This document shows, one piece after another, positions 1 through 64,000 of a stretch of 64,000 bases of DNA; position 1 is the first letter of the stretch; each line of letters opens with the position of its first letter. The DNA comes from Natrinema saccharevitans (GTDB taxonomy: Archaea; Halobacteriota; Halobacteria; Halobacteriales; Natrialbaceae). Location of the stretch: positions 2,976,001 through 3,040,000 of the forward strand of contig NZ_LWLN01000001.1 in NCBI RefSeq assembly GCF_001953745.1, read 5' to 3'. The notes under the pieces are model-generated. The model was not told where the DNA came from, made no database searches, and saw only the letters and a list, made by a program, of their open reading frames with translations. Position numbers and translations under genes: made by a program.

Positions 1-630
1 CGACACGAGGTCCTCAACTCCTCGCAGATCATCGGGGGCCACGCGACGCTCCTGCGGGCGGAGTGTGATCGCGAGGACGTCCACGACCGCCTCGAGACGA
101 TCGAACGCGAGAGCGACGACCTCGTCGGCGTCATCGAGGACGTCCGGGCGATGCTGGACGCGAATCGGGGGCCACAGAACGGGGCCGCGGTCGATCTCGT
201 CGCGGTACTCGGGGCGCAACTGGCCGAGTGTCGCGCCCGGTTCGACGGCGCCGACATCGAGGCCGATCTGCCGGAAACCGCCCGCGTCAGGGCCAACGAA
301 GGCGTCGAGTGGATCTTCAAGAATCTCCTCGAGAACGCGATCGAACACAACGAGGGCACGGCCCGCGTTCGGGTCACCGCCGAGACGACGCCGGAAACCG
401 TCGTCGTCAGGGTCACCGACGACGGCCCGGGGATCGCCGAAGCCGACAGGGAAACGCTGTTCGAACGCAGATCGACCAACCACGGGCTCGGGCTCTACCT
501 CTCACGGATCCTCGCGAACAGGTACGGGGGCAGCGTCGAACTCCGCGAGACCGGCCCGGACGGCAGCGTCTTTGCGGTGACCTTACGGCGGGCGGCGGCC
601 GCGAGGGACGCGGCCGAACGGTCACCGTAG
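1..630 (+). CDS. Sensor histidine kinase, C-terminal part (5' end outside window)
   Basis: The frame is open from base 1, so the start and any sensor domains lie upstream. The first codons read RHEVLNSSQIIGGHA, the phospho-acceptor H-box of a HisKA domain. The ATPase domain follows: N-box NLLENAIEHNEG, G1 box VTDDGPGIAE and G2 box GLGLYLSRIL. It should autophosphorylate on the His near residue 2 and pass the phosphate to a response regulator. No regulator gene is adjacent on the 3' side, which is normal for haloarchaeal orphan kinases. The signal sensed cannot be inferred. Confidence 0.9.
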   Translation, partial: RHEVLNSSQIIGGHATLLRAECDREDVHDRLETIERESDDLVGVIEDVRAMLDANRGPQNGAAVDLVAVLGAQLAECRARFDGADIEADLPETARVRANEGVEWIFKNLLENAIEHNEGTARVRVTAETTPETVVVRVTDDGPGIAEADRETLFERRSTNHGLGLYLSRILANRYGGSVELRETGPDGSVFAVTLRRAAAARDAAERSP

Positions 631-644
631 CGGGAACCGCCGCG

Positions 645-1556
645 TCACCCGTCGGCCGACTCCTTCCACTCGCCGATCCCCGAGGGGTCGAGGTGGACGT
701 GCGCGTCGCCGACATCCTCGAGTCCCCGCAGACGATCGACCAGTTCCGACTCGATGTCGTGGGCCTCCCGGAACGGCATGTCGCCGTCGACCTCGGCGTG
801 GACCTCGACCTCGAGGACGGTACCGTCGTAGAAGACCGTCAGGTCGTGGACGCCCTCGACGGCCGGGTGGCGACGGAGAGCGGCCGTGATCTCGCCCCGT
901 TTCTCCGGCCCGGGGGCGGCACCGATCAGGTAGTCGACGTTTTCCCGGCCGATCTCGACGCCCTGATAGACGACGAGCAGGCTGACGAGTCCGCCGGCGA
1001 TCGGGTCGAGAATCGGATAGTTCACCAGGACGCCGAGGACGCCGACGATGGCGGCGACCGAGGTGTAGATGTCGTTCAGACAGTCCTTCGCGAGCGCGGT
1101 GAGGGCAGTCGACTGGAGGCGATCGTTGATCCGAACGGTGTAGCGATAGACCAGGTACATGTCGGCGATCGAGAAGCCAAGCGCCGCGAGCAACAGGACG
1201 CTGAACTCGATATCGGGACCCGCCACGAGTCCCTCGAGGGATCGGTAGAGCAGGTTCAGCCCGAGGAGGGCGACCACCGAACCGACGAAAAGCGCCGTCA
1301 GCGGCTCGATCCGGTCGTGGCCGTGCGGATGGGTCGTGTCCGGCTCGTCGAAGGAACTCCGTCCCCAGACGAGGACGACGACGCTGGCGACCAGGTCCGC
1401 CACCGAGTGGGCCGCGTCCGCGAGCAGGGCGACGCTGCCGAAGGCCAGCCCCGCGCTCCCCTCGGCGACGATCTTGACGACGTTGCCGAGGACGTTCGCC
1501 CACGACGCTCGCGCGAACGCCGTCCGGCTACCGTCCGCGGGGACGTCTCCGGCCAT
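645..1556 (-). CDS. Cation diffusion facilitator (CDF) family metal efflux protein
   Basis: About 303 residues from the ATG at 1556 (MAGDVPADGSR). The open frame runs further upstream, but the sequence there is Arg-rich and non-globular, and a metal-box-like palindrome lies just 5' of this ATG. Features are a CDF membrane domain (WANVLGNVVKI, ALLADAAHSVADL with the HxxxD-type metal site, and HPHGHDRIEPL) and a C-terminal cytoplasmic domain (VEGVHDLTVFYDG, VEVHAEVDGD). It probably exports Zn, Fe or Mn against protons. The upstream site resembles those of the iron-uptake genes at 56-59 kb, which hints at iron or manganese. Substrate is inferred. Confidence 0.88.
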   Translation of the reverse strand: MAGDVPADGSRTAFARASWANVLGNVVKIVAEGSAGLAFGSVALLADAAHSVADLVASVVVLVWGRSSFDEPDTTHPHGHDRIEPLTALFVGSVVALLGLNLLYRSLEGLVAGPDIEFSVLLLAALGFSIADMYLVYRYTVRINDRLQSTALTALAKDCLNDIYTSVAAIVGVLGVLVNYPILDPIAGGLVSLLVVYQGVEIGRENVDYLIGAAPGPEKRGEITAALRRHPAVEGVHDLTVFYDGTVLEVEVHAEVDGDMPFREAHDIESELVDRLRGLEDVGDAHVHLDPSGIGEWKESADG

Positions 1557-1564
1557 GGCTCGGT

Positions 1565-1579
1565 TTAGAGCCAGTCTAA
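1565..1579 (-). promoter_or_regulatory. DtxR-type metal-regulator box upstream of CDF gene
   Basis: The sequence TTAGAGCCAGTCTAA has 5-bp inverted arms TTAGA/TCTAA and lies 8 nt upstream of the CDF start codon. It resembles the TTTAGG-N-CCTAAA palindromes in front of three iron-uptake genes near 56.15, 58.17 and 59.34 kb and has the same position right at the start codon. Assignment to a DtxR/SirR/Idr-type regulator is inference. Confidence 0.45.
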
Positions 1580-1663
1580 CCTTGGGTCTTTCCCTCCCCG
1601 CTCGACGCGACGTGACGGCGTTCGCAACGTTCATTTCGCGCCTGTGCGAACGGCGTCGTATCC

Positions 1664-1754
1664 GGGCGATGGGGCCCGCCTGACCCAACTGCCGACCGCT
1701 GTCCCGACGGCGAACGGTCACGCTACGGGCGACGGTCGGCTGACGGTCCCTGCC
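1664..1754 (+). ncRNA. Probable fluoride (crcB-motif) riboswitch
   Basis: The leader ends 10 nt before the crcB start. It opens with GGGCGATGGGGCCCGCC, followed by ACCCAACTGCC and then, after a long hairpin, GGCTGACGGTCCCTGCC. This matches the order of conserved blocks in the crcB-motif fluoride aptamer. The P1-like helix pairs GGGGCC (1671-1676) with GGTCCC (1745-1750). The P2-like helix pairs GGC (1665-1667) with GCC (1678-1680). The third helix pairs GCCGACCG (1691-1698) with CGGTCGGC (1733-1740) around a 34-nt loop. Fluoride binding would be expected to switch on the two downstream fluoride channels. Confidence 0.75.
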
Positions 1755-1764
1755 ACCACCAGCC

Positions 1765-2172
1765 ATGGCAGACCCACATCCCCTCGTTCGACTCGAGGCG
1801 CTCGCGTTGATCGCGATCGGCGGCTTCGCCGGCTCGAACCTGCGGTTCTTCGCGATGGGGTTGCTCCCGGACGTAGCGTCGATCGTCCTCGTCAACGCGG
1901 TCGCCAGTGCGGTCCTCGCCGTCGTCGTCTACGAGGCCGAGGCTGCCGGCCGGCTGTCGTCGCGGGCGCGACTCGTCCTCACGACCGGCTTCCTCTCCTC
2001 GCTGTCGACCTACAGCACGTTCGCGTTACAGGCCGCGCTCGCGTCGTCGCCGCTCGCCCTGTTTGGCGTCGTCGCCGCCAACTACGGCCTCGGCCTGGTC
2101 GGGGTGCTGGCGGGCCGCGCGCTCGCGCGTCGCCTCGACGGTCCCCGACCCGTCGGTGGTGAGACGACGTGA
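1765..2172 (+). CDS. crcB: Fluoride channel subunit CrcB (first copy)
   Basis: 135 residues with four hydrophobic segments, the usual length for Fluc/CrcB. Family motifs are GGFAGSNLRFF near the N-terminus, LVNAVASAVLAV in the second segment, and the TGFLSSLSTYSTFA block that lines the fluoride path. The ATG at 1765 lies directly behind the riboswitch-like leader. The stop overlaps the GTG start of the next crcB (GTGA), so the two are translationally coupled. Paired crcB genes usually make an antiparallel heterodimeric channel that lets toxic fluoride leave the cell. Confidence 0.93.
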   Translation: MADPHPLVRLEALALIAIGGFAGSNLRFFAMGLLPDVASIVLVNAVASAVLAVVVYEAEAAGRLSSRARLVLTTGFLSSLSTYSTFALQAALASSPLALFGVVAANYGLGLVGVLAGRALARRLDGPRPVGGETT

Positions 2173-2597
2173 GCGCGACGTTGCCCGTCACGTCGCTGCT
2201 CGAGGCGCTCGCCCGCGCGGCCGCCACCGTCGACCCCGAGCCGGCCCACGTCGTCGGCACCGGCGGTGCGATCGGCGCAGTCTGTCGGTACTGGGTCGGC
2301 CAGTGGGTCTCGAGCCGACTCGAGCGCGAGCGGTTCCCGGTGGCGACGGTCGTCGTCAACGTCCTCGGGAGCTTCGCCCTCGGGCTGGTCGTCTTCGCGG
2401 GCGCGAGCGAGTCGACGCTGCAACTCGTCGCGACCGGAATCTGTGGCTCGTTCACGACGTTTTCCTCGTTTTCCGTCGAGACCCTCCGGCTGTACGAACG
2501 CGGCGACCGCACCCTCGCGATCGGCAACGCCGCGATCAGTCTCGCCGGGTCGCTCGCCGCGATCGGCCTCGCGTGGGGGCTCGTTGCCGCCCTCTGA
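2169..2597 (+). CDS. crcB: Fluoride channel subunit CrcB (second copy)
   Basis: 142 residues starting at a GTG inside the stop of the first crcB. Motifs are GGAIGAVCRYWVGQW, VNVLGSFALGLV and GICGSFTTFSSFSVE, the last being the family pore signature. It has four transmembrane segments with a loop-charge pattern different from the first copy, as expected for oppositely inserted partners of a heterodimer. It should share the fluoride-responsive leader at 1664-1754. Confidence 0.93.
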   Translation: MSATLPVTSLLEALARAAATVDPEPAHVVGTGGAIGAVCRYWVGQWVSSRLERERFPVATVVVNVLGSFALGLVVFAGASESTLQLVATGICGSFTTFSSFSVETLRLYERGDRTLAIGNAAISLAGSLAAIGLAWGLVAAL

Positions 2598-2737
2598 GGC
2601 GCGTCCGGCTCCGACGTCGCGCCGGCCCGAGACACGTTAGCGATCGCTCAGATGTGACACATAAACCCACGGTTTCTCGCGATCCGCTCGGGTTCGACCC
2701 GTGGTAGGTATATGTCCGGCCTGCGTTAGACGACGCT

Positions 2738-3313
2738 ATGGCGGCTCGCCAAGACGCGTGGCGCATCTACCGCGAGGCACTGCCGATCCTCGTGGTCAGC
2801 CTCGCCGGCGGGGTCTTCGCCGGCTCAGTCCTCGGCTCGGACGGGATGACCGCGGGGTTCGAGCGGTTTCCCGGCCTCCTGCTGTTGCTCCCCGCCTTCC
2901 TCGCGACCCGGGGGAACGTCTACGGCGCGCTCGGGGCACGCATCTCGAGCGGCCTCCATCAGGGGATGATCGATCCGGAGTTCTCGTGGGACCGACGGCT
3001 CGTCAACGCCGTCGCCGCCTCCTTTATTAACGGCATCGGCATCTCGGTGTTCATCGGCGTCCTCTCGTGGGGAATCCTGCAGGTCCTGGGTCGCGAGTCC
3101 GCCCGACTCGTCGAACTCGTCGGCATCATGCTGGTCTCGGGCGTGTTGACCTCGTTCACGCTGATTTTCGGCATGCTGACACTGGTGTTTGCCAGCTACG
3201 AGTACGGGCTCGACCCCGACAACCTGATCGGGCCGATCGTCACCACGCTCGGCGACATCTTCGGCGTCGTCTTCCTGTTCGTCGCGATCACCGTCGTCGG
3301 GGTGATCTTCTGA
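2738..3313 (+). CDS. MgtE-type divalent cation transporter, membrane domain only (first half-gene)
   Basis: 191 residues with about five hydrophobic segments. The MgtE pore block appears as LLPAFLATRGNVYGALGARISSGLHQG. The cytoplasmic N domain and CBS domains of bacterial MgtE are absent. The next gene overlaps the stop codon by one base and encodes a second MgtE membrane domain, so the two products probably pair as a heteromeric Mg2+ or Co2+ channel. A TATA-like GGTATATG lies at 2707-2714. Confidence 0.88.
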   Translation: MAARQDAWRIYREALPILVVSLAGGVFAGSVLGSDGMTAGFERFPGLLLLLPAFLATRGNVYGALGARISSGLHQGMIDPEFSWDRRLVNAVAASFINGIGISVFIGVLSWGILQVLGRESARLVELVGIMLVSGVLTSFTLIFGMLTLVFASYEYGLDPDNLIGPIVTTLGDIFGVVFLFVAITVVGVIF

Positions 3314-3894
3314 TGGCCGCGACCGATCCCGACGACCCGTCCGACACCTGGTCGATCCGCAGCATCGTCGCCACGATGTTTCCCATCCTGATCGCGCTCT
3401 CGATCCTCGAGATGGGGTCGGGCTACGTCCTCGAGGAACTCGAGGAGACCTATCTCGCGAACCCCACCCTGCTCGTGCTGGTCCCCGTGATGATCGGCAT
3501 GGGCGGCAACCTCGGCGCGATCCTCTCCTCGCGGCTCTCGACGCGGCTCCACCTGGGCCTGCTCGAGTTCGATCCCCGCGACGAGGTGCTGTGGACGAAC
3601 GTGGCGGCGATCCTCGGGCTCGCGGCGACGATCTTCACCGCGCTGGGGATCGTCGCCTGGCTCGTCGGCCAGTTCATCGCCGAACCGATGGCGCTGCTCG
3701 ATCTCATGCTCATCTCGGTCGTCAGCGGCATGGTGCTGGCCGGTCTCGCGATCGTCCTCAGCGTTCTCGCGACCTACGTCTCCTACACACAGGGGCTGGA
3801 TCCCGACGACACGACGATTCCGGTCGTCACGAACGTCTGTGACATCCTCGGCGTGATCGTCCTCTCGGGGGTCGCGATCGTCGTCCTGAACTGA
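3313..3894 (+). CDS. MgtE-type divalent cation transporter, membrane domain only (second half-gene)
   Basis: About 193 residues from the ATG at 3313, which overlaps the stop of the preceding half-gene (TGATG). The reading frame stays open upstream, but that stretch is the other gene in another frame. The MgtE block is LVPVMIGMGGNLGAILSSRLSTRLHLG, including the Gly-Asn pair of the ion path; a second conserved stretch is YTQGLDPDDTTIPVVTNVCDILG. It lacks regulatory N and CBS domains. The PhoU/TrkA-C gene downstream on the other strand is a plausible regulator of the pair. Confidence 0.88.
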   Translation: MAATDPDDPSDTWSIRSIVATMFPILIALSILEMGSGYVLEELEETYLANPTLLVLVPVMIGMGGNLGAILSSRLSTRLHLGLLEFDPRDEVLWTNVAAILGLAATIFTALGIVAWLVGQFIAEPMALLDLMLISVVSGMVLAGLAIVLSVLATYVSYTQGLDPDDTTIPVVTNVCDILGVIVLSGVAIVVLN

Positions 3895-4017
3895 GTGCCC
3901 GGACCCCGACGGCGCGACCGACGGACTCGCGTCTCGCCGGCCGTGGTCGGCTCGAGAAGGACCGTTCTCCCGTCGTATCTCTACCTTATGGCCAGAACCA
4001 CTTAAAGAGCGAGCGCG

Positions 4018-5229
4018 TCACGACACTGATGCGAGGTCCCGAAACGCCGCCGCGGCCGTCCGGGTCCCCTTCGAGATCAACACGTCGCCGCCGCGCAGTT
4101 CGGCGTCGGCGTCGGCCACCAGTAGCCACCCCTCGTCCGGCCGGCGGATAGCGATCACCGACATCGTGGAGTCGGCGTCGGGAACGCCCTCGGTCACCGC
4201 GGTCCCGTCGAGGTCGCTGCCCGACTCGACCGGGATGCGGGCGATGATCTCGTCGCTCTCCTGGACCGCCAGCTGGACGACCGGGTGGACGTCGATGTCG
4301 CGCAGGACGCCCTCGCTGATCTCGATCGCGGTGTCGCTGATCCGCTCGGTGCTGCTGCCCAGTTGGATCAGTCCGCGCAACACGACCGGATCCGTCGCGT
4401 CCGCGGCCGCCCGCAGCGTCCAGGCCTCGAACCGCGACTGCATCGCGTCGACCTCGACCTCCAGGTTGCGGACCTCCTCGGCCAGCTCCTCGCTGTCGAA
4501 CAGCACGCTGCTGTAGGCCAGATCGACCGCCAGCTCCGAGAAGTCCTTCATGTGGACGATCGTGTCCACCGCCCGCTCTAAGTCGTCGATGTCGGGACTC
4601 ACGACCGTAGGCGCTTCGTAGGCCTCCCCGGTCAGGATCTCACAGACGTCGCCGATCGCCGACTCGGGCCCCCGGAGAAAGGCGACGTCGTCGGCCTCGA
4701 TCCGCGTCGTCGGCCCCGGGTTGAGCAGCCACTCGTTGCCCCGTCGGAGCGCGATGGCCCGGACGCCGGTCTCGGACTCGAGGTCGATGTCCTCGAGGGT
4801 GCGACCGGCGTAGGGCGAGTCGGCCGCGACGACGCCCCGGAGCAGCGCCTCGGCGGCGTCGGGCAGGGCCGCCCGCATCGCCTCGGGCAGCCCCATGTCC
4901 TCGAGGACGATCTTCGCGATGTCGCCGGCGGCGTCGCTGATCTCGTCGGCGGCCCCGACGATGCCGAGTACGGGCGCGAGCTGCTCGGCGTCGGCCGGCT
5001 TCCGGGCGGCCATCAACAGGCTCATTCGGGCTCGCATCTCGAGGACGTCCATCCGTTCCTCGAGCCGGAGGACCTCCGTCGCGAGTTCCTCGCTGCGGTG
5101 GAGGACCGCCGAGTACGAGAGGTCGATCAACAGCTCCGCGGTGTCTTTCATCTCGACGAGTACGTCCTTGACGCTGACGGGCTCGTACTCGATCGACGCC
5201 GACGACGTCTCGCCCTCGAGCGGGTCCAT
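4018..5229 (-). CDS. PhoU/TrkA-C tandem domain protein, probable transporter regulator
   Basis: 403 residues made of an internal duplication. Residues about 15-110 and 210-310 are helical PhoU-like repeats; compare VEMKDTAELLIDLSYSAVLHRSEELA with VHMKDFSELAVDLAYSSVLFDSEELA (shown in part). Each is followed by a TrkA-C (RCK-C) domain, with GVRAIALRRGNEWLLNP and SVIAIRRPDEGWLLV as matching strands. No membrane segment is present. TrkA-C domains bind small ligands such as nucleotides, and in haloarchaea this protein type commonly sits next to MgtE-like or potassium channel genes. It most likely gates or senses for the convergent MgtE pair. Confidence 0.8.
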   Translation of the reverse strand: MDPLEGETSSASIEYEPVSVKDVLVEMKDTAELLIDLSYSAVLHRSEELATEVLRLEERMDVLEMRARMSLLMAARKPADAEQLAPVLGIVGAADEISDAAGDIAKIVLEDMGLPEAMRAALPDAAEALLRGVVAADSPYAGRTLEDIDLESETGVRAIALRRGNEWLLNPGPTTRIEADDVAFLRGPESAIGDVCEILTGEAYEAPTVVSPDIDDLERAVDTIVHMKDFSELAVDLAYSSVLFDSEELAEEVRNLEVEVDAMQSRFEAWTLRAAADATDPVVLRGLIQLGSSTERISDTAIEISEGVLRDIDVHPVVQLAVQESDEIIARIPVESGSDLDGTAVTEGVPDADSTMSVIAIRRPDEGWLLVADADAELRGGDVLISKGTRTAAAAFRDLASVS

Positions 5230-5341
5230 ACCTCGAGAGTCGGCCCGCCGACGAAAAAAGCGTTTCCCGCCGGTTCCGAACCGCCGACGGTGAGCCGGGC
5301 TTCCGACACGGTTTTGCCCGGGCGCAGAGAACGCACGGGCA

Positions 5342-6721
5342 ATGCTCGACCGGACCTACCTGCGCGAGAACCCAGACGAGGTACGCGACGCCCTCGACGA
5401 CCGCGGGGCCGACGTGGACGTCGACGAGATACTCGAGCTGGACGAACGCTGGCGGGAACTGAAAGCCCGCGGCGACGACCTGCGCCACGAGCGCAACCAG
5501 ATCACCAAGAAGATCGGGAAGCTCGTCGCCGACGGCGAGGAGGAGAAACGGGAGGAAGCCATCGAGCGCTCGCAGGACCTCAAAGCCGAGATCGAGGACG
5601 TCGAGGACGAGGCCATCGAACTGCAGGACGAACTCCAGGAGCGGCTGCTCGAGGTCCCCCAGCTCCCCGACGAGAGCGTCCCGCTGGGCGTCGACGAGCG
5701 CCACAACGTCGAGGACCGCCGCTGGGGCTTCGACGAGGACCACGACCTCCCCGAGGAGGTCACCCCCCACTACGAACTCGGCGAGGAACTCGACATCATC
5801 GACGAGGAACGGGCCGCCAAGACGACCGGTGCCGGCTTCTACTTCCTCAAGGGCGAGGGCGCACAGCTCGAACACGCCCTGATCCAGTTCATGATGGACG
5901 TCCACCGCGAGCAGGGCTACGTCGACGTCTTCCCGCCGGTCCCGGTCACGAGCGCGTCGATGCGAGGGACCGGTCAGCTGCCGAAGTTCGCCGACGACGC
6001 CTACCGGCTGGGCGGCAGCAACGAGGAGGCCTACGAGGACGACGACCTCTGGCTCTGTCCCACCGCGGAGGTCCCGGTCACCAACATGTACGCCGACGAG
6101 ATCCTGCTGGACGACGACCTCCCGCTGAAACACCAGGCCTACACCCCGAACTTCCGGCGCGAGGCCGGCGAACACGGCACCGAAACGCGGGGCATCGTCC
6201 GCGTCCACCAGTTCAACAAGGTCGAACTCGTCAACTTCGTCGAACCCGAAGACAGCTACGACCGCCTCGAGGAGTTGCTCGACGAGGCCGAGGAGGTCCT
6301 GCGCCGGCTCGAGTTGCCCTACCGCATCCTCGAACTCTGTACCGGCGATCTCACGTTCGCCTCCGCCAAGACCTACGACATCGAGGTCTGGGCCCCCGGC
6401 GACGACATGGACGACGGCCCCGAGGCCGGCGGCCGCTGGCTCGAGGTCTCGAGCGCGTCGAACTTCGAGGACTTCCAGGCTCGCCGGGCCGGCCTGCGCT
6501 ACCGACCCGAGCGCCACGAGTCGGCGGAGTATCTGCACACGTTGAACGCCTCCGGACTCGCGATTCCCCGGGTGATGGTGGCCATCCTCGAGTACTACCA
6601 GAACGAGGACGGAACGGTCACCGTCCCCGAGCCCCTGCGGCCGTACATGAGCGGCAAAGAGGTCATCGAGGGCCACGAGAAGGTCGGCGAGTCGGCGCTC
6701 GGCGCGGGCGAACGGGAGTAG
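5342..6721 (+). CDS. serS: Seryl-tRNA synthetase
   Basis: 459 residues, class II synthetase. The N-terminal coiled-coil tRNA-binding arm spans about residues 25-105 (ELDERWRELKARGDDL, ITKKIGKLVADGEEEKREE). Class II motif 2 is QAYTPNFRREAG followed by GIVRVHQFNKVELV; motif 3 is NASGLAIPRVMVAILEYYQ. It charges tRNA-Ser with serine. A TATA-like region (GGTTTTGCCC) lies about 30 nt upstream of the ATG. Confidence 0.97.
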   Translation: MLDRTYLRENPDEVRDALDDRGADVDVDEILELDERWRELKARGDDLRHERNQITKKIGKLVADGEEEKREEAIERSQDLKAEIEDVEDEAIELQDELQERLLEVPQLPDESVPLGVDERHNVEDRRWGFDEDHDLPEEVTPHYELGEELDIIDEERAAKTTGAGFYFLKGEGAQLEHALIQFMMDVHREQGYVDVFPPVPVTSASMRGTGQLPKFADDAYRLGGSNEEAYEDDDLWLCPTAEVPVTNMYADEILLDDDLPLKHQAYTPNFRREAGEHGTETRGIVRVHQFNKVELVNFVEPEDSYDRLEELLDEAEEVLRRLELPYRILELCTGDLTFASAKTYDIEVWAPGDDMDDGPEAGGRWLEVSSASNFEDFQARRAGLRYRPERHESAEYLHTLNASGLAIPRVMVAILEYYQNEDGTVTVPEPLRPYMSGKEVIEGHEKVGESALGAGERE

Positions 6722-6993
6722 CGCGACGCCGCCGTTTCTCTACTGGTGGGCGGTCACCGACGACCCGTCCGAATAGCGACAACGGGTCCGAATCGAGACG
6801 TCTGGAGACGGAATTCCGGCCGTCTGGTGGTGATTACGAATAGGATGTCTCTTCTCGTCAGCGACGGGGCCTCCGTTGTTGACTCGACGGAAGGAGTGCC
6901 GACGGCGGACGAGAGCCGCGAACGCGCGCCGGCGGCCGGTTCGGGGGTTACCGCGTTGGGATTACCGTCGATAGCAGGCGTGCTGCCCCCGGA

Positions 6994-7872
6994 TCAGTCG
7001 GCCACAGCGATGCCGAAGCCACTACTGGTCGGCCAGGTTCCGGATGTCCTCGACGCGTCGGCCGCGTTGTTCAGCGCATCCGCGATCGGCGGGAGTGAGG
7101 CCTCCTCGGCCGCTGCACGGGCCTCCTCGACGGTACTCACGTCGTACTCGACGCCGGCCTGAGCCTCGATCTCGGCCGTGACCTGCGTGAAGATCTCCTC
7201 GATGAGCGCGCCGATCGTCTCGGCGTCGGCGTTATCGATCTTCCCGACCGGCTCGACGTTCTCGAGTTGTGCGTTGATGTCCTCGACGATGGCGTTGATC
7301 TCCTCGACGGGGTCGTCTTCCTCTTCCTCCGTGACGACTTCACCGTCGGCTTCGCCACCGATTCCGGCGTCCGCGGCCGCGTTTCGCATGACGACGTTCA
7401 GGTCCGTCTCGCTCGAGCCGCTGACATCGTTGACGGTGACCTTGAGACGGAGGACAACGTTCTTTTCCGTCACACTACCGTCCTCTTTCGCCCGGAAGTC
7501 CGACGCCGAGAGACCGTCGTGATCGAGGACGCTCCCCGTGAGGTCTTCCCCGAGGGAGATGTCCGACTGGCTGGTGCCGCTGACCGCGGTCGTCGCCTCG
7601 TCGATCGTCGCCGCTTTGCCACCGTGGACTACCTGAAGTTCGACCGTCGCTTCCCCTGGTTCTTCGTCCAGCCCTTCGTACTGGAAGACGACGTTAGTCG
7701 CTCCTGCCCGGGTGTCCGAGACTGATCCGTCGTCGCTTTCTCCGCTGATGCTGGTTCCGATGAACGTATAGTCGCCGATCTGTGCTGCGGCTGAACCCGA
7801 AAGCACTACTGCAGTGCCGATAGCTGCCGTGCCGATACCGCCTGCACTCGCGATGAACTTGCGTCGATTCAT
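6994..7872 (-). CDS. Tat-exported protein of unknown function
   Basis: 292 residues from the ATG at 7872. The signal is twin-arginine: MNRRKFIASAGG followed by a hydrophobic stretch ending GSAAAQ. The mature part begins with a beta-rich region (YTFIGTSISGE, TNVVFQYEGL, ATVELQVVHGG) and ends with an acidic region (VVTEEEEDDPVEE) and predicted helices (EINAIVEDINAQLENV, VEEARAAAEEASLPP). No catalytic motif is recognisable. A surface-located or cell-envelope protein is likely. Its promoter region is extremely AT-rich. Confidence 0.75.
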   Translation of the reverse strand: MNRRKFIASAGGIGTAAIGTAVVLSGSAAAQIGDYTFIGTSISGESDDGSVSDTRAGATNVVFQYEGLDEEPGEATVELQVVHGGKAATIDEATTAVSGTSQSDISLGEDLTGSVLDHDGLSASDFRAKEDGSVTEKNVVLRLKVTVNDVSGSSETDLNVVMRNAAADAGIGGEADGEVVTEEEEDDPVEEINAIVEDINAQLENVEPVGKIDNADAETIGALIEEIFTQVTAEIEAQAGVEYDVSTVEEARAAAEEASLPPIADALNNAADASRTSGTWPTSSGFGIAVAD

Positions 7873-8456
7873 TGTTGCTCTCCGACGCCGTACGACGCCC
7901 GGCGCTGGCGGACTCACAGCATCGCCACTCGTCGGTTACCTGCACTGACCGACCGCGTTCGCAACGCGACTTACTTGCGTGCGAGTTAATCGGAAAGCTA
8001 TGTCCCCAGTGATGAGTATTTTTTACTATAAATTAAAAATATATTTTAATTACCTTTAGATTTATTGAGATAGTTTATTTTTAATAATGCTGGTGGGGAG
8101 CGGAGATGAGGCGGGGGCGGCCGCGACACGACGACGGCACTACTCGCCGCGAGGATCCATCGAGGGGTACCGACGACCTCGAGCGATTTCTCTTTTCAGT
8201 TCAAAACTGGAACCGCCGGCAATCACCGATACTAGAAGTCGATGTACGGTGTCGCTTACAGCGAGATCGTAAGCCCGAGCATTACTATAGTAGCCGCTGA
8301 AACGATTCACACACTGATCGCAGCGCCATCGTGCGATCAGGTGTGCAATGACTTTCAGCGGCTACTATAGCGCGTCGAAAATAGAACGGAAGGAGAGAGA
8401 GAGCGACACATCGATACCGAAAGCAATCAAAACCGCCCGGGAACCGTGAGCTGCGC
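7873..8456. other. Intergenic region with an AT-rich tract and repeat A
   Basis: 584 bp without a credible gene. Bases about 8014-8087 are almost entirely A/T (for example TATTTTTTACTATAAATTAA), far from the local composition, and lie 5' of the Tat-exported protein gene. They could hold its promoter or mark a horizontally acquired junction. Repeat A sits at 8285-8370. Short open frames around 8087-8300 have no start context or family resemblance. Confidence 0.6.
8285..8370. repeat. 86-bp palindromic dispersed repeat, copy A
   Basis: Perfect 18-bp terminal arms: CTATAGTAGCCGCTGAAA at 8285-8302 and its reverse complement at 8353-8370. Inside is a second hairpin, ACTGATCGCA against TGCGATCAGGT. 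The whole unit is a nested stem-loop. Copies of the same 86-bp length occur at 41720-41805 and, degenerate, at 63401-63486 and 15122-15206. It resembles a MITE, but no flanking direct repeat is obvious. Confidence 0.85.
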
Positions 8457-10643
8457 TTAGATGTAGTCGATACTCGGCGGCAGTTCGAGCTTCATACCCT
8501 TGCGCTCGCGGATCTCCATGATCTTGTCGCGCTGGAGGGAGTTGGACATGACCTCGAAGCCGGCGTTCTCGGTGTTCCAGGAGGCCCGTCCCTCGGTCGC
8601 AGAGCGGATGTCCGAGGCGAAGCCGATCATCTCTCCGACCGGCGCGATGCCCTCGACGACCATCAAGTCGCCTTCCTGGTACATGTCGTCGACGCGGCCA
8701 CGACGGCCCTGGATCTCGCCCGAGGCCGCGCCCATGTGGTCGTTGGGCACGTCGATACGGACGTCCTGCATCGGCTCGAGCATCTTGATCTGGCCGTCGA
8801 TCAGCGCCTTGTGGACGGCCTCGCGGGTCGCGGGGATGACCTGGGCCGGACCGCGGTGGATGGTATCCTCGTGGAGCTTGGCGTCGTGCAGGCGAATGAG
8901 CGTCCCCTGGACGGGCTCGTTGGCCAGCGGGCCGTTGTCGAGGGCCTCCTCGAGTCCCTCGATGACCAGCTCCATCGTCTCGTTCAGGTGCTGGATCCCC
9001 TTCGTGTCGTCGATGAGGACGTTCGTCCCGTGGATGTGTTCGACGTTCTGGGAGGTCTCTTTCTCCATGCCGGCCTCCTGCAGGGCCTCGCGGCGTTCCT
9101 GCTCGGGCATGTCCATCGAGGCCTCGCCGCGTTTGATCGTCTCGACGAGGTCGTCCGTCATCGGGTCGATGGAGATGTAGAAGCGGTTGTGCCGGTTCGG
9201 CGAGATGCCCTCGACTTCGTCGCTGGGCTGCTGGGGCTGCTCGCGGTAGACGACGATCGGCTCACCGGTATTGACCGGAATGCCCTGATTCTTCTCGATG
9301 CGCTGGGTGATGACCTCGAGGTGAAGTTCACCCTGTCCCGAAATGAGGTGTTCGCCGGTGTCCTCGTTGATGTCGATCTGGATCGTCGGGTCCTCCTTGG
9401 AGACCTGTCGCAGCGTTTCGATCAGCTTCGGCAGGTCGTCCATGTTCTGGGCCTCGACGGACTTCGTAATGACCGGCTCGGAGATGTGTTCGATCGACTC
9501 GAACGGCGTCATCTCCACGCTCGAGACGGTCGAGCCGGCGATGGCGTCTTTGAGACCGGTAACGGCGGCGATGTTCCCGGCGGGAACCTCCTCGACTTCC
9601 TCGCGTTCACCACCCATGTAGATCCCGACCGACTGGATGCGGTTCTTGCCGGCGGTCCCGGAGACGTACAGCTCCTGGCCTTTCTCGATCGTCCCCGAGA
9701 AGACCCGTCCCGCGGCAATTTCGCCGGCGTGGGGGTCGATCCCGATGTCGGTGACCATCAGGACGACGTCGCCGTCCTCGTCGACGAGGCGCATCGACTC
9801 CGAGAGATCGCTCTCGTCGTCGCCGCGCCAGATACGCGGGATACGACGCGGCTGAGCGTCGAGCGGGTTCGGGAAGTGTTCACAGACCATGTCGAGGACG
9901 ACGTCCGACAGCGGCGTCCGCTCGTGGAGTTCCTGACGCTTGTCGGCGCGCTCGAGTTCCATGATCTCGCCGAAGTCCATCCCGGTGCGTTGCATCGACG
10001 GCATGGAGACGCCCCACTTGTACAGCGCGGAGCCGAAGCCGACGGTACCGTCCTCGACGGAGACGGTCCAGTCCTCGATGTCGTCCATCTCCTCGGTCAT
10101 GCCGCGGATGAGTTCGTTGACGTCGTGGATGACCGAGAGGAGACGCTGTTGCATCTCCTCGGGACCCTCCTGTAGCTCGGAGATCAGGCGGTCGACCTTG
10201 TTGATGAACAGCGTCGGCTTGACGCCCTCTCGCAGTGCCTGTCGCAGCACCGTCTCGGTCTGGGGCATGGCCCCTTCGACGGCGTCGACGACCACGAGGG
10301 CACCGTCGACGGCTCGCATCGCGCGGGTGACGTCGCCACCGAAGTCGACGTGGCCCGGCGTGTCGATGAGGTTGATGAGGTGGTTCTCACCCTCGTACTC
10401 GTGAGTCATCGAGACGTTGGCCGCGTCGATGGTGATCCCGCGTTCCTGCTCGTCTTCCTCCGTGTCCATCGCCAGCTGTTCGCCGGCGGTGTCGTCGGAG
10501 ATCATGCCGGCACCGGCCAGCAGGTTGTCCGTAAGGGTCGTTTTCCCGTGGTCGACGTGAGCGGCGATGGCGATGTTCCGGATGTTCTCCGGTTCGTCCA
10601 TCAGCCGTTCACACTCTTGGACGATCTTCTTGCGTCGGCCCAT
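8457..10643 (-). CDS. fusA: Translation elongation factor EF-2
   Basis: 728 residues, full length for archaeal EF-2. GTPase motifs are [15 protein letters not shown] (G1), [12 protein letters not shown] (G3) and INKVDRL (G4). Domain IV carries [20 protein letters not shown] and ends with [15 protein letters not shown]-like sequence. The diphthamide loop lies in [12 protein letters not shown] or the later [11 protein letters not shown] segment. It translocates peptidyl-tRNA on the ribosome. It normally follows rps12-rps7; here about 4.7 kb of other genes separates it from rps7. Confidence 0.98.
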
Positions 10644-10886
10644 ATACCCCCCATTACCGGTAGCGGGGTCAAAAGGGTAGTGTTTCGTCGGCGCCGAAAT
10701 CCGCCGTCGTTCCCGGTTCGAACGTTGAAATATCCAATTTGAGTGAGTGAATCACTCCCATTATCGTGGCGACTCGGCCGCGAGCTGGTCGCCACTCGAG
10801 GGCGAGAGCGAGACGATCTCGGCGGAGCCGACGACGTGTGAACGCACAAAAGAGTCAAATCCCGTCGGCTCTTGGTAGGAACACAC

Positions 10887-11642
10887 ATGGATATTCGCGT
10901 GCAGGGACCGGGCCCGACTTCTCCATTCCTCAGTGCCCGAGACCGCTTCGAAACCGAACACGACCTCTCGCTGCCGGTCCACGTCCAGCTCCGGGACGAC
11001 CCCGACGAACGGACCTGGGCCGCCCACTACGACGACCGCCACGTCCTGAACATCTCACGACAGGCCGCCTCGAGCGCGATGGCCAGCGAACTCGCACTCC
11101 ACGAGTTCGCCCACATGGCGCGTCACGAACAGGACCACCCCTCACACACCCAATCGACCGAGGAGGTTCTCTACCTGGCGCTGGCCGGCAAGAGCGTCGA
11201 ACGCCGCAAGCTCTCACACTGCTACCAGATCGCCAACCACATGAAAGACATCTACGCCGACGACATCACCCTCTCGGTCGGTCCCGGCGAGAAACTGCTC
11301 TCCTTTCTCGAGTCGAGTCTGGCCACGGCGATCGCCGACCGCCCCGAGACGCCGCCCCGTCCCGGCCTCCGGCGGCTGTCGGCCAGCGCCGACCCCGAGA
11401 TCACGGCGGTGAACGCGGCCTTCGCGCTCGCACTCGCGGAACGACACGACCTCGTCAAGCGTGATCATCGGCTCTACGATCTCGCACACGCGGCGGCGAT
11501 GGACGCCCCGGAAATCGACTTCGAGGGATTCAAACGGCGGTTCCGGGAACTCGGCCGGGAGACCGACGCGAGTACCTACCGACAGGTACTGGTCGATGCG
11601 ACCCGGTCGTACGTCGGCGGTGGCGGCCCCGCGGCCGATTGA
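10887..11642 (+). CDS. Haloarchaeal HExxH-motif protein (DUF5781-like)
   Basis: About 251 residues from the ATG at 10887; a TTG five codons upstream is less likely. The motif LHEFAHMARHE contains His72-Glu73-x-x-His76, a HExxH zinc-peptidase signature, with a further His a few residues on. The rest is mostly helical (RKLSHCYQIANHMKDIYADDI). There is no signal peptide or membrane segment, so a cytosolic metalloprotease-like protein is expected. I recall this family next to EF-2 in haloarchaea as DUF5781; the name is from memory and no substrate is known. Confidence 0.7.
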   Translation: MDIRVQGPGPTSPFLSARDRFETEHDLSLPVHVQLRDDPDERTWAAHYDDRHVLNISRQAASSAMASELALHEFAHMARHEQDHPSHTQSTEEVLYLALAGKSVERRKLSHCYQIANHMKDIYADDITLSVGPGEKLLSFLESSLATAIADRPETPPRPGLRRLSASADPEITAVNAAFALALAERHDLVKRDHRLYDLAHAAAMDAPEIDFEGFKRRFRELGRETDASTYRQVLVDATRSYVGGGGPAAD

Positions 11643-11850
11643 GACCGGCCGCTGTGCCGATTCCCCGGTGGGACCACGATGCCCCGGGGTCTCACCGAAA
11701 TGACGAACGGGAGACCGCATGCGTCCCGTCGTGACGAACGGTTCCGGACCAACACCCACAGCGCACAACGCGATGTCCATCCCCGAATTCGCCTACCGTT
11801 CGACCCGAACGTTTATTGGTTGATAAGCGGAACGGATCGAACATAGAGGA

Positions 11851-12549
11851 ATGTTTTCGGGACCGGACCAGGTGGGAACTACTGACGGGGGGTTCGCCGA
11901 CGAGCTATCGCGGTTGAAACGCCGGGGGGCAAGCGTCCTCGTCGTCGGATCCGTCCACCCCGATCAGTGGCGAGATGCGTGTCGTCGACTGCTTGGCTGT
12001 GGTACCGATCGGACCCGGCGGCGCGTCCTCGTCTCGACGACGGCGGGCCCACACCACGCCATACACCACGTCGATGAGACCGGATCGGAGGCCCTCTCGG
12101 TCATCGCCTACGACGCGCAGGCTCGCAACGCCACAACGGCCGAGCCGGGGGAGACACCGTCGATCCGGCCGGCAACGACCGAAGCGGAGTCACTTGCCGA
12201 CCTCGGGATCGCCATCGAGCAAGCGATCGAGAACTTCGAAACCAACACCGCCGCGCTCGAGTCCGGCGAAGTCAGGTTGGGGATCGACTCACTGCTCCCG
12301 TTGCTCGAGGAGTACGGCCGCCAGCGGGTGTTCAAACTCCTCCATCTCGTCAACGGACGAACGAAGGCTGTCGATGGGATGGCCCACTACCATCTGCCGG
12401 TCGAGCGAGACGCCAGGATCGTCCAGACCCTCTCGCCGCTTTTCGATATCATCGTCGAACTCCGCGAACACGACGGCGACTATCAGGAGCGATGGACGAT
12501 CGAGGACGGCGACCGTCGGTCCGGTTGGCTATCGGTCGGTCCCGAGTAA
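11851..12549 (+). CDS. RecA-fold-like haloarchaeal protein without Walker A (DUF7504-like)
   Basis: 232 residues. It begins with FADELSRLKRRGASVLVVGS, the usual first strand of RAD55/KaiC-like proteins, but no GxxxxGKT loop follows, so ATP hydrolysis is unlikely. A later block, EVRLGIDSLLPLLEEYGRQRVFKLLHLVNGR, matches the Walker-B strand and helix of that fold (SLLPLL, FKLLH), and GMAHYHLPVERD follows. Such proteins are abundant and uncharacterised in haloarchaea. The CHAT-protease gene starts 72 bp downstream on the same strand, suggesting an operon in which this protein regulates or senses. A paralogue lies at 62709-63404. Confidence 0.7.
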   Translation: MFSGPDQVGTTDGGFADELSRLKRRGASVLVVGSVHPDQWRDACRRLLGCGTDRTRRRVLVSTTAGPHHAIHHVDETGSEALSVIAYDAQARNATTAEPGETPSIRPATTEAESLADLGIAIEQAIENFETNTAALESGEVRLGIDSLLPLLEEYGRQRVFKLLHLVNGRTKAVDGMAHYHLPVERDARIVQTLSPLFDIIVELREHDGDYQERWTIEDGDRRSGWLSVGPE

Positions 12550-12621
12550 CGGCTCGGGCCAAGGCCAATTCCCAGCGACGACCCCGGCAGTCCGCGGGCA
12601 ACCGCACGAGTTACCGTTCCA

Positions 12622-14703
12622 ATGAAACCGAAATTCGAGCCGACACAACGCGGCGTAGAGATCGTCGATCCGATCGAGCGACACCGCTACCGTCTCGAGA
12701 CCGGGAGTCCGGTAACCCCGTCGGCGGCGAATACTGATCGGATCGGCTTTCCGATCGGATCCGCAGTGACGGTGACGACCGATTCGATCGCGTTACCGAA
12801 GCCCAATACGGTCCTCGTTCGGGACTCGGACGGACTGATGCTCGCCGAGGTAAGTCCGACCGAGCAGCTGGGACTCCCCCCGGACGAGTATACGCTCGAT
12901 CTGGCCGGTCCGTTAAAAGTATACGCTCGTGTTACCGGTTCCGTGCAGGTGTTTTCGGACCGTGAGCAGACGTATCTCAACTTCGGGGCGGAGACGACCG
13001 TTCACCTCGGGGCCAGATCGTTACACAAGCGCCCGGCGAGAACGATTACGACGACGACTGCCCCGACCGATCTAATGGCCGCAGTGTCGGCGTTCGGATC
13101 GGAATTAAAGACGACGTCACCGGAACGGGCGTATCCGACGCTTCGAGGGCATCCACCCCGTCTCGAACTCGGCAGTGACCTACGGATACCGGACCCCCTC
13201 GATCGAGACCACAGCGTTCGGATAGCGGTTCCCGAGACGCTCCGGCACGTGTTCGTCGTCGCACCGCTTGCGTACTATCTCGATGCAGAAGTCGTTCCGG
13301 GGTCGAGTCCGCGGATCGTCACCGAAAGCGGATATACCCACTCACTCGACGGTTCGGATGAGTTCGAGTCGGCAGTCAAGCGGGTCCTGAAACGAACGTT
13401 CCTCCTCGATTGTGTCGTCAGGACCGAAGGAAACACGCCGCTCCCGTCACGCGAACGACGATCGATCGAACCGGTGATCGACATCGACATCGCGGACGCG
13501 TACGACCGATCGTTGGCCGAACGACTCGAACGCTATCTCGAGATTCCGGACGAGAAACTGGAACCTCATCTCCCGGCCTGGCAGTTCGAGACGCGACTCG
13601 AGACGACCGGCGCTCACGTGCCGATGCTCCCGTTTCTCGCCTACGATCTCGCGGTCGTCACGACGAGAGAAAGCGGCCGAGAACGGACGGGACCGGAGCC
13701 GGCCGCTGAACGAGCGATCGACGCGTTCACGCGGGACGATTTCGTGCGAAGCACGCGGCCCGGTGCCGTCCGTGGGAACGCAAACGTCGAGACGGCAACG
13801 GACCGGTCGGACGTCCCGAGGATCCAACAGTCGTGGACCGGTATCGACGGCTCGGAGATCGTCAGTACCACGTCTGTCACGGCCTATCGGAACGACATCG
13901 GGCGAACGCCGAAAGACGGCCCCATCGAAATCGAGGTCGTCTGTAACGATCCGGATATGCGCGCGGAACTCGAGAGCGTCCACGGGACCTACGGGACCCG
14001 CGAACAACTCCCGTTCGAGACGACGATCCACTACGATCTCTCGATGGACGACCTCGCAGCCGTTCTCGAGAAAGACAGCGACTTCCTCCACTACATCGGA
14101 CATATCGACGACGACGGATTTCAGTGTTCGGACGGGAAGTTAGATGCTAACACAGTCGACACCGTCGGAATAAAGGCGTTCTTACTGAACGCGTGTCGAT
14201 CCCACGAGCAGGGACTGCATCTCGTCGAGCGGGGGAGTATCGGCGGGATCGTCACGCTCAGTAACGTCGTCAACAGCGGCGCAGTCAGCGTCGGCGTCCT
14301 CATCTCCCGACTGTTAAACCTCGGGTTCCCGCTCTACAGTACGCTGGACATCGCTCGACAGGAAAACGTCGTCGGGCAACAGTATCAGTTGGTCGGCGAT
14401 GGGAGAACGACGATCACACAGCCCGAAACGCAGATCCCGAACGTCTGTCTGGTATCCGGGGAACGCGAGACACTCACGGCGAACATCATCGCGTACACGG
14501 CGGGAAACAGACGGCACGGAAGCGTCCTGTCACCACACATCGATTCGGTCGAGTCGTATTTCGTTATTCCCGGAGAGACGGGACCGATTTCGGTGACGCA
14601 GTCGGAACTCGAGGCGTTTTTCGATGAGGCGTTGTTCCCCGTGATACGAGACGGGCACGTCCAGTGGAGTACCGATCTGGTCGACGATGGACTCGAACCG
14701 TAA
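12622..14703 (+). CDS. CHAT-domain caspase-like protease homologue
   Basis: 693 residues. The C-terminal part, about residues 420-660, has the CHAT/caspase-clan pattern: FLHYIGHIDDDGFQCSDG with candidate catalytic His494, then IKAFLLNACRSHEQG with candidate catalytic Cys525, then LVERGSIGGIVTLSNVV. The N-terminal 400 residues are beta-rich and unlike TPR repeats (VLVRDSDGLMLAEVSP, LKVYARVTGSVQVFSD). No signal peptide is present. Codon use is less GC-biased than in core neighbours, suggesting transfer. It lies downstream of a RecA-fold-like gene and converges with a 42-residue membrane-peptide gene. Peptidase activity is inferred from the dyad. Confidence 0.75.
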   Translation: MKPKFEPTQRGVEIVDPIERHRYRLETGSPVTPSAANTDRIGFPIGSAVTVTTDSIALPKPNTVLVRDSDGLMLAEVSPTEQLGLPPDEYTLDLAGPLKVYARVTGSVQVFSDREQTYLNFGAETTVHLGARSLHKRPARTITTTTAPTDLMAAVSAFGSELKTTSPERAYPTLRGHPPRLELGSDLRIPDPLDRDHSVRIAVPETLRHVFVVAPLAYYLDAEVVPGSSPRIVTESGYTHSLDGSDEFESAVKRVLKRTFLLDCVVRTEGNTPLPSRERRSIEPVIDIDIADAYDRSLAERLERYLEIPDEKLEPHLPAWQFETRLETTGAHVPMLPFLAYDLAVVTTRESGRERTGPEPAAERAIDAFTRDDFVRSTRPGAVRGNANVETATDRSDVPRIQQSWTGIDGSEIVSTTSVTAYRNDIGRTPKDGPIEIEVVCNDPDMRAELESVHGTYGTREQLPFETTIHYDLSMDDLAAVLEKDSDFLHYIGHIDDDGFQCSDGKLDANTVDTVGIKAFLLNACRSHEQGLHLVERGSIGGIVTLSNVVNSGAVSVGVLISRLLNLGFPLYSTLDIARQENVVGQQYQLVGDGRTTITQPETQIPNVCLVSGERETLTANIIAYTAGNRRHGSVLSPHIDSVESYFVIPGETGPISVTQSELEAFFDEALFPVIRDGHVQWSTDLVDDGLEP

Positions 14704-14798
14704 CGGGCAGGCCCGATCACGACGCTTCGCGGTCGCTCACCGGGCGGTGGACTCCCACACAAAACCAGTTCTCGGACAGTGGTCTTCGGTCCCGTCGC

Positions 14799-14927
14799 TT
14801 AGGGGCCGACAAAGCCACTCGCGTTCGTTGCTGCGGCGTTGCCTGCCTGCCCGAGTAGCAACAGGATCGTAAACAGTGCGCCGATCATTCGCGGGTGATT
14901 CTTCAGGTACTGCGTAACATCCGTCAT
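14799..14927 (-). CDS. 42-residue hydrophobic peptide (DUF7503-like)
   Basis: The peptide starts MTDVTQYLKNHPRMIGALF and continues with a single Leu-rich membrane segment (TILLLLGQAGNAAA), ending GFVGP. I recognise the NHPRMIG...QAG...GP pattern as a haloarchaeal family of about 40 residues (DUF7503, named from memory). An AT-rich promoter (AAATTTATTA, about 36 nt 5' of the ATG) supports expression. It converges on the CHAT-protease gene, with stops 95 bp apart. A small single-span peptide beside a protease could be a target or effector; that is inference. Confidence 0.72.
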   Translation of the reverse strand: MTDVTQYLKNHPRMIGALFTILLLLGQAGNAAATNASGFVGP

Positions 14928-15300
14928 GGTACACTCGAAGTATAGTTGCCGGCTGTAATAAATTTATTTTAATATAGTGTATGAGATATCAACAATATCA
15001 ATCCCAGATAGTACCGATATGATGTAGGAAGAAAAATACTCGGACAGAAATCACGGCCCGTTCGACCACGAGCCGGACGGCGGCTAACGGATCGACTCGG
15101 AGGAAGGGGACCTCAGACAGTGATCGTAGCCACTGAAACGATGGACAGACTGATCGCGACGCAGTCGTGCGATCAGGCGTGGAATGCTGTCAATGACTAC
15201 GACACGTCGGTCGAAACGGCCCGCGGTCACGAGCAGCCCTCGAGATAGGGAGGCGAAGCTATCGCACCCGAAGAAAGCCGAAAAGCGACGGCGTAACGCG
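14928..15300. other. Intergenic region between the small peptide gene and rps7
   Basis: The first 110 bp or so are AT-rich (about 14953-15035) and include the promoter of the 42-residue peptide on the minus strand. A degenerate copy of the 86-bp repeat lies at 15122-15206. The remainder shows no gene. Composition contrasts with the ribosomal genes next to it and marks the edge of the insertion between rps7 and fusA. Confidence 0.55.
15122..15206. repeat. Degenerate 86-bp palindromic repeat, copy B
   Basis: The left part GATCGTAGCCACTGAAACGAT and the core ACTGATCGCG..CGTGCGATCAGGCGTG align with copy A at 8285-8370. The right arm is eroded (GTCAATGACTACGA), so the outer palindrome is lost while the inner hairpin survives. 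It lies about 95 bp from the rps7 stop, at the border of the interrupted str cluster. Confidence 0.65.
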
Positions 15301-15909
15301 TTAGCGTGCGGCTGCCGCGACGCGCTCTTTCTCCTCTTTCTGACTGACGGCGTAGGTGCCGACGTCGTAGTTGGACGCGCCGACGAGTTGGTTGGCGATG
15401 GCCTCCGCGACGTCGGTGGTCGTCTTGAACGAGTCGTTGTAGACGCCCTCGGCGAGGAACTTCAGGGCCTGGTCGACGCGGCGCTGTGGAGCGACGTCGA
15501 CGGCCTTCGGGACCGAGATCCCACCGTATTTCAGGCGGACGGTTTCCTCACGCGGGGCCGCGTTCTCGACGGCAGTCACGAGGATCTGAATCGGGTTCTC
15601 CTCGGTACGCTCGTGGATGATGTCGAACGCGTCGCTGACGTAGTTGAGGACTTGCTGTTTCTTGCCCGTATTCTCCTCGGTCTGCATCAAGCGGTTGATA
15701 AAGCGCTCGACGATCGAGATCTCGGACTTCTTGAACTGCTTGCGGGCGTGGCGACCCGCGGTGTGAGCGACGGGCGACACCGTGATGTAGCGTTCGGTCG
15801 AGGGGTCGGCGTACTCGATCTCGCCGATCTCCCACTCGCCGAACAGCTTGGCCGAGACGTCCGCGCCGCCGGCCGGCGCGTCCGGGTCGGGTTGGTCTTC
15901 TGCCGCCAT
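15301..15909 (-). CDS. rps7: 30S ribosomal protein S7
   Basis: 202 residues, archaeal S7 with a short acidic N-terminal extension. Recognisable blocks are IVERFINRLMQ, GKKQQVLNYV, NPIQILVTAVENAAPREETVR and the conserved PQRRVDQALKFL. It binds the head of 16S rRNA. It starts 2 nt after the rps12 stop and is surely cotranscribed with it. In the canonical order fusA would follow, but about 4.7 kb of other genes intervenes. Confidence 0.97.
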   Translation of the reverse strand: MAAEDQPDPDAPAGGADVSAKLFGEWEIGEIEYADPSTERYITVSPVAHTAGRHARKQFKKSEISIVERFINRLMQTEENTGKKQQVLNYVSDAFDIIHERTEENPIQILVTAVENAAPREETVRLKYGGISVPKAVDVAPQRRVDQALKFLAEGVYNDSFKTTTDVAEAIANQLVGASNYDVGTYAVSQKEEKERVAAAAR

Positions 15910-15911
15910 AG

Positions 15912-16340
15912 TTATCGCACCGGTTTCTCCGCGTTCCCGCGAACGAGTTCCTTCAGTGCGACGCCGTTGACCTTGTCGACTTTGTAGTTGACACCGGAGA
16001 GGTCACCCATCGCACGACCCTTGGCCCCACCGATCCCGGCGATGGTGACTTCGTCGTGTTCGTCGATGAACGAAATCGCGCCGTCACCGGGACAGAACGC
16101 GGTGACCTGCTTGCCGTTTTTGATCAGTTGCACTCGGACGCACTTCCGAATCGCCGAGTTGGGCTGTTTGGCTTCGATGCCGACCTTTTCGAGTACGATA
16201 CCGCGGGCCTGAGGTGCGCCCTCGAGAGGGTCGGACTTCTCGCGAAGTCCACGGGCGCGGCGCGCGTAGTCCGAGTCGGACCACCGCTGATTCTGGCGGT
16301 CCTTCTTGAGCTTGCGCGCGGCGTATTTGCCGTTTGCCAT
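15912..16340 (-). CDS. rps12: 30S ribosomal protein S12
   Basis: 142 residues from the ATG at 16340 ([16 protein letters not shown]). The open frame upstream is not coding-like. Conserved blocks are [21 protein letters not shown], the decoding-centre loop, and [20 protein letters not shown]. It monitors codon-anticodon pairing in the small subunit. It forms an operon with rps7. Confidence 0.97.
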
Positions 16341-16674
16341 GGGCGTCGCTATCCGACGGAGGCACTTAAGCGACCCGTTTCCGCGCGGCGTTACGGCTCG
16401 AGAATCGGCGACGCAGGGTAACGAAGGGATTTCAGAGCGTTTCGTCGCCGGAGGCGCGCGCTGGCGTCGGATCGGTCGCGCCCCCATTATGTCATTCGTT
16501 TGCGATGACCGCTCGCCCCGCGAGGGCCGGCAACCAACGCCTCGTTCGACTCGATGTTCGTCGAGTCGGGACCCGACGCCCGTATGGAAGTGCGAATCGA
16601 TCGATTCGGACATATAATCATATCGAATTAGCAACTAAAGTTATTAGGTGGATCGGACATGTCCTGTACTCGTT
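16341..16674. other. Intergenic region between rps12 and the V4R-like gene
   Basis: 334 bp holding divergent promoters. On the plus strand AGTTATTAGG (about 16638) is a TATA-like element for the V4R-like gene, with an ATG at 16675. The other side should hold the rps12 promoter. No gene or repeat is seen. Confidence 0.4.
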
Positions 16675-17310
16675 ATGGCTACACTGAACAGTTGGATCAA
16701 GCGACTCGTCGGAAGCGACGACGGGGAGTCCCAGTCCAGCGATGAACTTCAGGCAGTGGATGATCGAATCGGATTCGAGGCCTCGCTCGAGGACGCGGAA
16801 GTAATCGGTCGGAGTCCGCTGTCGTACATCGCTGCCGGTGAATCGATCTCGTCGTTCGTGGGGAAAGAGATCACGTCCAAACTCGCCGACTACGGGCTCG
16901 AGGACATCGAACCGGACGAGTGGTATCCGCTTCAGATCCCGCTTGCCATGCTGTACGATATGCGCGACGAGTACGGCGACGTCAGGATGCGAAATATGGG
17001 ACAGAACGTCCCCGAACACGTCGAATTCCCGCCGGACCTTTCCGAAGTCGAGAACGCGTTACCGGCGATCGAGACGGCCTACCATCAGAACCACCGCGGC
17101 AGCGAAATCGGCTCCTACGAGTTCCGACAGGAGGGAGCGAACGAGGGTGTGATGATCTGTGAGAACCCCTACCCGTGTGAATTCGATAAGGGGCTAATCA
17201 AGGGCGTCGCGAAAAAGTTCGCCGACAACCCCGTACAGGTCGAGGAAGTCGGCGACCAGTGTCGATCGGACGGCGGTCACCGCTGTGAGTATCGCGTCGA
17301 ATGGCTCTGA
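16675..17310 (+). CDS. V4R-like small-molecule-binding domain protein
   Basis: About 211 residues from the ATG at 16675 (MATLNSWIKR). The C-terminal 80 residues resemble 4-vinyl-reductase/V4R domains: IENPYPCEFDKGLIKG-like sequence with the conserved Cys (ENPYPCEFDKG), then VQVEEVGDQCRSDGGHRCEYRVEW with Cys-x6-Cys. The middle has YIAAGESISSFVGKEI and PLAMLYDMRDEYGD. V4R domains bind hydrocarbons or tetrapyrrole-like ligands and often act as sensors. No output domain is seen. It sits alone between rps12 and an aldehyde dehydrogenase inside the interrupted str cluster. Confidence 0.65.
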   Translation: MATLNSWIKRLVGSDDGESQSSDELQAVDDRIGFEASLEDAEVIGRSPLSYIAAGESISSFVGKEITSKLADYGLEDIEPDEWYPLQIPLAMLYDMRDEYGDVRMRNMGQNVPEHVEFPPDLSEVENALPAIETAYHQNHRGSEIGSYEFRQEGANEGVMICENPYPCEFDKGLIKGVAKKFADNPVQVEEVGDQCRSDGGHRCEYRVEWL

Positions 17311-17375
17311 ACGGTCTCGTGTCGCGCCCGACGGCGTAGCCGTTCGAACCGACGCACCGTCGGGGAGAGAGCGAC

Positions 17376-18887
17376 TCAGTACGGATACTCTCTCGGTTCG
17401 CGCTGGACCGAGATCCACTTCACCGTCGTTAGTGTCTCGAGGATCCACTCGTCGTTGTACCGACCCATTCCCGACGCGCCGACACCGCCGAACGCGACGT
17501 GCGGTTCGTCGTTCAACGGCTGGTCGTTGATGTGGACCATGCCGGTTTCCATCGCGTCGGCCACGTCACGCGCCCGGGCGACGTCCGTCGAGTGAACCGA
17601 TCCCGACAGCCCGTATTCGGTGTCGTTGGCGATCCGAATCGCTTCCTCGTCGGTTTCGAAGGGAACGACTGGCGCGACCGGGCCGAAGTGTTCGTTGCAG
17701 GCGACCGGCATGTCGCTGGTGACATCCGAAAGTACCGTCGGCTCGACGAACAGCCCCTCGTAGTCGCCGCCAGCCTCGACCGTCGCACCGCGCTCGACCG
17801 ACTCCTCGAGGAAGCCGACGATCTTGTCGCGCTGACTCTCGTTGATGACCGGACCGACGAGGGTCCCCTCCTCGAGGGGATCGCCGATGGGGAGTTGCTC
17901 GGCGCGGTCGGCCAGTCCAGCCACGTACTCGTCGTACAGCGATTCGTGGACCAGATGGCGGTTGATGGAGATGCACTCCTGTCCCTGGTGGGTGAACGAG
18001 CCGAACGCGCCGGCGTCGATCGCCCGCTCGAGGTCGGCGTCTTCGAGGACGACGTGGGCGTTGTTGCCGCCCAGTTCGAGTGCGGGTTCCGTGTACGCAC
18101 CGACGGCGCGCTGGCCGACGCCGCGTCCGACTTCCGAGGAGCCGGTAAACGACATCACCGACGGAACCGAGTGGCCCGAGAAATGGTCGCCGATCTCGTG
18201 ACCGTAGCCGGGGACGACGTTCAGGACGCCCGCCGGGAGGCCGGCCTCCTCGAAGACCTTCGCGAGGACGAGTCCGCCCGTTATCGGGGTGTGTTCGTCG
18301 GGTTTTAACACCACGCTGTTGCCGAGCGCGATAGCGGGTGCGACGACGCGACTGGAGAGATACAGCGGGAAGTTCCACGGCGTGATGACGCCGACGACGC
18401 CGGCCGGTTCGCGCACGAGCAGGTTCTCCTTGCCCGGCGTGACCGAGTCCTTGCGGCGACCGCCGTCGCGCATCGCCAGTCCGGCACCGACCTCCATCGT
18501 CCCCTGGGCGAGCTGGGTCTCGAAGTCCGCTTTCAGCTCGACGCCGCCGCACTCGACCGCGAACAACGTCTCGAGGTCGTCGGCGTACTCTCCCAGCAAC
18601 CGACAGGCCTCGGATACGATCCCGGCGCGCTCCTGGGGTGGCCGCTCCGCCCACGCCGCTTGCGCTTCCGCCGCGATCGCGTACGCCTCGTCGACGTCGC
18701 CCTCGGTTCCCGAGGGGACCGTCGTCAGGCGCGTCCGCGTCGCGGGGTTTTCGACGTCGATCAGGTCACGGTCACCCGCGGGAACCCACTCCCCGTCGAG
18801 ATACAGCGCGTTCCATCCGGTTTCCGGCGCGATCTCGAGGTCGTCGACGGCGATCTCGTCGGCTGATTCCGCACTCGTATTCGTCAT
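17376..18887 (-). CDS. NAD(P)-dependent aldehyde dehydrogenase
   Basis: 503 residues. Motifs are GVITPWNFPLYLSSRVVAPA (cofactor binding and catalytic Asn), ELGGNNAHVVLEDAD (catalytic Glu), FTHQGQECISINR (catalytic Cys) and NEHFGPVAPVVPFE. It oxidises an aldehyde to the acid in the cytosol; substrate is undetermined, with resemblance to benzaldehyde or succinate-semialdehyde types. It lies between the nusA-like gene and rps12, breaking the usual ribosomal gene order, so it is likely a later insertion. Confidence 0.92.
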   Translation of the reverse strand: MTNTSAESADEIAVDDLEIAPETGWNALYLDGEWVPAGDRDLIDVENPATRTRLTTVPSGTEGDVDEAYAIAAEAQAAWAERPPQERAGIVSEACRLLGEYADDLETLFAVECGGVELKADFETQLAQGTMEVGAGLAMRDGGRRKDSVTPGKENLLVREPAGVVGVITPWNFPLYLSSRVVAPAIALGNSVVLKPDEHTPITGGLVLAKVFEEAGLPAGVLNVVPGYGHEIGDHFSGHSVPSVMSFTGSSEVGRGVGQRAVGAYTEPALELGGNNAHVVLEDADLERAIDAGAFGSFTHQGQECISINRHLVHESLYDEYVAGLADRAEQLPIGDPLEEGTLVGPVINESQRDKIVGFLEESVERGATVEAGGDYEGLFVEPTVLSDVTSDMPVACNEHFGPVAPVVPFETDEEAIRIANDTEYGLSGSVHSTDVARARDVADAMETGMVHINDQPLNDEPHVAFGGVGASGMGRYNDEWILETLTTVKWISVQREPREYPY

Positions 18888-19193
18888 GTGAGTCTGCCTA
18901 TCGGTGGGTACGGCTTATTCATTTGGTTCTGTAATTCACGATCGCGGACTATTCGATCGAGATCCGGACGATCCCGGCGTCACGGGGAGAAGCGAGGACG
19001 TCTTCGGCGACGCCGCCGTACCGGCAACGACCGAGACGGGTGATCTACAGTCGTCGCCGGGACACCCGCGACTGTCCTGTAGGCTCCGTAAACAGTGACG
19101 AGAACCCGTATGAGACCATCGTCGGGAACCGAACCGACCGGCCCCGACGCGGGGTGGCGTCGCTCGGCTCGACCGAGACGGTAGAAAACGGGG
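18888..19193. other. Intergenic region downstream of the nusA-like gene
   Basis: 306 bp. Near 18915-18930 the minus strand carries AATGAATAAGCCG, a TATA-like element for the aldehyde dehydrogenase. The rest, 3' of the nusA-like gene, shows no gene, tRNA or repeat. Confidence 0.4.
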
Positions 19194-19619
19194 CTACAAC
19201 AGCTGGATGTCGTCGATCCCGAAGTGGCGCTTCGCGAGAGTGCGGGCGGCGTCGATCGTGCGACCGTTCGTGCCGATCGCGACCCCGTGGTCCGCTTCCG
19301 CGACCTCGACGTACGCGACGGTATCGTCGTTTTCGCTGATCGTGACGTTGTAGACCGCCGCCGGTGCGAGCGCGTTCGCGACGAACTCCTCGGCGTTATC
19401 GGCGTCTTCGACGAGTCGGACCTGTGCGTCGGCACGGTCCTCGAACCGCTTTACGGTACGGCCGCCGGGACCGATCGCCTCGCTCATGCCGCCGCGTTCG
19501 ACGACGATCAGGAGGCTGTCACCGCCGTCGGTGACGAGACAGTCCCGCCCGTCGACGCCGGTCACGTCCTCGAAAGCCGCCAGATACTGCCGGGCGTCGT
19601 CGTCGAGGGTGACACCCAT
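19194..19619 (-). CDS. nusA: NusA-like KH-domain transcription factor
   Basis: 141 residues with two KH domains and no S1 domain, the archaeal form of NusA. KH signature loops are IGPGGRTVKRFEDRADAQVR and IGTNGRTIDAARTL. It follows rpoA2 by 3 nt and belongs to the RNA polymerase operon. Role in RNA binding, elongation or termination is by homology. Confidence 0.93.
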   Translation of the reverse strand: MGVTLDDDARQYLAAFEDVTGVDGRDCLVTDGGDSLLIVVERGGMSEAIGPGGRTVKRFEDRADAQVRLVEDADNAEEFVANALAPAAVYNVTISENDDTVAYVEVAEADHGVAIGTNGRTIDAARTLAKRHFGIDDIQLL

Positions 19620-19622
19620 CGA

Positions 19623-20819
19623 TCAGTCGGCCTGGCCGCTGCCGGAGGTCGTCGATCCCATCCGAAGGTCGACGTCGCCGGTGCCGAGCTTGATCGGCTT
19701 GCCGACGATGACGTTCTCCGTGACGCCGTCGAGATCGTCGACTTCGCCGTGGATCGCGGCGTTGAGCAGGTGGTTGACCGTCACCTCGAAGGCCGCACGG
19801 GCGAGTACCGAGTCCTTGTTGCCGGAGATACCGTGGCGGCCGATCGACTCGATCTCGCCGCGGTTGGTCATGATGTCCGCGACCAGCATCAGGTGGCGGA
19901 CGTTCACGTCGTCGAGGCCCTGTTCGGCCAGCGTGTTGTTCGTCTCCTCGATGATGGCCTCGCGGGCCGCCTCGATACCGAGGTTCCGGTGGATCTCGTG
20001 GATGTTGTTACACGTCGTTCGCGAGGCGTCGACGCCCTCGATCTCCAAGACATCGCCGAAGGCCGACCCCTCGGTGTAGAGGACGAACTCCTCGTTGCCG
20101 TTATCCAGTTCCTCGCGGCGGATAACGACCCGGGAGACATCCTCGATTCCCTTGAACGTAATGTCGCGCAGTTCCTCGACGAGCTGGAGGAGGTCCCGGT
20201 AAGACGGCTCCTCGGGGCCGAACTGGATCTCGGTGCCCTGCTGGACCGTCTTGACGCCCAGCGAGTCCTCGATGATCTCGGCGACCTCCTCGGGCGTGAT
20301 CATCCGCTCTTTGAGGGTGTCCTCGTTGAGCGAGATCTGGACGCGCATGTCCGCGACGTTCGTCGAGACGTCACCCAACGCGAGGATCTGGGTGGCCTCG
20401 ATCTTCCAGACGACCTCGTGGGCCTTCTCGCGCTCGGTCGCGTACTCGCCCTCGAGGTAGACGGTCATCATCGGCGTGTCCGGAGTCTTCCGGGCGTCGA
20501 CCAGCTCGATCAGCCGTGGCAGCCCCTGAGTCACGTCGATCTCGGCGACCCCCGCGTAGTGGAACGTGTTCATCGTCAGCTGGGTCCCGGGTTCGCCGAT
20601 CGACTGGGCCGAGACGGTCCCGACGGGGTCGAGCGGATCGACGCGAGTGTCGAGATACCGGGTTTCGACGGCCTTCGCCAGTTCGTCGGCGTCTTCGACC
20701 GTCGCGTCGCCGCGGTCCTCGAGGGTCTCGTAGACGTTGTCCTTGAGTCGCCGCGGGAGGTCGGTGTCCTCGACGACCGCGATGGTGTCGTCGTCGACGT
20801 CGTACTCGACGTTAGTCAT
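19623..20819 (-). CDS. rpoA2: DNA-directed RNA polymerase subunit A''
   Basis: 398 residues, the C-terminal half of the largest subunit. Hallmarks are [25 protein letters not shown] (bridge helix/trigger-loop region) and [18 protein letters not shown] near the C-terminus. It overlaps the end of rpoA1 by 8 bp. The split of the largest subunit is typical of archaea. Confidence 0.98.
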
Positions 20820-23739
20820 CGGAGCTCACCTCCGTGCCCTCGGTAAGTCGATCGTCGGCGTGTTCCGAGAGGTTCGTCGGGCGCGGCTTGGAGCCGAGGA
20901 ACTCCTCGCGGTCTTCCTCGGAGTCGAACTCCGAATCGAGGACGCGGTTGGCGATCGCCTCGACGTCGATGTCGTTGTCTTCGTCGGAGGAGACCTTGAC
21001 CGGCGAGGTGCCGTCCTCGCCGAACTCGAACTGGACGATCGTATCCGAGGTGTCCCGGACCGTGCCGTCGTACTGGGTCTCGAGTTCCGAGAGGGCGTTG
21101 ATCAGCCGCCGCTGCAGGTAGCCGGACTTCGAGGTCCGGACTGCAGTGTCGACCAGGCCCTCGCGGCCGCCCATCGCGTGGAAGAAGAACTCTCGCGGGG
21201 TGAGCCCGCTGGTGTAGGAGTTCTCGACGAAGCCGTGGGCCTCGGCCGAGAGGTCGTTCGGTTCGTAGTGCGAGAGGGTGCGGTCCTCGTAGCCGCGGTT
21301 GATCCGCTCGCCTCGAACGGCCTGCTGGCCGACCGCGCCGGCCATCTGGGTCAGGTTGAGCATCGACCCACGCGCACCGGAGTTTGCCATGACGACCGCG
21401 GGGTTGTCGTCCTGGAAGTGTTCGTCCGCGATGTTCCCGGCGTTGTCACGCGCACGCGAGAGGGTCTGCATGATCTTCATCTCGAGGGTCTCGTCGATCG
21501 TCCGGCCGGGGAGGCTCTCGAGTTCGTTGCGCTCGTAGGCCTCGATCAGTTCCTCGACGCGGTCGTTAGCGTCCGCGATGGTCTCGTCGATGCGGGACTC
21601 GGCCTCATCGGGGATGGTCTCGTCGTCGATCCCGATCGAGAACCCGAAGTGCATGATCGCACGCATCGCCAGCGTCGAGACCTCGTTAACGAAGATCCGG
21701 GCGCGGGTGTTGCCGTAGACCTTCGTGATGGTGTCGACGATCTCGCCGCCGAACTCGCCGACCTCGTCCTCGGCGATGGTCCCCTTGAGCAACTGGCCGT
21801 CCTCGACGACGACCTCGTCGCCGACGGTGCCGGTGAACTCCAGATCGAGGTCGTCGGGAAGCAGTTCCGAGAAGACGTCGTGACCGGTCCAGAACGGCTC
21901 GCCCTCGTCGTCGACGCCGCTCGGCTCGGGCAGTTCGTCGATCCGGGTGGCACGCAGCAGGTCCAGCGCCTGCGTCTCGTTGAATCGGGGGTTGTCGTGG
22001 GTCAGGAGGTACATCCCACTGATGTGGTCCTGAATCGCCCCGATGATGTTCTCGCCGAACCGCGGCGAGAGCATCTGTTCCTGGACGCGCATGAGGACGC
22101 GCGCCTCGGCGCGGGCCTCCTCGTTTTGCAGCGCGTGCATGTTCATCTCGTCGCCGTCGAAGTCGGCGTTGTAGGGCGGACAGACGACGGTGTTCAGCCG
22201 GAACGTCTTGTACGGCATGACCACGACCTCGTGGGCCATGATCGACATCCGGTGCAGCGACGGCTGGCGGTTGAAGATGACGATGTCGCCGTCGATGAGG
22301 TGCCGATTCACTTCCCAGCCGGCCTCGACCTTCTCCGCGAGCTGCTCGCAGTTCTTCTCGGTCACCTTCAGCCGGCGACCGTCCGGCCGTCGGACGTAGT
22401 TCGCGCCGGGGTGGCCCTCCGGCCCGTTGGAGACGAACCGCCGGGCGTCCTCTAAGTTGCGCTCGGTGACGTTCATCGTCTGGGTCATCTCCTTGGCCAC
22501 GCGATCGGGGACACCGACCTCGTTGAGCGAGAGCGTCGGGTCCGGCGAGATGACGGTCCGAGCCGAGAAGTTGACACGCTTCCCGGACAGCGAGCCGCGG
22601 AAACGACCCTCCTTGCCCTTCAGGCGCTGGGAGAGGGTCTTGAGGGGGCGGCCGGAGCGGTGTCGCGCCGGCGGCGTCCCCGAGATCTCGTTGTCCATGA
22701 ACGTCGTGACGTGGTACTGCAACAGCTCCCAGAGGTCCTCGATGATCAGCTGGGGCGCACCGGCCTCGCGGTTCTCCATGAACCGCTGGTTGATCCGGAT
22801 GATGTCGACCAGCTTGTGGGTGAGGTCGTCCTCGGAACGCTGGCCGTTGTCGAGCGTGATCGACGGCCGCGCGGTGACCGGCGGCACGGGGAGGACGGTG
22901 AGGATCATCCACTCGGGCCGGGAGCGCTCGGGGTTGATCCCCAGTACCTCCATGTCCTCGTCCGGGATGGCTTCGAACCAGTCCCGGATATCGCTCGGCA
23001 TCAGCTTGTTCGTGTCCTCCTCGGTCAGATCGATGTCCAGGGCCTTCTCGATGGCCTTGCGCTGGCTCTCCCGGGGACGGAACGAGCCCGAGAGGATCTC
23101 GTTGACCCGGGTGAGTTCGATCTCGGTCTGCTCGGCGAGTTCGTCCGGCGTCGTCCGCTCGATGCCTTCCTCCTCGTTGCCCTGCATCGCGCCGGCGATG
23201 CGCTGGGAGTACTCGCTGGTCAGGACCTGCTGGACCTCGTAGTAGGTCGTGGGCTTCTCGTGGTCGATGTCGTACTGGATCTCGCCGCAGAACGGACATC
23301 GGTCTTTCTTGCGGGCCTGCCGGATCGCCGCCTTGGTCACGTCGTTTAAGTCCCGGCTCAGCTTCCGCGATTCGTCGAGCTGGTCGTGGAACTCGTCGCG
23401 CTCGTCCTCGGTCAGCAGCAGGCGGGAACACTCCCGGCAGGTGCCACGCAGGAGCCGTCGAATGAGCTTCGTGAAGCCGACGTGGATTACCGGCGCGGCC
23501 AGTTCGATGTGACCGAAGTGGCCGTTACAGGACCCGGAGTGCTTCCCGCAGGTCTTGCACTCGAGGCCGGGGTCGATGACGCCGAGGCGTGGGTCCATCA
23601 ACCCCATGTCGATGGGGAAGCCGTCGTCGTCGTAGGTGTCGGCGGTGATGATCTTCGTCGCACTCATCTCCCGGTACTCCTCGGGCTCCATGAGCCCGAA
23701 GGTGATCGCTCCGATGTCTTTGGGTGTCGTGTCTTGCAT
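20812..23739 (-). CDS. rpoA1: DNA-directed RNA polymerase subunit A'
   Basis: 975 residues. The N-terminal zinc site is [21 protein letters not shown]; the catalytic magnesium site is [13 protein letters not shown]; other blocks are [15 protein letters not shown] and [18 protein letters not shown]. It forms the clamp and active centre. Within the operon it lies 3 nt after rpoB1 and overlaps rpoA2. Confidence 0.99.
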
Positions 23740-23742
23740 GGG

Positions 23743-25572
23743 TTAGACGGCGTCCTCCAGTTCGAGTCGCGGTGCGATACCCAGCGCCTTCATCTCGTCC
23801 AAGAGGAGCTTGAACGCGTAGCTCATCTCGATCTCGTGGATATCGGTCTCCTCGTCGCAGTTCGGACAGTAGACACGCCGTTGTTCGACGTTCTCGACCG
23901 CGCTCATCCCGCAGTTCGCACAGACGTGGATGAACTCGCGGTCGGACTCGTCGAGCAGCCGTTCCTTCAGCGTCATCGCGGCCCCGTGGCCGATGAACAC
24001 GTCGCGTTCCATCTCCCCGATACGGAGCCCGCCCTCGCGGGCCCGGCCCTCGGTGGGCTGGCGGGTCAGCACCTGCACCGGCCCGCGCGAGCGGGCGTGC
24101 AACTTGTTCGAGACCATGTGGTAGAGCTTCTGGTAGAAGATCACGCCGACGAAGATTTCGGCCTCGATCTTCTCGCCGGAGATGCCCGAGTACATGGTCT
24201 CCTTGCCGGCGGAATCGAAGCCGGCCTCCTCGAGCCCCTCGCGGAGCTCGTCCTTGTCCTCGCCGAGGAACGGGGTCCCGTCGACGCGCCGGCCTTCCAT
24301 CGAGCCGAGCTTGCCGCCGATCATCTCGAGGATGTGGCCGACGGTCATCCGCGACGGCAGCGCGTGGGGGTTCAGGACGAGGTCGGGAACGACCCCTTCC
24401 TCGGTGAAGGGCATGTCCTCCTGGGGCGCGAGGTGGCCGACGACACCCTTCTGGCCGTGTCGCGATGCGAACTTGTCCCCGAGTTCGGGGATCCGCTCGT
24501 CGCGCACCGAGACCTTCGAGAGCTTCGAGCCGTCCTCACCCTCCATGAGCGTGACGGTGTCGACGATCCCCGACTCACCCGAGCGCATGGTGACGGAGGT
24601 CTCGCGCCGCTTCTGGGGCGAGAGTCCGCCCATATCGTCGGGCTCCTCGAGGAATCGCGGCGGACTCGTCTTCCCGAGCAGGACGGAGTTCTCGTCGACC
24701 TCGGTCTCGGGGTTGACGAGGCCGTCCTCGTCGAGGTGGTTGTAGGCCTCCTCGCCGCGGGCACCGCGGACGTCCTGGGAAGGGATCTCGAAACGGTCCT
24801 CCTGGCCGCCGGGGTAACGGCGTTCCTCGCCCTCGTAGGTCCGGAAGAAGTGAGAGCGAGCGAGCGCGCGCTCGACGCTGGCCTTGTTCATGACCAGCGC
24901 GTCCTCGATGTTGAACCCCTCGTAGCTCATCACCGCGACGACGAAGTTCTGGGCCGCGGGCCGTTCGTCGTAGCCGATCTGCTCTGTCGTCTGGGTCTTG
25001 ACCATCGAGAGCTGGGGGTAATGCAGCAGGTGCTGGCGCGTGTCCGGTCGGATCCGGTAGTTCGCGCTGGGCAGGCCAAGCGACTGCTTGATCATCCCCG
25101 CTCCCATCGTAATGCGGGGGCTGGCGTTGTGCTCGGGGTAGGGGATCATCCCCGCACCGATCGAGAAGATCAGCGATGGGTCGATCTCGAGGTGGGTGTG
25201 GTTCTCGGTCAAATCGTCCTCGTCGACGCCCACGAGGATGTCCTCTTCCTCCTCGGCGTCGATGAACTCGATGTACCCGTGATCGACCAGATCCTCGAAC
25301 TCGAGATCCCCCTCGCGGAGCGCCTCGATCTCCTGTTCGGAGATGCGCGGTTCGCCGTCCTCGACGACCAGAAGCGGTCGTCGCGCGCGGCCGGCGTCGG
25401 CGTTGACGATCACTTCGCGGGTACGGTCTTTGACCGAGACGTTGACCATCTCGCTCACGTCGCCGATGCGTCGCGCTTCCCGGATCTGTTCTGCCAGTTC
25501 GTGCGGATCGGGGTGGGTCCCCACCAGCGATCCGTTGACGTAGACTTTCGCCTCTCGTTTTTGGCTGCTCAT
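23743..25572 (-). CDS. rpoB1: DNA-directed RNA polymerase subunit B'
   Basis: 609 residues, the C-terminal half of the second-largest subunit. Motifs are [35 protein letters not shown] and [19 protein letters not shown]-terminal zinc ribbon reads [10 protein letters not shown] and YCPNCDEE. Separate B' and B'' genes are characteristic of euryarchaea including haloarchaea. Confidence 0.98.
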
Positions 25573-25575
25573 GAT

Positions 25576-27156
25576 TTAGTCGTCCCCTGAGGCCGCCGTT
25601 CGTTCGATGCCCTCGAGGCCGGGAATGCCCTCGACCCCCATCGATGCCAGTTCGCGTTTGAGTTCCTGTTCGTCCTCGACGTTCTGGGACAGTTCCATCG
25701 ACTGGGCGAAGTTCTTCACCAGCCCACAGTTGGGACCCTCCGGCGTCTCGGAGGGTCCGATGCGACCCCACTGGGTCGCGTGCAGGTCCCGCGCCTCGAA
25801 GTGTGGCTGCGAGCGAGAAAGCGGGCTGCGAAGCCGACGCAGGTGCGAGAGAACGCCCATGAAGTCGGTTCGGTCGACCAGCTGGGAGACACCCGAGCGG
25901 CCGCCGACCCAGTTACCCGTCGCGATCGGGTGTTCGAGGCGTTCGGTCAGGACGTCCGAGCGGACGACCGTGTTGACCGAGAGCTGCCGATTACGCATGT
26001 TCGCGCGCTCGAGCTGGTATTTGACGTCCCGGGCGAGCTTGTTCAGCGCGGTCCGGAACAGGTCTTTCATCAGATCGCCGCTCACCTTCAGCCGCTTGTT
26101 CGCGTAGTGGTCCTTGTCGTCGGATTCGCGACGCCCGAGCGCCAGCTCGAAACAGGCCTCGGCCATCCGACAGAGGTAGTGAGCCTTGTTGATGCGGACG
26201 TCCTCCTCCTCGACGCCGTCCTCGTGGAGATGGGGCAGGAGGTACCGATCGATGACGTAGTTCGCGCGCTTGAGCTGGTAGTTCTTGCCCTGGCCGGAGG
26301 CGACGCGTTTGCCCAGTTCCTCGATGGCCTCCTCCTCGGTCTGGACCTCCGCTTCCTCCAGGTTCTCGAGCATGTACTTGACGACCTCGGGATCGTTCGA
26401 GACCTTGTGGACGATCTCCTCGTCCGATTCGAGTCCGAGGGCGCGCACGAGGGTGACAAAGTTGATGGATCCAGAGACCGAGGGGAAGGATACCTCGAGC
26501 AGGCCGTCCCGGGTCCGCTCACACAGCACCAGGGCGCGGTAGCCACGGCGCTGGCTGAATGTCTTTGCGACCTGGATCTCGTCGCCGTACTTGGTGTCGT
26601 ACTCCGCGAGGATCTTGTTCGGCGCGAGGTCCTCGCTGGTCATCAACACCCGCTCGGAGCCGTTGACGATGAAGTAGCCCCCGGGGTCGGCGGGGTCCTC
26701 GCCGATCTCGATCAGTTCCTCGTCGGAGAAGCCGGCGATATTACACTTCTCGGAGCCGACCATGATCGGCATCCGACCGATCTTCGTCTCCGTGGAGTCG
26801 ACGACCCGCTGGTCGCCCTCCTCGCCCTTGACGATCGACATCTCCATGAAGACCGGCGCGGAGTAGGTAATGTTTCGAAGTCGGGCCTCCTGCGGATACA
26901 GCAGTTCCTCGGAGCCGTCGGCCTCGCGGACGCGGGGCGTGACGACGCGGACGTCGCCCAGCTCGACGTGGACCGGCTCCTCGCCTTCCTTGTCACCGAT
27001 GTCCGTGTCGATCGTCGCCTTCTCGTCGACGACCTCCTGCATCCCCCGGTTGAGGAAGGCGTTGAACGAGCGGTAGTGGTGTTCGGCGATCCGTTCCTTC
27101 GAGAAATATTCGCGCGAGATCTCTCGTCGTTTGTCGCGGTTGAGTTCCATTGCCAT
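25576..27156 (-). CDS. rpoB2: DNA-directed RNA polymerase subunit B''
   Basis: 526 residues. Blocks are GYFIVNGSERVLMTSEDLAPN, HLRRLRSPLSRSQPHFEARD and the rifampicin-region-like THATQWGRIGPSETPEGPNCG-type sequence. The start could be ATG at 27156 or the ATG two codons later. It abuts rpoH with no gap. Confidence 0.98.
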   Translation of the reverse strand: MAMELNRDKRREISREYFSKERIAEHHYRSFNAFLNRGMQEVVDEKATIDTDIGDKEGEEPVHVELGDVRVVTPRVREADGSEELLYPQEARLRNITYSAPVFMEMSIVKGEEGDQRVVDSTETKIGRMPIMVGSEKCNIAGFSDEELIEIGEDPADPGGYFIVNGSERVLMTSEDLAPNKILAEYDTKYGDEIQVAKTFSQRRGYRALVLCERTRDGLLEVSFPSVSGSINFVTLVRALGLESDEEIVHKVSNDPEVVKYMLENLEEAEVQTEEEAIEELGKRVASGQGKNYQLKRANYVIDRYLLPHLHEDGVEEEDVRINKAHYLCRMAEACFELALGRRESDDKDHYANKRLKVSGDLMKDLFRTALNKLARDVKYQLERANMRNRQLSVNTVVRSDVLTERLEHPIATGNWVGGRSGVSQLVDRTDFMGVLSHLRRLRSPLSRSQPHFEARDLHATQWGRIGPSETPEGPNCGLVKNFAQSMELSQNVEDEQELKRELASMGVEGIPGLEGIERTAASGDD

Positions 27157-27384
27157 TTATTCCACCACGAGTCGGTATACGACTGATTGGTCGGTCGTAC
27201 GCGAGTCGCGCACGATCTGGATGACGTCGCCGACCTCCGCGTCGTCGGGGAGCGCGGCGTCGTTGCGCTTGATTTTCGGCAGATCTGTACGATCGATGTT
27301 GTATTCCGTCAGCACCTCCTCGAGTTCGTCGTCCTCGAGGACGGTATGCTCCGGAACGAGTTCGTGTTGGCTTACGTCTACCAT
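27157..27384 (-). CDS. rpoH: DNA-directed RNA polymerase subunit H
   Basis: 75 residues with the RPB5 C-terminal fold: [19 protein letters not shown] followed by [18 protein letters not shown]. It opens the polymerase operon (H-B''-B'-A'-A''-nusA), as in other haloarchaea. Confidence 0.97.
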
Positions 27385-27700
27385 GTGTGGGTGTGCGTGT
27401 CTGCTATCGGGAGAGAAGCGGCTGTCACGAGATACTACAGGCAGGTAGCGGCGGGAACCATTTAACGGTTACTAACTCGAGGCACAAGCGGGGCTACCCG
27501 GCCGGGCGAACCTGACCGGAGCGAACGATCACACTCGGGAGTAGCCGGTTCTCAGTTATATTCCTTGTGGGTCGTGTGATCCGGTATCACGATGTGGGCG
27601 AGAGGGGCGCTCGAGGCGACGGTCGTGGATCGATTGACCGTACCACACGGGTCTCGATTGAAAAGCCTTAATACTGTAACCGCGAAACGAAGAGTTGCGA
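27385..27700. other. Intergenic region upstream of the RNAP operon
   Basis: 316 bp. On the minus strand CGTTAAATGG at about 27458-27468 is a TATA-like box for rpoH, giving a 5' leader of roughly 50 nt. On the plus strand CCTTAATAC at about 27666-27674 is a box-A-like element 30 nt before tRNA-Asp. No gene is seen. Confidence 0.45.
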
Positions 27701-27773
27701 GCCCGGGTGGTGTAGTGGCCCATCATACGACCCTGTCACGGTCGTGACGCGGGTTCAAATCCCGCCTCGGGCG
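27701..27773 (+). tRNA. tRNA-Asp (GTC), copy 1
   Basis: 73 nt, folds as a standard cloverleaf. The acceptor is GCCCGGG with CTCGGGC (one G-T pair), the anticodon loop is in CCTGTCACGG with anticodon GTC, and the T arm is GCGGGTTCAAATCCCGC. The discriminator base is G and CCA is not encoded. A TATA-like CCTTAATAC lies about 30 nt upstream. The gene is 100% identical to copy 2. Confidence 0.97.
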
Positions 27774-27903
27774 CTTTTCCGATCTCAACTTCCACGAGCG
27801 GTCAGCTCACTTGCCGTGAGTGGTCTGAGGCCGGAAAAGCAGTACTCGGATTCGAATTAGGAGCCGCTTCGCTGCGATCGCGGTTCAAAATCCCGTCTCG
27901 GGC
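27773..27903 (+). repeat. Post-tRNA stem-loops and T-arm-like remnant (copy 1)
   Basis: Directly after tRNA-Asp copy 1, GCTTTTCCG (27773-27781) and CGGAAAAGC (27832-27840) form a 9-bp stem enclosing a smaller CTCAC/GTGAG hairpin. Then CGGATTCGAA and GCGGTTCAAAATCCCG (27880-27895) form a degenerate inverted pair. The end, GCGGTTCAAAATCCCGTCTCGGGC, matches the 3' part of the tRNA with two differences. Confidence 0.7.
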
Positions 27904-28148
27904 ATTGTTCCGGAACTAATCGGAAAGCAGCGCGTAGAACTACAAAAACGTGGCCGGCGAAGTTCGGGAACGACGAGTCGAGTTCGGGAGTGTAACTCAG
28001 TCTCGGCTGTCTATCTGACACAGAGGCTGATCTCTCGGGAACGCGAGTCGCGATACACGAGTACTGACGAGAAAACGTGTCATCCAGCATTGAGAACAGT
28101 CGGGGAACAAAACCCTTAATACTCCGACGGCGAAACGAGGAGTTGCGA

Positions 28149-28221
28149 GCCCGGGTGGTGTAGTGGCCCATCATACGACCCTGTCACGGTCGTGACGCGG
28201 GTTCAAATCCCGCCTCGGGCG
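28149..28221 (+). tRNA. tRNA-Asp (GTC), copy 2
   Basis: Identical to copy 1 over all 73 nt. The upstream box CCCTTAATACTCC differs from copy 1 at several positions but keeps the CTTAATACT core. A T-arm-mimicking palindrome follows at 28296-28345. Confidence 0.97.
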
Positions 28222-28295
28222 CTTTTCCCACTCTCAACTTCCACGAGCGGTCAGCTCACTTGCCGTGAGGAGTCAGAGACCGGAAAAGCGGTACT

Positions 28296-28345
28296 CGGGA
28301 TTTGAATCAGAGAGTTGCTTCGCTGCGACCGCGGTTCAAATCCCG
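28296..28345. repeat. T-arm-mimicking palindrome downstream of tRNA-Asp copy 2
   Basis: Perfect 11-bp inverted arms CGGGATTTGAA (28296-28306) and TTCAAATCCCG (28335-28345) with a 28-nt spacer. The right arm continues as CCTCG and copies the T-arm to acceptor side of the tRNA. A similar structure follows tRNA-Pro at 63942-63998. Confidence 0.75.
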
Positions 28346-28477
28346 CCTCGCGCGTTTTCCCGATGCAGTTTTCGAGCGAGAAGCGCCGCGATGGGCGAAG
28401 GCTGCTTTCGACCAACTGAAATATGTCTGCATTCATATTTACCACTACTGGTTTGAGACATTAACGTATAGAGTAAA

Positions 28478-28888
28478 ATGAATGTCAAACAGACCGGCGA
28501 CGAAACGGAAGCGCGGATCATTGCAGCACTCATCGCAGAGGGATACACCGTCTCCGTTCCGTTCGGCGACAACGACAAGTACGATCTCGTCTTAGATGCT
28601 GGCCGCCGATTGCTCCGAATCCAGTGCAAGACTGGGTGGATCGAGGACGACGTCGTGCGGTTCAAAACGGCCAGCAAAACAACGACGGACGGAACCGTGA
28701 CGATGGATAACTACGACGGCGAAGTGGATGCGTTCGCCGTTCGCTGCAAAGAAACCGGGACGTTGTACTGGGTACCGATCGACGACGTCGGAAAGAAAAG
28801 TACGTACTTACGATTGACGGAGCCGGAGATCGATCACCCGAGCGTCAAGCTCGCCGAGAGGTACCGCCTCGAGAATCGACTCCCGTGA
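28478..28888 (+). CDS. PD-(D/E)XK nuclease-like protein (group I intron-associated endonuclease family type)
   Basis: 136 residues. Candidate catalytic residues are Asp36 in KYDLVLD and the Gln49-x-Lys51 pair in RIQCKTGW, preceded by Glu10 in an N-terminal helix (ETEARIIAALIAEGY). This matches small PD-(D/E)XK proteins of the PDDEXK_5 type. No intron is visible nearby. It lies just 3' of the duplicated tRNA-Asp region, a typical integration hotspot, so it may be a residue of a mobile element. A TATA-like run is found just upstream (CATTAACGTATAGAG). Confidence 0.75.
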   Translation: MNVKQTGDETEARIIAALIAEGYTVSVPFGDNDKYDLVLDAGRRLLRIQCKTGWIEDDVVRFKTASKTTTDGTVTMDNYDGEVDAFAVRCKETGTLYWVPIDDVGKKSTYLRLTEPEIDHPSVKLAERYRLENRLP

Positions 28889-29165
28889 TCGCCGTACGGC
28901 GTTCGCCGTGCCTTTTCTCGCGGGTTCGGTTGAGCCGGTCTCGAGAGGTAGGTTTCTCGACCGGTCCGATCACGCAGTACGAAATCGATGAAGAACCCGG
29001 GTGCGGATTAATATCCGCTACAGCCCTGTTCCGTTATCCATCACTCGATGAAGTTAGCAGGCCCTCGGCGTCTATCCTAATATATTAGTACTCATGTGAG
29101 ACTCGAATAGATAAACCGGCGATAATGTACTGCTAGAACTGCGGTTCGTCGGTCTCAGCGGAACC

Positions 29166-31280
29166 ATGTCACAACCGATCACCGTACTCATCGTCGACAA
29201 CGAACCCGGATTCGCGGACCTCGCCGGCGAGAGGCTCGAGCGCGAACGCGAGTCGATCGTCGCCCTCTCGGCGACGGACGGCCGGGAGGCGCTTGAGTTC
29301 ATCGAGCGGCGGGACGTCGACTGTATCGTCAGCGACTACGAGATGCCGGAGATGACCGGCCTCGAGCTGTTAGAGCGGGTCCGTGAGGACGATCCGGACC
29401 TTCCCTTTATTCTCTTTACCGGGCGCGGATCGGAGGAGATCGCCAGCGAGGCGATCGCAGCGGGGGTCACACAGTACCTCCAGAAAGGGTCAGGCAAGAA
29501 GCAGTACGCCCTGTTGGCAAACCAGGTCACGAACGCCGTCGCCCAGTACCGAACCGAGACGGAACTCCGGGAGAGCGAGCGCCGGTACGAGCGGACGCTG
29601 ACGACGCTCCACGAGACGACGCGGGACCTGATGCGGGCCGAAACCAAAGACGAGATCTATCGGTCGGCGGTCGAGACGGCCGACGAGATCCTCGAGGTAG
29701 CCGTCGCCGCGGCCTACGCGTTCGAGCCGACCGCGGGCGTCCTCGAGCATGCGGCGTCGACGGGCCAATCCCTCGAGCCGGGGGACCCGGAGACGCGCTT
29801 CGAGCGAGGTGAGGGGCTCGTCTGGGAGGTGTTCTCGGAGGGGGAAAGCGCCCGTTACGAGGACGTCACTCGCGGGGACGGCATCGAGACGGTGAGCCGG
29901 TGCGAGGCGATCGTGCCGCTCGGAACTCACGGCGTGTTGATCGCGGGAACGGAGGTCACTGACGGATTCGACGAGACGATGACGGAGCTGTTGCACATCC
30001 TGGGGGCCAACACGGAGGCCGCGTTGGATCGGGCCGAGCGCGAGCAGTTGCTTCGGGATCACGACCGGACGTTAACCCAGCAAAACGAGGAGCTGACGCG
30101 GCTCAATCACACGAACGAGATCGTCCGCGAAATCAATCACGGGGTCGCACAGGCGTCGACGCGGGACGAAATCGAAGCGATCGTCTGCGATCGACTCGCC
30201 GAGACGGACCGGTATCGCTTCGCCTGGATCGCCGCGAGCGACGACGATCCGCCCGTCCCGGCTGCCTGGGCCGGCATCGACGCCGCATACATCGACCGGA
30301 TCCGCGACGACGGGGAGCGCGCACCCGAGATCGGACTGGTCCGGGAGACGCTCGAGGGTGACGGCGTCCGGACGGTCCGGGACGTCCTCGAGGCCGACGG
30401 GTGGCAGTCGCGGCGCAAGGAGGCGTTGACCTACGGCTATCAGACGGTACTGGGCGTGCCGTTGGTCGCCGACGAGCGCCGGCACGGCGCCCTGGTGGTC
30501 CACGTCGCGGGGGCCGACTCGGTCCGCGAGAGCGAGCGCGAGGTACTGGGCGAGCTCGGGGAGACGATCGGCCACGCGATCCGGTCGGTCGAGCGGACGC
30601 GCGCGATGGTGACCGACAGCCGTCTCGAACTCGAACTCGCGGTCGGGGACTCGCGGTTGTTGCTCAATCGCCTCTCCGACCACGCCGCAAACGCGGGGCC
30701 GGTCACGCTCGAGGGCGTGGTCGATCGGGGTGAGGACGGCGTCGTGCTTTTCATCAGCGCGCCGGCGACGGCGTCGTTGACCGACCTCGAGGCCGACTGG
30801 GCGTCGATCGAGACGCTGTCGGTCGTTTCCGAGGGCGACGACGAACGGCTGTTCGAACTCACCGTCGCGTCGACGCCGTTTCTCGACGTCTTGCGGACGT
30901 ACGACGTACAGATACGGAGGGCGACGGCCGAGGACGGGACGGCGACGCTCGTCCTCGAGGTACCACAGGAGGTCGAGATCCGGTCGCTGGTCGAGGCGAT
31001 CAGGGAAGAGTACCCCGAAACGGAACTGGTGGCCAAACGCGAACGGACGGGAACGATATCGGCGCGACAGCTCGATACGCATCTGGCCGAGCGACTCACC
31101 GACAAGCAGTTCGAAGCGCTGCAGGCGGCCCACTACAGCGGCTTCTTCGAGTGGCCGCGCGAGAGTACTGGTGAGGAGCTGGCGGACGCACTGGACGTGT
31201 CGTCGCCGACCTACCACTATCACCTCCGTGCGGCCGAACGAAAGCTCGTTTCGTTGGCGTTCGACGGAACCGCTAACTGA
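29166..31280 (+). CDS. Response regulator-GAF-HTH10 (bacterioopsin activator-like) regulator
   Basis: 704 residues. The receiver domain spans 1-120 with phospho-acceptor Asp57 in VDCIVSDYEM, preceded by VDNEPGF and followed by FTGRGSEEIASEAI. Two GAF-like domains lie about 150-280 and 315-460 (FAWIAASDDDPP, GYQTVLGVPLVADERRHGALV). The C-terminal Bat-type region ends with an HTH-10 domain (LTDKQFEALQAAHYSGFFEW, TGEELADALDVSSPTYHYHL). It should be a cytosolic two-component transcription factor. The inducing kinase is not adjacent. Confidence 0.9.
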   Translation: MSQPITVLIVDNEPGFADLAGERLERERESIVALSATDGREALEFIERRDVDCIVSDYEMPEMTGLELLERVREDDPDLPFILFTGRGSEEIASEAIAAGVTQYLQKGSGKKQYALLANQVTNAVAQYRTETELRESERRYERTLTTLHETTRDLMRAETKDEIYRSAVETADEILEVAVAAAYAFEPTAGVLEHAASTGQSLEPGDPETRFERGEGLVWEVFSEGESARYEDVTRGDGIETVSRCEAIVPLGTHGVLIAGTEVTDGFDETMTELLHILGANTEAALDRAEREQLLRDHDRTLTQQNEELTRLNHTNEIVREINHGVAQASTRDEIEAIVCDRLAETDRYRFAWIAASDDDPPVPAAWAGIDAAYIDRIRDDGERAPEIGLVRETLEGDGVRTVRDVLEADGWQSRRKEALTYGYQTVLGVPLVADERRHGALVVHVAGADSVRESEREVLGELGETIGHAIRSVERTRAMVTDSRLELELAVGDSRLLLNRLSDHAANAGPVTLEGVVDRGEDGVVLFISAPATASLTDLEADWASIETLSVVSEGDDERLFELTVASTPFLDVLRTYDVQIRRATAEDGTATLVLEVPQEVEIRSLVEAIREEYPETELVAKRERTGTISARQLDTHLAERLTDKQFEALQAAHYSGFFEWPRESTGEELADALDVSSPTYHYHLRAAERKLVSLAFDGTAN

Positions 31281-31913
31281 TTAGTACACGTTTGCTGTCG
31301 ACACCAAGGGATTAGAGATCATAGTTAACTCGCATCGGTTCGTATCGCCAAGCGGCGATCTGCAATCGATTGTCGCCATCCCCAATCCCCCCACCCCCTT
31401 TCCCTGAACTCGCACTCGAGAGCGACCGCTGGCTCTCGTAGATCGTGCCATCGGCCGAGTCGAGTGGACTCGAACTGATCCCGAACCGGCGATTCGTCGG
31501 GCCGTCAGCCGTTCGTGGGGACACCAGCGGACGACCGATAACTGAACTCGACGGGAGAGATCGGACTGAAACGATCGACGCTCCAATCCGATGCAGTCGT
31601 GGGGGGAGGTGTATCGCAACTTTGGTGGCGACTATAGTAGCTGCCATTAGTTATTGTCTAATGAGATACTAATTGATTAGTAGTAATATCTCGATGGTGC
31701 TAATATATTAGAAGACATTCTTAACCCCCACCGGCACGTACCCCGAAGTGGCGATACGAGACAGACTGTCGCCACCCCCACCCCCTTTCCCCACCCCTTT
31801 CCCCCACTTCCCGCTCAGCGACAGCGACTCCGAACAATATCGTGGCGGGACCGACCGTCAAGACGGTGTAATCGGTCCGCGAGCGATAGACGACGATGTC
31901 AACGAGACGATCG
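31281..31913. other. Intergenic region with C-rich repeats, a half repeat and AT palindromes
   Basis: 633 bp without a credible gene. It contains two related C-rich blocks (about 31340-31412 and 31732-31815, both TGTCGCCA-C/T-CCCC then CCCCACCCCCTTTCCC) and a single arm of the 86-bp repeat. An AT-rich stretch (31646-31725) has the palindrome CTAATATATTAG at 31700-31711; the same 12-mer is at 29077-29088, upstream of the response-regulator gene. Confidence 0.55.
31632..31645. repeat. Single arm of the 86-bp palindromic repeat (fragment E)
   Basis: CTATAGTAGCTGCC matches the outer arm of copies A and C for the first ten bases. No matching right arm follows. It looks like a truncated copy, beside the AT-rich stretch. 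Confidence 0.4.
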
Positions 31914-32684
31914 TCAACGGGACGATCGTCGCCGGGACTGCCCGTCACCTGTGTCTTCCCACTCGATCCAGTTGTGTTCCCAGCCCCGGCGGGATTCGGC
32001 GCGTCGCTGGGCACGCTCGCGGTCCTCGCGGGTCGTCCGGTTGCGCTCGACCGCGCCGGACTGCTCGCCTTCCACGAGGAGCGGATCGAACGAAACGGGC
32101 TCGAACCGGTCGACCACGCCGTCGCTCGAGACGGCCTCGAGGCGCTGTTTCTGGGTACCACGAGGGAAGACGAGTCGACCGCAGTCGGTCAACTGTTCGA
32201 GCAGCGCACGCGGCGGATCGACCGCGGCCGCCTCGAGCAGGACGCGATCGAAGGGCGCGTACTCGGGGAGGCCGTCCGCGCCGTCGCGGCGGTCGACGAG
32301 GACGCCCTCGTAGCCCGCCTCGGCGAGGTTGCCGCGGGCCTCGACGACCAGCGGCCGCGAGATGTCGACGGCGTGGACGTTCGTCTCGCCGACGATCTCG
32401 GCCGCCACGGCGGCGGTGTAGCCGACGCCGGCACCGACGATCAACACCGTCTGGTCGGGCTCGAGGGACAGCGCCTGTAGCAGGCGGGCGACGGTGCTGG
32501 GGGCGAGGACGCGCGTCCCGAGCGCCTCGTGGTCGCGATCGGCGTAGGCCGTCCGCTCGTCGTCGACGAACGCGTGGCGCGGGACGTCGCGCATCGCGAC
32601 GGCCACGTCCTCGTCACCCAGCACGTCCCTGGGCGGAGACTCGAGACCGTCGACCATGTCCTCGCGCAGTACCGCGGGTTCCAT
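31914..32684 (-). CDS. Protein-L-isoaspartate O-methyltransferase-like protein (divergent paralogue)
   Basis: 256 residues from the ATG at 32684 (MEPAVLREDMV). It has the PCMT layout: RHAFVDDERTAYADRDHEALG, then ATVARLLQ-like, then the SAM-binding strand VLIVGAGVGYTAAVAAE. Normal PCMTs have VLEIGTGxGY; here Glu-Ile-Gly-Thr is replaced by Ile-Val-Gly-Ala. The C-terminal 50 residues (RNRTTREDRERAQRRAESRRGWEHNWIEW in part) are an Arg-rich extension. It overlaps no gene and lies 61 bp from its paralogue on the same strand. Activity on isoaspartate is uncertain. Confidence 0.75.
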   Translation of the reverse strand: MEPAVLREDMVDGLESPPRDVLGDEDVAVAMRDVPRHAFVDDERTAYADRDHEALGTRVLAPSTVARLLQALSLEPDQTVLIVGAGVGYTAAVAAEIVGETNVHAVDISRPLVVEARGNLAEAGYEGVLVDRRDGADGLPEYAPFDRVLLEAAAVDPPRALLEQLTDCGRLVFPRGTQKQRLEAVSSDGVVDRFEPVSFDPLLVEGEQSGAVERNRTTREDRERAQRRAESRRGWEHNWIEWEDTGDGQSRRRSSR

Positions 32685-32745
32685 ACGCCAGCTATCGGGG
32701 CGGCGGTTATGAATGGCGCGCTTGCGGGGAGATGCCGTCACACGG

Positions 32746-33375
32746 TTAGCCGCGCATCTCGACGAACCGGACGCCGCCGCGTTCAGTCCGCTCGAGCGAG
32801 CCGTCCGTGCGTTTCGTCGCGTCGACGAGCGTCTGGCGGCCGGTCCCGATCGGCGCGAGCAGTTGGCCGCCGGGCCGGACCTGCTCGACGACTGGAGCCG
32901 GGAACTCGGCGGCGGCACAGGTGAAGTAGACGGCATCGTAGGGCGCGTGGTCCGGCCAGCCCTCGCGCCCGTCGCCGACCCGGATCGAGACGCCGTCGTA
33001 ACCCAGATCGGAGAGTCGCTCGCGCGCCCGGTCGGCCAGTTCGGCGCTGTACTCGACGCTGTAGACGTTTTCGTCGCCGGCCAGCTCGGCCGTGACGGCC
33101 GCGTGGTAGCCACAGCCGGTGCCGATCTCGAGGACCGCATCGCCGGACTCGACGGCGAGCAGGTCGGCCATGATCGCGACCATGTGCGGCGCGCTGATCG
33201 TCTGCCCGTCGCCGATCGGCAGCGGGCGGTCGGCGTAGGCGCTGTCTCGGCGGTCCGGCGGGACGAACTCGTGACGCGGGACCGCCTCGAGGGCCGCGAG
33301 GACGCGGTCGTCGTCGACGCGGGCCGCGACGGTCTCGAGCATCCGCTGACGGGCGGTCTCGTAGCTGTCGGTCAT
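32746..33375 (-). CDS. pcm: Protein-L-isoaspartate O-methyltransferase
   Basis: 209 residues from the ATG at 33375 (MTDSYETARQRM). Motif ISAPHMVAIMADLL precedes the SAM-binding loop VLEIGTGCGYHAAV, followed by YSVEYSAELADRA and FTCAAAEFPAPVVEQVRPGGQLLAPIG. It repairs damaged Asp/Asn residues in proteins using SAM, cytosolic. It is upstream of and probably cotranscribed with the divergent paralogue. Confidence 0.92.
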   Translation of the reverse strand: MTDSYETARQRMLETVAARVDDDRVLAALEAVPRHEFVPPDRRDSAYADRPLPIGDGQTISAPHMVAIMADLLAVESGDAVLEIGTGCGYHAAVTAELAGDENVYSVEYSAELADRARERLSDLGYDGVSIRVGDGREGWPDHAPYDAVYFTCAAAEFPAPVVEQVRPGGQLLAPIGTGRQTLVDATKRTDGSLERTERGGVRFVEMRG

Positions 33376-33536
33376 GGTCGAGAGTACGGGCTCGGGCCAC
33401 GTATGCGGTCGGGTAGCAGGTACCGGCACCGACCGGAGCCGCGACTGACGGGAGAGTGCGACTCTCGAGGCAGAAATCGTCGGTAAGTAGCAGTGGGGAG
33501 CCGACACGAGCCGGACGGTTCGGCGACGTCGTCCGA

Positions 33537-34190
33537 CTACCAGGCCGACCAGGCGCTGCTCTGCTCGTCGTAGGCGTAGACGCGCTTGATGTCCTTCGCG
33601 AAGCCGGTGTCGCCCGGTACCTCGAAGCGGTCCCGGCGGTAGCCCTCGGCGTCGCCGCGGACGACGAAGGCGTCGATCTCGAACTCGTCGTCGCCGAACG
33701 ACTCGACTGCGCCGACCTCGAACTCGTAGTCGCCGGGGACCTGGACCGTAACGGAGCGGCTGTCGTCTTTCGAGCCGTCCTGCGGATGGACGGTGACGTT
33801 GACCGCCACGTTGTCGACCTCGCGAGTCCAGACGGTCTCGAGCTCGTCCGCGGGGGCCTCCTCGACTCGCTTGTGGCCCTCGAGTTCGACGCTCGTGACT
33901 CGAACCGTCGAGAGGACTGCCTCGGTCTCTAAGATGAACTCGTCGCCGACCGCGATTTCCTCGTCTTCGGGCGCGGTGACGTTCGCGGTGAAGGACTCGC
34001 CGCTCTGGGAGACGACGACGTCCAGCGTCACTTCGCGCTCGCTGTCTGGCTGGACCTTGTGGACGTGACTGCACTCGCTGCAACGAACGGTGTAGGTGCC
34101 GCCGCCTTCCGTCAGTACCTCGTGGACCGTCTCGAGGTCCGGCGAACAGGAGGGACAGGGCGTCGGAACCCGATCCGGTGTCTCGCTCAT
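33537..34190 (-). CDS. HVO_0476-type zinc-finger protein
   Basis: 217 residues. The N-terminal zinc ribbon has CPSC (residues 12-15) and CSEC (about 37-40). Beta-rich domains follow (VTLDVVVSQSGESFTANVTAPEDEE in part, FILETEAVLSTVRVTSVEL). I recognise it as the haloarchaeal HVO_0476 family. Function is unknown; a nucleic-acid or protein-binding role is plausible. Confidence 0.8.
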   Translation of the reverse strand: MSETPDRVPTPCPSCSPDLETVHEVLTEGGGTYTVRCSECSHVHKVQPDSEREVTLDVVVSQSGESFTANVTAPEDEEIAVGDEFILETEAVLSTVRVTSVELEGHKRVEEAPADELETVWTREVDNVAVNVTVHPQDGSKDDSRSVTVQVPGDYEFEVGAVESFGDDEFEIDAFVVRGDAEGYRRDRFEVPGDTGFAKDIKRVYAYDEQSSAWSAW

Positions 34191-34257
34191 GACCCGCTCT
34201 AGACGCTACGCACTGAAAAGGCGATTGAACCCGTCGCGCCCGTGCGAACGACGCTCA

Positions 34258-34839
34258 TCAGTTGTCCTGGATCGCGTCGATGACCATCGCCGCGGCCACG
34301 ACGGGCTCTTTTGGGACGTCACTGGCATCGTCGATGGTGATGTCGTAACGGTCGCGCAGCCCGATCCGCCCGTTGATCGAGCCGACGTGTGAGCCCGACT
34401 GGTCCGTGATCTCGTACTTGTGGGGGATCAGCCCGCCGAACGGAACGAGATCCCGAGCCAGCGTCACCAGCGCGCCGCGGGAGTCGATCGCGGCCAGTTT
34501 CTCCTCGGTCGTCGCGTCGCGGATCGTCCACGTGTCCTGCAACAGCGAGTAGTCGTTGTCCAGAATCACGAGGTCCTCGCCGGTCTGTGCGTCCGAGAGG
34601 AGGTAGTTGCCCGCGACGTCGATGATACCGCCGGCCTTCACGGTGAAGACCTCGTTGCCCTCGCCGTCGACGAAGGGGAACTCCTCTTTCATCTTCAGCA
34701 TCTTCTGTTTCCCTTTGAGAACGGTGTCGCCGGCGCTATCGATGGCCCTGTACTTGTTCCGGACGAACCCCTGCTCGACCGTGTACCGGTCGTCGGTCAG
34801 TTCGATCCCCCGAATGTCGTACGCTCGAGAGTCGCTCAT
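34258..34839 (-). CDS. LURP-one-related / scramblase-like protein
   Basis: About 193 residues from the ATG at 34839 (MSDSRAYDIRG). The pattern is a 12-stranded Tubby/LURP-like barrel: VRNKYRAIDSAGDTVLKGKQKMLKMKEEFPF in part, DVAGNYLLSDAQTGEDLV, DTWTIRDATTEEKLAAI, GSHVGSINGRIGLRDRY. It is conserved in haloarchaea without known function and may bind lipid or act as a scaffold. No signal peptide or obvious membrane segment. Confidence 0.78.
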   Translation of the reverse strand: MSDSRAYDIRGIELTDDRYTVEQGFVRNKYRAIDSAGDTVLKGKQKMLKMKEEFPFVDGEGNEVFTVKAGGIIDVAGNYLLSDAQTGEDLVILDNDYSLLQDTWTIRDATTEEKLAAIDSRGALVTLARDLVPFGGLIPHKYEITDQSGSHVGSINGRIGLRDRYDITIDDASDVPKEPVVAAAMVIDAIQDN

Positions 34840-34910
34840 AGCTGCGGTCACGCGGTGCCATCACTTGAATCCACTAGGTTCGAACACTTTCGAAGCGAAG
34901 CGAAGCGCGG

Positions 34911-35867
34911 TCAGCCGTCGGTCGGCGTCGGCAGATCGATGGGGTCGCCGTCGGCGTACACCGTCGGCTCGCGGAGGATGCCGTCGAGATGGATCGGCGC
35001 GTCCGTCTCGCCGCCGATCCCCGCGTCGTCGCCGATCGCGATGTGGACGGTCCCGCCCGCCTTCTCGTCTAAGAGGACCGAGCCGACGAGTTCGGTGACC
35101 GCGACGTTCGTTCCGATTCCCAGTTCGGCGAGATTGTAGGCGGCGTCGTCGACCTTCTGGGCCGCGTTCTCGACGGTTTCGCGGATCTCGTCGTCGGAGA
35201 TGTGCGTGACCAGACCGTCCTCGACCTCGAAGGTGAGCCGCCGGTCGTCCGCGAGCAGTCCGTGCGGGCGCATCGTCCCGTCGACGACGAAGGTGCCGTC
35301 GGCGGTCTCGGGGCTGATGAAGACCTCGCCCGCGGGCAGGTTCGACATCTCGCCGGGCTCGTGGACGATACCGGTGTCGGCGAGCCACTCCCGGCGGCCG
35401 ACGCCGAAGGTGATGTCGGTCCCGGCATCGGTCGTGACCCGGATCTCGTCGGCGTCGGCGACCTGCTCGTGAACTCCCTCGCAATGGGCCGCGATCGAGT
35501 CGTAATCGGCCTCGAGCCCCGTCGTGAACACGTCCTCGGTGATCCCCGGCAGGGTCGCGACCCGCGCCCCGGCCGCGTTGGCCTCGGTCCGGGCGCGGGT
35601 GTGACTCAGGCTCTTTGTCGTCGGCGCGAGGACCACGTCGGCCCCGGCCATCGCCGCCGCGACGGGTTCGGGGGGCTCGCTGCCGTGCGTGTCGCCCGGC
35701 GGATACCGGACGATCACCGCGTCGTCGGTGATCTCCGCCGCTACCTCGTAGAGTGCCTCGCCGATCCGCTCGCGCTTGTCATCGGTGACGATCGCACACG
35801 ACTCAGCCGCGTCGAGAGCCAGACATTGGCGGACGGCCGTCTCCGCCGCCGCTCGAAGTGCTGCCAT
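34911..35867 (-). CDS. Aminopeptidase-like metallopeptidase (M29-like)
   Basis: 318 residues. It has TDAGTDITFGVGRREWLADTG (in part), NLPAGEVFISPETADGTFVVDG, and a C-terminal GGTVHIAIGDDAGIGGETDAPIHLDGI containing the late His, Gly and Asp residues of M29 thermophilic aminopeptidases. Many haloarchaeal genomes annotate it as aminopeptidase or leucyl aminopeptidase. Cytosolic peptide trimming is likely; catalytic residues are not proven here. Confidence 0.8.
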   Translation of the reverse strand: MAALRAAAETAVRQCLALDAAESCAIVTDDKRERIGEALYEVAAEITDDAVIVRYPPGDTHGSEPPEPVAAAMAGADVVLAPTTKSLSHTRARTEANAAGARVATLPGITEDVFTTGLEADYDSIAAHCEGVHEQVADADEIRVTTDAGTDITFGVGRREWLADTGIVHEPGEMSNLPAGEVFISPETADGTFVVDGTMRPHGLLADDRRLTFEVEDGLVTHISDDEIRETVENAAQKVDDAAYNLAELGIGTNVAVTELVGSVLLDEKAGGTVHIAIGDDAGIGGETDAPIHLDGILREPTVYADGDPIDLPTPTDG

Positions 35868-36079
35868 ACACTACTCTGGGGTAAGCGGGCCGATATGTCT
35901 TGCCCTCGGCCCGTCGCCGGCACGCGGTCCGCTCGGTCCCGACGCGGTAGGTCGGCGGCTCGAGCGCGCCGTCCGAGCGCCGAGATCGGCCTCGAGAGGG
36001 ATCGAAACTCCGATCCGAGTAAACGTCGGCTGTGACGGCTCGAAACGATTATCCCGCTCGGTGGTCCACTCCCGAGCAT

Positions 36080-37093
36080 ATGCAACAGGTCGCGATCAAC
36101 GGCTACGGCACGATCGGCAAACGCGTCGCGGACGCGGTCCGACAGCAGCCCGACATGGAGGTACTGGGCGTCGCGAAGACCCGCCCCAACTTCGAGGCCG
36201 AGACGGCGGTCGAGAAGGGCTTCCCGCTGTACGCGGCCGTCGAGGAGCGCGAACACCTGTTCGACGAGGCCGGCCTCGAGATCGCCGGCCCCGTCGAGGA
36301 CCTCGTGGCCGAGGCCGACGTGGTCGTCGACGCCACGCCCTCGGGGATCGGTGCCCAGAACAGGGCCCTCTACGAGGAGTACGACACCCCGGCGCTCTAT
36401 CAGGGCGGCGAGGACGCCGACCTCGTCGACACGAGCTTCAACGCGCGCTCGAACTTCGAGGACGCCGCCGACGCCGACCACGTCCGCGTCGTCTCCTGTA
36501 ACACGACCGGACTCTCGCGGGTCATCGCTCCGCTGCGCGAGGAATACGGCGTCGAGAAGGTCCGCGCGACGCTGGTTCGACGCGGCGGCGACCCCGGCCA
36601 GACCTCCCGCGGCCCGATCAACGACATCCTGCCGAACCCGGTCACCATTCCGTCCCACCACGGTCCCGACGTCGAGACCATCTTCGACGATCTGGACATC
36701 GACACGCTCGGGATGAAGGTGCCCGCGACGCTGATGCACATGCACAGTCTCAACGTCACCGTAGCGGAGGAGGTCGACGCCGCCGAGGTCCGCGAGCTGC
36801 TGGCCGACGAGTCGCGCCTGTTCCTGATCCCCGAGCGGTTGGACATCGACGGCAGCGGTAAACTCAAGGAGTACGCGATGGACGCGGGCCGACCCCGCGG
36901 TGACATCTGGGAGAACTGCATCTGGGAGGAGTCGATCTCGACCGTCGGCGACGATCTCTATCTCTTCCAGGGGATCCACCAGGAGAGCGACGTCGTGCCC
37001 GAAAACGTCGACGCGATCCGCGCGGTGACCGGCAGCGCCGACGCCGCCGAGAGCATCGAGACCACAAACGAGACGCTCGGCATCGGACTCTAA
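36080..37093 (+). CDS. gap: Type II glyceraldehyde-3-phosphate dehydrogenase
   Basis: 337 residues from the ATG at 36080 ([20 protein letters not shown]). It has the N-terminal Rossmann motif NGYGTIG and catalytic Cys140 in [11 protein letters not shown], followed by the archaeal [17 protein letters not shown] and [11 protein letters not shown]. This is the archaeal (class II) enzyme, which in haloarchaea acts in gluconeogenesis; it can use NADP. It is monocistronic. Confidence 0.96.
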
Positions 37094-37218
37094 CGGCTGG
37101 AGCGCCACGCGGTGTCGTGGCTCGACTCCTCGCAAACGGGCCGAACCACCACGGACGCGGCCGCCGATCCTATAGCGACGACAGAAAGTTTTTGCCACGT
37201 GGTCCCCTAAACCGCCAC

Positions 37219-37620
37219 ATGCGCCGAGACGACCGCGACGAACCCTTCGACGACCTGTTTCGCGAGATCGAGCGGATGATGAACGAGATGATGAACGGTG
37301 CGGACGCAAACGTCGATTTCGACTCCTCGAGCGACGTCGACAACGGCTTCGGCATGGACACCCACGTCGACATCCACGAGACCGACGACGAGGTCCGCGT
37401 CGTCGCCGACCTCCCCGGCGTCGAGAAGGACAACATCGAACTCGAGTGCGACGGCACGACCCTGACCATCTCCGCGGAAAGCGACCACCGCCAGTACGAC
37501 GAGCGCGTCTCCCTGCCCTCTCCCGTGAACGAACACACCGCCTCGGCGACCTACAACAACGGCGTCCTCGAGGTCGTCTTCGAGCAGGCCGAACAGTCCT
37601 CGGACATCAGCCTCGAGTAG
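37219..37620 (+). CDS. Hsp20/alpha-crystallin small heat-shock protein
   Basis: 133 residues from the ATG at 37219 (MRRDDRDEPFDDLF). The alpha-crystallin domain spans about 45-125: TDDEVRVVADLPGVEKDNIEL in part, TLTISAESDHRQYDERVSLP, and the closing ATYNNGVLEVVFE. The N-terminal region is Met/Asp-rich. It should form oligomers that hold unfolding proteins. An A/T-rich GAAAGTTTTTGCC lies about 30 nt upstream. Confidence 0.93.
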   Translation: MRRDDRDEPFDDLFREIERMMNEMMNGADANVDFDSSSDVDNGFGMDTHVDIHETDDEVRVVADLPGVEKDNIELECDGTTLTISAESDHRQYDERVSLPSPVNEHTASATYNNGVLEVVFEQAEQSSDISLE

Positions 37621-37838
37621 TCGGGCCGTCGCGGTCGCTCCCTCGTTTTCGGTATTGGCACTGAGAGTTTCGAGTGGCGTCGCTCTCCAAACCGACCGCG
37701 GAGTTCACGGGGTGGAAAGACCGGGTCCGGCTCACTCCGGATCGATACTCGCTTTGCGGTGGTCGGTCCGTATGCGTCTATATCGCGGTCGAACCCGGTT
37801 GCGGCCGTGTTCCGAACGAGCAGCCGTCGCCGCGGTGA

Positions 37839-38711
37839 TCATCGCTCCGCGGTCGCACGGATCGCGGCCGCGAGTCGATCGTAGAAGTCCGGCTCGTACT
37901 TCGTCTCCGCGTCGATCGTCGGTCGAGCGTTCGTCTCGTTGACCACCAGTCGGTCGTCGGTCTCGAGCAGATCGACACCCAGGAACGGAATCTCGAGGTC
38001 GGCGGCGACGGATTCGGCGAGGGCGCGCCACTCCGCGGGGAGGTCGACGCCGGTGGCCTCGGCCCCGCGGTGGACGTTGTGTTTCCACTGGCCCTCCCGC
38101 ATCGCCGCGTCGGGCAGTCGGCGCTCGACCGCGCCGACGTACTCGCCCTCGAGGACCATGACGCGGTAGTCGGTCGCGTTCGGGAGGTACTCCTGAACGA
38201 GAAAGGAGCGGTCGCCGGTCGCGCGGTAGTCGTGGACCAGCGAGAGGTAGTCACAGATCCCCAGGAAAGAATCGAGGTCGTGGGCCTTCGCGACGCCGAC
38301 CCCCCGCGTCGTCGAGTTCGGTTTGACGACGACCGGCGGCTCGAAGCGGTCGAAGACGTCGGCCAGTTCGGTCTCGCTCACGTCGTTCGAGACGTACACC
38401 GACTTCGGCACCGGGAGGTCGGCCCGCTCGAGGCGGGCCAGCACTTCGGCCTTGTTCCGCGAGGTCAGGACGGCCTCGTGGTCGTTGAGCCACGGGATCT
38501 CGAGCAGGGCGTCGGCGACCCCACCCTCCATGAGCCGACCGGGGTAGACGAAGCCGACGTCGTAGTCGCCGGCCGCCCACGGCGCGTCGGCCCCCAGCGG
38601 GACCACGCGCTCGCTCGCGGGCACGTGATGGACCCGTATCCCCCGTTCGGCCAGCGGCTCTCGCATCCGCCCGAACGTCTCCTGCGCGTTCGCGACCGCG
38701 AGATCGATCAT
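37839..38711 (-). CDS. RimK-type ATP-grasp ligase
   Basis: 290 residues from the ATG at 38711 (MIDLAVANAQETFGRM). ATP-grasp pieces are SRNKAEVLARLERADLPVPKS, PPVVVKPNSTTRGVGVAK, FLVQEYLPNATDYRVMVLEGEYVGAVERR (in part) and VDLLETDDRLVVNETNARPTID with the metal-binding Glu and Asn. It joins a carboxylate to an amine, typically adding glutamate as in RimK, LysX or MptN. Which acceptor it uses cannot be told from the sequence. Confidence 0.85.
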   Translation of the reverse strand: MIDLAVANAQETFGRMREPLAERGIRVHHVPASERVVPLGADAPWAAGDYDVGFVYPGRLMEGGVADALLEIPWLNDHEAVLTSRNKAEVLARLERADLPVPKSVYVSNDVSETELADVFDRFEPPVVVKPNSTTRGVGVAKAHDLDSFLGICDYLSLVHDYRATGDRSFLVQEYLPNATDYRVMVLEGEYVGAVERRLPDAAMREGQWKHNVHRGAEATGVDLPAEWRALAESVAADLEIPFLGVDLLETDDRLVVNETNARPTIDAETKYEPDFYDRLAAAIRATAER

Positions 38712-39009
38712 ACGGGGTACTCGGGGTGAGGGAGGCAAAAAACTGCTCGAGGCGGAACCGCTCCGCTCGAGATGCGGCGGCCGGGAGCGGGCTTCGAGTC
38801 CAACGAGAAGCCAGCGACTCGGGGGAGGGCAGGCCGCTACCCGATATCGACCGCGAGTGAGCGCTGCGGGCGCGAACGAGCGGGCCGACGACTGACCCGG
38901 AACGAAGTGGAGGGGAAGGAGGAGTGCTTTTGGTCCAGCTTTTACCGAGGGATGCTGCGCTGTGTGACGAAGTCACCAGCGCAGCAGACCGCAGCGTAAA
39001 AGGTGGGTC
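38712..39009. other. Intergenic region with a strong hairpin
   Basis: About 300 bp. Bases 38952-38986 form GCTGCGCTG...GTGAC-GAA-GTCAC..AGCGCAGC, a long stem with tiny loop, 24 bp 3' of the L10e stop on the minus strand. It may be a 3'-end structure for the L10e transcript. The remaining sequence looks non-coding. Confidence 0.5.
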
Positions 39010-39540
39010 TTAGGCGATCAGCTGTTCTTCGCCGCGCTCGACGACGACGCGACACGGCGGCGAGATCTTGTTGTAGGAGCGCCGAAGGGCGTCCTTGGCG
39101 AACTCGGCGTCGTCGACGTCACACCAGATGGTGAAGATGCGCTCGCCGGCGTCGATGCGAGCGGCGGTGCCGACGATCTTCCCGAAGGCCTGGCGCATCC
39201 CGTCGGAGACGCGGTCTGCCCCCGCGCCCGTCGCCTGCTTGTTCTCCCGGATGACGTGGTGGGGGAACTTGCGCAGGACCATCTTGTAGTTGTTCTCGCC
39301 GGCGTTTTTCAGCATGTGACGGTTCGCCGAGAGGCGCGACGCCTCGAGGCTCCCGTGGCGGATCTGGACCTCTTCTTCCGTGACGAGGCTGATCTGGACG
39401 GGGTAGTCCTCGGCGTCTGCCGTGGTGTCGCCCATATCGTGCTGTGCAATCTTCGAGCCCGGGATGCCGGTGATGTATTCGCGGCGCGTGTAGGCCGGCT
39501 TACTGATCTCCCGGTACATGGAGGCAGGTTTGTCGGACAT
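39010..39540 (-). CDS. rpl10e: 50S ribosomal protein L10e (L16 homologue)
   Basis: 176 residues. Blocks are [23 protein letters not shown] (in part), [39 protein letters not shown] (in part) and [17 protein letters not shown]. It binds near the A and P sites of the large subunit. It is monocistronic, and its 3' end faces a strong hairpin. Confidence 0.97.
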
Positions 39541-39619
39541 GGTGGTTACTTACGAAAACGGAAGCCCACCGAGCGGATAAAGGCTTCGAAGCGCCGCGTC
39601 CGTCGCTGTCGGGAAGTTA

Positions 39620-39657
<38 letters not shown>

Positions 39658-39704
39658 GGGTTCCAACGCAATCTTTAATCATCTGACCGTAATAGTATGC
39701 ATAG

Positions 39705-40081
39705 ATGGTAAAGAGTACCCGTCACGCGAAATACGAACTCTACTACCACATAGTGTTCGTGCCGAAGTATCGGCGTTCGCACCTGACGGAGAAGACGAAG
39801 GAACGTCTCGAAACCATCTTCGCGGAAATCTGTGACGACAAAGACCTCGAACTGGCCGAGTCCGAGGTCATGCCTGACCACGTACACCTGTTCATCGGGA
39901 GTCCACCGAAGAACGCCCCGTCACTCATCGTCAACTGGGTGAAGGGCATCTCCGCCCGCAAGTACAATCAGCGGTACGATGACCGCGTGAAGTGGACTCG
40001 TTCGTACTACGTCGGAACAGCTGGAAGCGCCTCGAAGGGCGCTGTCGAACAGTACATCGCTGAACAGGAAGGTGACGGCGA

Positions 40082-40085
<4 letters not shown>
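39705..40085 (+). CDS. tnpA: IS200/IS605 family transposase TnpA
   Basis: 126 residues, full length for a Y1 HUH single-strand transposase. The HUH motif is His59-Val-His61 in [14 protein letters not shown], and the likely catalytic Tyr117 lies in AVEQYIAEQ. The N-terminus starts [18 protein letters not shown]. It cuts and rejoins single-stranded element ends. The stop overlaps the ATG of tnpB (AATGA). Confidence 0.95.
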
Positions 40086-41656
<1,571 letters not shown>

Positions 41657-41719
41657 CAGCGTGCGAACACGAAACCACGAACTCGCACATAACGCTATGG
41701 GAGGTATAGTATCGAGATG

Positions 41720-41805
41720 CTATAGTAGCTCTTGAAACGAGTTACACACCGATCACAACGCTGTCCTGCGATCGGGTGTGCATTGACTTTCAAGAGCTAC
41801 TATAG
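41720..41805. repeat. 86-bp palindromic dispersed repeat, copy C
   Basis: Perfect 18-bp arms CTATAGTAGCTCTTGAAA (41720-41737) and the reverse complement (41788-41805). The inner hairpin is CACACCGATCACA against TGCGATCGGGTGTG. Compared with copy A the arms differ in several positions, yet both arms changed together so pairing is kept. It lies between the winged-helix gene and the M50 protease gene. Confidence 0.85.
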
Positions 41806-41934
41806 GTAGTATTATTACAATTATATTACTTGATGTCCGGCTCGGGCGGTCGAACCGCTCGAGCGGCGCGCGGCTTCGACTGTTAACGCCGAGTCGTCGG
41901 CGCGCTTAAGGGTCCGCCGCCGAAAGAAACGGGT

Positions 41935-43173
41935 ATGAGAAGTTTCCGGATCGGCTCGCTGTTTGACATCCCGATCAAGCTCGATCTCACGTTCTTGCTC
42001 GTGTTGCCGCTGTTTGCGTATTTGATCGGCACGCGGATCGAGCCCGTCTCAGAGATCCTCAACGAGGTGCTCGGGGCCGGGATCGACGTCGGAGCCATCA
42101 CCGGCGGGCCGATTCCGTGGCTACTCGGGCTGACGGCCGCCGTCGGCCTGTTCGTCGGCGTCGTCCTCCACGAACTGGGCCATTCGCTGACCGCACGGCG
42201 GTACGGGTTCCCGATCGATTCGATCACGCTCTGGTTGTTCGGCGGCATCGCCTCGTTCTCGGAGATGCCCGAAGACTGGCGACAGGAACTGAACATCGCT
42301 ATCGCGGGACCGATCGTTAGCATCCTCGTCGGCATCGGCTCCTACGGCCTCTTCGTTCTCACGCCCGAGATCCTCGGGGGAGCGTCGCCGGAACTGCTGG
42401 GCGGGACGCGGTTCGTCCTCGGCTATCTCGCGATTCTGAACGTCGCGCTCGCCGTCTTCAACATGCTCCCCGCGTTCCCGATGGACGGCGGCCGCGTACT
42501 GCGTGCACTGCTTGCCCGCGGCCGGCCCTACGCCCAAGCGACCCAGCAGGCCGCCAGCGTCGGGAAGCTGTTCGCGGTCTTCATGGGACTGTTCGGACTG
42601 TTCGCACTGAACATCATCCTCATCGGCGTCGCCTTCTTCGTCTTCATCGCCGCCTCGAGCGAGGCCCAGCAGGTGACGATGAAGGCGGCCTTTCAGGACG
42701 TCACCGTCGGCGACATCATGACGCCGGTCGAGGACCTCCACACGGTCGAGCCCGACACGACGGTCGCGGTGCTGATCGAACGGATGTTCCGGGAGCGACA
42801 CACCGGCTACCCGGTCGTCGAAGTCAGCGCGACCGGCGAGCGCCTCGTCGGACTCGTGACCCTGTCCGACGCCCGCGAGGTCGATCAGGTCGAGCGAGAG
42901 GCCTACACCGTCGCGGACGTGATGACGACCGACCTGCAGACGATCACCCCCGATTCGGACGCGATGACGGCGATCGAACGGATGCAAGAACACGGGATCG
43001 GCCGCCTCCTCGTCGTCGAGGTGCCCGACGCGGGCGGGTCGTTCGGCGAACCCCGGCCCGAAGACGGCGACCTCGTCGGGCTGATCTCGCGAAGCGACCT
43101 GATGACCGCCCTCGATATCGTCCAGCAAAGCGGCGCGGTCACGCCCTCGAACCGACCGCGAACCGCGGACTGA
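41935..43173 (+). CDS. Site-2-protease-like M50 membrane metalloprotease with CBS domains
   Basis: 412 residues. About six membrane segments in the first 240 residues. The zinc motif is His79-Glu80-Leu-Gly-His83 in VVLHELGHSLTARRYG, and the distal Asp is in NMLPAFPMDGGRVLRALL. Two CBS domains occupy about 255-395 (VGDIMTPVEDLHTVEPDTTV in part, VADVMTTDLQTITPDSDAM in part). It should cleave membrane-spanning substrates under control of a CBS-bound nucleotide. Substrate unknown. Confidence 0.94.
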   Translation: MRSFRIGSLFDIPIKLDLTFLLVLPLFAYLIGTRIEPVSEILNEVLGAGIDVGAITGGPIPWLLGLTAAVGLFVGVVLHELGHSLTARRYGFPIDSITLWLFGGIASFSEMPEDWRQELNIAIAGPIVSILVGIGSYGLFVLTPEILGGASPELLGGTRFVLGYLAILNVALAVFNMLPAFPMDGGRVLRALLARGRPYAQATQQAASVGKLFAVFMGLFGLFALNIILIGVAFFVFIAASSEAQQVTMKAAFQDVTVGDIMTPVEDLHTVEPDTTVAVLIERMFRERHTGYPVVEVSATGERLVGLVTLSDAREVDQVEREAYTVADVMTTDLQTITPDSDAMTAIERMQEHGIGRLLVVEVPDAGGSFGEPRPEDGDLVGLISRSDLMTALDIVQQSGAVTPSNRPRTAD

Positions 43174-43609
43174 GCGTCTCCGGTGATCGGACGCTGGAGA
43201 GATCAATACAGGTGATCGTCTCACCATAATTGCCGAGTACTATATCAACGTGTTATAGAATACGTCTTATGCAACCTAACTGATCTCCAATTCGCGTATA
43301 GGCCTATGATTTCGTCAGTCGTCGTTTTTGTGCAAGATCGGGACCGCGAATAGTGCCTGTTGAGGACCATTGTATGACACTCTCGAAGGCGATATGGCTG
43401 TTATCGTGTCCTCAAGTAGTATATAGAGTGTTTATTGGAGGTTGATACTATACCATAAATAACATCAATCCTATTAGGATAGCATAGGGGTACCAGAAGT
43501 TTTGTGAGACTATATCCCTCATGCCGGAAAAATAACAATATAGTCAGGTCCCGGACAGAACCACTTCCAACCCCCTGTATCTTACTCTCAAAAATTGTTT
43601 GTCAGGAGT
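43174..43609. other. AT-rich intergenic region, left flank of the small-peptide cassette
   Basis: 436 bp much richer in A and T than the flanking core genes, from about 43200 on. No credible gene or tRNA is seen. TTGAGGAC (43360-43367) and GTCCTCAA (43408-43415) form an 8-bp inverted pair 40 nt apart. AT-rich composition continues to about 44700, marking an island. Confidence 0.5.
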
Positions 43610-43927
43610 CTACTGGGAATGAACCGTGGGTGCAGTGTTCCCTAGTGGAATTCTTGATTTGAGTATGACGCCGCAGCCGTCATTCTGAACCTTGATCATA
43701 CCCCAATACGTAAGGATGATTCCGCCAATAACTGTAGCAACAGGACCAGCAAGCGATCCTGCGAGGATTCCCTTTTCAACTAGCACCCCATATACCGCTG
43801 CGGCTCCACCACCTGATGTGATTAATCCATCAAGATCACTAACTGTTCCGTCGCTAAGATAGAGAGTCATATTCCTATTTATTAGGAAACCATTATTGAT
43901 CTCACCCTTGTCCTCATTACAACCCAT
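43610..43927 (-). CDS. Glycine-rich hydrophobic peptide precursor (halocin-like candidate)
   Basis: 105 residues. A polar N-terminal 40 residues is followed by a Gly/Ala/Val-rich hydrophobic stretch of about 40 (GGGAAAVYGVLVEKGILAG, VATVIGGIILTYWG), then KVQNDGCGVILKSRIP. Only two Cys are present (positions 3 and about 87). The layout, small size, AT-rich setting and coupling to a Tat-signal gene resemble archaeal or bacterial antimicrobial peptide precursors. It is not halocin C8 by sequence. The ATG overlaps the stop of the upstream gene (TAATG), so translation is coupled. Function is inference. Confidence 0.5.
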   Translation of the reverse strand: MGCNEDKGEINNGFLINRNMTLYLSDGTVSDLDGLITSGGGAAAVYGVLVEKGILAGSLAGPVATVIGGIILTYWGMIKVQNDGCGVILKSRIPLGNTAPTVHSQ

Positions 43928-44238
43928 TACTCATCACCCTCCACCATTTCGTCAACACTGCTTTGGAGTTGAACAGTAACTTGGGGCTCTTTATTTAGTG
44001 GTTCTATTTCTGAGGTATGGTCTTTAGAGATCTCTAATTTGATATGACCATCTTCAATTGCCCTGTTGAAATCTTCGATAGCAGGCTTGAGGATTTCATA
44101 CTGGTGTCTTCCTACATTCTCACGGTCAAGTACAAACCGTCCGTCTTTCACTTTGATAGCACGATCTTGGTCGTCAGAACTGTCTGCCAAAACAGTACCA
44201 CTACTGCTTGCCAAAGCGCCGATAGAAACACCGGCCAT
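43927..44238 (-). CDS. Tat-signal secreted protein with missing canonical start
   Basis: 103 residues from the only ATG (44238), but this cuts off most of a Tat signal. In frame upstream the codons read SDTINRRRALE directly before MAGVSIGALASSSGTVLAD, giving a proper twin-arginine signal. Between the stop at 44315-44317 and 44238 there is no ATG, GTG or TTG in frame. A TATA-like ATATTTAATA (about 44301-44310) would start transcription near 44275-44280, at ATA or ATT codons, so a leaderless non-AUG start is possible. The mature part is polar and helical (YEILKPAIEDFNRAIEDGHI). Confidence 0.6.
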   Translation of the reverse strand: MAGVSIGALASSSGTVLADSSDDQDRAIKVKDGRFVLDRENVGRHQYEILKPAIEDFNRAIEDGHIKLEISKDHTSEIEPLNKEPQVTVQLQSSVDEMVEGDE

Positions 44239-44435
44239 TTCTAACGCTCTTCTCCTATTTATTGTATCGGATATACCAATTGGAAGTATGTTGGCACCCG
44301 TATTAAATATTTCTAACTAAAATTTTTATAATATTTTCTATAATACTATTGTATATAACTCCCATGGAGTTGTGCTATGATTCTAGTATTTTATTCCCCA
44401 TAAAATATTTACTGAAAGAGAGATAATAGAATAGT

Positions 44436-44627
44436 ATGGTAGAGAGAAAAATCCGGAACGTGAAGTCAGGTTTGTTGCTGATAATAGGGATAGTCCTATT
44501 ATCCAATGGGGTCTTAGGAATCCCACAACTCCCTCGCGAAGGGTGGTTTTTCATAGCTTTCGGACTTGTACTCTTCATTTCTGGAATCCACACAATATAT
44601 ACTAGAGAGAAAGACCCAGATTTTTGA
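44436..44627 (+). CDS. Small two-span membrane protein (possible immunity protein)
   Basis: 63 residues: MVERKIRNVKSG, then membrane segment LLLIIGIVLLSNGVLG, a short loop (IPQLPREGW) and a second segment FFIAFGLVLFISGIHTIY, then a charged tail (TREKDPDF). It is divergent from the secreted-peptide pair. Small basic multi-span proteins are common immunity proteins for bacteriocins, which is why the role is suggested. No family match is recognised. Confidence 0.55.
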   Translation: MVERKIRNVKSGLLLIIGIVLLSNGVLGIPQLPREGWFFIAFGLVLFISGIHTIYTREKDPDF

Positions 44628-44758
44628 TTTGTTTCCCAGCGTGAGTGGGGTCTAAATTATTTCCTACTCAGGAACACATAGCATTAGTTTCGACTATAGC
44701 GTAGCAGGAGGTACTGCTAACAAACAGTTTAACCGTCGGCGGGGCCGACGCTGTACCG

Positions 44759-45772
44759 ATGCCACCGGCCATCGAAACCGTCGATCTCGTGAAGGAATAT
44801 GGCGATCTCCGCGCTCTGCAGGAGCTGTCGCTGACCGTCGAGGAAGGCGAGTTCTTCGGCTTGCTCGGCCCCAACGGGGCGGGGAAGACGACGTTTATCA
44901 ACACGCTGGTCGGACTGGTCCGCAAGACCGGCGGCGACGCCCGGGTCTTCGGTCACGACGTCGAGGACGACTACCGACAGGCCCGCGACGCGATCGGGCT
45001 CGCGCCACAGGAGTTCAACGTCGATCGCTTCTTCCCCATCAAGGAGGTGCTGATGCACAAGGCCGGCTACCACGGAATTCCCGAGGACGAGGCCGCCGAC
45101 CGCGCCGACGAGGTTCTCAAACGCGTCGGGATCTACGACAAGCGAAACGAACGCTTCGACTGGCTCTCCGGCGGGATGAAACGCCGGCTCCTGCTCGCCC
45201 GCGCCCTCGTCACGGATCCCGACCTCCTCATTCTGGACGAGCCGACCGCCGGCGTCGACGTCCAGCTCCGCCACGACCTCTGGGAACTCGTCACCGAACT
45301 CAACGAGGAGGGGACGTCGATCCTGCTGACGACCCACTACATCGAGGAGGCCGAGCGCCTCTGTGATCGGGTCGCGATCATGAACGAGGGCCGGAAGGTG
45401 ACCGTCGCGACGCCGGACGAACTGAAAGAACGGGGCACCGACACCATCGCCGTACGCCTCGAGTCCGAGCCCTCGAGCGTTCCCGACCTCGGGGCCTACG
45501 CACACGAAACGACAGTGTCGGGCGACCGGCTCGAAGTCCGGGCCGACGACGGCGGGGCGACCGCGCCGCGACTGCTCAACGACCTCGAGGCGCGGGGCTT
45601 CGAGATCGCCGACCTCGAGATCACCCGGACCTCGCTCGAGGAGATCTTCGTCGATCTGACCCGCAGCGAGGACCGGACCGTCACGCGGTCGTCGGCCGAG
45701 AGCGCGGACGGGAGCGACGACGAGTCGTCGGCGAAACGCGAGCGGAAACGCAAACAGGAGGGGGTCGCCTGA
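44759..45772 (+). CDS. ABC-2 type exporter, ATP-binding subunit
   Basis: 337 residues. Walker A is GPNGAGKTT, signature LSGGMKRRLLLARAL, Walker B LLILDEPTAGVD, and H-loop TTHYIEEAE. The C-terminal 60 residues are a charged extension (SEDRTVTRSSAES, KRERKRKQEG). It should drive the permease whose ATG overlaps its stop. The type resembles NodI/DrrA multidrug or polysaccharide exporters. It lies beside the AT-rich cassette and could export a peptide, but the distance and GC-rich composition suggest it is core genome. Confidence 0.93.
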   Translation: MPPAIETVDLVKEYGDLRALQELSLTVEEGEFFGLLGPNGAGKTTFINTLVGLVRKTGGDARVFGHDVEDDYRQARDAIGLAPQEFNVDRFFPIKEVLMHKAGYHGIPEDEAADRADEVLKRVGIYDKRNERFDWLSGGMKRRLLLARALVTDPDLLILDEPTAGVDVQLRHDLWELVTELNEEGTSILLTTHYIEEAERLCDRVAIMNEGRKVTVATPDELKERGTDTIAVRLESEPSSVPDLGAYAHETTVSGDRLEVRADDGGATAPRLLNDLEARGFEIADLEITRTSLEEIFVDLTRSEDRTVTRSSAESADGSDDESSAKRERKRKQEGVA

Positions 45773-46575
45773 TGCTGTCGGTCGGCTTTCGGGCGCTCTT
45801 CCGGCGCGAGGTGTTGCGGTTCGTCCGCCGGCCGAAGAACACGTTCATGCCGCCGGCGATCACGAACGTTCTCTACTTCGCCGTCTTCGGCGTCATCTTG
45901 GGCGGCCGGATCGACGAGATCGCGGGCTACCCCTACATTCTCTTCATCGTCCCCGGGCTGATCGTCCTCGGGGCGATCTCGAACGCCTTCGAGAACGCCT
46001 CGTTCTCGATCTTCCACGGCCGGTGGAACGAGTACATCCACGAGACGCTGACGTCGCCGCTTTCCTACGCCGAGATGGTCGTCGCTTACGTCGGTGCCAG
46101 CGCGGTCCGCGGGCTGGTCGTCGGGATCATCATCGCCGTCGTCGGCCGGCTGTTCGTCCCGATCGGGATCGAACACGGCCTGTTCCTGATCGCGACGATG
46201 GCCGTCATCACGTCGCTGTTTGCCGGGCTCGGTATCGTCGGCGGGCTCGTCGCGCGGGACTTCGACGACCTGACGGTCATGAACCAGTTCATCCTCCGAC
46301 CGCTGGTCTTCTTCGGCGCGGTCTTCTACTCGCTCGAGACGTTCGAGCAGGGCTGGCAGGTGACCCTCTCGCTGCTGAACCCGATGGTCTACATGGTCGA
46401 CAGCGTCCGGTACGGCCTGCTGGGCCACTCGGACCTGATCGGCGTCGGCGTCCTGCCCGCGCCCTACGCCGACTTCGCGCCGCTGTTCGCGCTGGGGGTC
46501 CTGACGACCGCCACCGCGGCGGTGCTGGCGATCGACGTCTACCTCTTCAAGATCGGCTACGGGCTGACCGACTGA
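45772..46575 (+). CDS. ABC-2 type exporter, permease subunit
   Basis: 267 residues, six predicted membrane segments typical of ABC-2 permeases (AITNVLYFAVFGVILG, FIVPGLIVLGAISNAFENA, GMQF-like FILRPLVFFGAVFYSLETF). It overlaps the ATPase gene by one base (TGATG), forming a two-gene exporter operon. Substrate unknown. Confidence 0.92.
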   Translation: MLSVGFRALFRREVLRFVRRPKNTFMPPAITNVLYFAVFGVILGGRIDEIAGYPYILFIVPGLIVLGAISNAFENASFSIFHGRWNEYIHETLTSPLSYAEMVVAYVGASAVRGLVVGIIIAVVGRLFVPIGIEHGLFLIATMAVITSLFAGLGIVGGLVARDFDDLTVMNQFILRPLVFFGAVFYSLETFEQGWQVTLSLLNPMVYMVDSVRYGLLGHSDLIGVGVLPAPYADFAPLFALGVLTTATAAVLAIDVYLFKIGYGLTD

Positions 46576-46634
46576 CCGCGATCGAGCGGAGCGGTCGGGA
46601 CACAGTTATTTGTCCGTCGACTCGATGTCGGACC

Positions 46635-47120
46635 ATGGTTCCCGACACCTGTCCGAACTGTGGTGCCTCGCTCTCGCCGAACGCGAACTACTGCAGCGAG
46701 TGCGGTGACGCGGTAGACGACGATTCGTGGGGCGTCTCGAGCGCGGAGAGCAACTGGGACGCAGGCGGTTCGCGGAGCGACTCGCGGACGGAATACGGCT
46801 CGAACCGCCGGACCGACGGGGACACGACGATGGCGGCGCTCACGCACGTCCTCGCGATATTCACGTGGGCCATCGGGCCGCTGATCGTCCTCGTCGCGAC
46901 CGACGACCCGTTCGTCGAGGAGAACGCGCGGAACGCGCTGAACTGGCAGATCGCGTTCACGTTCTACATGCTCGTCTCGGCCGTCTTCGTCCTGGCGATC
47001 ATCGGCATCGTCCCGCTACTGCTCTTGCCGGTCGTCGATCTGGCGTTCTGCGCCATCGCCGCGGTCAAGGCCGCCGACGGCGAGGCGTGGTCGTATCCCG
47101 CGACCCCTGCTATCGTCTGA
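46635..47120 (+). CDS. Zinc-ribbon plus DUF4870-type membrane protein
   Basis: 161 residues from the ATG at 46635 (MVPDTCPNCGASLSP). The zinc ribbon has CPNC (6-9) and CSEC (20-23). A low-complexity linker of about 40 residues follows. Then three membrane segments: LTHVLAIFTWAIGPLIVLV, ALNWQIAFTFYMLVSAVFV and IVPLLLLPVVDLAFCAIAAV. This matches DUF4870, often named YMF19- or Tic20-like. The function is unknown. Confidence 0.85.
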   Translation: MVPDTCPNCGASLSPNANYCSECGDAVDDDSWGVSSAESNWDAGGSRSDSRTEYGSNRRTDGDTTMAALTHVLAIFTWAIGPLIVLVATDDPFVEENARNALNWQIAFTFYMLVSAVFVLAIIGIVPLLLLPVVDLAFCAIAAVKAADGEAWSYPATPAIV

Positions 47121-47128
47121 GTCCCCGG

Positions 47129-47480
47129 TTGACATCCTCCCCGCGCTGAAGCGCGAGGATTCCCGTGCGTTGGGATATTACGGTTTGCAGTCCACCACTT
47201 GTTCCCTCGGTGAGAGTCGTTCTTGCGTTTGCCGTACCACGAGTTGAAGGCTTCAGCGAGTTCCTCCAGAACGCGCTGACTGGACTGAGAATGGAGTCCG
47301 TTGTATTTGGAGTGTTGTCTTCAACTCGCGTTTCAAATCCGATTCGTCGGGAATATCGCCCGTGTCTTCCCACACTTCGCGGGAGTGGTAGTTTGCGACG
47401 TTCCACAGTTTCGCTGCACTTCACCCGTGCAGGTCGAGCATCCGCTCCACTTGGGAGTGGCTGCGGATTGTCGCTCGATT
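47129..47480 (-). mobile_element. Decayed IS200/IS605 tnpB remnant with right-end hairpin
   Basis: The first 35 bp on the plus strand (TTGACATCCTCCCCGCGCT, AAGCGCGAGGATTCC) are the reverse complement of the right end of the element at 41361-41407 with one mismatch. On the minus strand, a fragment of a TnpB N-terminus can be read with frame breaks: AAKLWNVANYHSREVWEDTG, then DESDLKRELK, then EAFNSWYGKRKNDSHRG. The tnpB middle and C-terminus are deleted. This is the relic of a second element of the same group. Confidence 0.8.
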
Positions 47481-47483
47481 CGA

Positions 47484-48290
47484 TCAGTCGGCCAGCCCGA
47501 CGACGTCGTCGCGGACCGAACACAGCGTTCCCAGGTGGTCGTCGTCGACCTCGCGGAGGGTGACGGCCGATCGGCCCTCGTAGGCGGTTCGGACTGGACC
47601 GATCGGCGCGTTTTGGTCGTCGACCCCGTGCCAAACCGTCACACCGCCGTCGGGCAGCGACGGCGACCAGTGGGCCGCGAGCGTGCGACTCTCGCGGACC
47701 GCGCCAGACGGTCCGGCCGACAGTCCGACGCGGAAGTCGCGACCGACGACTCGAGCAGTCTCGTCGTCGACGGATCGATCGGTCAACTGGTCGACGACGA
47801 ACCGATCCCCCCGGAGCCGTGCGACGGCCGCGCCGAATCGAAACGCGATGCCCAGAAGGTGCGGGAACCGAACGAGCGAGCCAAACGGCCCGCCGTCGTG
47901 TGCCGGAACCGGAGCGCCGACCACGCCGACGGCCGAGACTCGGTCGGCGTGGCGCGCGGCGACGGCCAGCGCGTGGGGACCGCCGCCGGAGAACCCGGCG
48001 ACGGCGAACGACTCGAGGCCGAGCGTATCGGCGAGCGCCCGACAGTCGTCGGCCCACGTTTCGAACGTTCCGTCCGGATCCGGATCGGAACGACCGTAGC
48101 CGGGACGGCTCGGCGCGATCACGCGAACGCCCCTGGCGAGAGCGGGCTCGGAGAGCAACGCTCCGAGGTGGGACGATCCGGGAGTACCGTGATGAAAGAG
48201 CAGCGGCGTACCGTCCGGATCGCCGTAGGTCGCAAACGCCAGCGTCCGACCGTCGGGGAGCGAGATCGACTCCGACTCGGAAGCGACCAT
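47484..48290 (-). CDS. Alpha/beta-fold hydrolase
   Basis: 268 residues. The nucleophile elbow is GFSGGGPHALAV (G-x-S-x-G), the oxyanion strand LLFHHGTPGSSHLGA, and the late His in VDDDHLGTL. A cap-like middle segment is present. It resembles esterases or epoxide hydrolases; substrate unknown. Cytosolic. It lies next to the tnpB remnant but is intact. Confidence 0.9.
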   Translation of the reverse strand: MVASESESISLPDGRTLAFATYGDPDGTPLLFHHGTPGSSHLGALLSEPALARGVRVIAPSRPGYGRSDPDPDGTFETWADDCRALADTLGLESFAVAGFSGGGPHALAVAARHADRVSAVGVVGAPVPAHDGGPFGSLVRFPHLLGIAFRFGAAVARLRGDRFVVDQLTDRSVDDETARVVGRDFRVGLSAGPSGAVRESRTLAAHWSPSLPDGGVTVWHGVDDQNAPIGPVRTAYEGRSAVTLREVDDDHLGTLCSVRDDVVGLAD

Positions 48291-48411
48291 ACGGAACTGA
48301 CACTAGCAGAGACGTATCACCGTTTCGATCATCGGAGTCGGCGGTCGACGGCCGACGCTCGGCTGCGACGCGGCTGCTCGCGCGGCGATCGCCGACCGCG
48401 GGCCGCGTCGG

Positions 48412-49428
48412 TTACTCGTCGTACTCGGCGACCTGCACCAACTGCTTCCCGATGTTGTCGCCCTCGAACAGCCCGAGGAAGGCGTCGGGTGCGTTCTCGA
48501 AGCCTTCGACGACGTTCTCGCGGTACTGCACGTCGCCGTTCCGAACGAACGTCGAGAGCCGCTGGAGGGCCTCGCCCCACCGGGGCTGGTAGTCGCTGAC
48601 GAGGAGCCCTTCGACCGTCGCGCGGGACTCGATGAGTTTGGCGAGTTTCCGCGGGCCGGTCGGCACCTCGGTCTCGTTGTAGAGGGCGATCTGGCCACAG
48701 ACCGCGACGCGGGCGTCGACGTTCAGCCGGGGCCAGACGGCGTCGGTGATCGGACCGCCGACGTTGTCGAAGTAGACGTCGACGCCGTCGGGACAGGTCT
48801 CGTCGATCGCGGTCGAGAGGTCGTCGGTCTCCTTGTAGTTGATCGCGGCGTCGAAGCCGAGGTCGTCGGTGAGCCAGTCGATCTTCGCCTCGCTCCCGGC
48901 GGTGCCGACCACTCGCGCGCCCGAGAGGCGGGCCAGCTGGCCGACGACGGAACCGACAGCACCCGCCGCGGCGGAGACGACCACCGTGTCGCCGGGTTTC
49001 GGATCACCGACGTCGTTCAGCCCCCAGTAGGCCGTGACGCCGGGCATTCCGAGGACGCCCAGCGCGGTCGAGATCGGTCCGTGGTCGGGGTTGACGCGCT
49101 GGAGTTCGTTCGCGTCCGCGACGACGTGTTCCGCCCAGAGGAGGTCGCCAGTGACGATATCGCCCTCGGCGAACCGGCCGCAGTTGGATTCGATGACTTC
49201 GCCGACGACGCTGGCTTTCATCGGGTCGCCGACGTCCCACGGTTCGGCGTACGATTCCGCGTCGCGCATGCGACCTCGCATGTACGGGTCGACCGACTGA
49301 TAGAGCGTCTCGATCAGTACCTCGCCGTTGTCCGGTTCGGGCCGGTCGACGGTGACGAGTTCGAAGTTGTCGTGAGTCGGTTCGCCGACGGGTCGGCTGG
49401 CAAGTTGCCACTGTCTGGTTTCTGCCAT
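48412..49428 (-). CDS. Medium-chain NADP-dependent oxidoreductase (zinc-less MDR)
   Basis: 338 residues. The Rossmann block is VVVSAAAGAVGSVVGQLARLSGARVVGTAGS (in parts), with LGFDAAINYKETDDLSTAI and VYFDNVGGPITDAV, features of the leukotriene-B4 dehydrogenase / NADP-dependent alkenal reductase group (CurA-like). N-terminal VDPYMRGRMRDAESY matches this subgroup. It reduces activated double bonds or quinones with NADPH. The substrate is unknown. Confidence 0.92.
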   Translation of the reverse strand: MAETRQWQLASRPVGEPTHDNFELVTVDRPEPDNGEVLIETLYQSVDPYMRGRMRDAESYAEPWDVGDPMKASVVGEVIESNCGRFAEGDIVTGDLLWAEHVVADANELQRVNPDHGPISTALGVLGMPGVTAYWGLNDVGDPKPGDTVVVSAAAGAVGSVVGQLARLSGARVVGTAGSEAKIDWLTDDLGFDAAINYKETDDLSTAIDETCPDGVDVYFDNVGGPITDAVWPRLNVDARVAVCGQIALYNETEVPTGPRKLAKLIESRATVEGLLVSDYQPRWGEALQRLSTFVRNGDVQYRENVVEGFENAPDAFLGLFEGDNIGKQLVQVAEYDE

Positions 49429-49558
49429 ACCTTCCCATGGAGACGGTCATAGGTGAAGATTTGGCTCGCGGAACCTCGCGGCGACGGCGCGAACGTCGTC
49501 TTCCCACGGCGAGACGCTGGGCTCGAACCTTTTTCATCACCGTTCGTGTAGGTCGAGT

Positions 49559-50278
49559 ATGGGATCCGATCGCGACACCCTCGAGCGGTTACTCGCCGGC
49601 AACCGCCGCCACGTCGAGTCGCTGCCCGAGGAGTACTTCGCGGACGTCCAGACCGGCCAGCACCCGACCGTCGTCGCGGTCTGTTGTTCCGACTCGCGGG
49701 TCTCTCACGAGGGGATGTGGGGCGTCGATCGGCCGGGCACGATCTTTACGCCCAGTAATATCGGGAATCAGGTCTGGGACGACGACGACGGCGAGCGGAT
49801 CGTCGACGGCGGCGTCCTCTATCCGATCCACCACACCGGCACCGACGCCGTGGCCGTCGTGGGCCACACCGGCTGTGGCGCGGTCACCGCCGCCTACCGC
49901 GTCGCGGCCGGCGGGGATCCGCCCGGCCCGCGCGGCGTCGACAAGTGGGTCGACATGCTCGTTCCCGTCGTCGAGGAGGCCCTCGAGAGCGGTCGGATCG
50001 ACCGCGAGACGGACGACGACGCCGTAATCAACCAACTCGTCGAGTACAACGTCGGCTACCAGGCCCGCTCGCTGTGTGCCGCCGACGACGTTCCGGATCG
50101 AGTCGACGTCTACGGCTTCGTCTACGACTTCCAGGGCGTCTACGGTGACGACCCGGGGCGCGCGTATCTCGTCAGCGTCGACGACGAAACCGATCCCGAC
50201 GTCCTCGCCGATCGAGTGCCGGCGGGCGACGAGTCGGCGGTGAACAGTCTACTGTACGGCGACGAATCGGTGGAGTGA
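49559..50278 (+). CDS. Beta-type carbonic anhydrase
   Basis: 239 residues. Zinc ligands are Cys43 in CCSDSR (with the catalytic Asp45-Arg47 dyad) and His103/Cys106 in VVGHTGCGAV. It interconverts CO2 and bicarbonate. It converges on dabA, so it belongs to a local carbon-acquisition cluster. No signal peptide, hence cytosolic, where it could hydrate CO2 or supply carboxylases with substrate. Confidence 0.93.
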   Translation: MGSDRDTLERLLAGNRRHVESLPEEYFADVQTGQHPTVVAVCCSDSRVSHEGMWGVDRPGTIFTPSNIGNQVWDDDDGERIVDGGVLYPIHHTGTDAVAVVGHTGCGAVTAAYRVAAGGDPPGPRGVDKWVDMLVPVVEEALESGRIDRETDDDAVINQLVEYNVGYQARSLCAADDVPDRVDVYGFVYDFQGVYGDDPGRAYLVSVDDETDPDVLADRVPAGDESAVNSLLYGDESVE

Positions 50279-50296
50279 CCGCGACCGCGAGCAGCG

Positions 50297-52744
50297 TCAG
50301 TCGTCGGCCGTCGACTCCGCGACCGTCGGCGTCGCCGCCTCCGGCGTCGCTTCCTCGCGGTGGCTCGTCCACTCGAGGTCGCCCGCGTAGTGGAACGGCT
50401 CGTTGTCCCGTTCGGGATCGACGACGGTCAGATCGCCGATCCACCCGTTGTCGAGCAGTTCCCGAACCTCCTCGTGTTCACGGAGGATCTCGGTCACGCG
50501 CTCGCGGGGCGCGTGGATCACCGCGGTCAGGCGCAGCGGCTGGTGGAACGGGCGCTCGTCGTCGAGTTTGAGCGACTGCAGCGGCAGGCCGGTCAGCAGG
50601 TCGCCGCCGTTGCCCTGGACGACGCCGACGTTGCCCACCGGGTTCTGGGTGACCTTCGAGCCACTGCCGTAGACGGCGTTGTCGACCGTCGCGAAGTAGT
50701 ACTGGTTGTTGATCCACTGGGTGACCACGAGCGGGCCCGTCACGATCTCCTCGAGGGCGTCGCCGTCCGGATCGACGGACCAGTCGTAGGAGTGGAGGAA
50801 CGCGCGACCGTCGAGGTCCCGGTCGGCGGTCAGTTCGCGCGGCCCGATGACGAAGGACGCGTTGCCGGCCAGCCCCCACTCGGGGCGGGTCTCGGCCCAG
50901 TCGGTGGCCTTGCGCTCGACCTCGTCGACGGCCGCCTCGTCGTCGGCCGACGCGGGTCGCTCGGCGGCGGCCCCGGCGCGAGCGCCGGCGAGGTCCTCGC
51001 GGAGGGATTCGAGGTCGGCGCGGTGGCTCTCGGGCACCTCGTCGTCGAAGAGGGTGATCTCGTCGGTCGTCGTGTTGTGTTCGCCCGCGAGGAAGACGGT
51101 GTCCTCGGGGATATCGATCCCGCGCTCGCGGAGCGTCGCCTTGACGTCCGGGTCGTTACAGATCGCCGCGAGGACGCGGGCGTTGGGGCCGCCGGGGTTG
51201 CCGGCACAGGCCCCGCAGTCGAGGCTCGAGCCGAAGGGGTTGTTCGTCGTCTCGCTGGCGTGGCCCGCGAAGACGACCAGCCGGGCGAACTCGGTCCAGC
51301 CCATGAGTTCGAAGGCGTTCCGAGCGTACTCGACTTTCGCCTCGTGGCTCAGCCCCTGCGGGAGGGCGTGGTCGGCGTGGTCGTGATCGTCGTACGCGTC
51401 GTAGTCGACGGCTGGCGCGGCGGCCTCGTGGCGGCTCGGGACGCGCTCCGCGATGGCGGACTCGAGCGTGGCGATCGTCGACGGCGACAGCGTCCGCGCG
51501 GCCATCGCCGACCCGTAGGCGCTGCCGGCCCCCTCGACGAACGTAAAGGCGGCGACGAGGTTGGACTTGAGCGTCTTGAAGTGTTTGCGCGCGGCCGTCG
51601 CGAGACCGGTCCAGCGGTCGCGGGCGGTGGCCGACTCGGCGTCGGCGGGCCGGTCGACGATCCGGTGTTCGGGCTCGACGATCGGCGGGCAGGCGTCGGT
51701 GTCGGCCGCGGCCTCGTAGCCGCGGTGGCGCATCGGCACGCCGAAAAAGCCCGCGTAGCCGTGGGTTTCGTAGGGGCCCTGCGCCTCGATGTGACGGCGG
51801 ATCACCTCCGAACGGGTGTCGATACAGAACACGAGCTGGGCGGCCGGACGGCCGCCGTCTCCGGCGGTTGCGGGATCGGTCACGGCGTCGTCGATCCCGT
51901 CGAGGAGTCGCTCGCGGTAGCTCTTCTCCCAGGCGGTCAGCCAGATCTCGGGCAGCGGGACCGCGTCGGCGTCGTCGCCGTCGGTCCCGTCGTCGGCGTC
52001 GAGATCGATCGGCGCGTCGAGCAGGTCCGCGATCGTCAGCCGCACCGCGAGGTACTGGGCCAGCGTGATCGGGTACTGCGCCTGCCACGGGTCGACGTCG
52101 TCGTCGGTCCGCTGGACGACGAACCCGCTCCAGCCCGGCAGCGCCGCGAGGTGGGCCTCGAGGATGTCGACCCAGCGTCCCTCGGGGTAGTCGCCGAGGA
52201 CCGACTCGAGCGCGTCGATCGCCGTCTCGGGGAGGTCGTCGGCGTCGGCGGGGCCGGGCACGGCGCCGTCGTGGGGGGCCACCGCGCGCCACGCTCGGTA
52301 GAACCCGTCCTCGCGGTTGGGCATCGGCCACTTGGCCCGGCCCTCGTCGAGGAAGGCCGCGAGCCACTTCGAGAGGACCCGGTCGACGGCCTCGGTCGCG
52401 TCGTCGGGCTCGGCGGCGTCCCGGGCCGCTTCGGTCTCGGCCATCTCCTCGAGCAGCGTTTCGGGGTCGCGGTCGATCCCGTGGGCCGCCAGTTCCGCCC
52501 GAAGCGTGTCGGCGTCGATCCGGCCAGACTCCCAGGCGCGGCGGAAGACCGACGGGCGGGGGTAGCCCCGGCCGCCGAACAGTTCCTCGGCCTCCGCGAC
52601 GGCGCGGTGGAACGGCTCGTCCTCGAACCCCGAGAGGGGGTTGGCCGTGACGAACGAGTGCAGCGGCCAGACCGAGCCGATGCGCTCGGCCGCGCGGTCG
52701 ATGCTCGCTTCGATGCGACGGGCGTCGTCGGTGTTACGCGTCAT
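50297..52744 (-). CDS. dabA: DabA-type inorganic carbon transporter subunit (DUF2309)
   Basis: 815 residues. It has beta-CA-like metal ligands: QLVFCIDTRSE (Cys-x-Asp), then FAGHASETTNNPFGSSLDCGACAGNPG in part, which contain the His and Cys expected in DabA. Other blocks are PLHSFVTANPLSGFED and GFFGVPMRHRGYE. With DabB it makes an energy-coupled CO2-hydrating accumulator. It overlaps dabB by 11 bp, so they form an operon. Confidence 0.93.
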   Translation of the reverse strand: MTRNTDDARRIEASIDRAAERIGSVWPLHSFVTANPLSGFEDEPFHRAVAEAEELFGGRGYPRPSVFRRAWESGRIDADTLRAELAAHGIDRDPETLLEEMAETEAARDAAEPDDATEAVDRVLSKWLAAFLDEGRAKWPMPNREDGFYRAWRAVAPHDGAVPGPADADDLPETAIDALESVLGDYPEGRWVDILEAHLAALPGWSGFVVQRTDDDVDPWQAQYPITLAQYLAVRLTIADLLDAPIDLDADDGTDGDDADAVPLPEIWLTAWEKSYRERLLDGIDDAVTDPATAGDGGRPAAQLVFCIDTRSEVIRRHIEAQGPYETHGYAGFFGVPMRHRGYEAAADTDACPPIVEPEHRIVDRPADAESATARDRWTGLATAARKHFKTLKSNLVAAFTFVEGAGSAYGSAMAARTLSPSTIATLESAIAERVPSRHEAAAPAVDYDAYDDHDHADHALPQGLSHEAKVEYARNAFELMGWTEFARLVVFAGHASETTNNPFGSSLDCGACAGNPGGPNARVLAAICNDPDVKATLRERGIDIPEDTVFLAGEHNTTTDEITLFDDEVPESHRADLESLREDLAGARAGAAAERPASADDEAAVDEVERKATDWAETRPEWGLAGNASFVIGPRELTADRDLDGRAFLHSYDWSVDPDGDALEEIVTGPLVVTQWINNQYYFATVDNAVYGSGSKVTQNPVGNVGVVQGNGGDLLTGLPLQSLKLDDERPFHQPLRLTAVIHAPRERVTEILREHEEVRELLDNGWIGDLTVVDPERDNEPFHYAGDLEWTSHREEATPEAATPTVAESTADD

Positions 52745-54230
52745 TGTATTCCTCCGTGCTGGTGAGGACGGTCGACGGATCGGGTTGGGAGACGTTCAGC
52801 AGGGCGACGTAGAGGCGTTCGCTCGAGCGATACCAGCCCAGTTCCGCGACGAGGTACGCCCCGACGAAGAGGGCGACGACGAGGTAGTGGACGCCGGTCA
52901 GCTCGGTCGAGACGTAAGTCATCGGGACGCCGGACAGCATCGAGGAGACTGCGTTGAACATGACGGCGTAGCCGCCGATGGCGGTCAGAACGACCAGCGG
53001 GACGCTGACGAACCTGACCGTCGTCGGCAGGGTCGAGCGCCGGAGGATGTCACGGGCGGCGGTCAGCGTCGTCAGGACCACGACCAGCGTCAGGATCGTC
53101 CCGCTGTTCAGCGTCAGGCTCGTCGCCTTCCCGGTGAGGACGCCGAAGAGTGCGCCGCCGCCGACGGCCGTCACGAGGCTGACGGCGACCCCGGAAAAGC
53201 CGAGTTCGGTGTGGCCGGCGTCTTTGGGAGCCGCGCGTTCGACGCCCGAACCCGACGAGAGGAAGAGATACGCCTTGTAGAAGCCGTGCAGGATGAGATG
53301 GGCGATGGCCGCGGCGAAGAAGCCGAGCCCGCACTGGAGTATCATAAAGCCCATCTGGGCGATCGTCGAACTGCCGAGTTTGCGCTTGACGTCCGTCTGG
53401 ACGAGGATCATCGCCTGCCCGAGCAGGGCGCTGACCGCGCCGACGAGGACGATCGCCGACATGATCACGAGTTCGTCGCCGACCAGCGGCGCGAACCTGG
53501 TCAACAGGACTCCGCCCGCGTTGACGAACCCGGCGTGCATCAGGGCCGACGCCGGCGTCGGCGCGGTCATCGACGACAGCAGCCAGCCGTGAAACGGCAC
53601 GAGCGCCGACTGAACCATCGCCGCGAGGACGACCCCCGCGGCGGCGACGAGCGTGACCGTCTGCGAGACCCCCTCGAGCCCAGTGAGGATGCCGGTAAGC
53701 GTCGTCGCGTCGGTCGCCCAGGCGAGCAGCGCCACCGAGCCGGCGAGCAGGGCGCTGCTGGCGAGGAAGTAGCGGCGAGCGACCCGGCCGGCGGCCCGGG
53801 CCTGTGGCCAGTCGCGAACGTGGCCGATGAGACCGGCCAGCAGCAGGCCCATCGCCAGCCACGCGGCAACGAACAACGCGACGTGGTTGGCCGCGGTCAT
53901 CGTCATGACCGCGAGGGTGAAGCCGAACACGCGAGCGAAGAACCGCTCGAGGCCGCTGTCACCGGCCATGTAGCGCCGCGAGTAGCTGTGGACGATCCCG
54001 CTGAAGAACGTGACCACGACCCACATGACCGCGGCCAGTCCGTCGATCCGCAGGAGCGTCGAGAACTCCCAGCCGGCACCCCCTCGAGCCGTCAGCGCGA
54101 GAACGCCGAGACTGGCTAGAAAGAGCGTCCAGACCGTCCAGGTCGACGCTCGCGGCACGGCCGAACGCGGCGGCGTCGGTTCGGGGCGCTGTGCGACGTC
54201 GTCGTCGATCGTTGCTGTGTCCTCGGTCAT
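52734..54230 (-). CDS. dabB: DabB-type membrane subunit (NuoL/MrpA-like)
   Basis: 498 residues from the ATG at 54230 (MTEDTATIDDD). About 13-14 membrane segments with the proton-conducting antiporter fold: GIVHSYSRRYMAGDSG, VPFHGWLLSSMTAPTPASALMHAGFVNAGG in part, FKAYLF-like FYKAYLFLSSGSG. It couples ion flow to DabA. The open frame extends 20 codons upstream in Arg-rich sequence that is unlikely to be translated. Confidence 0.92.
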   Translation of the reverse strand: MTEDTATIDDDVAQRPEPTPPRSAVPRASTWTVWTLFLASLGVLALTARGGAGWEFSTLLRIDGLAAVMWVVVTFFSGIVHSYSRRYMAGDSGLERFFARVFGFTLAVMTMTAANHVALFVAAWLAMGLLLAGLIGHVRDWPQARAAGRVARRYFLASSALLAGSVALLAWATDATTLTGILTGLEGVSQTVTLVAAAGVVLAAMVQSALVPFHGWLLSSMTAPTPASALMHAGFVNAGGVLLTRFAPLVGDELVIMSAIVLVGAVSALLGQAMILVQTDVKRKLGSSTIAQMGFMILQCGLGFFAAAIAHLILHGFYKAYLFLSSGSGVERAAPKDAGHTELGFSGVAVSLVTAVGGGALFGVLTGKATSLTLNSGTILTLVVVLTTLTAARDILRRSTLPTTVRFVSVPLVVLTAIGGYAVMFNAVSSMLSGVPMTYVSTELTGVHYLVVALFVGAYLVAELGWYRSSERLYVALLNVSQPDPSTVLTSTEEYNDA

Positions 54231-54533
54231 GTATCGTAGTCGACCAGCACGGGATCGGATCCCGTCGCGACGTGTCGTTCGCGGCAACACTTGCGCAACC
54301 GGTCGTCTCTACTCCAAATGTGAACAGAGCGGTTATTATAGCCTTCGGTTCGAACAAATCGTTCGCCACTCGGCGACACGGACCGTCACGATCGTTCGTA
54401 ACCGACCGCTCGAGCGCCGAGCCGGCGGCTTTCGGGTGAACCGCACGACGGAGTCGCCCCGGCTGTCGGTGCGAGGACCGCGAGCCCGGACCCACCGGGG
54501 CGGTCGTCAGGGACGGCGTCCCCGACGGTCGCG
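54231..54533. other. Intergenic region upstream of dabB
   Basis: 303 bp. On the minus strand GGCTATAATAACC (about 54333-54346) is a strong TATA-like element for dabB, with a leader of roughly 80 nt. No gene is seen. Confidence 0.45.
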
Positions 54534-54995
54534 TTAGGAAGAGAACTCGTCGAAGGACGTCGATCGGTGGCTACGGACGAGGACTTCGTCGGTGATCGTC
54601 AGTCCCATGTCCGCGATCTGCTGTGCGATCGGCGTGACGTCCCGGTCGTTCTCGACGACCACGGTCACGAGGAGGTTCTGTTCGCCCGTGATCAGTTCCT
54701 GCACCGAGACGACGCCGGAAATCTCGAGCAGGTCGTCGATGTACGCCCCCCGATCGGGGATCGATGCCGTACAGAACAGCAGCATCCGGATCGGGTAGCC
54801 GGACTTCGTGTAGTCGATGTTGGCGCTGTAGCCCTTGATGACGCCCTCCGACTCCAGTCGCTGAATGCGCTTGCGGACCGTACTCGAGGAGGCGTCGGTC
54901 CGGTCGGCGATCTCGCTGGAGGAGAGGTTCCGCGCCTCCTCCTGTAACGCGTAGAGGATCTCCCGGTCGACCGCGTCCAGCTCGTACTCCGCCAT
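54534..54995 (-). CDS. Lrp/AsnC-family transcription regulator
   Basis: 153 residues. N-terminal HTH: LDAVDREILYALQEEARNLSSSEIADRTDASSSTVRKRIQRLESEG in parts. A C-terminal ligand/ACT-like domain follows (KGYSANIDYTKSGYPIRMLLF in part, LLVTVVVENDRDVTPIAQQI). It lies just upstream of dabB-dabA on the same strand, making it a candidate regulator of carbon uptake. A palindrome at 55028-55068 lies over its promoter. Confidence 0.92.
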   Translation of the reverse strand: MAEYELDAVDREILYALQEEARNLSSSEIADRTDASSSTVRKRIQRLESEGVIKGYSANIDYTKSGYPIRMLLFCTASIPDRGAYIDDLLEISGVVSVQELITGEQNLLVTVVVENDRDVTPIAQQIADMGLTITDEVLVRSHRSTSFDEFSS

Positions 54996-55027
54996 ACGGG
55001 TTCGTTGCCGCGACGGGTATAAGATAC

Positions 55028-55068
55028 TTCGGCTCCCGAGGCTTCGAATACTTATACTGGGAGCCGAA
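55028..55068. promoter_or_regulatory. Inverted repeat in the lrp promoter region
   Basis: Perfect 10-bp arms TTCGGCTCCC (55028-55037) and GGGAGCCGAA (55059-55068), separated by 21 nt that contain a TATA-like AATACTTATACTG for the plus-strand gene. Position between the divergent lrp and small membrane-protein genes suits an Lrp operator or autoregulation. Two-helical-turn arm spacing (31 bp start to start) favours a dimer-of-dimers protein. Inference only. Confidence 0.5.
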
Positions 55069-55078
55069 AGGGACGGCC

Positions 55079-55297
55079 ATGCGCGAACGACTCGAGTCGG
55101 ACCTCGGCTTCTACTACGCCGTCGGCGGGTTCATCATCGCCGTGTTCGTCGTCGGGATGGCCGCCTTCGCCCTCGTCAGCCCCGACGGCGTGGGAACGGT
55201 GGAACTGGTCGGGCTCTCGGGTGGCTTTTTCGTGTTCATGCTCGTGTACTTCATCGCCGTCTCGGTCCAACGACTCGAGGACGGCGACAGCATCTGA
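55079..55297 (+). CDS. Small haloarchaeal two-span membrane protein
   Basis: 72 residues with two membrane segments (YYAVGGFIIAVFVVGMAAFALV, and VGLSGGFFVFMLVYFIAVSV in part). No family recognised. It is divergent from the Lrp gene and shares its control region. Confidence 0.7.
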   Translation: MRERLESDLGFYYAVGGFIIAVFVVGMAAFALVSPDGVGTVELVGLSGGFFVFMLVYFIAVSVQRLEDGDSI

Positions 55298-55383
55298 GTC
55301 CTCGAGCGCGTCGGATTCGGTAGCTCCCGCGGCGATTTCGGATCACAGGGTTTAAGACACCACGGCCGTTCTCTTTAGAAGCA

Positions 55384-55578
55384 ATGGCGAAAGGAACCGT
55401 TGATTTCTTCAACGACACTGGCGGCTACGGATTCATCGAGACTGAGGACGCGGACGACGACGTGTTCTTCCACATGGAAGACATCGGCGGCCCGGACCTG
55501 GAAGAAGGACAGGAACTCGAGTTCGACATCGAGCAGGCCCCCAAGGGCCCGCGCGCGACGAACGTCGAGCGCCTGTAA
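55384..55578 (+). CDS. cspA: Cold-shock domain protein
   Basis: 64 residues. The CSD has RNP1-like GGYGFIE and RNP2-like VFFHMEDIG, with AKGTVDFFNDTGGYGFI at the start. It binds single-stranded RNA or DNA as a chaperone. Acidic compared with bacterial Csp, as expected of a halophile. Monocistronic. Confidence 0.96.
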   Translation: MAKGTVDFFNDTGGYGFIETEDADDDVFFHMEDIGGPDLEEGQELEFDIEQAPKGPRATNVERL

Positions 55579-55688
55579 GGCGGATTCGTAACGGTATCGG
55601 CACTTGACTGCAGTATTTTACACCCCTGAGCTGCGGCGCTCGCGATAGCGACACCGACCTTTAGTAGCGGCGGCGCTTGCAGTCCGGT

Positions 55689-56054
55689 ATGACAGAGCCA
55701 CTGCTTCGCCGCGGCGAAGACCTCGAGTACGAGACCGTCGAGGCGGCCGACGGCCTCGAGAAAGCCGTCCTGCTCAACGACGATCACGGCGCGCCGACGT
55801 TTGCGATCCGGCGGTTCGTCCTCGAGCCCGGTGCCGAGGTGCCGAAACACACCAACGACGTCGAACACGAACAGTACGTCCTCGCGGGCGAGTACACCGT
55901 GGGGCTCGAGGACGAGGAGTACGAAGTCGAAGCCGGCGACTCGCTGCTCATCCCGGCGGGAACGGTCCACTGGTACCGCAACGAGAGCGACGTCCCGGGC
56001 GCGTTCATCTGTGCGGTGCCGAACGGCGACGACGAGATCGAGTTGCTCGAGTGA
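55689..56054 (+). CDS. Cupin-fold protein
   Basis: 121 residues from the ATG at 55689 (MTEPLLRRGED). Cupin motif 1: PGAEVPKHTNDVEHEQYVLAGEYT in part; motif 2: EAGDSLLIPAGTVHWYRNES in part, with His residues for metal binding. Function unspecific: a small metal-binding enzyme or sensor. Confidence 0.88.
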   Translation: MTEPLLRRGEDLEYETVEAADGLEKAVLLNDDHGAPTFAIRRFVLEPGAEVPKHTNDVEHEQYVLAGEYTVGLEDEEYEVEAGDSLLIPAGTVHWYRNESDVPGAFICAVPNGDDEIELLE

Positions 56055-56151
56055 GGACGCTCAACGGGGAGCGCCGGCCAGATCCCGCCGCCTCGATCGT
56101 TCCTCGCGAACAACTAGCACGGCGTCGCTGGACCGCAACTACTATGAGTGT

Positions 56152-56167
56152 TTTAGGTACACCTAAA
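56152..56167 (+). promoter_or_regulatory. Metal-regulator box upstream of the iron permease
   Basis: TTTAGGTACACCTAAA has 7-bp arms TTTAGGT/ACCTAAA around AC. It ends 5 nt before the permease ATG at 56173. Similar sites precede the two binding-protein genes. A DtxR/SirR/Idr-type iron repressor is the likely ligand. Confidence 0.75.
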
Positions 56168-56172
56168 TCAAG

Positions 56173-57282
56173 ATGGCAGAAGCGGAGTCGGTCGGCGGGC
56201 ACGCGACGACCGGGCAGCGAGACGGCTGGGTAACGGGGACACTCGTCCTCTTTTGTCTGGCGAGTACGGTCGTCACGGTCGTTGCGGGCCTGATTCAAGT
56301 GAGTTTCGGAGAGTACTCGATGACGTTCCTCGAGGCCTGGAAGGCGGTGTTCAATCCCGCGGTGATCTTCGATCTCAACGCCTGGGCCTCGTTCCTGTTC
56401 GACACCGAGCGGCCGGACATGAGTACCGACAGTATCGTCGTCTGGAACCTCCGGCTACCGCGGGTGTTCGTCGCGATCATCACCGGTGCGACGCTCGCGG
56501 TCTCGGGCGCGATCTTTCAGGCCGTGACGCGAAACGAACTGGCGAGTCCGTTCGTGCTGGGGGTCAGTTCCGGCGCCGGGTTCGCGGTGCTGGCGACGCT
56601 CGTCGTGTTCAGCGGTCTCGCGCCCTTCCTCCCGCTGATCGCCGCACTGGGAGGGACCGTCGCGTTCGGGATCGTCTACGCGATCGCCTGGAAGGGGGGA
56701 ACGAGCCCCGTTCGGCTCGTACTCGCGGGCGTGATCGTCAACATGGTCTTCCAGTCGCTCCAGCAGGGACTGTTTTTCTTCGCGGACGATCTGGGCGTCG
56801 TCCAGACGGCGATCGCCTGGATCACGGGCTCGCTGACGGGCACCGGATGGGAAGAGGTCCGAATCGCGGTCCTGCCGGCAGTTATTTCGATCGGAATCGC
56901 GATCGCCGGCGCGCGCCAGTTGAACGTCCTGATGCTCGGCGAGAGCACCGCTCGATCGCTCGGAATGCGCGTCGAGCGGGTCCGCTTTTTCTTCTCTGGC
57001 GTCGCGATTCTGGCCGCCAGCGTCGCCATCGCCGTCGCCGGCGTCGTCAGTTTCTTCGGGCTCGTCGTCCCCCACATCGTCAGGAACACGGTCGGCGGCG
57101 ACTACCGGCGACTGATGGTCGGCTGTGCCTTCGCCGGCCCCGCACTGATGGTTACCGCCGACGTCGGTGCCCGGCTCGCGCTGGGCGGGACGCAGATGCC
57201 CGTCGGCGTCGTGACGGGCCTGATCGGCGGCCCGTACTTCCTCTACCTGATGCGGAAACAGCAGTCGATGGGTGAGCTATAA
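56173..57282 (+). CDS. FecCD-type iron-siderophore ABC permease
   Basis: 369 residues. Nine to ten membrane segments. Motifs are WNLRLPRVFVAIITGATLAVSG in part, GVSSGAGFAV and GVVSFFGLVVPHIVR, all typical of the FecCD/BtuC family. It transports ferric siderophore or cobalamin. The next gene overlaps its stop by one base. Regulated by the box at 56152-56167 (inferred). Confidence 0.95.
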   Translation: MAEAESVGGHATTGQRDGWVTGTLVLFCLASTVVTVVAGLIQVSFGEYSMTFLEAWKAVFNPAVIFDLNAWASFLFDTERPDMSTDSIVVWNLRLPRVFVAIITGATLAVSGAIFQAVTRNELASPFVLGVSSGAGFAVLATLVVFSGLAPFLPLIAALGGTVAFGIVYAIAWKGGTSPVRLVLAGVIVNMVFQSLQQGLFFFADDLGVVQTAIAWITGSLTGTGWEEVRIAVLPAVISIGIAIAGARQLNVLMLGESTARSLGMRVERVRFFFSGVAILAASVAIAVAGVVSFFGLVVPHIVRNTVGGDYRRLMVGCAFAGPALMVTADVGARLALGGTQMPVGVVTGLIGGPYFLYLMRKQQSMGEL

Positions 57283-58139
57283 TGGCACGCACACAGCCTG
57301 ACACGGACCGAGAACGGACGCGAATCACCGACGACGACGGCGTCGAAATCGAGAGCGCACTGGTCGGCGACGAGCTGGAACTCAGCTATCCGTCGAGCGA
57401 CGGAACCGTCGTGGAGTGTGCCCGCCTCGACATCCCCGAGGAAGCGGTCACGGCACTCGTCGGACCGAACGGTAGCGGGAAGAGTACGCTCCTCAAGGCG
57501 CTCTCGAACCACCTCGAGCCGGACACCGGAACGGTCCGGATACACGGCGAGGATCTCGACTCGTTCAGTCAGAAGGAACTGGCCCGCGAACTGGGAGTTC
57601 TCTCGCAGGAAAACGATTCGCTGGGTTCGATCACCGTCGAAGACCTCGTCTATCACGGCCGCTACCCACACCGCGGGTTCTTCGACGGTCCCGACGAGGC
57701 GGATCATCGAGCGGTCGAACGGGCGATCGAGCTAGCCGGAATCGAAGGGATCCGCGACGCCGAACTCGGCCAGCTGAGCGGCGGGCAGAAACAGTTAGCC
57801 TGGATCGCCATGGTCCTCGCACAGGACACCGACGCCCTCCTGCTCGACGAGCCGACGACGTTTCTCGACGTACACCACCAGTTCCGCGTCCTCGAGACGA
57901 TCCGCCAGTTGAACGAGGAGAAGGGCGTCACCGTTTCGGTCATCCTTCACGACATCGCACAGGCGGCCCGCTTCGCGGACTATCTGGTCGCCATGCACGA
58001 CGGAAGACTGTACGACTGGGGGCCGCCCGAGGAAGTCGTCACCGAGCAACTCCTCGCGGATGTCTTCGGTGTGGAAGCGACCGTGAAGTACGAACCCGAG
58101 TTACAGGTATTGCCGAAACGGGCGCTTTCCGACCGGTAG
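57282..58139 (+). CDS. Iron-siderophore ABC transporter ATP-binding protein
   Basis: 285 residues. Walker A VGPNGSGKSTLLKAL, signature LSGGQKQLAWIA, Walker B ALLLDEPTTFLD, H-loop VILHDIAQ. It has an N-terminal extension of about 35 residues compared with FecE. It powers the adjacent permease. Confidence 0.95.
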   Translation: MARTQPDTDRERTRITDDDGVEIESALVGDELELSYPSSDGTVVECARLDIPEEAVTALVGPNGSGKSTLLKALSNHLEPDTGTVRIHGEDLDSFSQKELARELGVLSQENDSLGSITVEDLVYHGRYPHRGFFDGPDEADHRAVERAIELAGIEGIRDAELGQLSGGQKQLAWIAMVLAQDTDALLLDEPTTFLDVHHQFRVLETIRQLNEEKGVTVSVILHDIAQAARFADYLVAMHDGRLYDWGPPEEVVTEQLLADVFGVEATVKYEPELQVLPKRALSDR

Positions 58140-58166
58140 GAACGATCGATCGGAAGGACTTTGTGC

Positions 58167-58184
58167 TTTTAGGCCAGCCTAAAA
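58167..58184 (+). promoter_or_regulatory. Metal-regulator box upstream of first binding protein
   Basis: TTTTAGGCCAGCCTAAAA has perfect 8-bp arms around CA. It ends 2 nt before the ATG at 58187, so the operator overlaps the likely transcription start of a leaderless mRNA. Confidence 0.78.
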
Positions 58185-58186
58185 CG

Positions 58187-59293
58187 ATGACGAGCGACGT
58201 GCAGCGGACGAGACGGACCGTGGCGAAGACCGGCGCGGCGATCGCGGGACTGGGCACGACGGCCGGTTGTCTCGGCGATTCTGTGTCGAGCGACGACGAA
58301 AGCGAATACGCAGTGTCGATGGAGCCCGTCGGTTCCGTCGAGTTCGACGCCGTCCCGGAGACGTGGCTTGCGTACACGGGAGACTACGCCGACATGGGCG
58401 TTGCGCTCGGTCAGAGCGACGGACTCGTCGGAATCGGGCTACAGAGACGGTACGGCGCTCACCACTACGAGGAACTACCGGGCATCACGGTCGAAGCCGA
58501 CGAACTGACCGAACTCTGGGACGGCGGGACCGACAAGGAGGTGTTTTACGAACTCGAGTCGGACGTTCACGTCGTCGATCCGAACTTCATGGTCAACCGA
58601 CTGGAATGGAGCCGGGACGACGTCGACGAGATCGCGGAGACGATCGGGCCGTTCGTCGGTAACACGATTTTCTCGGCCAGTTACGACTGGCACGACTACA
58701 CCCGCTACAGTCTCTACGAGGCCTTCGAGAAGATCGCCGAGGTGTTTCAGGAGCGAGAGCGCTACGAGGCGTTCGCGAACCTCCACGATGACGTACTGAC
58801 GAACGTCCGCTCGCGGCTCCCCGACGAGCGACCCGAGGTCGCGGTCCTCGTTCCGAAGTCGGCCGAGCCGGAGGCGTTCTATCCGTACACCATCGACGAG
58901 GGGACGCAGTCTAAACACTGGAACGATCTCCGGGTCGAGGGGGCGTTCGCCGCGAACGGCGTCGCCGACGCGCAGGCGACCGGCGGCACAATCGACTACG
59001 AAGCGCTTCTCGAGATCGACCCTGACGTCATCGCGATCAGACAGCAGGGCGCGGTCACGGAGTCGGAATTCGAACAGGGACTCGTCTCGTTCATGCGCGA
59101 ACACGATGTCGCGAGCGAACTTCGAGCGGTACGGAACGATCGGGTGATCTACGGCGGCATGACCTATCAGGGTCCGATCATCCACCTCTTCCAACTCGAG
59201 CGGGCGGCGCAGGGATTATACCCGAACGAGTTCGACGACGAGGAACTCTTCGATCGCGGACGCGTCGCCGACATCGTTACCGGTGAGTACTGA
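58187..59293 (+). CDS. Tat-exported lipoprotein, iron-siderophore ABC substrate-binding protein (first)
   Basis: 368 residues from the ATG at 58187; an open frame runs 8 codons further up but crosses the operator. The signal has the twin-arginine RTRRTVAKTG and a lipobox-like TTAGC, predicting an anchored extracellular lipoprotein. The BtuF/FepB-like fold shows TWLAYTGDYADMGVALGQSD in part and IDPDVIAIRQQGAVTE. It delivers siderophore or heme to the permease. It has its own box and so its own transcript. Confidence 0.93.
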   Translation: MTSDVQRTRRTVAKTGAAIAGLGTTAGCLGDSVSSDDESEYAVSMEPVGSVEFDAVPETWLAYTGDYADMGVALGQSDGLVGIGLQRRYGAHHYEELPGITVEADELTELWDGGTDKEVFYELESDVHVVDPNFMVNRLEWSRDDVDEIAETIGPFVGNTIFSASYDWHDYTRYSLYEAFEKIAEVFQERERYEAFANLHDDVLTNVRSRLPDERPEVAVLVPKSAEPEAFYPYTIDEGTQSKHWNDLRVEGAFAANGVADAQATGGTIDYEALLEIDPDVIAIRQQGAVTESEFEQGLVSFMREHDVASELRAVRNDRVIYGGMTYQGPIIHLFQLERAAQGLYPNEFDDEELFDRGRVADIVTGEY

Positions 59294-59336
59294 GATCGAT
59301 CGCCAGAGGGAGTGTACTTCGGAACACTTTTCATTT

Positions 59337-59352
59337 TTTAGGCTGACCTAAA
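59337..59352 (+). promoter_or_regulatory. Metal-regulator box upstream of second binding protein
   Basis: TTTAGGCTGACCTAAA with 6-bp arms around CTGA. It ends 5 nt before the ATG at 59358. Same placement as the other metal boxes. Confidence 0.75.
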
Positions 59353-59357
59353 TCCCG

Positions 59358-60467
59358 ATGAGTGAGAACCGGACTTGGACGAGACGCAACGTGCTTCGAA
59401 CGGGAGGGGCGATGGCCGGCGTCGGTGCAACGGCCGGCTGTCTCGGTTCCCTCGGATCGTCCGATAGAGAGGCCGCATACACGGTGTCGATGCCGCCGGT
59501 CGGCGAAGTCGAGTTCCCGGGCGTCCCGGAAACGTGGGTCGCCAACAACGGAAGCTGGGCCGATATGGGGGTCGCACTGGGTCAGGATCCGCCGGACGGC
59601 GTCTGGCTGCCGTCCCGATACCACACGCAGTATTACGACGAGATCCCCGACGTCAGCGTCGACAAATCCGGGATGACGCGGATCTCCGACGACGGCGTCG
59701 ATCCGGAGACGTTCTACGAAATGGACGGGGACGTCCACGTCATCGATCCCAACTTCCTGACGAACCGATTCGGCGACGACGTCAGCGAGAGCGACGTCGA
59801 AGACATCGAAAACGACATCGCGCCGTTCTTCGGGAACAGTATCTTCTCGACCGGCTACTCGTGGCACGAAGACTACCCGTACCTGTCCCTGTACGAGGCG
59901 TTCGAGAAGCTCGCCGAGGTGTTCCAGGAGACCGAGCGCTACGAGGCCTTCGTCGAGGTCCACGACGAGTTCCAGTCGAACGTCGAAGAAGTCGTTCCGG
60001 CCGAGGACGAGCGGCCCGAGGTCGCGATCATGTGGGCCGTCGAGAGCGATATGGGGTCGTTCTCTCCCTATCTGATCGGCGAGGGCACGAGCTTCAAGCA
60101 GTGGCGCGACCTCGGGATCGAGGACGCGTTCGCCAACACGGACGTACGCGACTTCCACAGTACGCGCGGTGCGGTCGACTACGAAACGCTCCTCGAGATC
60201 GATCCCGAAATCATCCTGTTTCGCGGACAGGAAGCCAAGACCGCCGAGGAGTTCCAGGACGCGATCGTCTCGCAGATGGAAGACGACGACACCGCACGGG
60301 AGCTAACGGCCGTCCAGAACGGCGACGTCTACCGCGGCGGCCCCCTCTATCAGGGCCCGATCACGAACCTCGTCGTCACGGAACGCGCGGCCGAACAGGT
60401 CTACGGCGTCGAGACGGAACTGTTCGACCGACAGCGGGTCGGCGACATCGTCAACGGCGACTTCTAG
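59358..60467 (+). CDS. Tat-exported lipoprotein, iron-siderophore ABC substrate-binding protein (second)
   Basis: 369 residues. The signal has the twin-arginine TRRNVLRTGG and lipobox-like TAGC. Body parallels the first copy (ETWVANNGSWADMGVALGQD, VIDPNFLTNRFGD, LFEKLAEVFQETERYEAF-like). The two differ strongly in loops, so substrates may differ while both feed one permease. It has its own metal box. Confidence 0.93.
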   Translation: MSENRTWTRRNVLRTGGAMAGVGATAGCLGSLGSSDREAAYTVSMPPVGEVEFPGVPETWVANNGSWADMGVALGQDPPDGVWLPSRYHTQYYDEIPDVSVDKSGMTRISDDGVDPETFYEMDGDVHVIDPNFLTNRFGDDVSESDVEDIENDIAPFFGNSIFSTGYSWHEDYPYLSLYEAFEKLAEVFQETERYEAFVEVHDEFQSNVEEVVPAEDERPEVAIMWAVESDMGSFSPYLIGEGTSFKQWRDLGIEDAFANTDVRDFHSTRGAVDYETLLEIDPEIILFRGQEAKTAEEFQDAIVSQMEDDDTARELTAVQNGDVYRGGPLYQGPITNLVVTERAAEQVYGVETELFDRQRVGDIVNGDF

Positions 60468-60562
60468 ACGGTCGAACTCCGCCCGCCGCCCTCTCGAACT
60501 CGGCATGGCACCACCCGTCCGAGTCCGAACCGCTGAAATACCGTCACGGCCTACTCCGTTCC

Positions 60563-62629
60563 GTGTCGAAGCAGGTCCAGCAGGTCGAAACGATCTTCTG
60601 TCACGAGACGGGCGACGACTTCCTCGTCGTCGTCGAACGTGACGGGAAACGGTTGTTCCGAGCGAAGCTCGGCCTCTCCGAAACGTCGGCGGGACCTCGC
60701 CCCGCGAAGTTCCGACTGAAACAGGGCTCGAGCGAGGAACCCCGCCAGCCCGACGAGTTCGTCGAACTCGCGCGGCGAGCCGAGCGGATCCGGATTTCCG
60801 AACAGACCTCGCCCGAGAAGCGGCGCGAACTCACCGAGATGCTCGCGGGCTACCAGCTCGAGGACAAGGCAAAGGCCGTCCGGACCTGCCGGTACTGCGC
60901 CGGCGCGGGGCGGTACTCGCCGATCACGACGGAGACTGCGGTCAAGGACGACGAGGACTGGATCTGTCGCGACTGCGCCCGGCAGGAACTCGAGCGCCAA
61001 CTGTCCTTTACCGGCGGCGGCGAAGTGACCGGCGCGGCGAAAGAGCGCCTCGAGGAACTCATGATGGAGGTCCAGGACTTAGAACGGATCGTCAACCTCC
61101 TCAAGGGGCGGCTCGATCCCGACCTGACGAAGTTCGATACCATCTCGGCGACGACCGACGAGGTCGACCCCGTCCGGACCGACTCGCTGAACCTCCATCC
61201 CGGGCTGCAGAACTTGCTCGAGGACCGGTTCGATACCCTGCTACCGGTCCAGAGCCTCGCGGTCGAACACGGCCTGTTCGACGGCGACGACCAGCTCGTG
61301 GTGTCGGCGACGGCGACCGGGAAGACCTTAGTCGGCGAACTGGCCGGCATCAACCGCGTGTTGAACGGCAAGGGGACGATGCTCTTTCTCGTCCCCCTCG
61401 TGGCGCTGGCCAACCAGAAGTACGAGGACTTCCAGGACGAGTACGGCCACCTCGTCGACGTCTCCATCCGCGTGGGCGCGAGCCGGATCGCCGACGAGGG
61501 CGAGCGGTTCGACCCGAACGCCGACGTCATCGTCGGCACCTACGAGGGGATCGACCACGCCCTGCGGACGGGCAAGGAGATGGGCGACATCGGGACCGTC
61601 GTCATCGACGAGGTCCACACCCTCAAGGAGGACGACCGGGGTCACCGGCTGGACGGACTGATCTCCCGGCTCAAATACACCTGCGAACAGCGCGCGAAGC
61701 GCCGCGACGACTACGGCGGCGCGCAGTGGATCTACCTCTCGGCGACGGTCGGCAACCCCGAACAGCTCACGGCGGCGCTCGAGGCGACGCTCATCGAGTT
61801 CGAGGAGCGGCCGGTCCCGATCGAACGCCACGTCACCTTCGCCGACGGACAGGAGAAAGTCAGGGTGGAGAACAAGCTCGTCAAACGCGAGTTCGACACG
61901 GAGTCCTCGAAGGGGTATCGCGGCCAGACGATTATCTTCACCAACTCCCGGCGGCGCTGTCACGAGATCAGCCGCAAACTCGACTACTCGGCCGCGCCCT
62001 ATCACGCCGGCCTGGACTACAAGCGCCGCAAGGAGGTCGAGCGCAAGTTCGGCGAGCAGGAACTGTCGGCGGTCGTCACGACCGCCGCGCTCGCGGCCGG
62101 GGTCGACTTCCCCGCCTCGCAGGTCGTCTTCGACTCGCTGGCGATGGGCATCGAGTGGCTCTCCGTCCAGGAGTTTCACCAGATGCTCGGGCGGGCGGGC
62201 CGACCCGACTACCACGACGAAGGGACGGTGTACGTCCTCGTCGAACCCGACTGCAGCTACCACAACTCCATGGAGATGACCGAGGACGAGGTCGCGTTCA
62301 AGCTCCTCAAAGGGGAGATGGAATCGGTGATGACCCACTACGACGAGGCCGCAGCCGTCGAAGAGACCCTCGCGAACGTCACGGTCGGCGGCAAGGCCGC
62401 GAAGGCCCTGAACGACCGCATGCTCGGCGAAGTTCCAACGAAACACGCCATCGGGAAACTGCTCGAGTACGACTTCATCGACGGCTTCGAGCCCACGCCG
62501 CTCGGGCAGGTCGTCACCGAACACTTCTTAGCGCCCGGGCAGGCGTTTACCCTGCTCGACGGCATCCGGAAGGACGCCCACCCCTACGAACTCGTCGCCG
62601 ACCTCGAGTTGCGCGACGCGGAGCTTTAA
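60563..62629 (+). CDS. Ski2-like DEAD/DEAH-box helicase with zinc-binding insert
   Basis: 688 residues from the GTG at 60563 (MSKQVQQVETIFCHE); the open frame continues upstream over the previous gene. An N-terminal domain has zinc ligands in CRYCAGAG and CRDC (about 112-142). Helicase motifs: VVSATATGKTLVGEL (I), VIDEVHTL (II), YLSATVGNP (III), IIFTNSRRRC (IV), VVTTAALAAGVDFP (V) and QMLGRAGRPDYHDEG (VI). A winged-helix and ratchet-like region follows. It should unwind RNA or DNA 3' to 5'. The DUF5814-type haloarchaeal helicase is the likely family (name from memory). Confidence 0.9.
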   Translation: MSKQVQQVETIFCHETGDDFLVVVERDGKRLFRAKLGLSETSAGPRPAKFRLKQGSSEEPRQPDEFVELARRAERIRISEQTSPEKRRELTEMLAGYQLEDKAKAVRTCRYCAGAGRYSPITTETAVKDDEDWICRDCARQELERQLSFTGGGEVTGAAKERLEELMMEVQDLERIVNLLKGRLDPDLTKFDTISATTDEVDPVRTDSLNLHPGLQNLLEDRFDTLLPVQSLAVEHGLFDGDDQLVVSATATGKTLVGELAGINRVLNGKGTMLFLVPLVALANQKYEDFQDEYGHLVDVSIRVGASRIADEGERFDPNADVIVGTYEGIDHALRTGKEMGDIGTVVIDEVHTLKEDDRGHRLDGLISRLKYTCEQRAKRRDDYGGAQWIYLSATVGNPEQLTAALEATLIEFEERPVPIERHVTFADGQEKVRVENKLVKREFDTESSKGYRGQTIIFTNSRRRCHEISRKLDYSAAPYHAGLDYKRRKEVERKFGEQELSAVVTTAALAAGVDFPASQVVFDSLAMGIEWLSVQEFHQMLGRAGRPDYHDEGTVYVLVEPDCSYHNSMEMTEDEVAFKLLKGEMESVMTHYDEAAAVEETLANVTVGGKAAKALNDRMLGEVPTKHAIGKLLEYDFIDGFEPTPLGQVVTEHFLAPGQAFTLLDGIRKDAHPYELVADLELRDAEL

Positions 62630-62708
62630 CTCCCGCTCGGCGGCCAGAACGATAAAGAGCGAGAGCGCGCAATCGAATGCCAACGCGGGGTACTCCCCGG
62701 CCCCTATC

Positions 62709-63404
62709 ATGGAACCGCTCACGCCAGCCGCGATCGAGCCGCCCGCGAACGTCCTGCTCGTTCATCCCGATCACAACGAGCCCGACGCCTGCGAACAGTT
62801 GTGTCACGACAGTGCGGAGACGGCGCGGCTCACGGTGACGTTCGCAGACGAGACACCGGAGCCCCCGGACCCGGACGACGTCGACTGCAAGCGAGGCCTG
62901 CTCACGATCGGCAACGTACTGGCCGATTCGAGGGCCGAGTCGTCCCCCGACTTCGGGGCGTCGGTCGTCACCGACTCGGTCACCGATCCGACCGATCTCG
63001 GAGCGATCGGCGTCGCCGTCAGCCGGTTCTGCAAACACTGGTCCGAGGCCGACGAGGACATCGCCGTCTGTTTCGACTCGCTGGACGCGCTGCTCAGACA
63101 CACCTCGACAGAAGAGGTCTTCCAGTTCGCACACGTCCTGACGAACCGGCTGGCGAACGTGGGTGCCTACGCACACTTTCACTTCGATCCGACCCGCCAC
63201 GAGGATCGGGTCGTCTCGACGTTCGGAGCGATCTTCGACGAGGTCGTCGCCGACGACGATACCGACGAGTCGCTCCCGGAAGCCACCGACGAGGAGGTCG
63301 CCGACCTCCTCGCCGAGTGGGACGCGGACGCAAGCGCCGACCTCGAGCCCGCGGCGGACTCGGAGGCCACCGACGAGGAGATCGCGCGGACCCTCGGCCG
63401 ATAG
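62709..63404 (+). CDS. RecA-fold-like haloarchaeal protein without Walker A (DUF7504-like), second copy
   Basis: 231 residues. PPANVLLVHPDHNEPDACEQL is strand 1 without a P-loop. DIAVCFDSLDALLRHTSTEEVFQFAHVLTNRLANVGAYAHFHFDPTRHED (in parts) is the Walker-B-like strand and helices, the same arrangement as in 11851-12549. The C-terminal tail contains two repeats, EATDEEVADLL and EATDEEIARTL. The function is unknown; no CHAT gene is adjacent here. The stop codon lies in the outer arm of repeat D. Confidence 0.68.
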   Translation: MEPLTPAAIEPPANVLLVHPDHNEPDACEQLCHDSAETARLTVTFADETPEPPDPDDVDCKRGLLTIGNVLADSRAESSPDFGASVVTDSVTDPTDLGAIGVAVSRFCKHWSEADEDIAVCFDSLDALLRHTSTEEVFQFAHVLTNRLANVGAYAHFHFDPTRHEDRVVSTFGAIFDEVVADDDTDESLPEATDEEVADLLAEWDADASADLEPAADSEATDEEIARTLGR

Positions 63405-63486
63405 CGTCGTCACCGAACCGATCGCCACACTGCTCGCAGCGCGATCATGCGATCGGGTGGGCACTGGCTTTCAGTTGCGACGGTAG
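63401..63486. repeat. Degenerate 86-bp palindromic repeat, copy D
   Basis: The left arm (ATAGCGTCGTCACCGAA) and the right arm (TTTCAGTTGCGACGGTAG) still pair imperfectly. Core ACTGCTCGCA and TGCGATCGGGTGGGCA align with copy C. It fits exactly between two convergent genes: its first bases contain the stop of 62709-63404 and its last base touches the bofA stop at 63487. Confidence 0.65.
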
Positions 63487-63738
63487 TCAGACGAACGCGA
63501 TCTCGAGGACCGACAGCACGATCACGACGATCGAGCCGGGAAGACCCCCGAGGGCGACGATGGCGATGACGACCGGCGTGATCGCGATCGTGAGGCCGAA
63601 GACCGCCTGCGCGAGGTACAAGACGACGAGGCCGACGATCGCGTTGACGATGAAGGGGCGGGCCGCTCTGACGAGCTGGGCCGCGACGAGGACGAGTGCG
63701 AGGACCGCCACCAACACCAGAATCTCGAGGCCGGTCAT
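63487..63738 (-). CDS. BofA-family small membrane protein
   Basis: 83 residues with three hydrophobic segments (GLEILVLVAVLALVLVAAQLV in part, FIVNAIVGLVVLYLAQAVFG in part, VIAIVALGGLPGSIVVIVLSV in part). GGLPG is the family's signature. In Bacillus BofA inhibits pro-sigma-K processing by an M50 protease; archaeal members are of unknown role. An M50 protease gene lies at 41935-43173 but not adjacent. Confidence 0.85.
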   Translation of the reverse strand: MTGLEILVLVAVLALVLVAAQLVRAARPFIVNAIVGLVVLYLAQAVFGLTIAITPVVIAIVALGGLPGSIVVIVLSVLEIAFV

Positions 63739-63820
63739 AGCGGCGGTATCACGGCAGCCCTCAAAACCGTTCGGACCGTAACGAAACGCTTTATGACGTT
63801 GGGACGGTAGCGGATGGTAC

Positions 63821-63893
63821 GGGATCGTGGGTTAGCTTGGTATACTTCGGGCCTTGGGTGCCCGTGACCCCGGTTCAAATCCGGGCGATCCCA
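63821..63893 (+). tRNA. tRNA-Pro (TGG)
   Basis: 73 nt. Acceptor GGGATCG with CGATCCC, discriminator A, anticodon arm CGGGC-CTTGGGT-GCCCG with anticodon TGG, T arm CCCGGTTCAAATCCGGG. The TATA-like GCTTTATGAC (about 63788-63797) is at the usual -28. CCA is not encoded (CCA at 63891-63893 reflects CC plus discriminator A). Confidence 0.97.
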
Positions 63894-63894
63894 T

Positions 63895-63998
63895 ATTGCT
63901 GCCGCGAACAACTTCGTGAGCGGCAGCAATTGGAACGAGCCCGGATTTGAACGAGAGAACGGCGAGCGATAGCGAGCCGTTCGCGTGGTTCAAATCCG
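63895..63998 (+). repeat. Stem-loops and T-arm-mimicking palindrome after tRNA-Pro
   Basis: Two nested structures. First, ATTGCTGCCGC (63895-63905) and GCGGCAGCAAT (63920-63930), 11 bp with a 14-nt loop, a likely end structure of the tRNA transcript. Second, CGGATTTGAAC (63942-63952) and GTTCAAATCCG (63988-63998), 11 bp with a 35-nt spacer that itself contains GAACGGC/GCCGTTC. The outer arms copy the T arm of the tRNA in both orientations. The window ends 2 bp later. Confidence 0.75.
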
Positions 63999-64000
63999 AG

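What the first reader, a model, noticed from the sequence alone, without database searches (positions are those of the whole stretch)
43610..44627. AT-rich cassette of a Tat-signal protein, Gly-rich hydrophobic peptide and small membrane protein: a possible new halocin system
Seen: two translationally coupled small genes (TAATG) of unusual composition, one with a twin-arginine signal and one with a Gly/Ala/Val-rich hydrophobic core and a conserved-looking NDGCGV end, plus a divergent 63-residue two-span protein. The island is embedded in GC-rich core DNA. Known: halocins are Tat-exported and peptide operons carry small membrane immunity proteins. The precise assignment is inference.
Basis: partly seen in the sequence, partly recalled or inferred. 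Interest (0 to 1): 0.7.

Follow-up and report, generated by a model that had tools for sequence, protein, structure and literature searches.

The report
Split halocin-like toxin cassette in Natrinema
A salt-loving archaeon carries a small imported gene cassette that looks like the parts of a secreted peptide weapon (a peptide, its export partner and a likely self-protection protein), belonging to an unnamed but widespread family of haloarchaeal weapon precursors; no killing has been shown.

Summary
A 41% GC island in 64% GC DNA holds two overlapping genes (TAATG) and a divergent 63-residue two-span protein.

The two coupled genes are one precursor split in two. Elsewhere in haloarchaea the same sequences form single 208-285 residue Tat preproproteins: RR signal, pro-region, then a C-terminal domain of about 100 residues (CN/CGKND, Gly/Ala-rich hydrophobic core, N(D/E)GCGV, ...PQ). 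I found 35 distinct loci; members tested match no Pfam, NCBIfam, PHROG or PADLOC family. 24 of the 35 have a small 2-4 span membrane gene within 250 bp, against 4 of 77 control genes. The type of that gene follows the toxin tree. Genuine halocin C8 relatives show the same layout, yet the halocin C8 model does not hit this family.

Cysteines are nearly confined to the C-terminal domain, usually in even number. The island is absent from 26 of 29 congeners; in N. mahii its genes are 0.3-0.9% diverged where flanks are 4-5%.

Best reading: a halocin-like peptide system, new family, conserved split variant. The 63-residue protein is only a probable immunity protein; its relatives usually stand alone. 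The Tat gene here lacks an ATG (ATA instead). Killing is untested.

The parts
43927..44274 (-). ORF A: Tat signal (RRRALEM at about 44256-44236) plus pro-domain; apparent start codon ATA (44274-44272), stop TAA (43929-43927)
   Evidence: aligns with the front half of fused homologues
43610..43927 (-). ORF B: 105-aa mature-peptide gene; begins at the GCN position where fused homologues begin their Cys-containing C-terminal domain; two cysteines (residues 3 and 85)
43925..43942 (-). Coupling junction GGAGGGTGATGAGTAATG: Shine-Dalgarno-like sequence, stop of A and start of B; conserved in L026/L027 as GGAGGTGATGAATAATG
43688..43816 (-). Gly/Ala/Val-rich hydrophobic core of ORF B (about residues 38-80)
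43667..43684 (-). NDGCGV motif (residues 82-87 of ORF B); the two glycines are invariant in the family alignment
44436..44627 (+). 63-aa two-span membrane protein, candidate immunity protein, divergent from ORF A
43174..44758 (.). Low-GC island between the M50/CBS gene (41935-43173) and the ABC ATPase gene (44759-45772); only 78-242 bp separate these genes in 26 of 29 Natrinema genomes

Best explanation
The island is a horizontally exchanged halocin-like (archaeal bacteriocin) cassette. ORF A and ORF B are the two halves of a secreted precursor that is one protein in most relatives. ORF A carries the Tat signal and pro-domain. ORF B is the mature peptide: a Gly/Ala-rich hydrophobic segment, probably closed by a Cys3-Cys85 disulfide, that would insert into the membrane of competing haloarchaea. 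Proposed working (inferred): B is made by translational coupling with A; A binds and shields B in the cytoplasm and carries it out through Tat as a folded complex; an extracellular protease may release it; the 63-aa two-span protein protects the producer. Shown here: the split precursor, the Tat motif, the family, the recurrent small membrane partner, the cysteine pattern, the island's insertion and recent exchange. Not shown: export, killing, immunity, the disulfide, any proteolysis.
For: Fused Tat preproprotein homologues in many haloarchaeal genera. Same split junction with a Shine-Dalgarno-like site in another genus. Small 2-4 span membrane gene within 250 bp at 24 of 35 loci vs 4 of 77 control genes, its type following the toxin tree (8 changes vs shuffled mean 16.2). 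In Natrinema the 4-span partner family occurs at four loci, three of them beside a toxin gene or toxin remnant. Cysteines almost only in the C-terminal domain, even in 22 of 28. Island absent from 26 of 29 congeners and exchanged recently. Halocin C8-family loci have the same layout. Published: HalC8 and HalH4 also release active C-terminal fragments (PMC12893001) and ProC8 is a Tat-exported 283-aa precursor (PMC11509114).
Against: No activity data. The 63-aa protein's relatives are mostly toxin-free (6 of 8 loci), and the clade's usual 4-span partner is absent from this genome. A subgroup of the family (L033, L059, L061, L070, L072) has no small membrane neighbour. ORF A has no ATG here. The structure prediction was uninformative.
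Confidence: 0.66

Rival explanations
1. Non-toxic envelope protein: the family are Tat-exported proteins anchored in the membrane by a C-terminal hydrophobic segment, working with a small membrane partner in adhesion, signalling or surface maintenance.
For: One or two hydrophobic segments near the C-terminus in most members; no killing data.
Against: About 20-30 further residues, usually ending in Q, follow the hydrophobic part, unlike a terminal anchor. Patchy, fast-changing, often broken, low-GC loci with several unrelated partner types fit a conflict system better. The peptide is its own ORF in the split form.
Confidence: 0.15
2. The window copy is a decaying remnant: the family is halocin-like, but here the Tat gene has lost its start codon and the cassette is no longer made.
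For: ORF A starts with ATA where N. mahii has ATG. Other copies are visibly broken: L020 truncated, L026 with the Tat part replaced, L003 apparently frameshifted at the start. The usual 4-span partner is missing from the genome.
Against: ATA-TCY-GAT is shared with the distant copy L027, so ATA may be an old, working start. No stop or frameshift in A or B, and only one other base differs in A and one in B from the N. mahii copy.
Confidence: 0.3
3. The 63-aa protein is an unrelated resident gene and immunity is given by ORF A's pro-domain, as HalI does for halocin C8.
For: Six of eight loci of the 63-aa family have no toxin; in G001 it stands alone at this very site. HalI precedent (PMC11509114).
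Against: Sibling loci repeatedly carry a small membrane partner. At this site the 63-aa gene is present only in the three genomes with an enlarged gap and absent from the other 26, so it may have arrived with the cassette.
Confidence: 0.4

Closest known systems
Halocin C8 family (HalC8/ProC8; NCBIfam TIGR04449)
   Same: Tat preproprotein with a Gly-rich C-terminal peptide domain; family loci L131-L133 have a small 2- or 4-span gene 19-79 bp downstream; similar spread (42 of 293 genomes, vs 33 of 392 for this family; different samples)
   Different: No match of this family to TIGR04449; two cysteines in ORF B rather than the ten of HalC8; different pro-region by eye; split into two genes in the window
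Halocin H4 (HalH4) of Haloferax mediterranei
   Same: Secreted precursor whose C-terminal fragment is the active part, released by halolysin (PMC12893001)
   Different: Sequence relation not tested (no HalH4 sequence at hand); protease release not tested here
Geobacillin 26 / alicyclobacillin 24 family (NF035925)
   Same: [quoted passage not shown] one member (L028) scores E 0.055 over that region
   Different: 13.3 bits against a cut-off of 40; in a scan of 384 haloarchaeal genomes no hit passes the cut-off and the matches look like noise; Sec rather than Tat signal

Membership tests
Halocin C8 family | Halocin C8 domain (TIGR04449) | tested here: not met
   Model recognises HalC8 and 41 of 293 genomes over its cut-off; no match in the members scanned
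Halocin C8 family | Tat-type signal on the precursor | tested here: met
   RR motif in ORF A and in most fused homologues; no experimental export
Halocin C8 family | Cysteine-rich mature peptide (ten Cys in HalC8) | tested here: not met
   ORF B has two; family mostly two or four
Halocin C8 family | N-terminal part of the precursor gives immunity (HalI) | not testable with these tools
   Needs a protection assay
Halocins in general (secreted haloarchaeal antimicrobial proteins) | Secreted and kills related haloarchaea | not testable with these tools
   Only genomic evidence here
Toxin-immunity gene pairs (bacteriocin type) | Recurrent adjacent small membrane gene | tested here: met
   24 of 35 family loci vs 4 of 77 control genes
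Toxin-immunity gene pairs (bacteriocin type) | The 63-aa gene is the specific partner of this toxin | tested here: inconclusive
   Toxin adjacent at 2 of 8 loci; orphan copy at the same site in G001
Geobacillin 26 family | Match to NF035925 above its cut-off | tested here: not met
   Best 13.3 bits vs 40; 0 of 384 genomes over the cut-off

The most novel reading that the evidence does not exclude
The pro-domain works in trans: a halocin-like peptide with no signal of its own is bound by a separately encoded Tat protein that shields it in the cytoplasm and carries it out as a folded complex ('hitchhiker' export of a toxin). This would be a conserved two-gene variant derived from a fused precursor, possibly started from a non-canonical AUA codon.
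Probability: 0.35. Interest if true: 0.75.

Novelty: new variant of a known kind. Interest (0 to 1): 0.6.

Why it matters
Few halocins are known at gene level, and halocin C8 is the only one for which I found a model in the libraries. This family occurs in 33 of 392 haloarchaeal genomes at my threshold, against 42 of 293 for halocin C8, yet has no name in the libraries searched. If real, it gives a second large halocin-like family, a set of matched toxin and membrane-partner pairs to test, and a natural experiment (fused against split) on what the pro-domain does and whether Tat can export a toxin as a passenger.

Tried and rejected
Geobacillin 26 homology: followed up by a genome scan, noise; Ali24's plasmid record is not in the collections. 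Viral contigs: no relative. Plasmids: one distant hit, 32% identical, in Natrinema sp. SYSU A 869. BLASTP between the 63-aa protein and the 60-aa partner of L063: no significant match. Programmed frameshifting instead of two genes: no classical slippery sequence seen by eye, and a Shine-Dalgarno-like site precedes B's ATG, so re-initiation is preferred. Holin or prophage origin: no phage families and no integrase in the island. No RNA family in the island; no long terminal repeats bounding it. Makarova et al. 2019 (mBio, doi 10.1128/mBio.00715-19), which from memory lists many predicted archaeal toxin families, is not held, so I cannot exclude that members of this family were already listed there. 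The first search with a single protein gave many weak hits in unrelated long frames, which were not counted as family.

Full report
What is there. On the minus strand, ORF A (43927-44274) and ORF B (43610-43927) overlap by one base in TAATG; on the plus strand a 63-aa ORF (44436-44627) has two hydrophobic segments. The 43200-44700 stretch is 41% GC in a 64% GC window. ORF A reads ISDTINRRRALEMAGVSIGALASSSG..., a Tat-type signal, but no ATG, GTG or TTG precedes it in frame. The nearly identical N. mahii copy (L001 = G012; named) has ATG at that point (MPDTINRRR), and two of the three differences in ORF A between the two strains fall at the start codon and the next base. The copy L027 from another genus also has ATA-TCT-GAT there.

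One precursor, split. Homologues found with protein and profile searches are mostly single proteins of 208-285 aa: Tat RR signal, a pro-region, then a domain that starts near C(N/G)KN(D), runs through a Gly/Ala-rich hydrophobic part, and ends N(D/E)GCGV...(P/S)Q. ORF A aligns with the front half and ORF B with the back half of L003. ORF B begins at the GCN position. In L026 and L027 (another genus) the same split occurs with the same junction, GGAGGTGATGAATAATG, a Shine-Dalgarno-like sequence before the ATG. So the split looks like an inherited, working arrangement and not a sequencing error. ORF B changes between window and L027 fall 44/26/67 on codon positions 1/2/3, as expected of a protein under selection.

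The partner genes. With one rule (ORF of 50-150 aa, at least two hydropathy spans, within 250 bp), 24 of 35 distinct family loci have a small membrane gene next to the precursor, against 4 of 77 control genes (2 of 34 in the window, one of them the 63-aa gene itself; 2 of 43 elsewhere). The Fisher value printed used my hand count of 24 of 33; the scripted count is 24 of 35. Near-identical copies were removed only when the last 60 residues were identical, so the loci are not fully independent. The partners are of several unrelated-looking types, and the type follows the tree of the toxin domains (8 changes, shuffled mean 16.2, 0 of 200 as low; the bootstrap had not settled and the L003 row was poorly extracted). 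Toxins of the window's clade mostly go with one 4-span family (alignment A7). Searching for that family on its own in Natrinema brings up G006 and G012 (beside toxins), G013 (beside a toxin remnant) and G022 (no toxin found); in the wider order several further loci lack a toxin, some with broken frames. The family is absent from the window's genome.

The 63-aa protein. In 125 genomes of the family it has relatives at 8 loci; only the two copies of this island have the toxin beside it. In G001 a 53% identical copy stands alone at this same site. This fits an orphan immunity gene or an unrelated resident. I give it roughly even odds of being the immunity protein.

The island. 26 of 29 Natrinema genomes have 78-242 bp between the flanking M50/CBS and ABC genes. 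Between the window and N. mahii, ORF B, ORF A and the 63-aa gene differ at 1/317, 3/351 and 1/192 bases while the flanking genes differ by 4-5%; the stretch between ORF A and the 63-aa gene differs by 5.7%. The simplest reading is exchange of the cassette after the species parted. Toxin genes at other loci are also often poorer in GC than their surroundings.

Cysteines. Pro-regions hold almost none; the C-terminal parts hold an even number in 22 of 28 cases, most often one at the domain's start and one in N(D/E)GCGV. This suggests a disulfide-closed extracellular domain (inference).

Comparison with known halocins. Halocin C8-family loci L131-L133 nevertheless have the same layout, with a 61-aa two-span or 125-aa four-span gene 19-79 bp downstream; HalC8 itself (L134) shows none, in line with its known HalI self-immunity. 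Active C-terminal fragments are published for HalC8 and HalH4 (PMC12893001). The geobacillin 26 model gave one weak match that a genome-wide scan did not support. Pfam, PHROGs and PADLOC gave nothing above chance for ORF A, ORF B or the family.

Verdict. By what it works like: a halocin or bacteriocin-type secreted peptide system, confidence 0.66. By membership: not halocin C8, not geobacillin 26; an unnamed family of its own in the libraries searched. In the window it is in a rarer split form whose pro-domain, if functional, must act in trans. Activity, export, processing and immunity are untested, and the ATA start leaves open that this particular copy is silent. The confidences of the rivals overlap, because a decayed copy and HalI-type immunity are both compatible with the family being halocin-like.

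Noticed in passing
window 44271-44274; L027 about position 1150: The Tat gene begins with ATA (ATA-TCC-GAT) in the window and ATA-TCT-GAT in the copy from another genus, while N. mahii has ATG-CCC-GAT; either a shared non-canonical start or parallel loss.
   Followed up: partly
L033, L059, L061, L070 (and L072): A subgroup of the family, most members ending SSQHCDC with four cysteines, has no small membrane neighbour, so its immunity, if any, must be arranged differently.
   Followed up: partly
L026 / L114 (Halostagnicola sp. A56): The Tat half of the split system is replaced by what reads like a Rieske-type iron-sulphur domain fused in frame to the end of ORF A; ORF B is intact.
   Followed up: no
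L111, L125-L128: 4-span partner genes without a detectable toxin nearby, some with stop codons: look like orphan immunity genes.
   Followed up: partly
G012 (N. mahii): L001, L020, L039 and a further match on C5: One genome carries at least four members of the family, one of them truncated, plus two halocin C8-family genes.
   Followed up: no
window 40182-41357: IS605 OrfB/TnpB-type transposase gene about 2 kb from the island, in a stretch of lowered GC.
   Followed up: no
L131-L133: Halocin C8-family precursors with small 2- or 4-span genes directly downstream, suggesting membrane immunity proteins in that family as well as HalI-type self-immunity.
   Followed up: no
L073: A very short frame with a Tat-like motif directly followed by the C-terminal toxin part, without a pro-region: a mini-precursor or a deletion product.
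   Followed up: no
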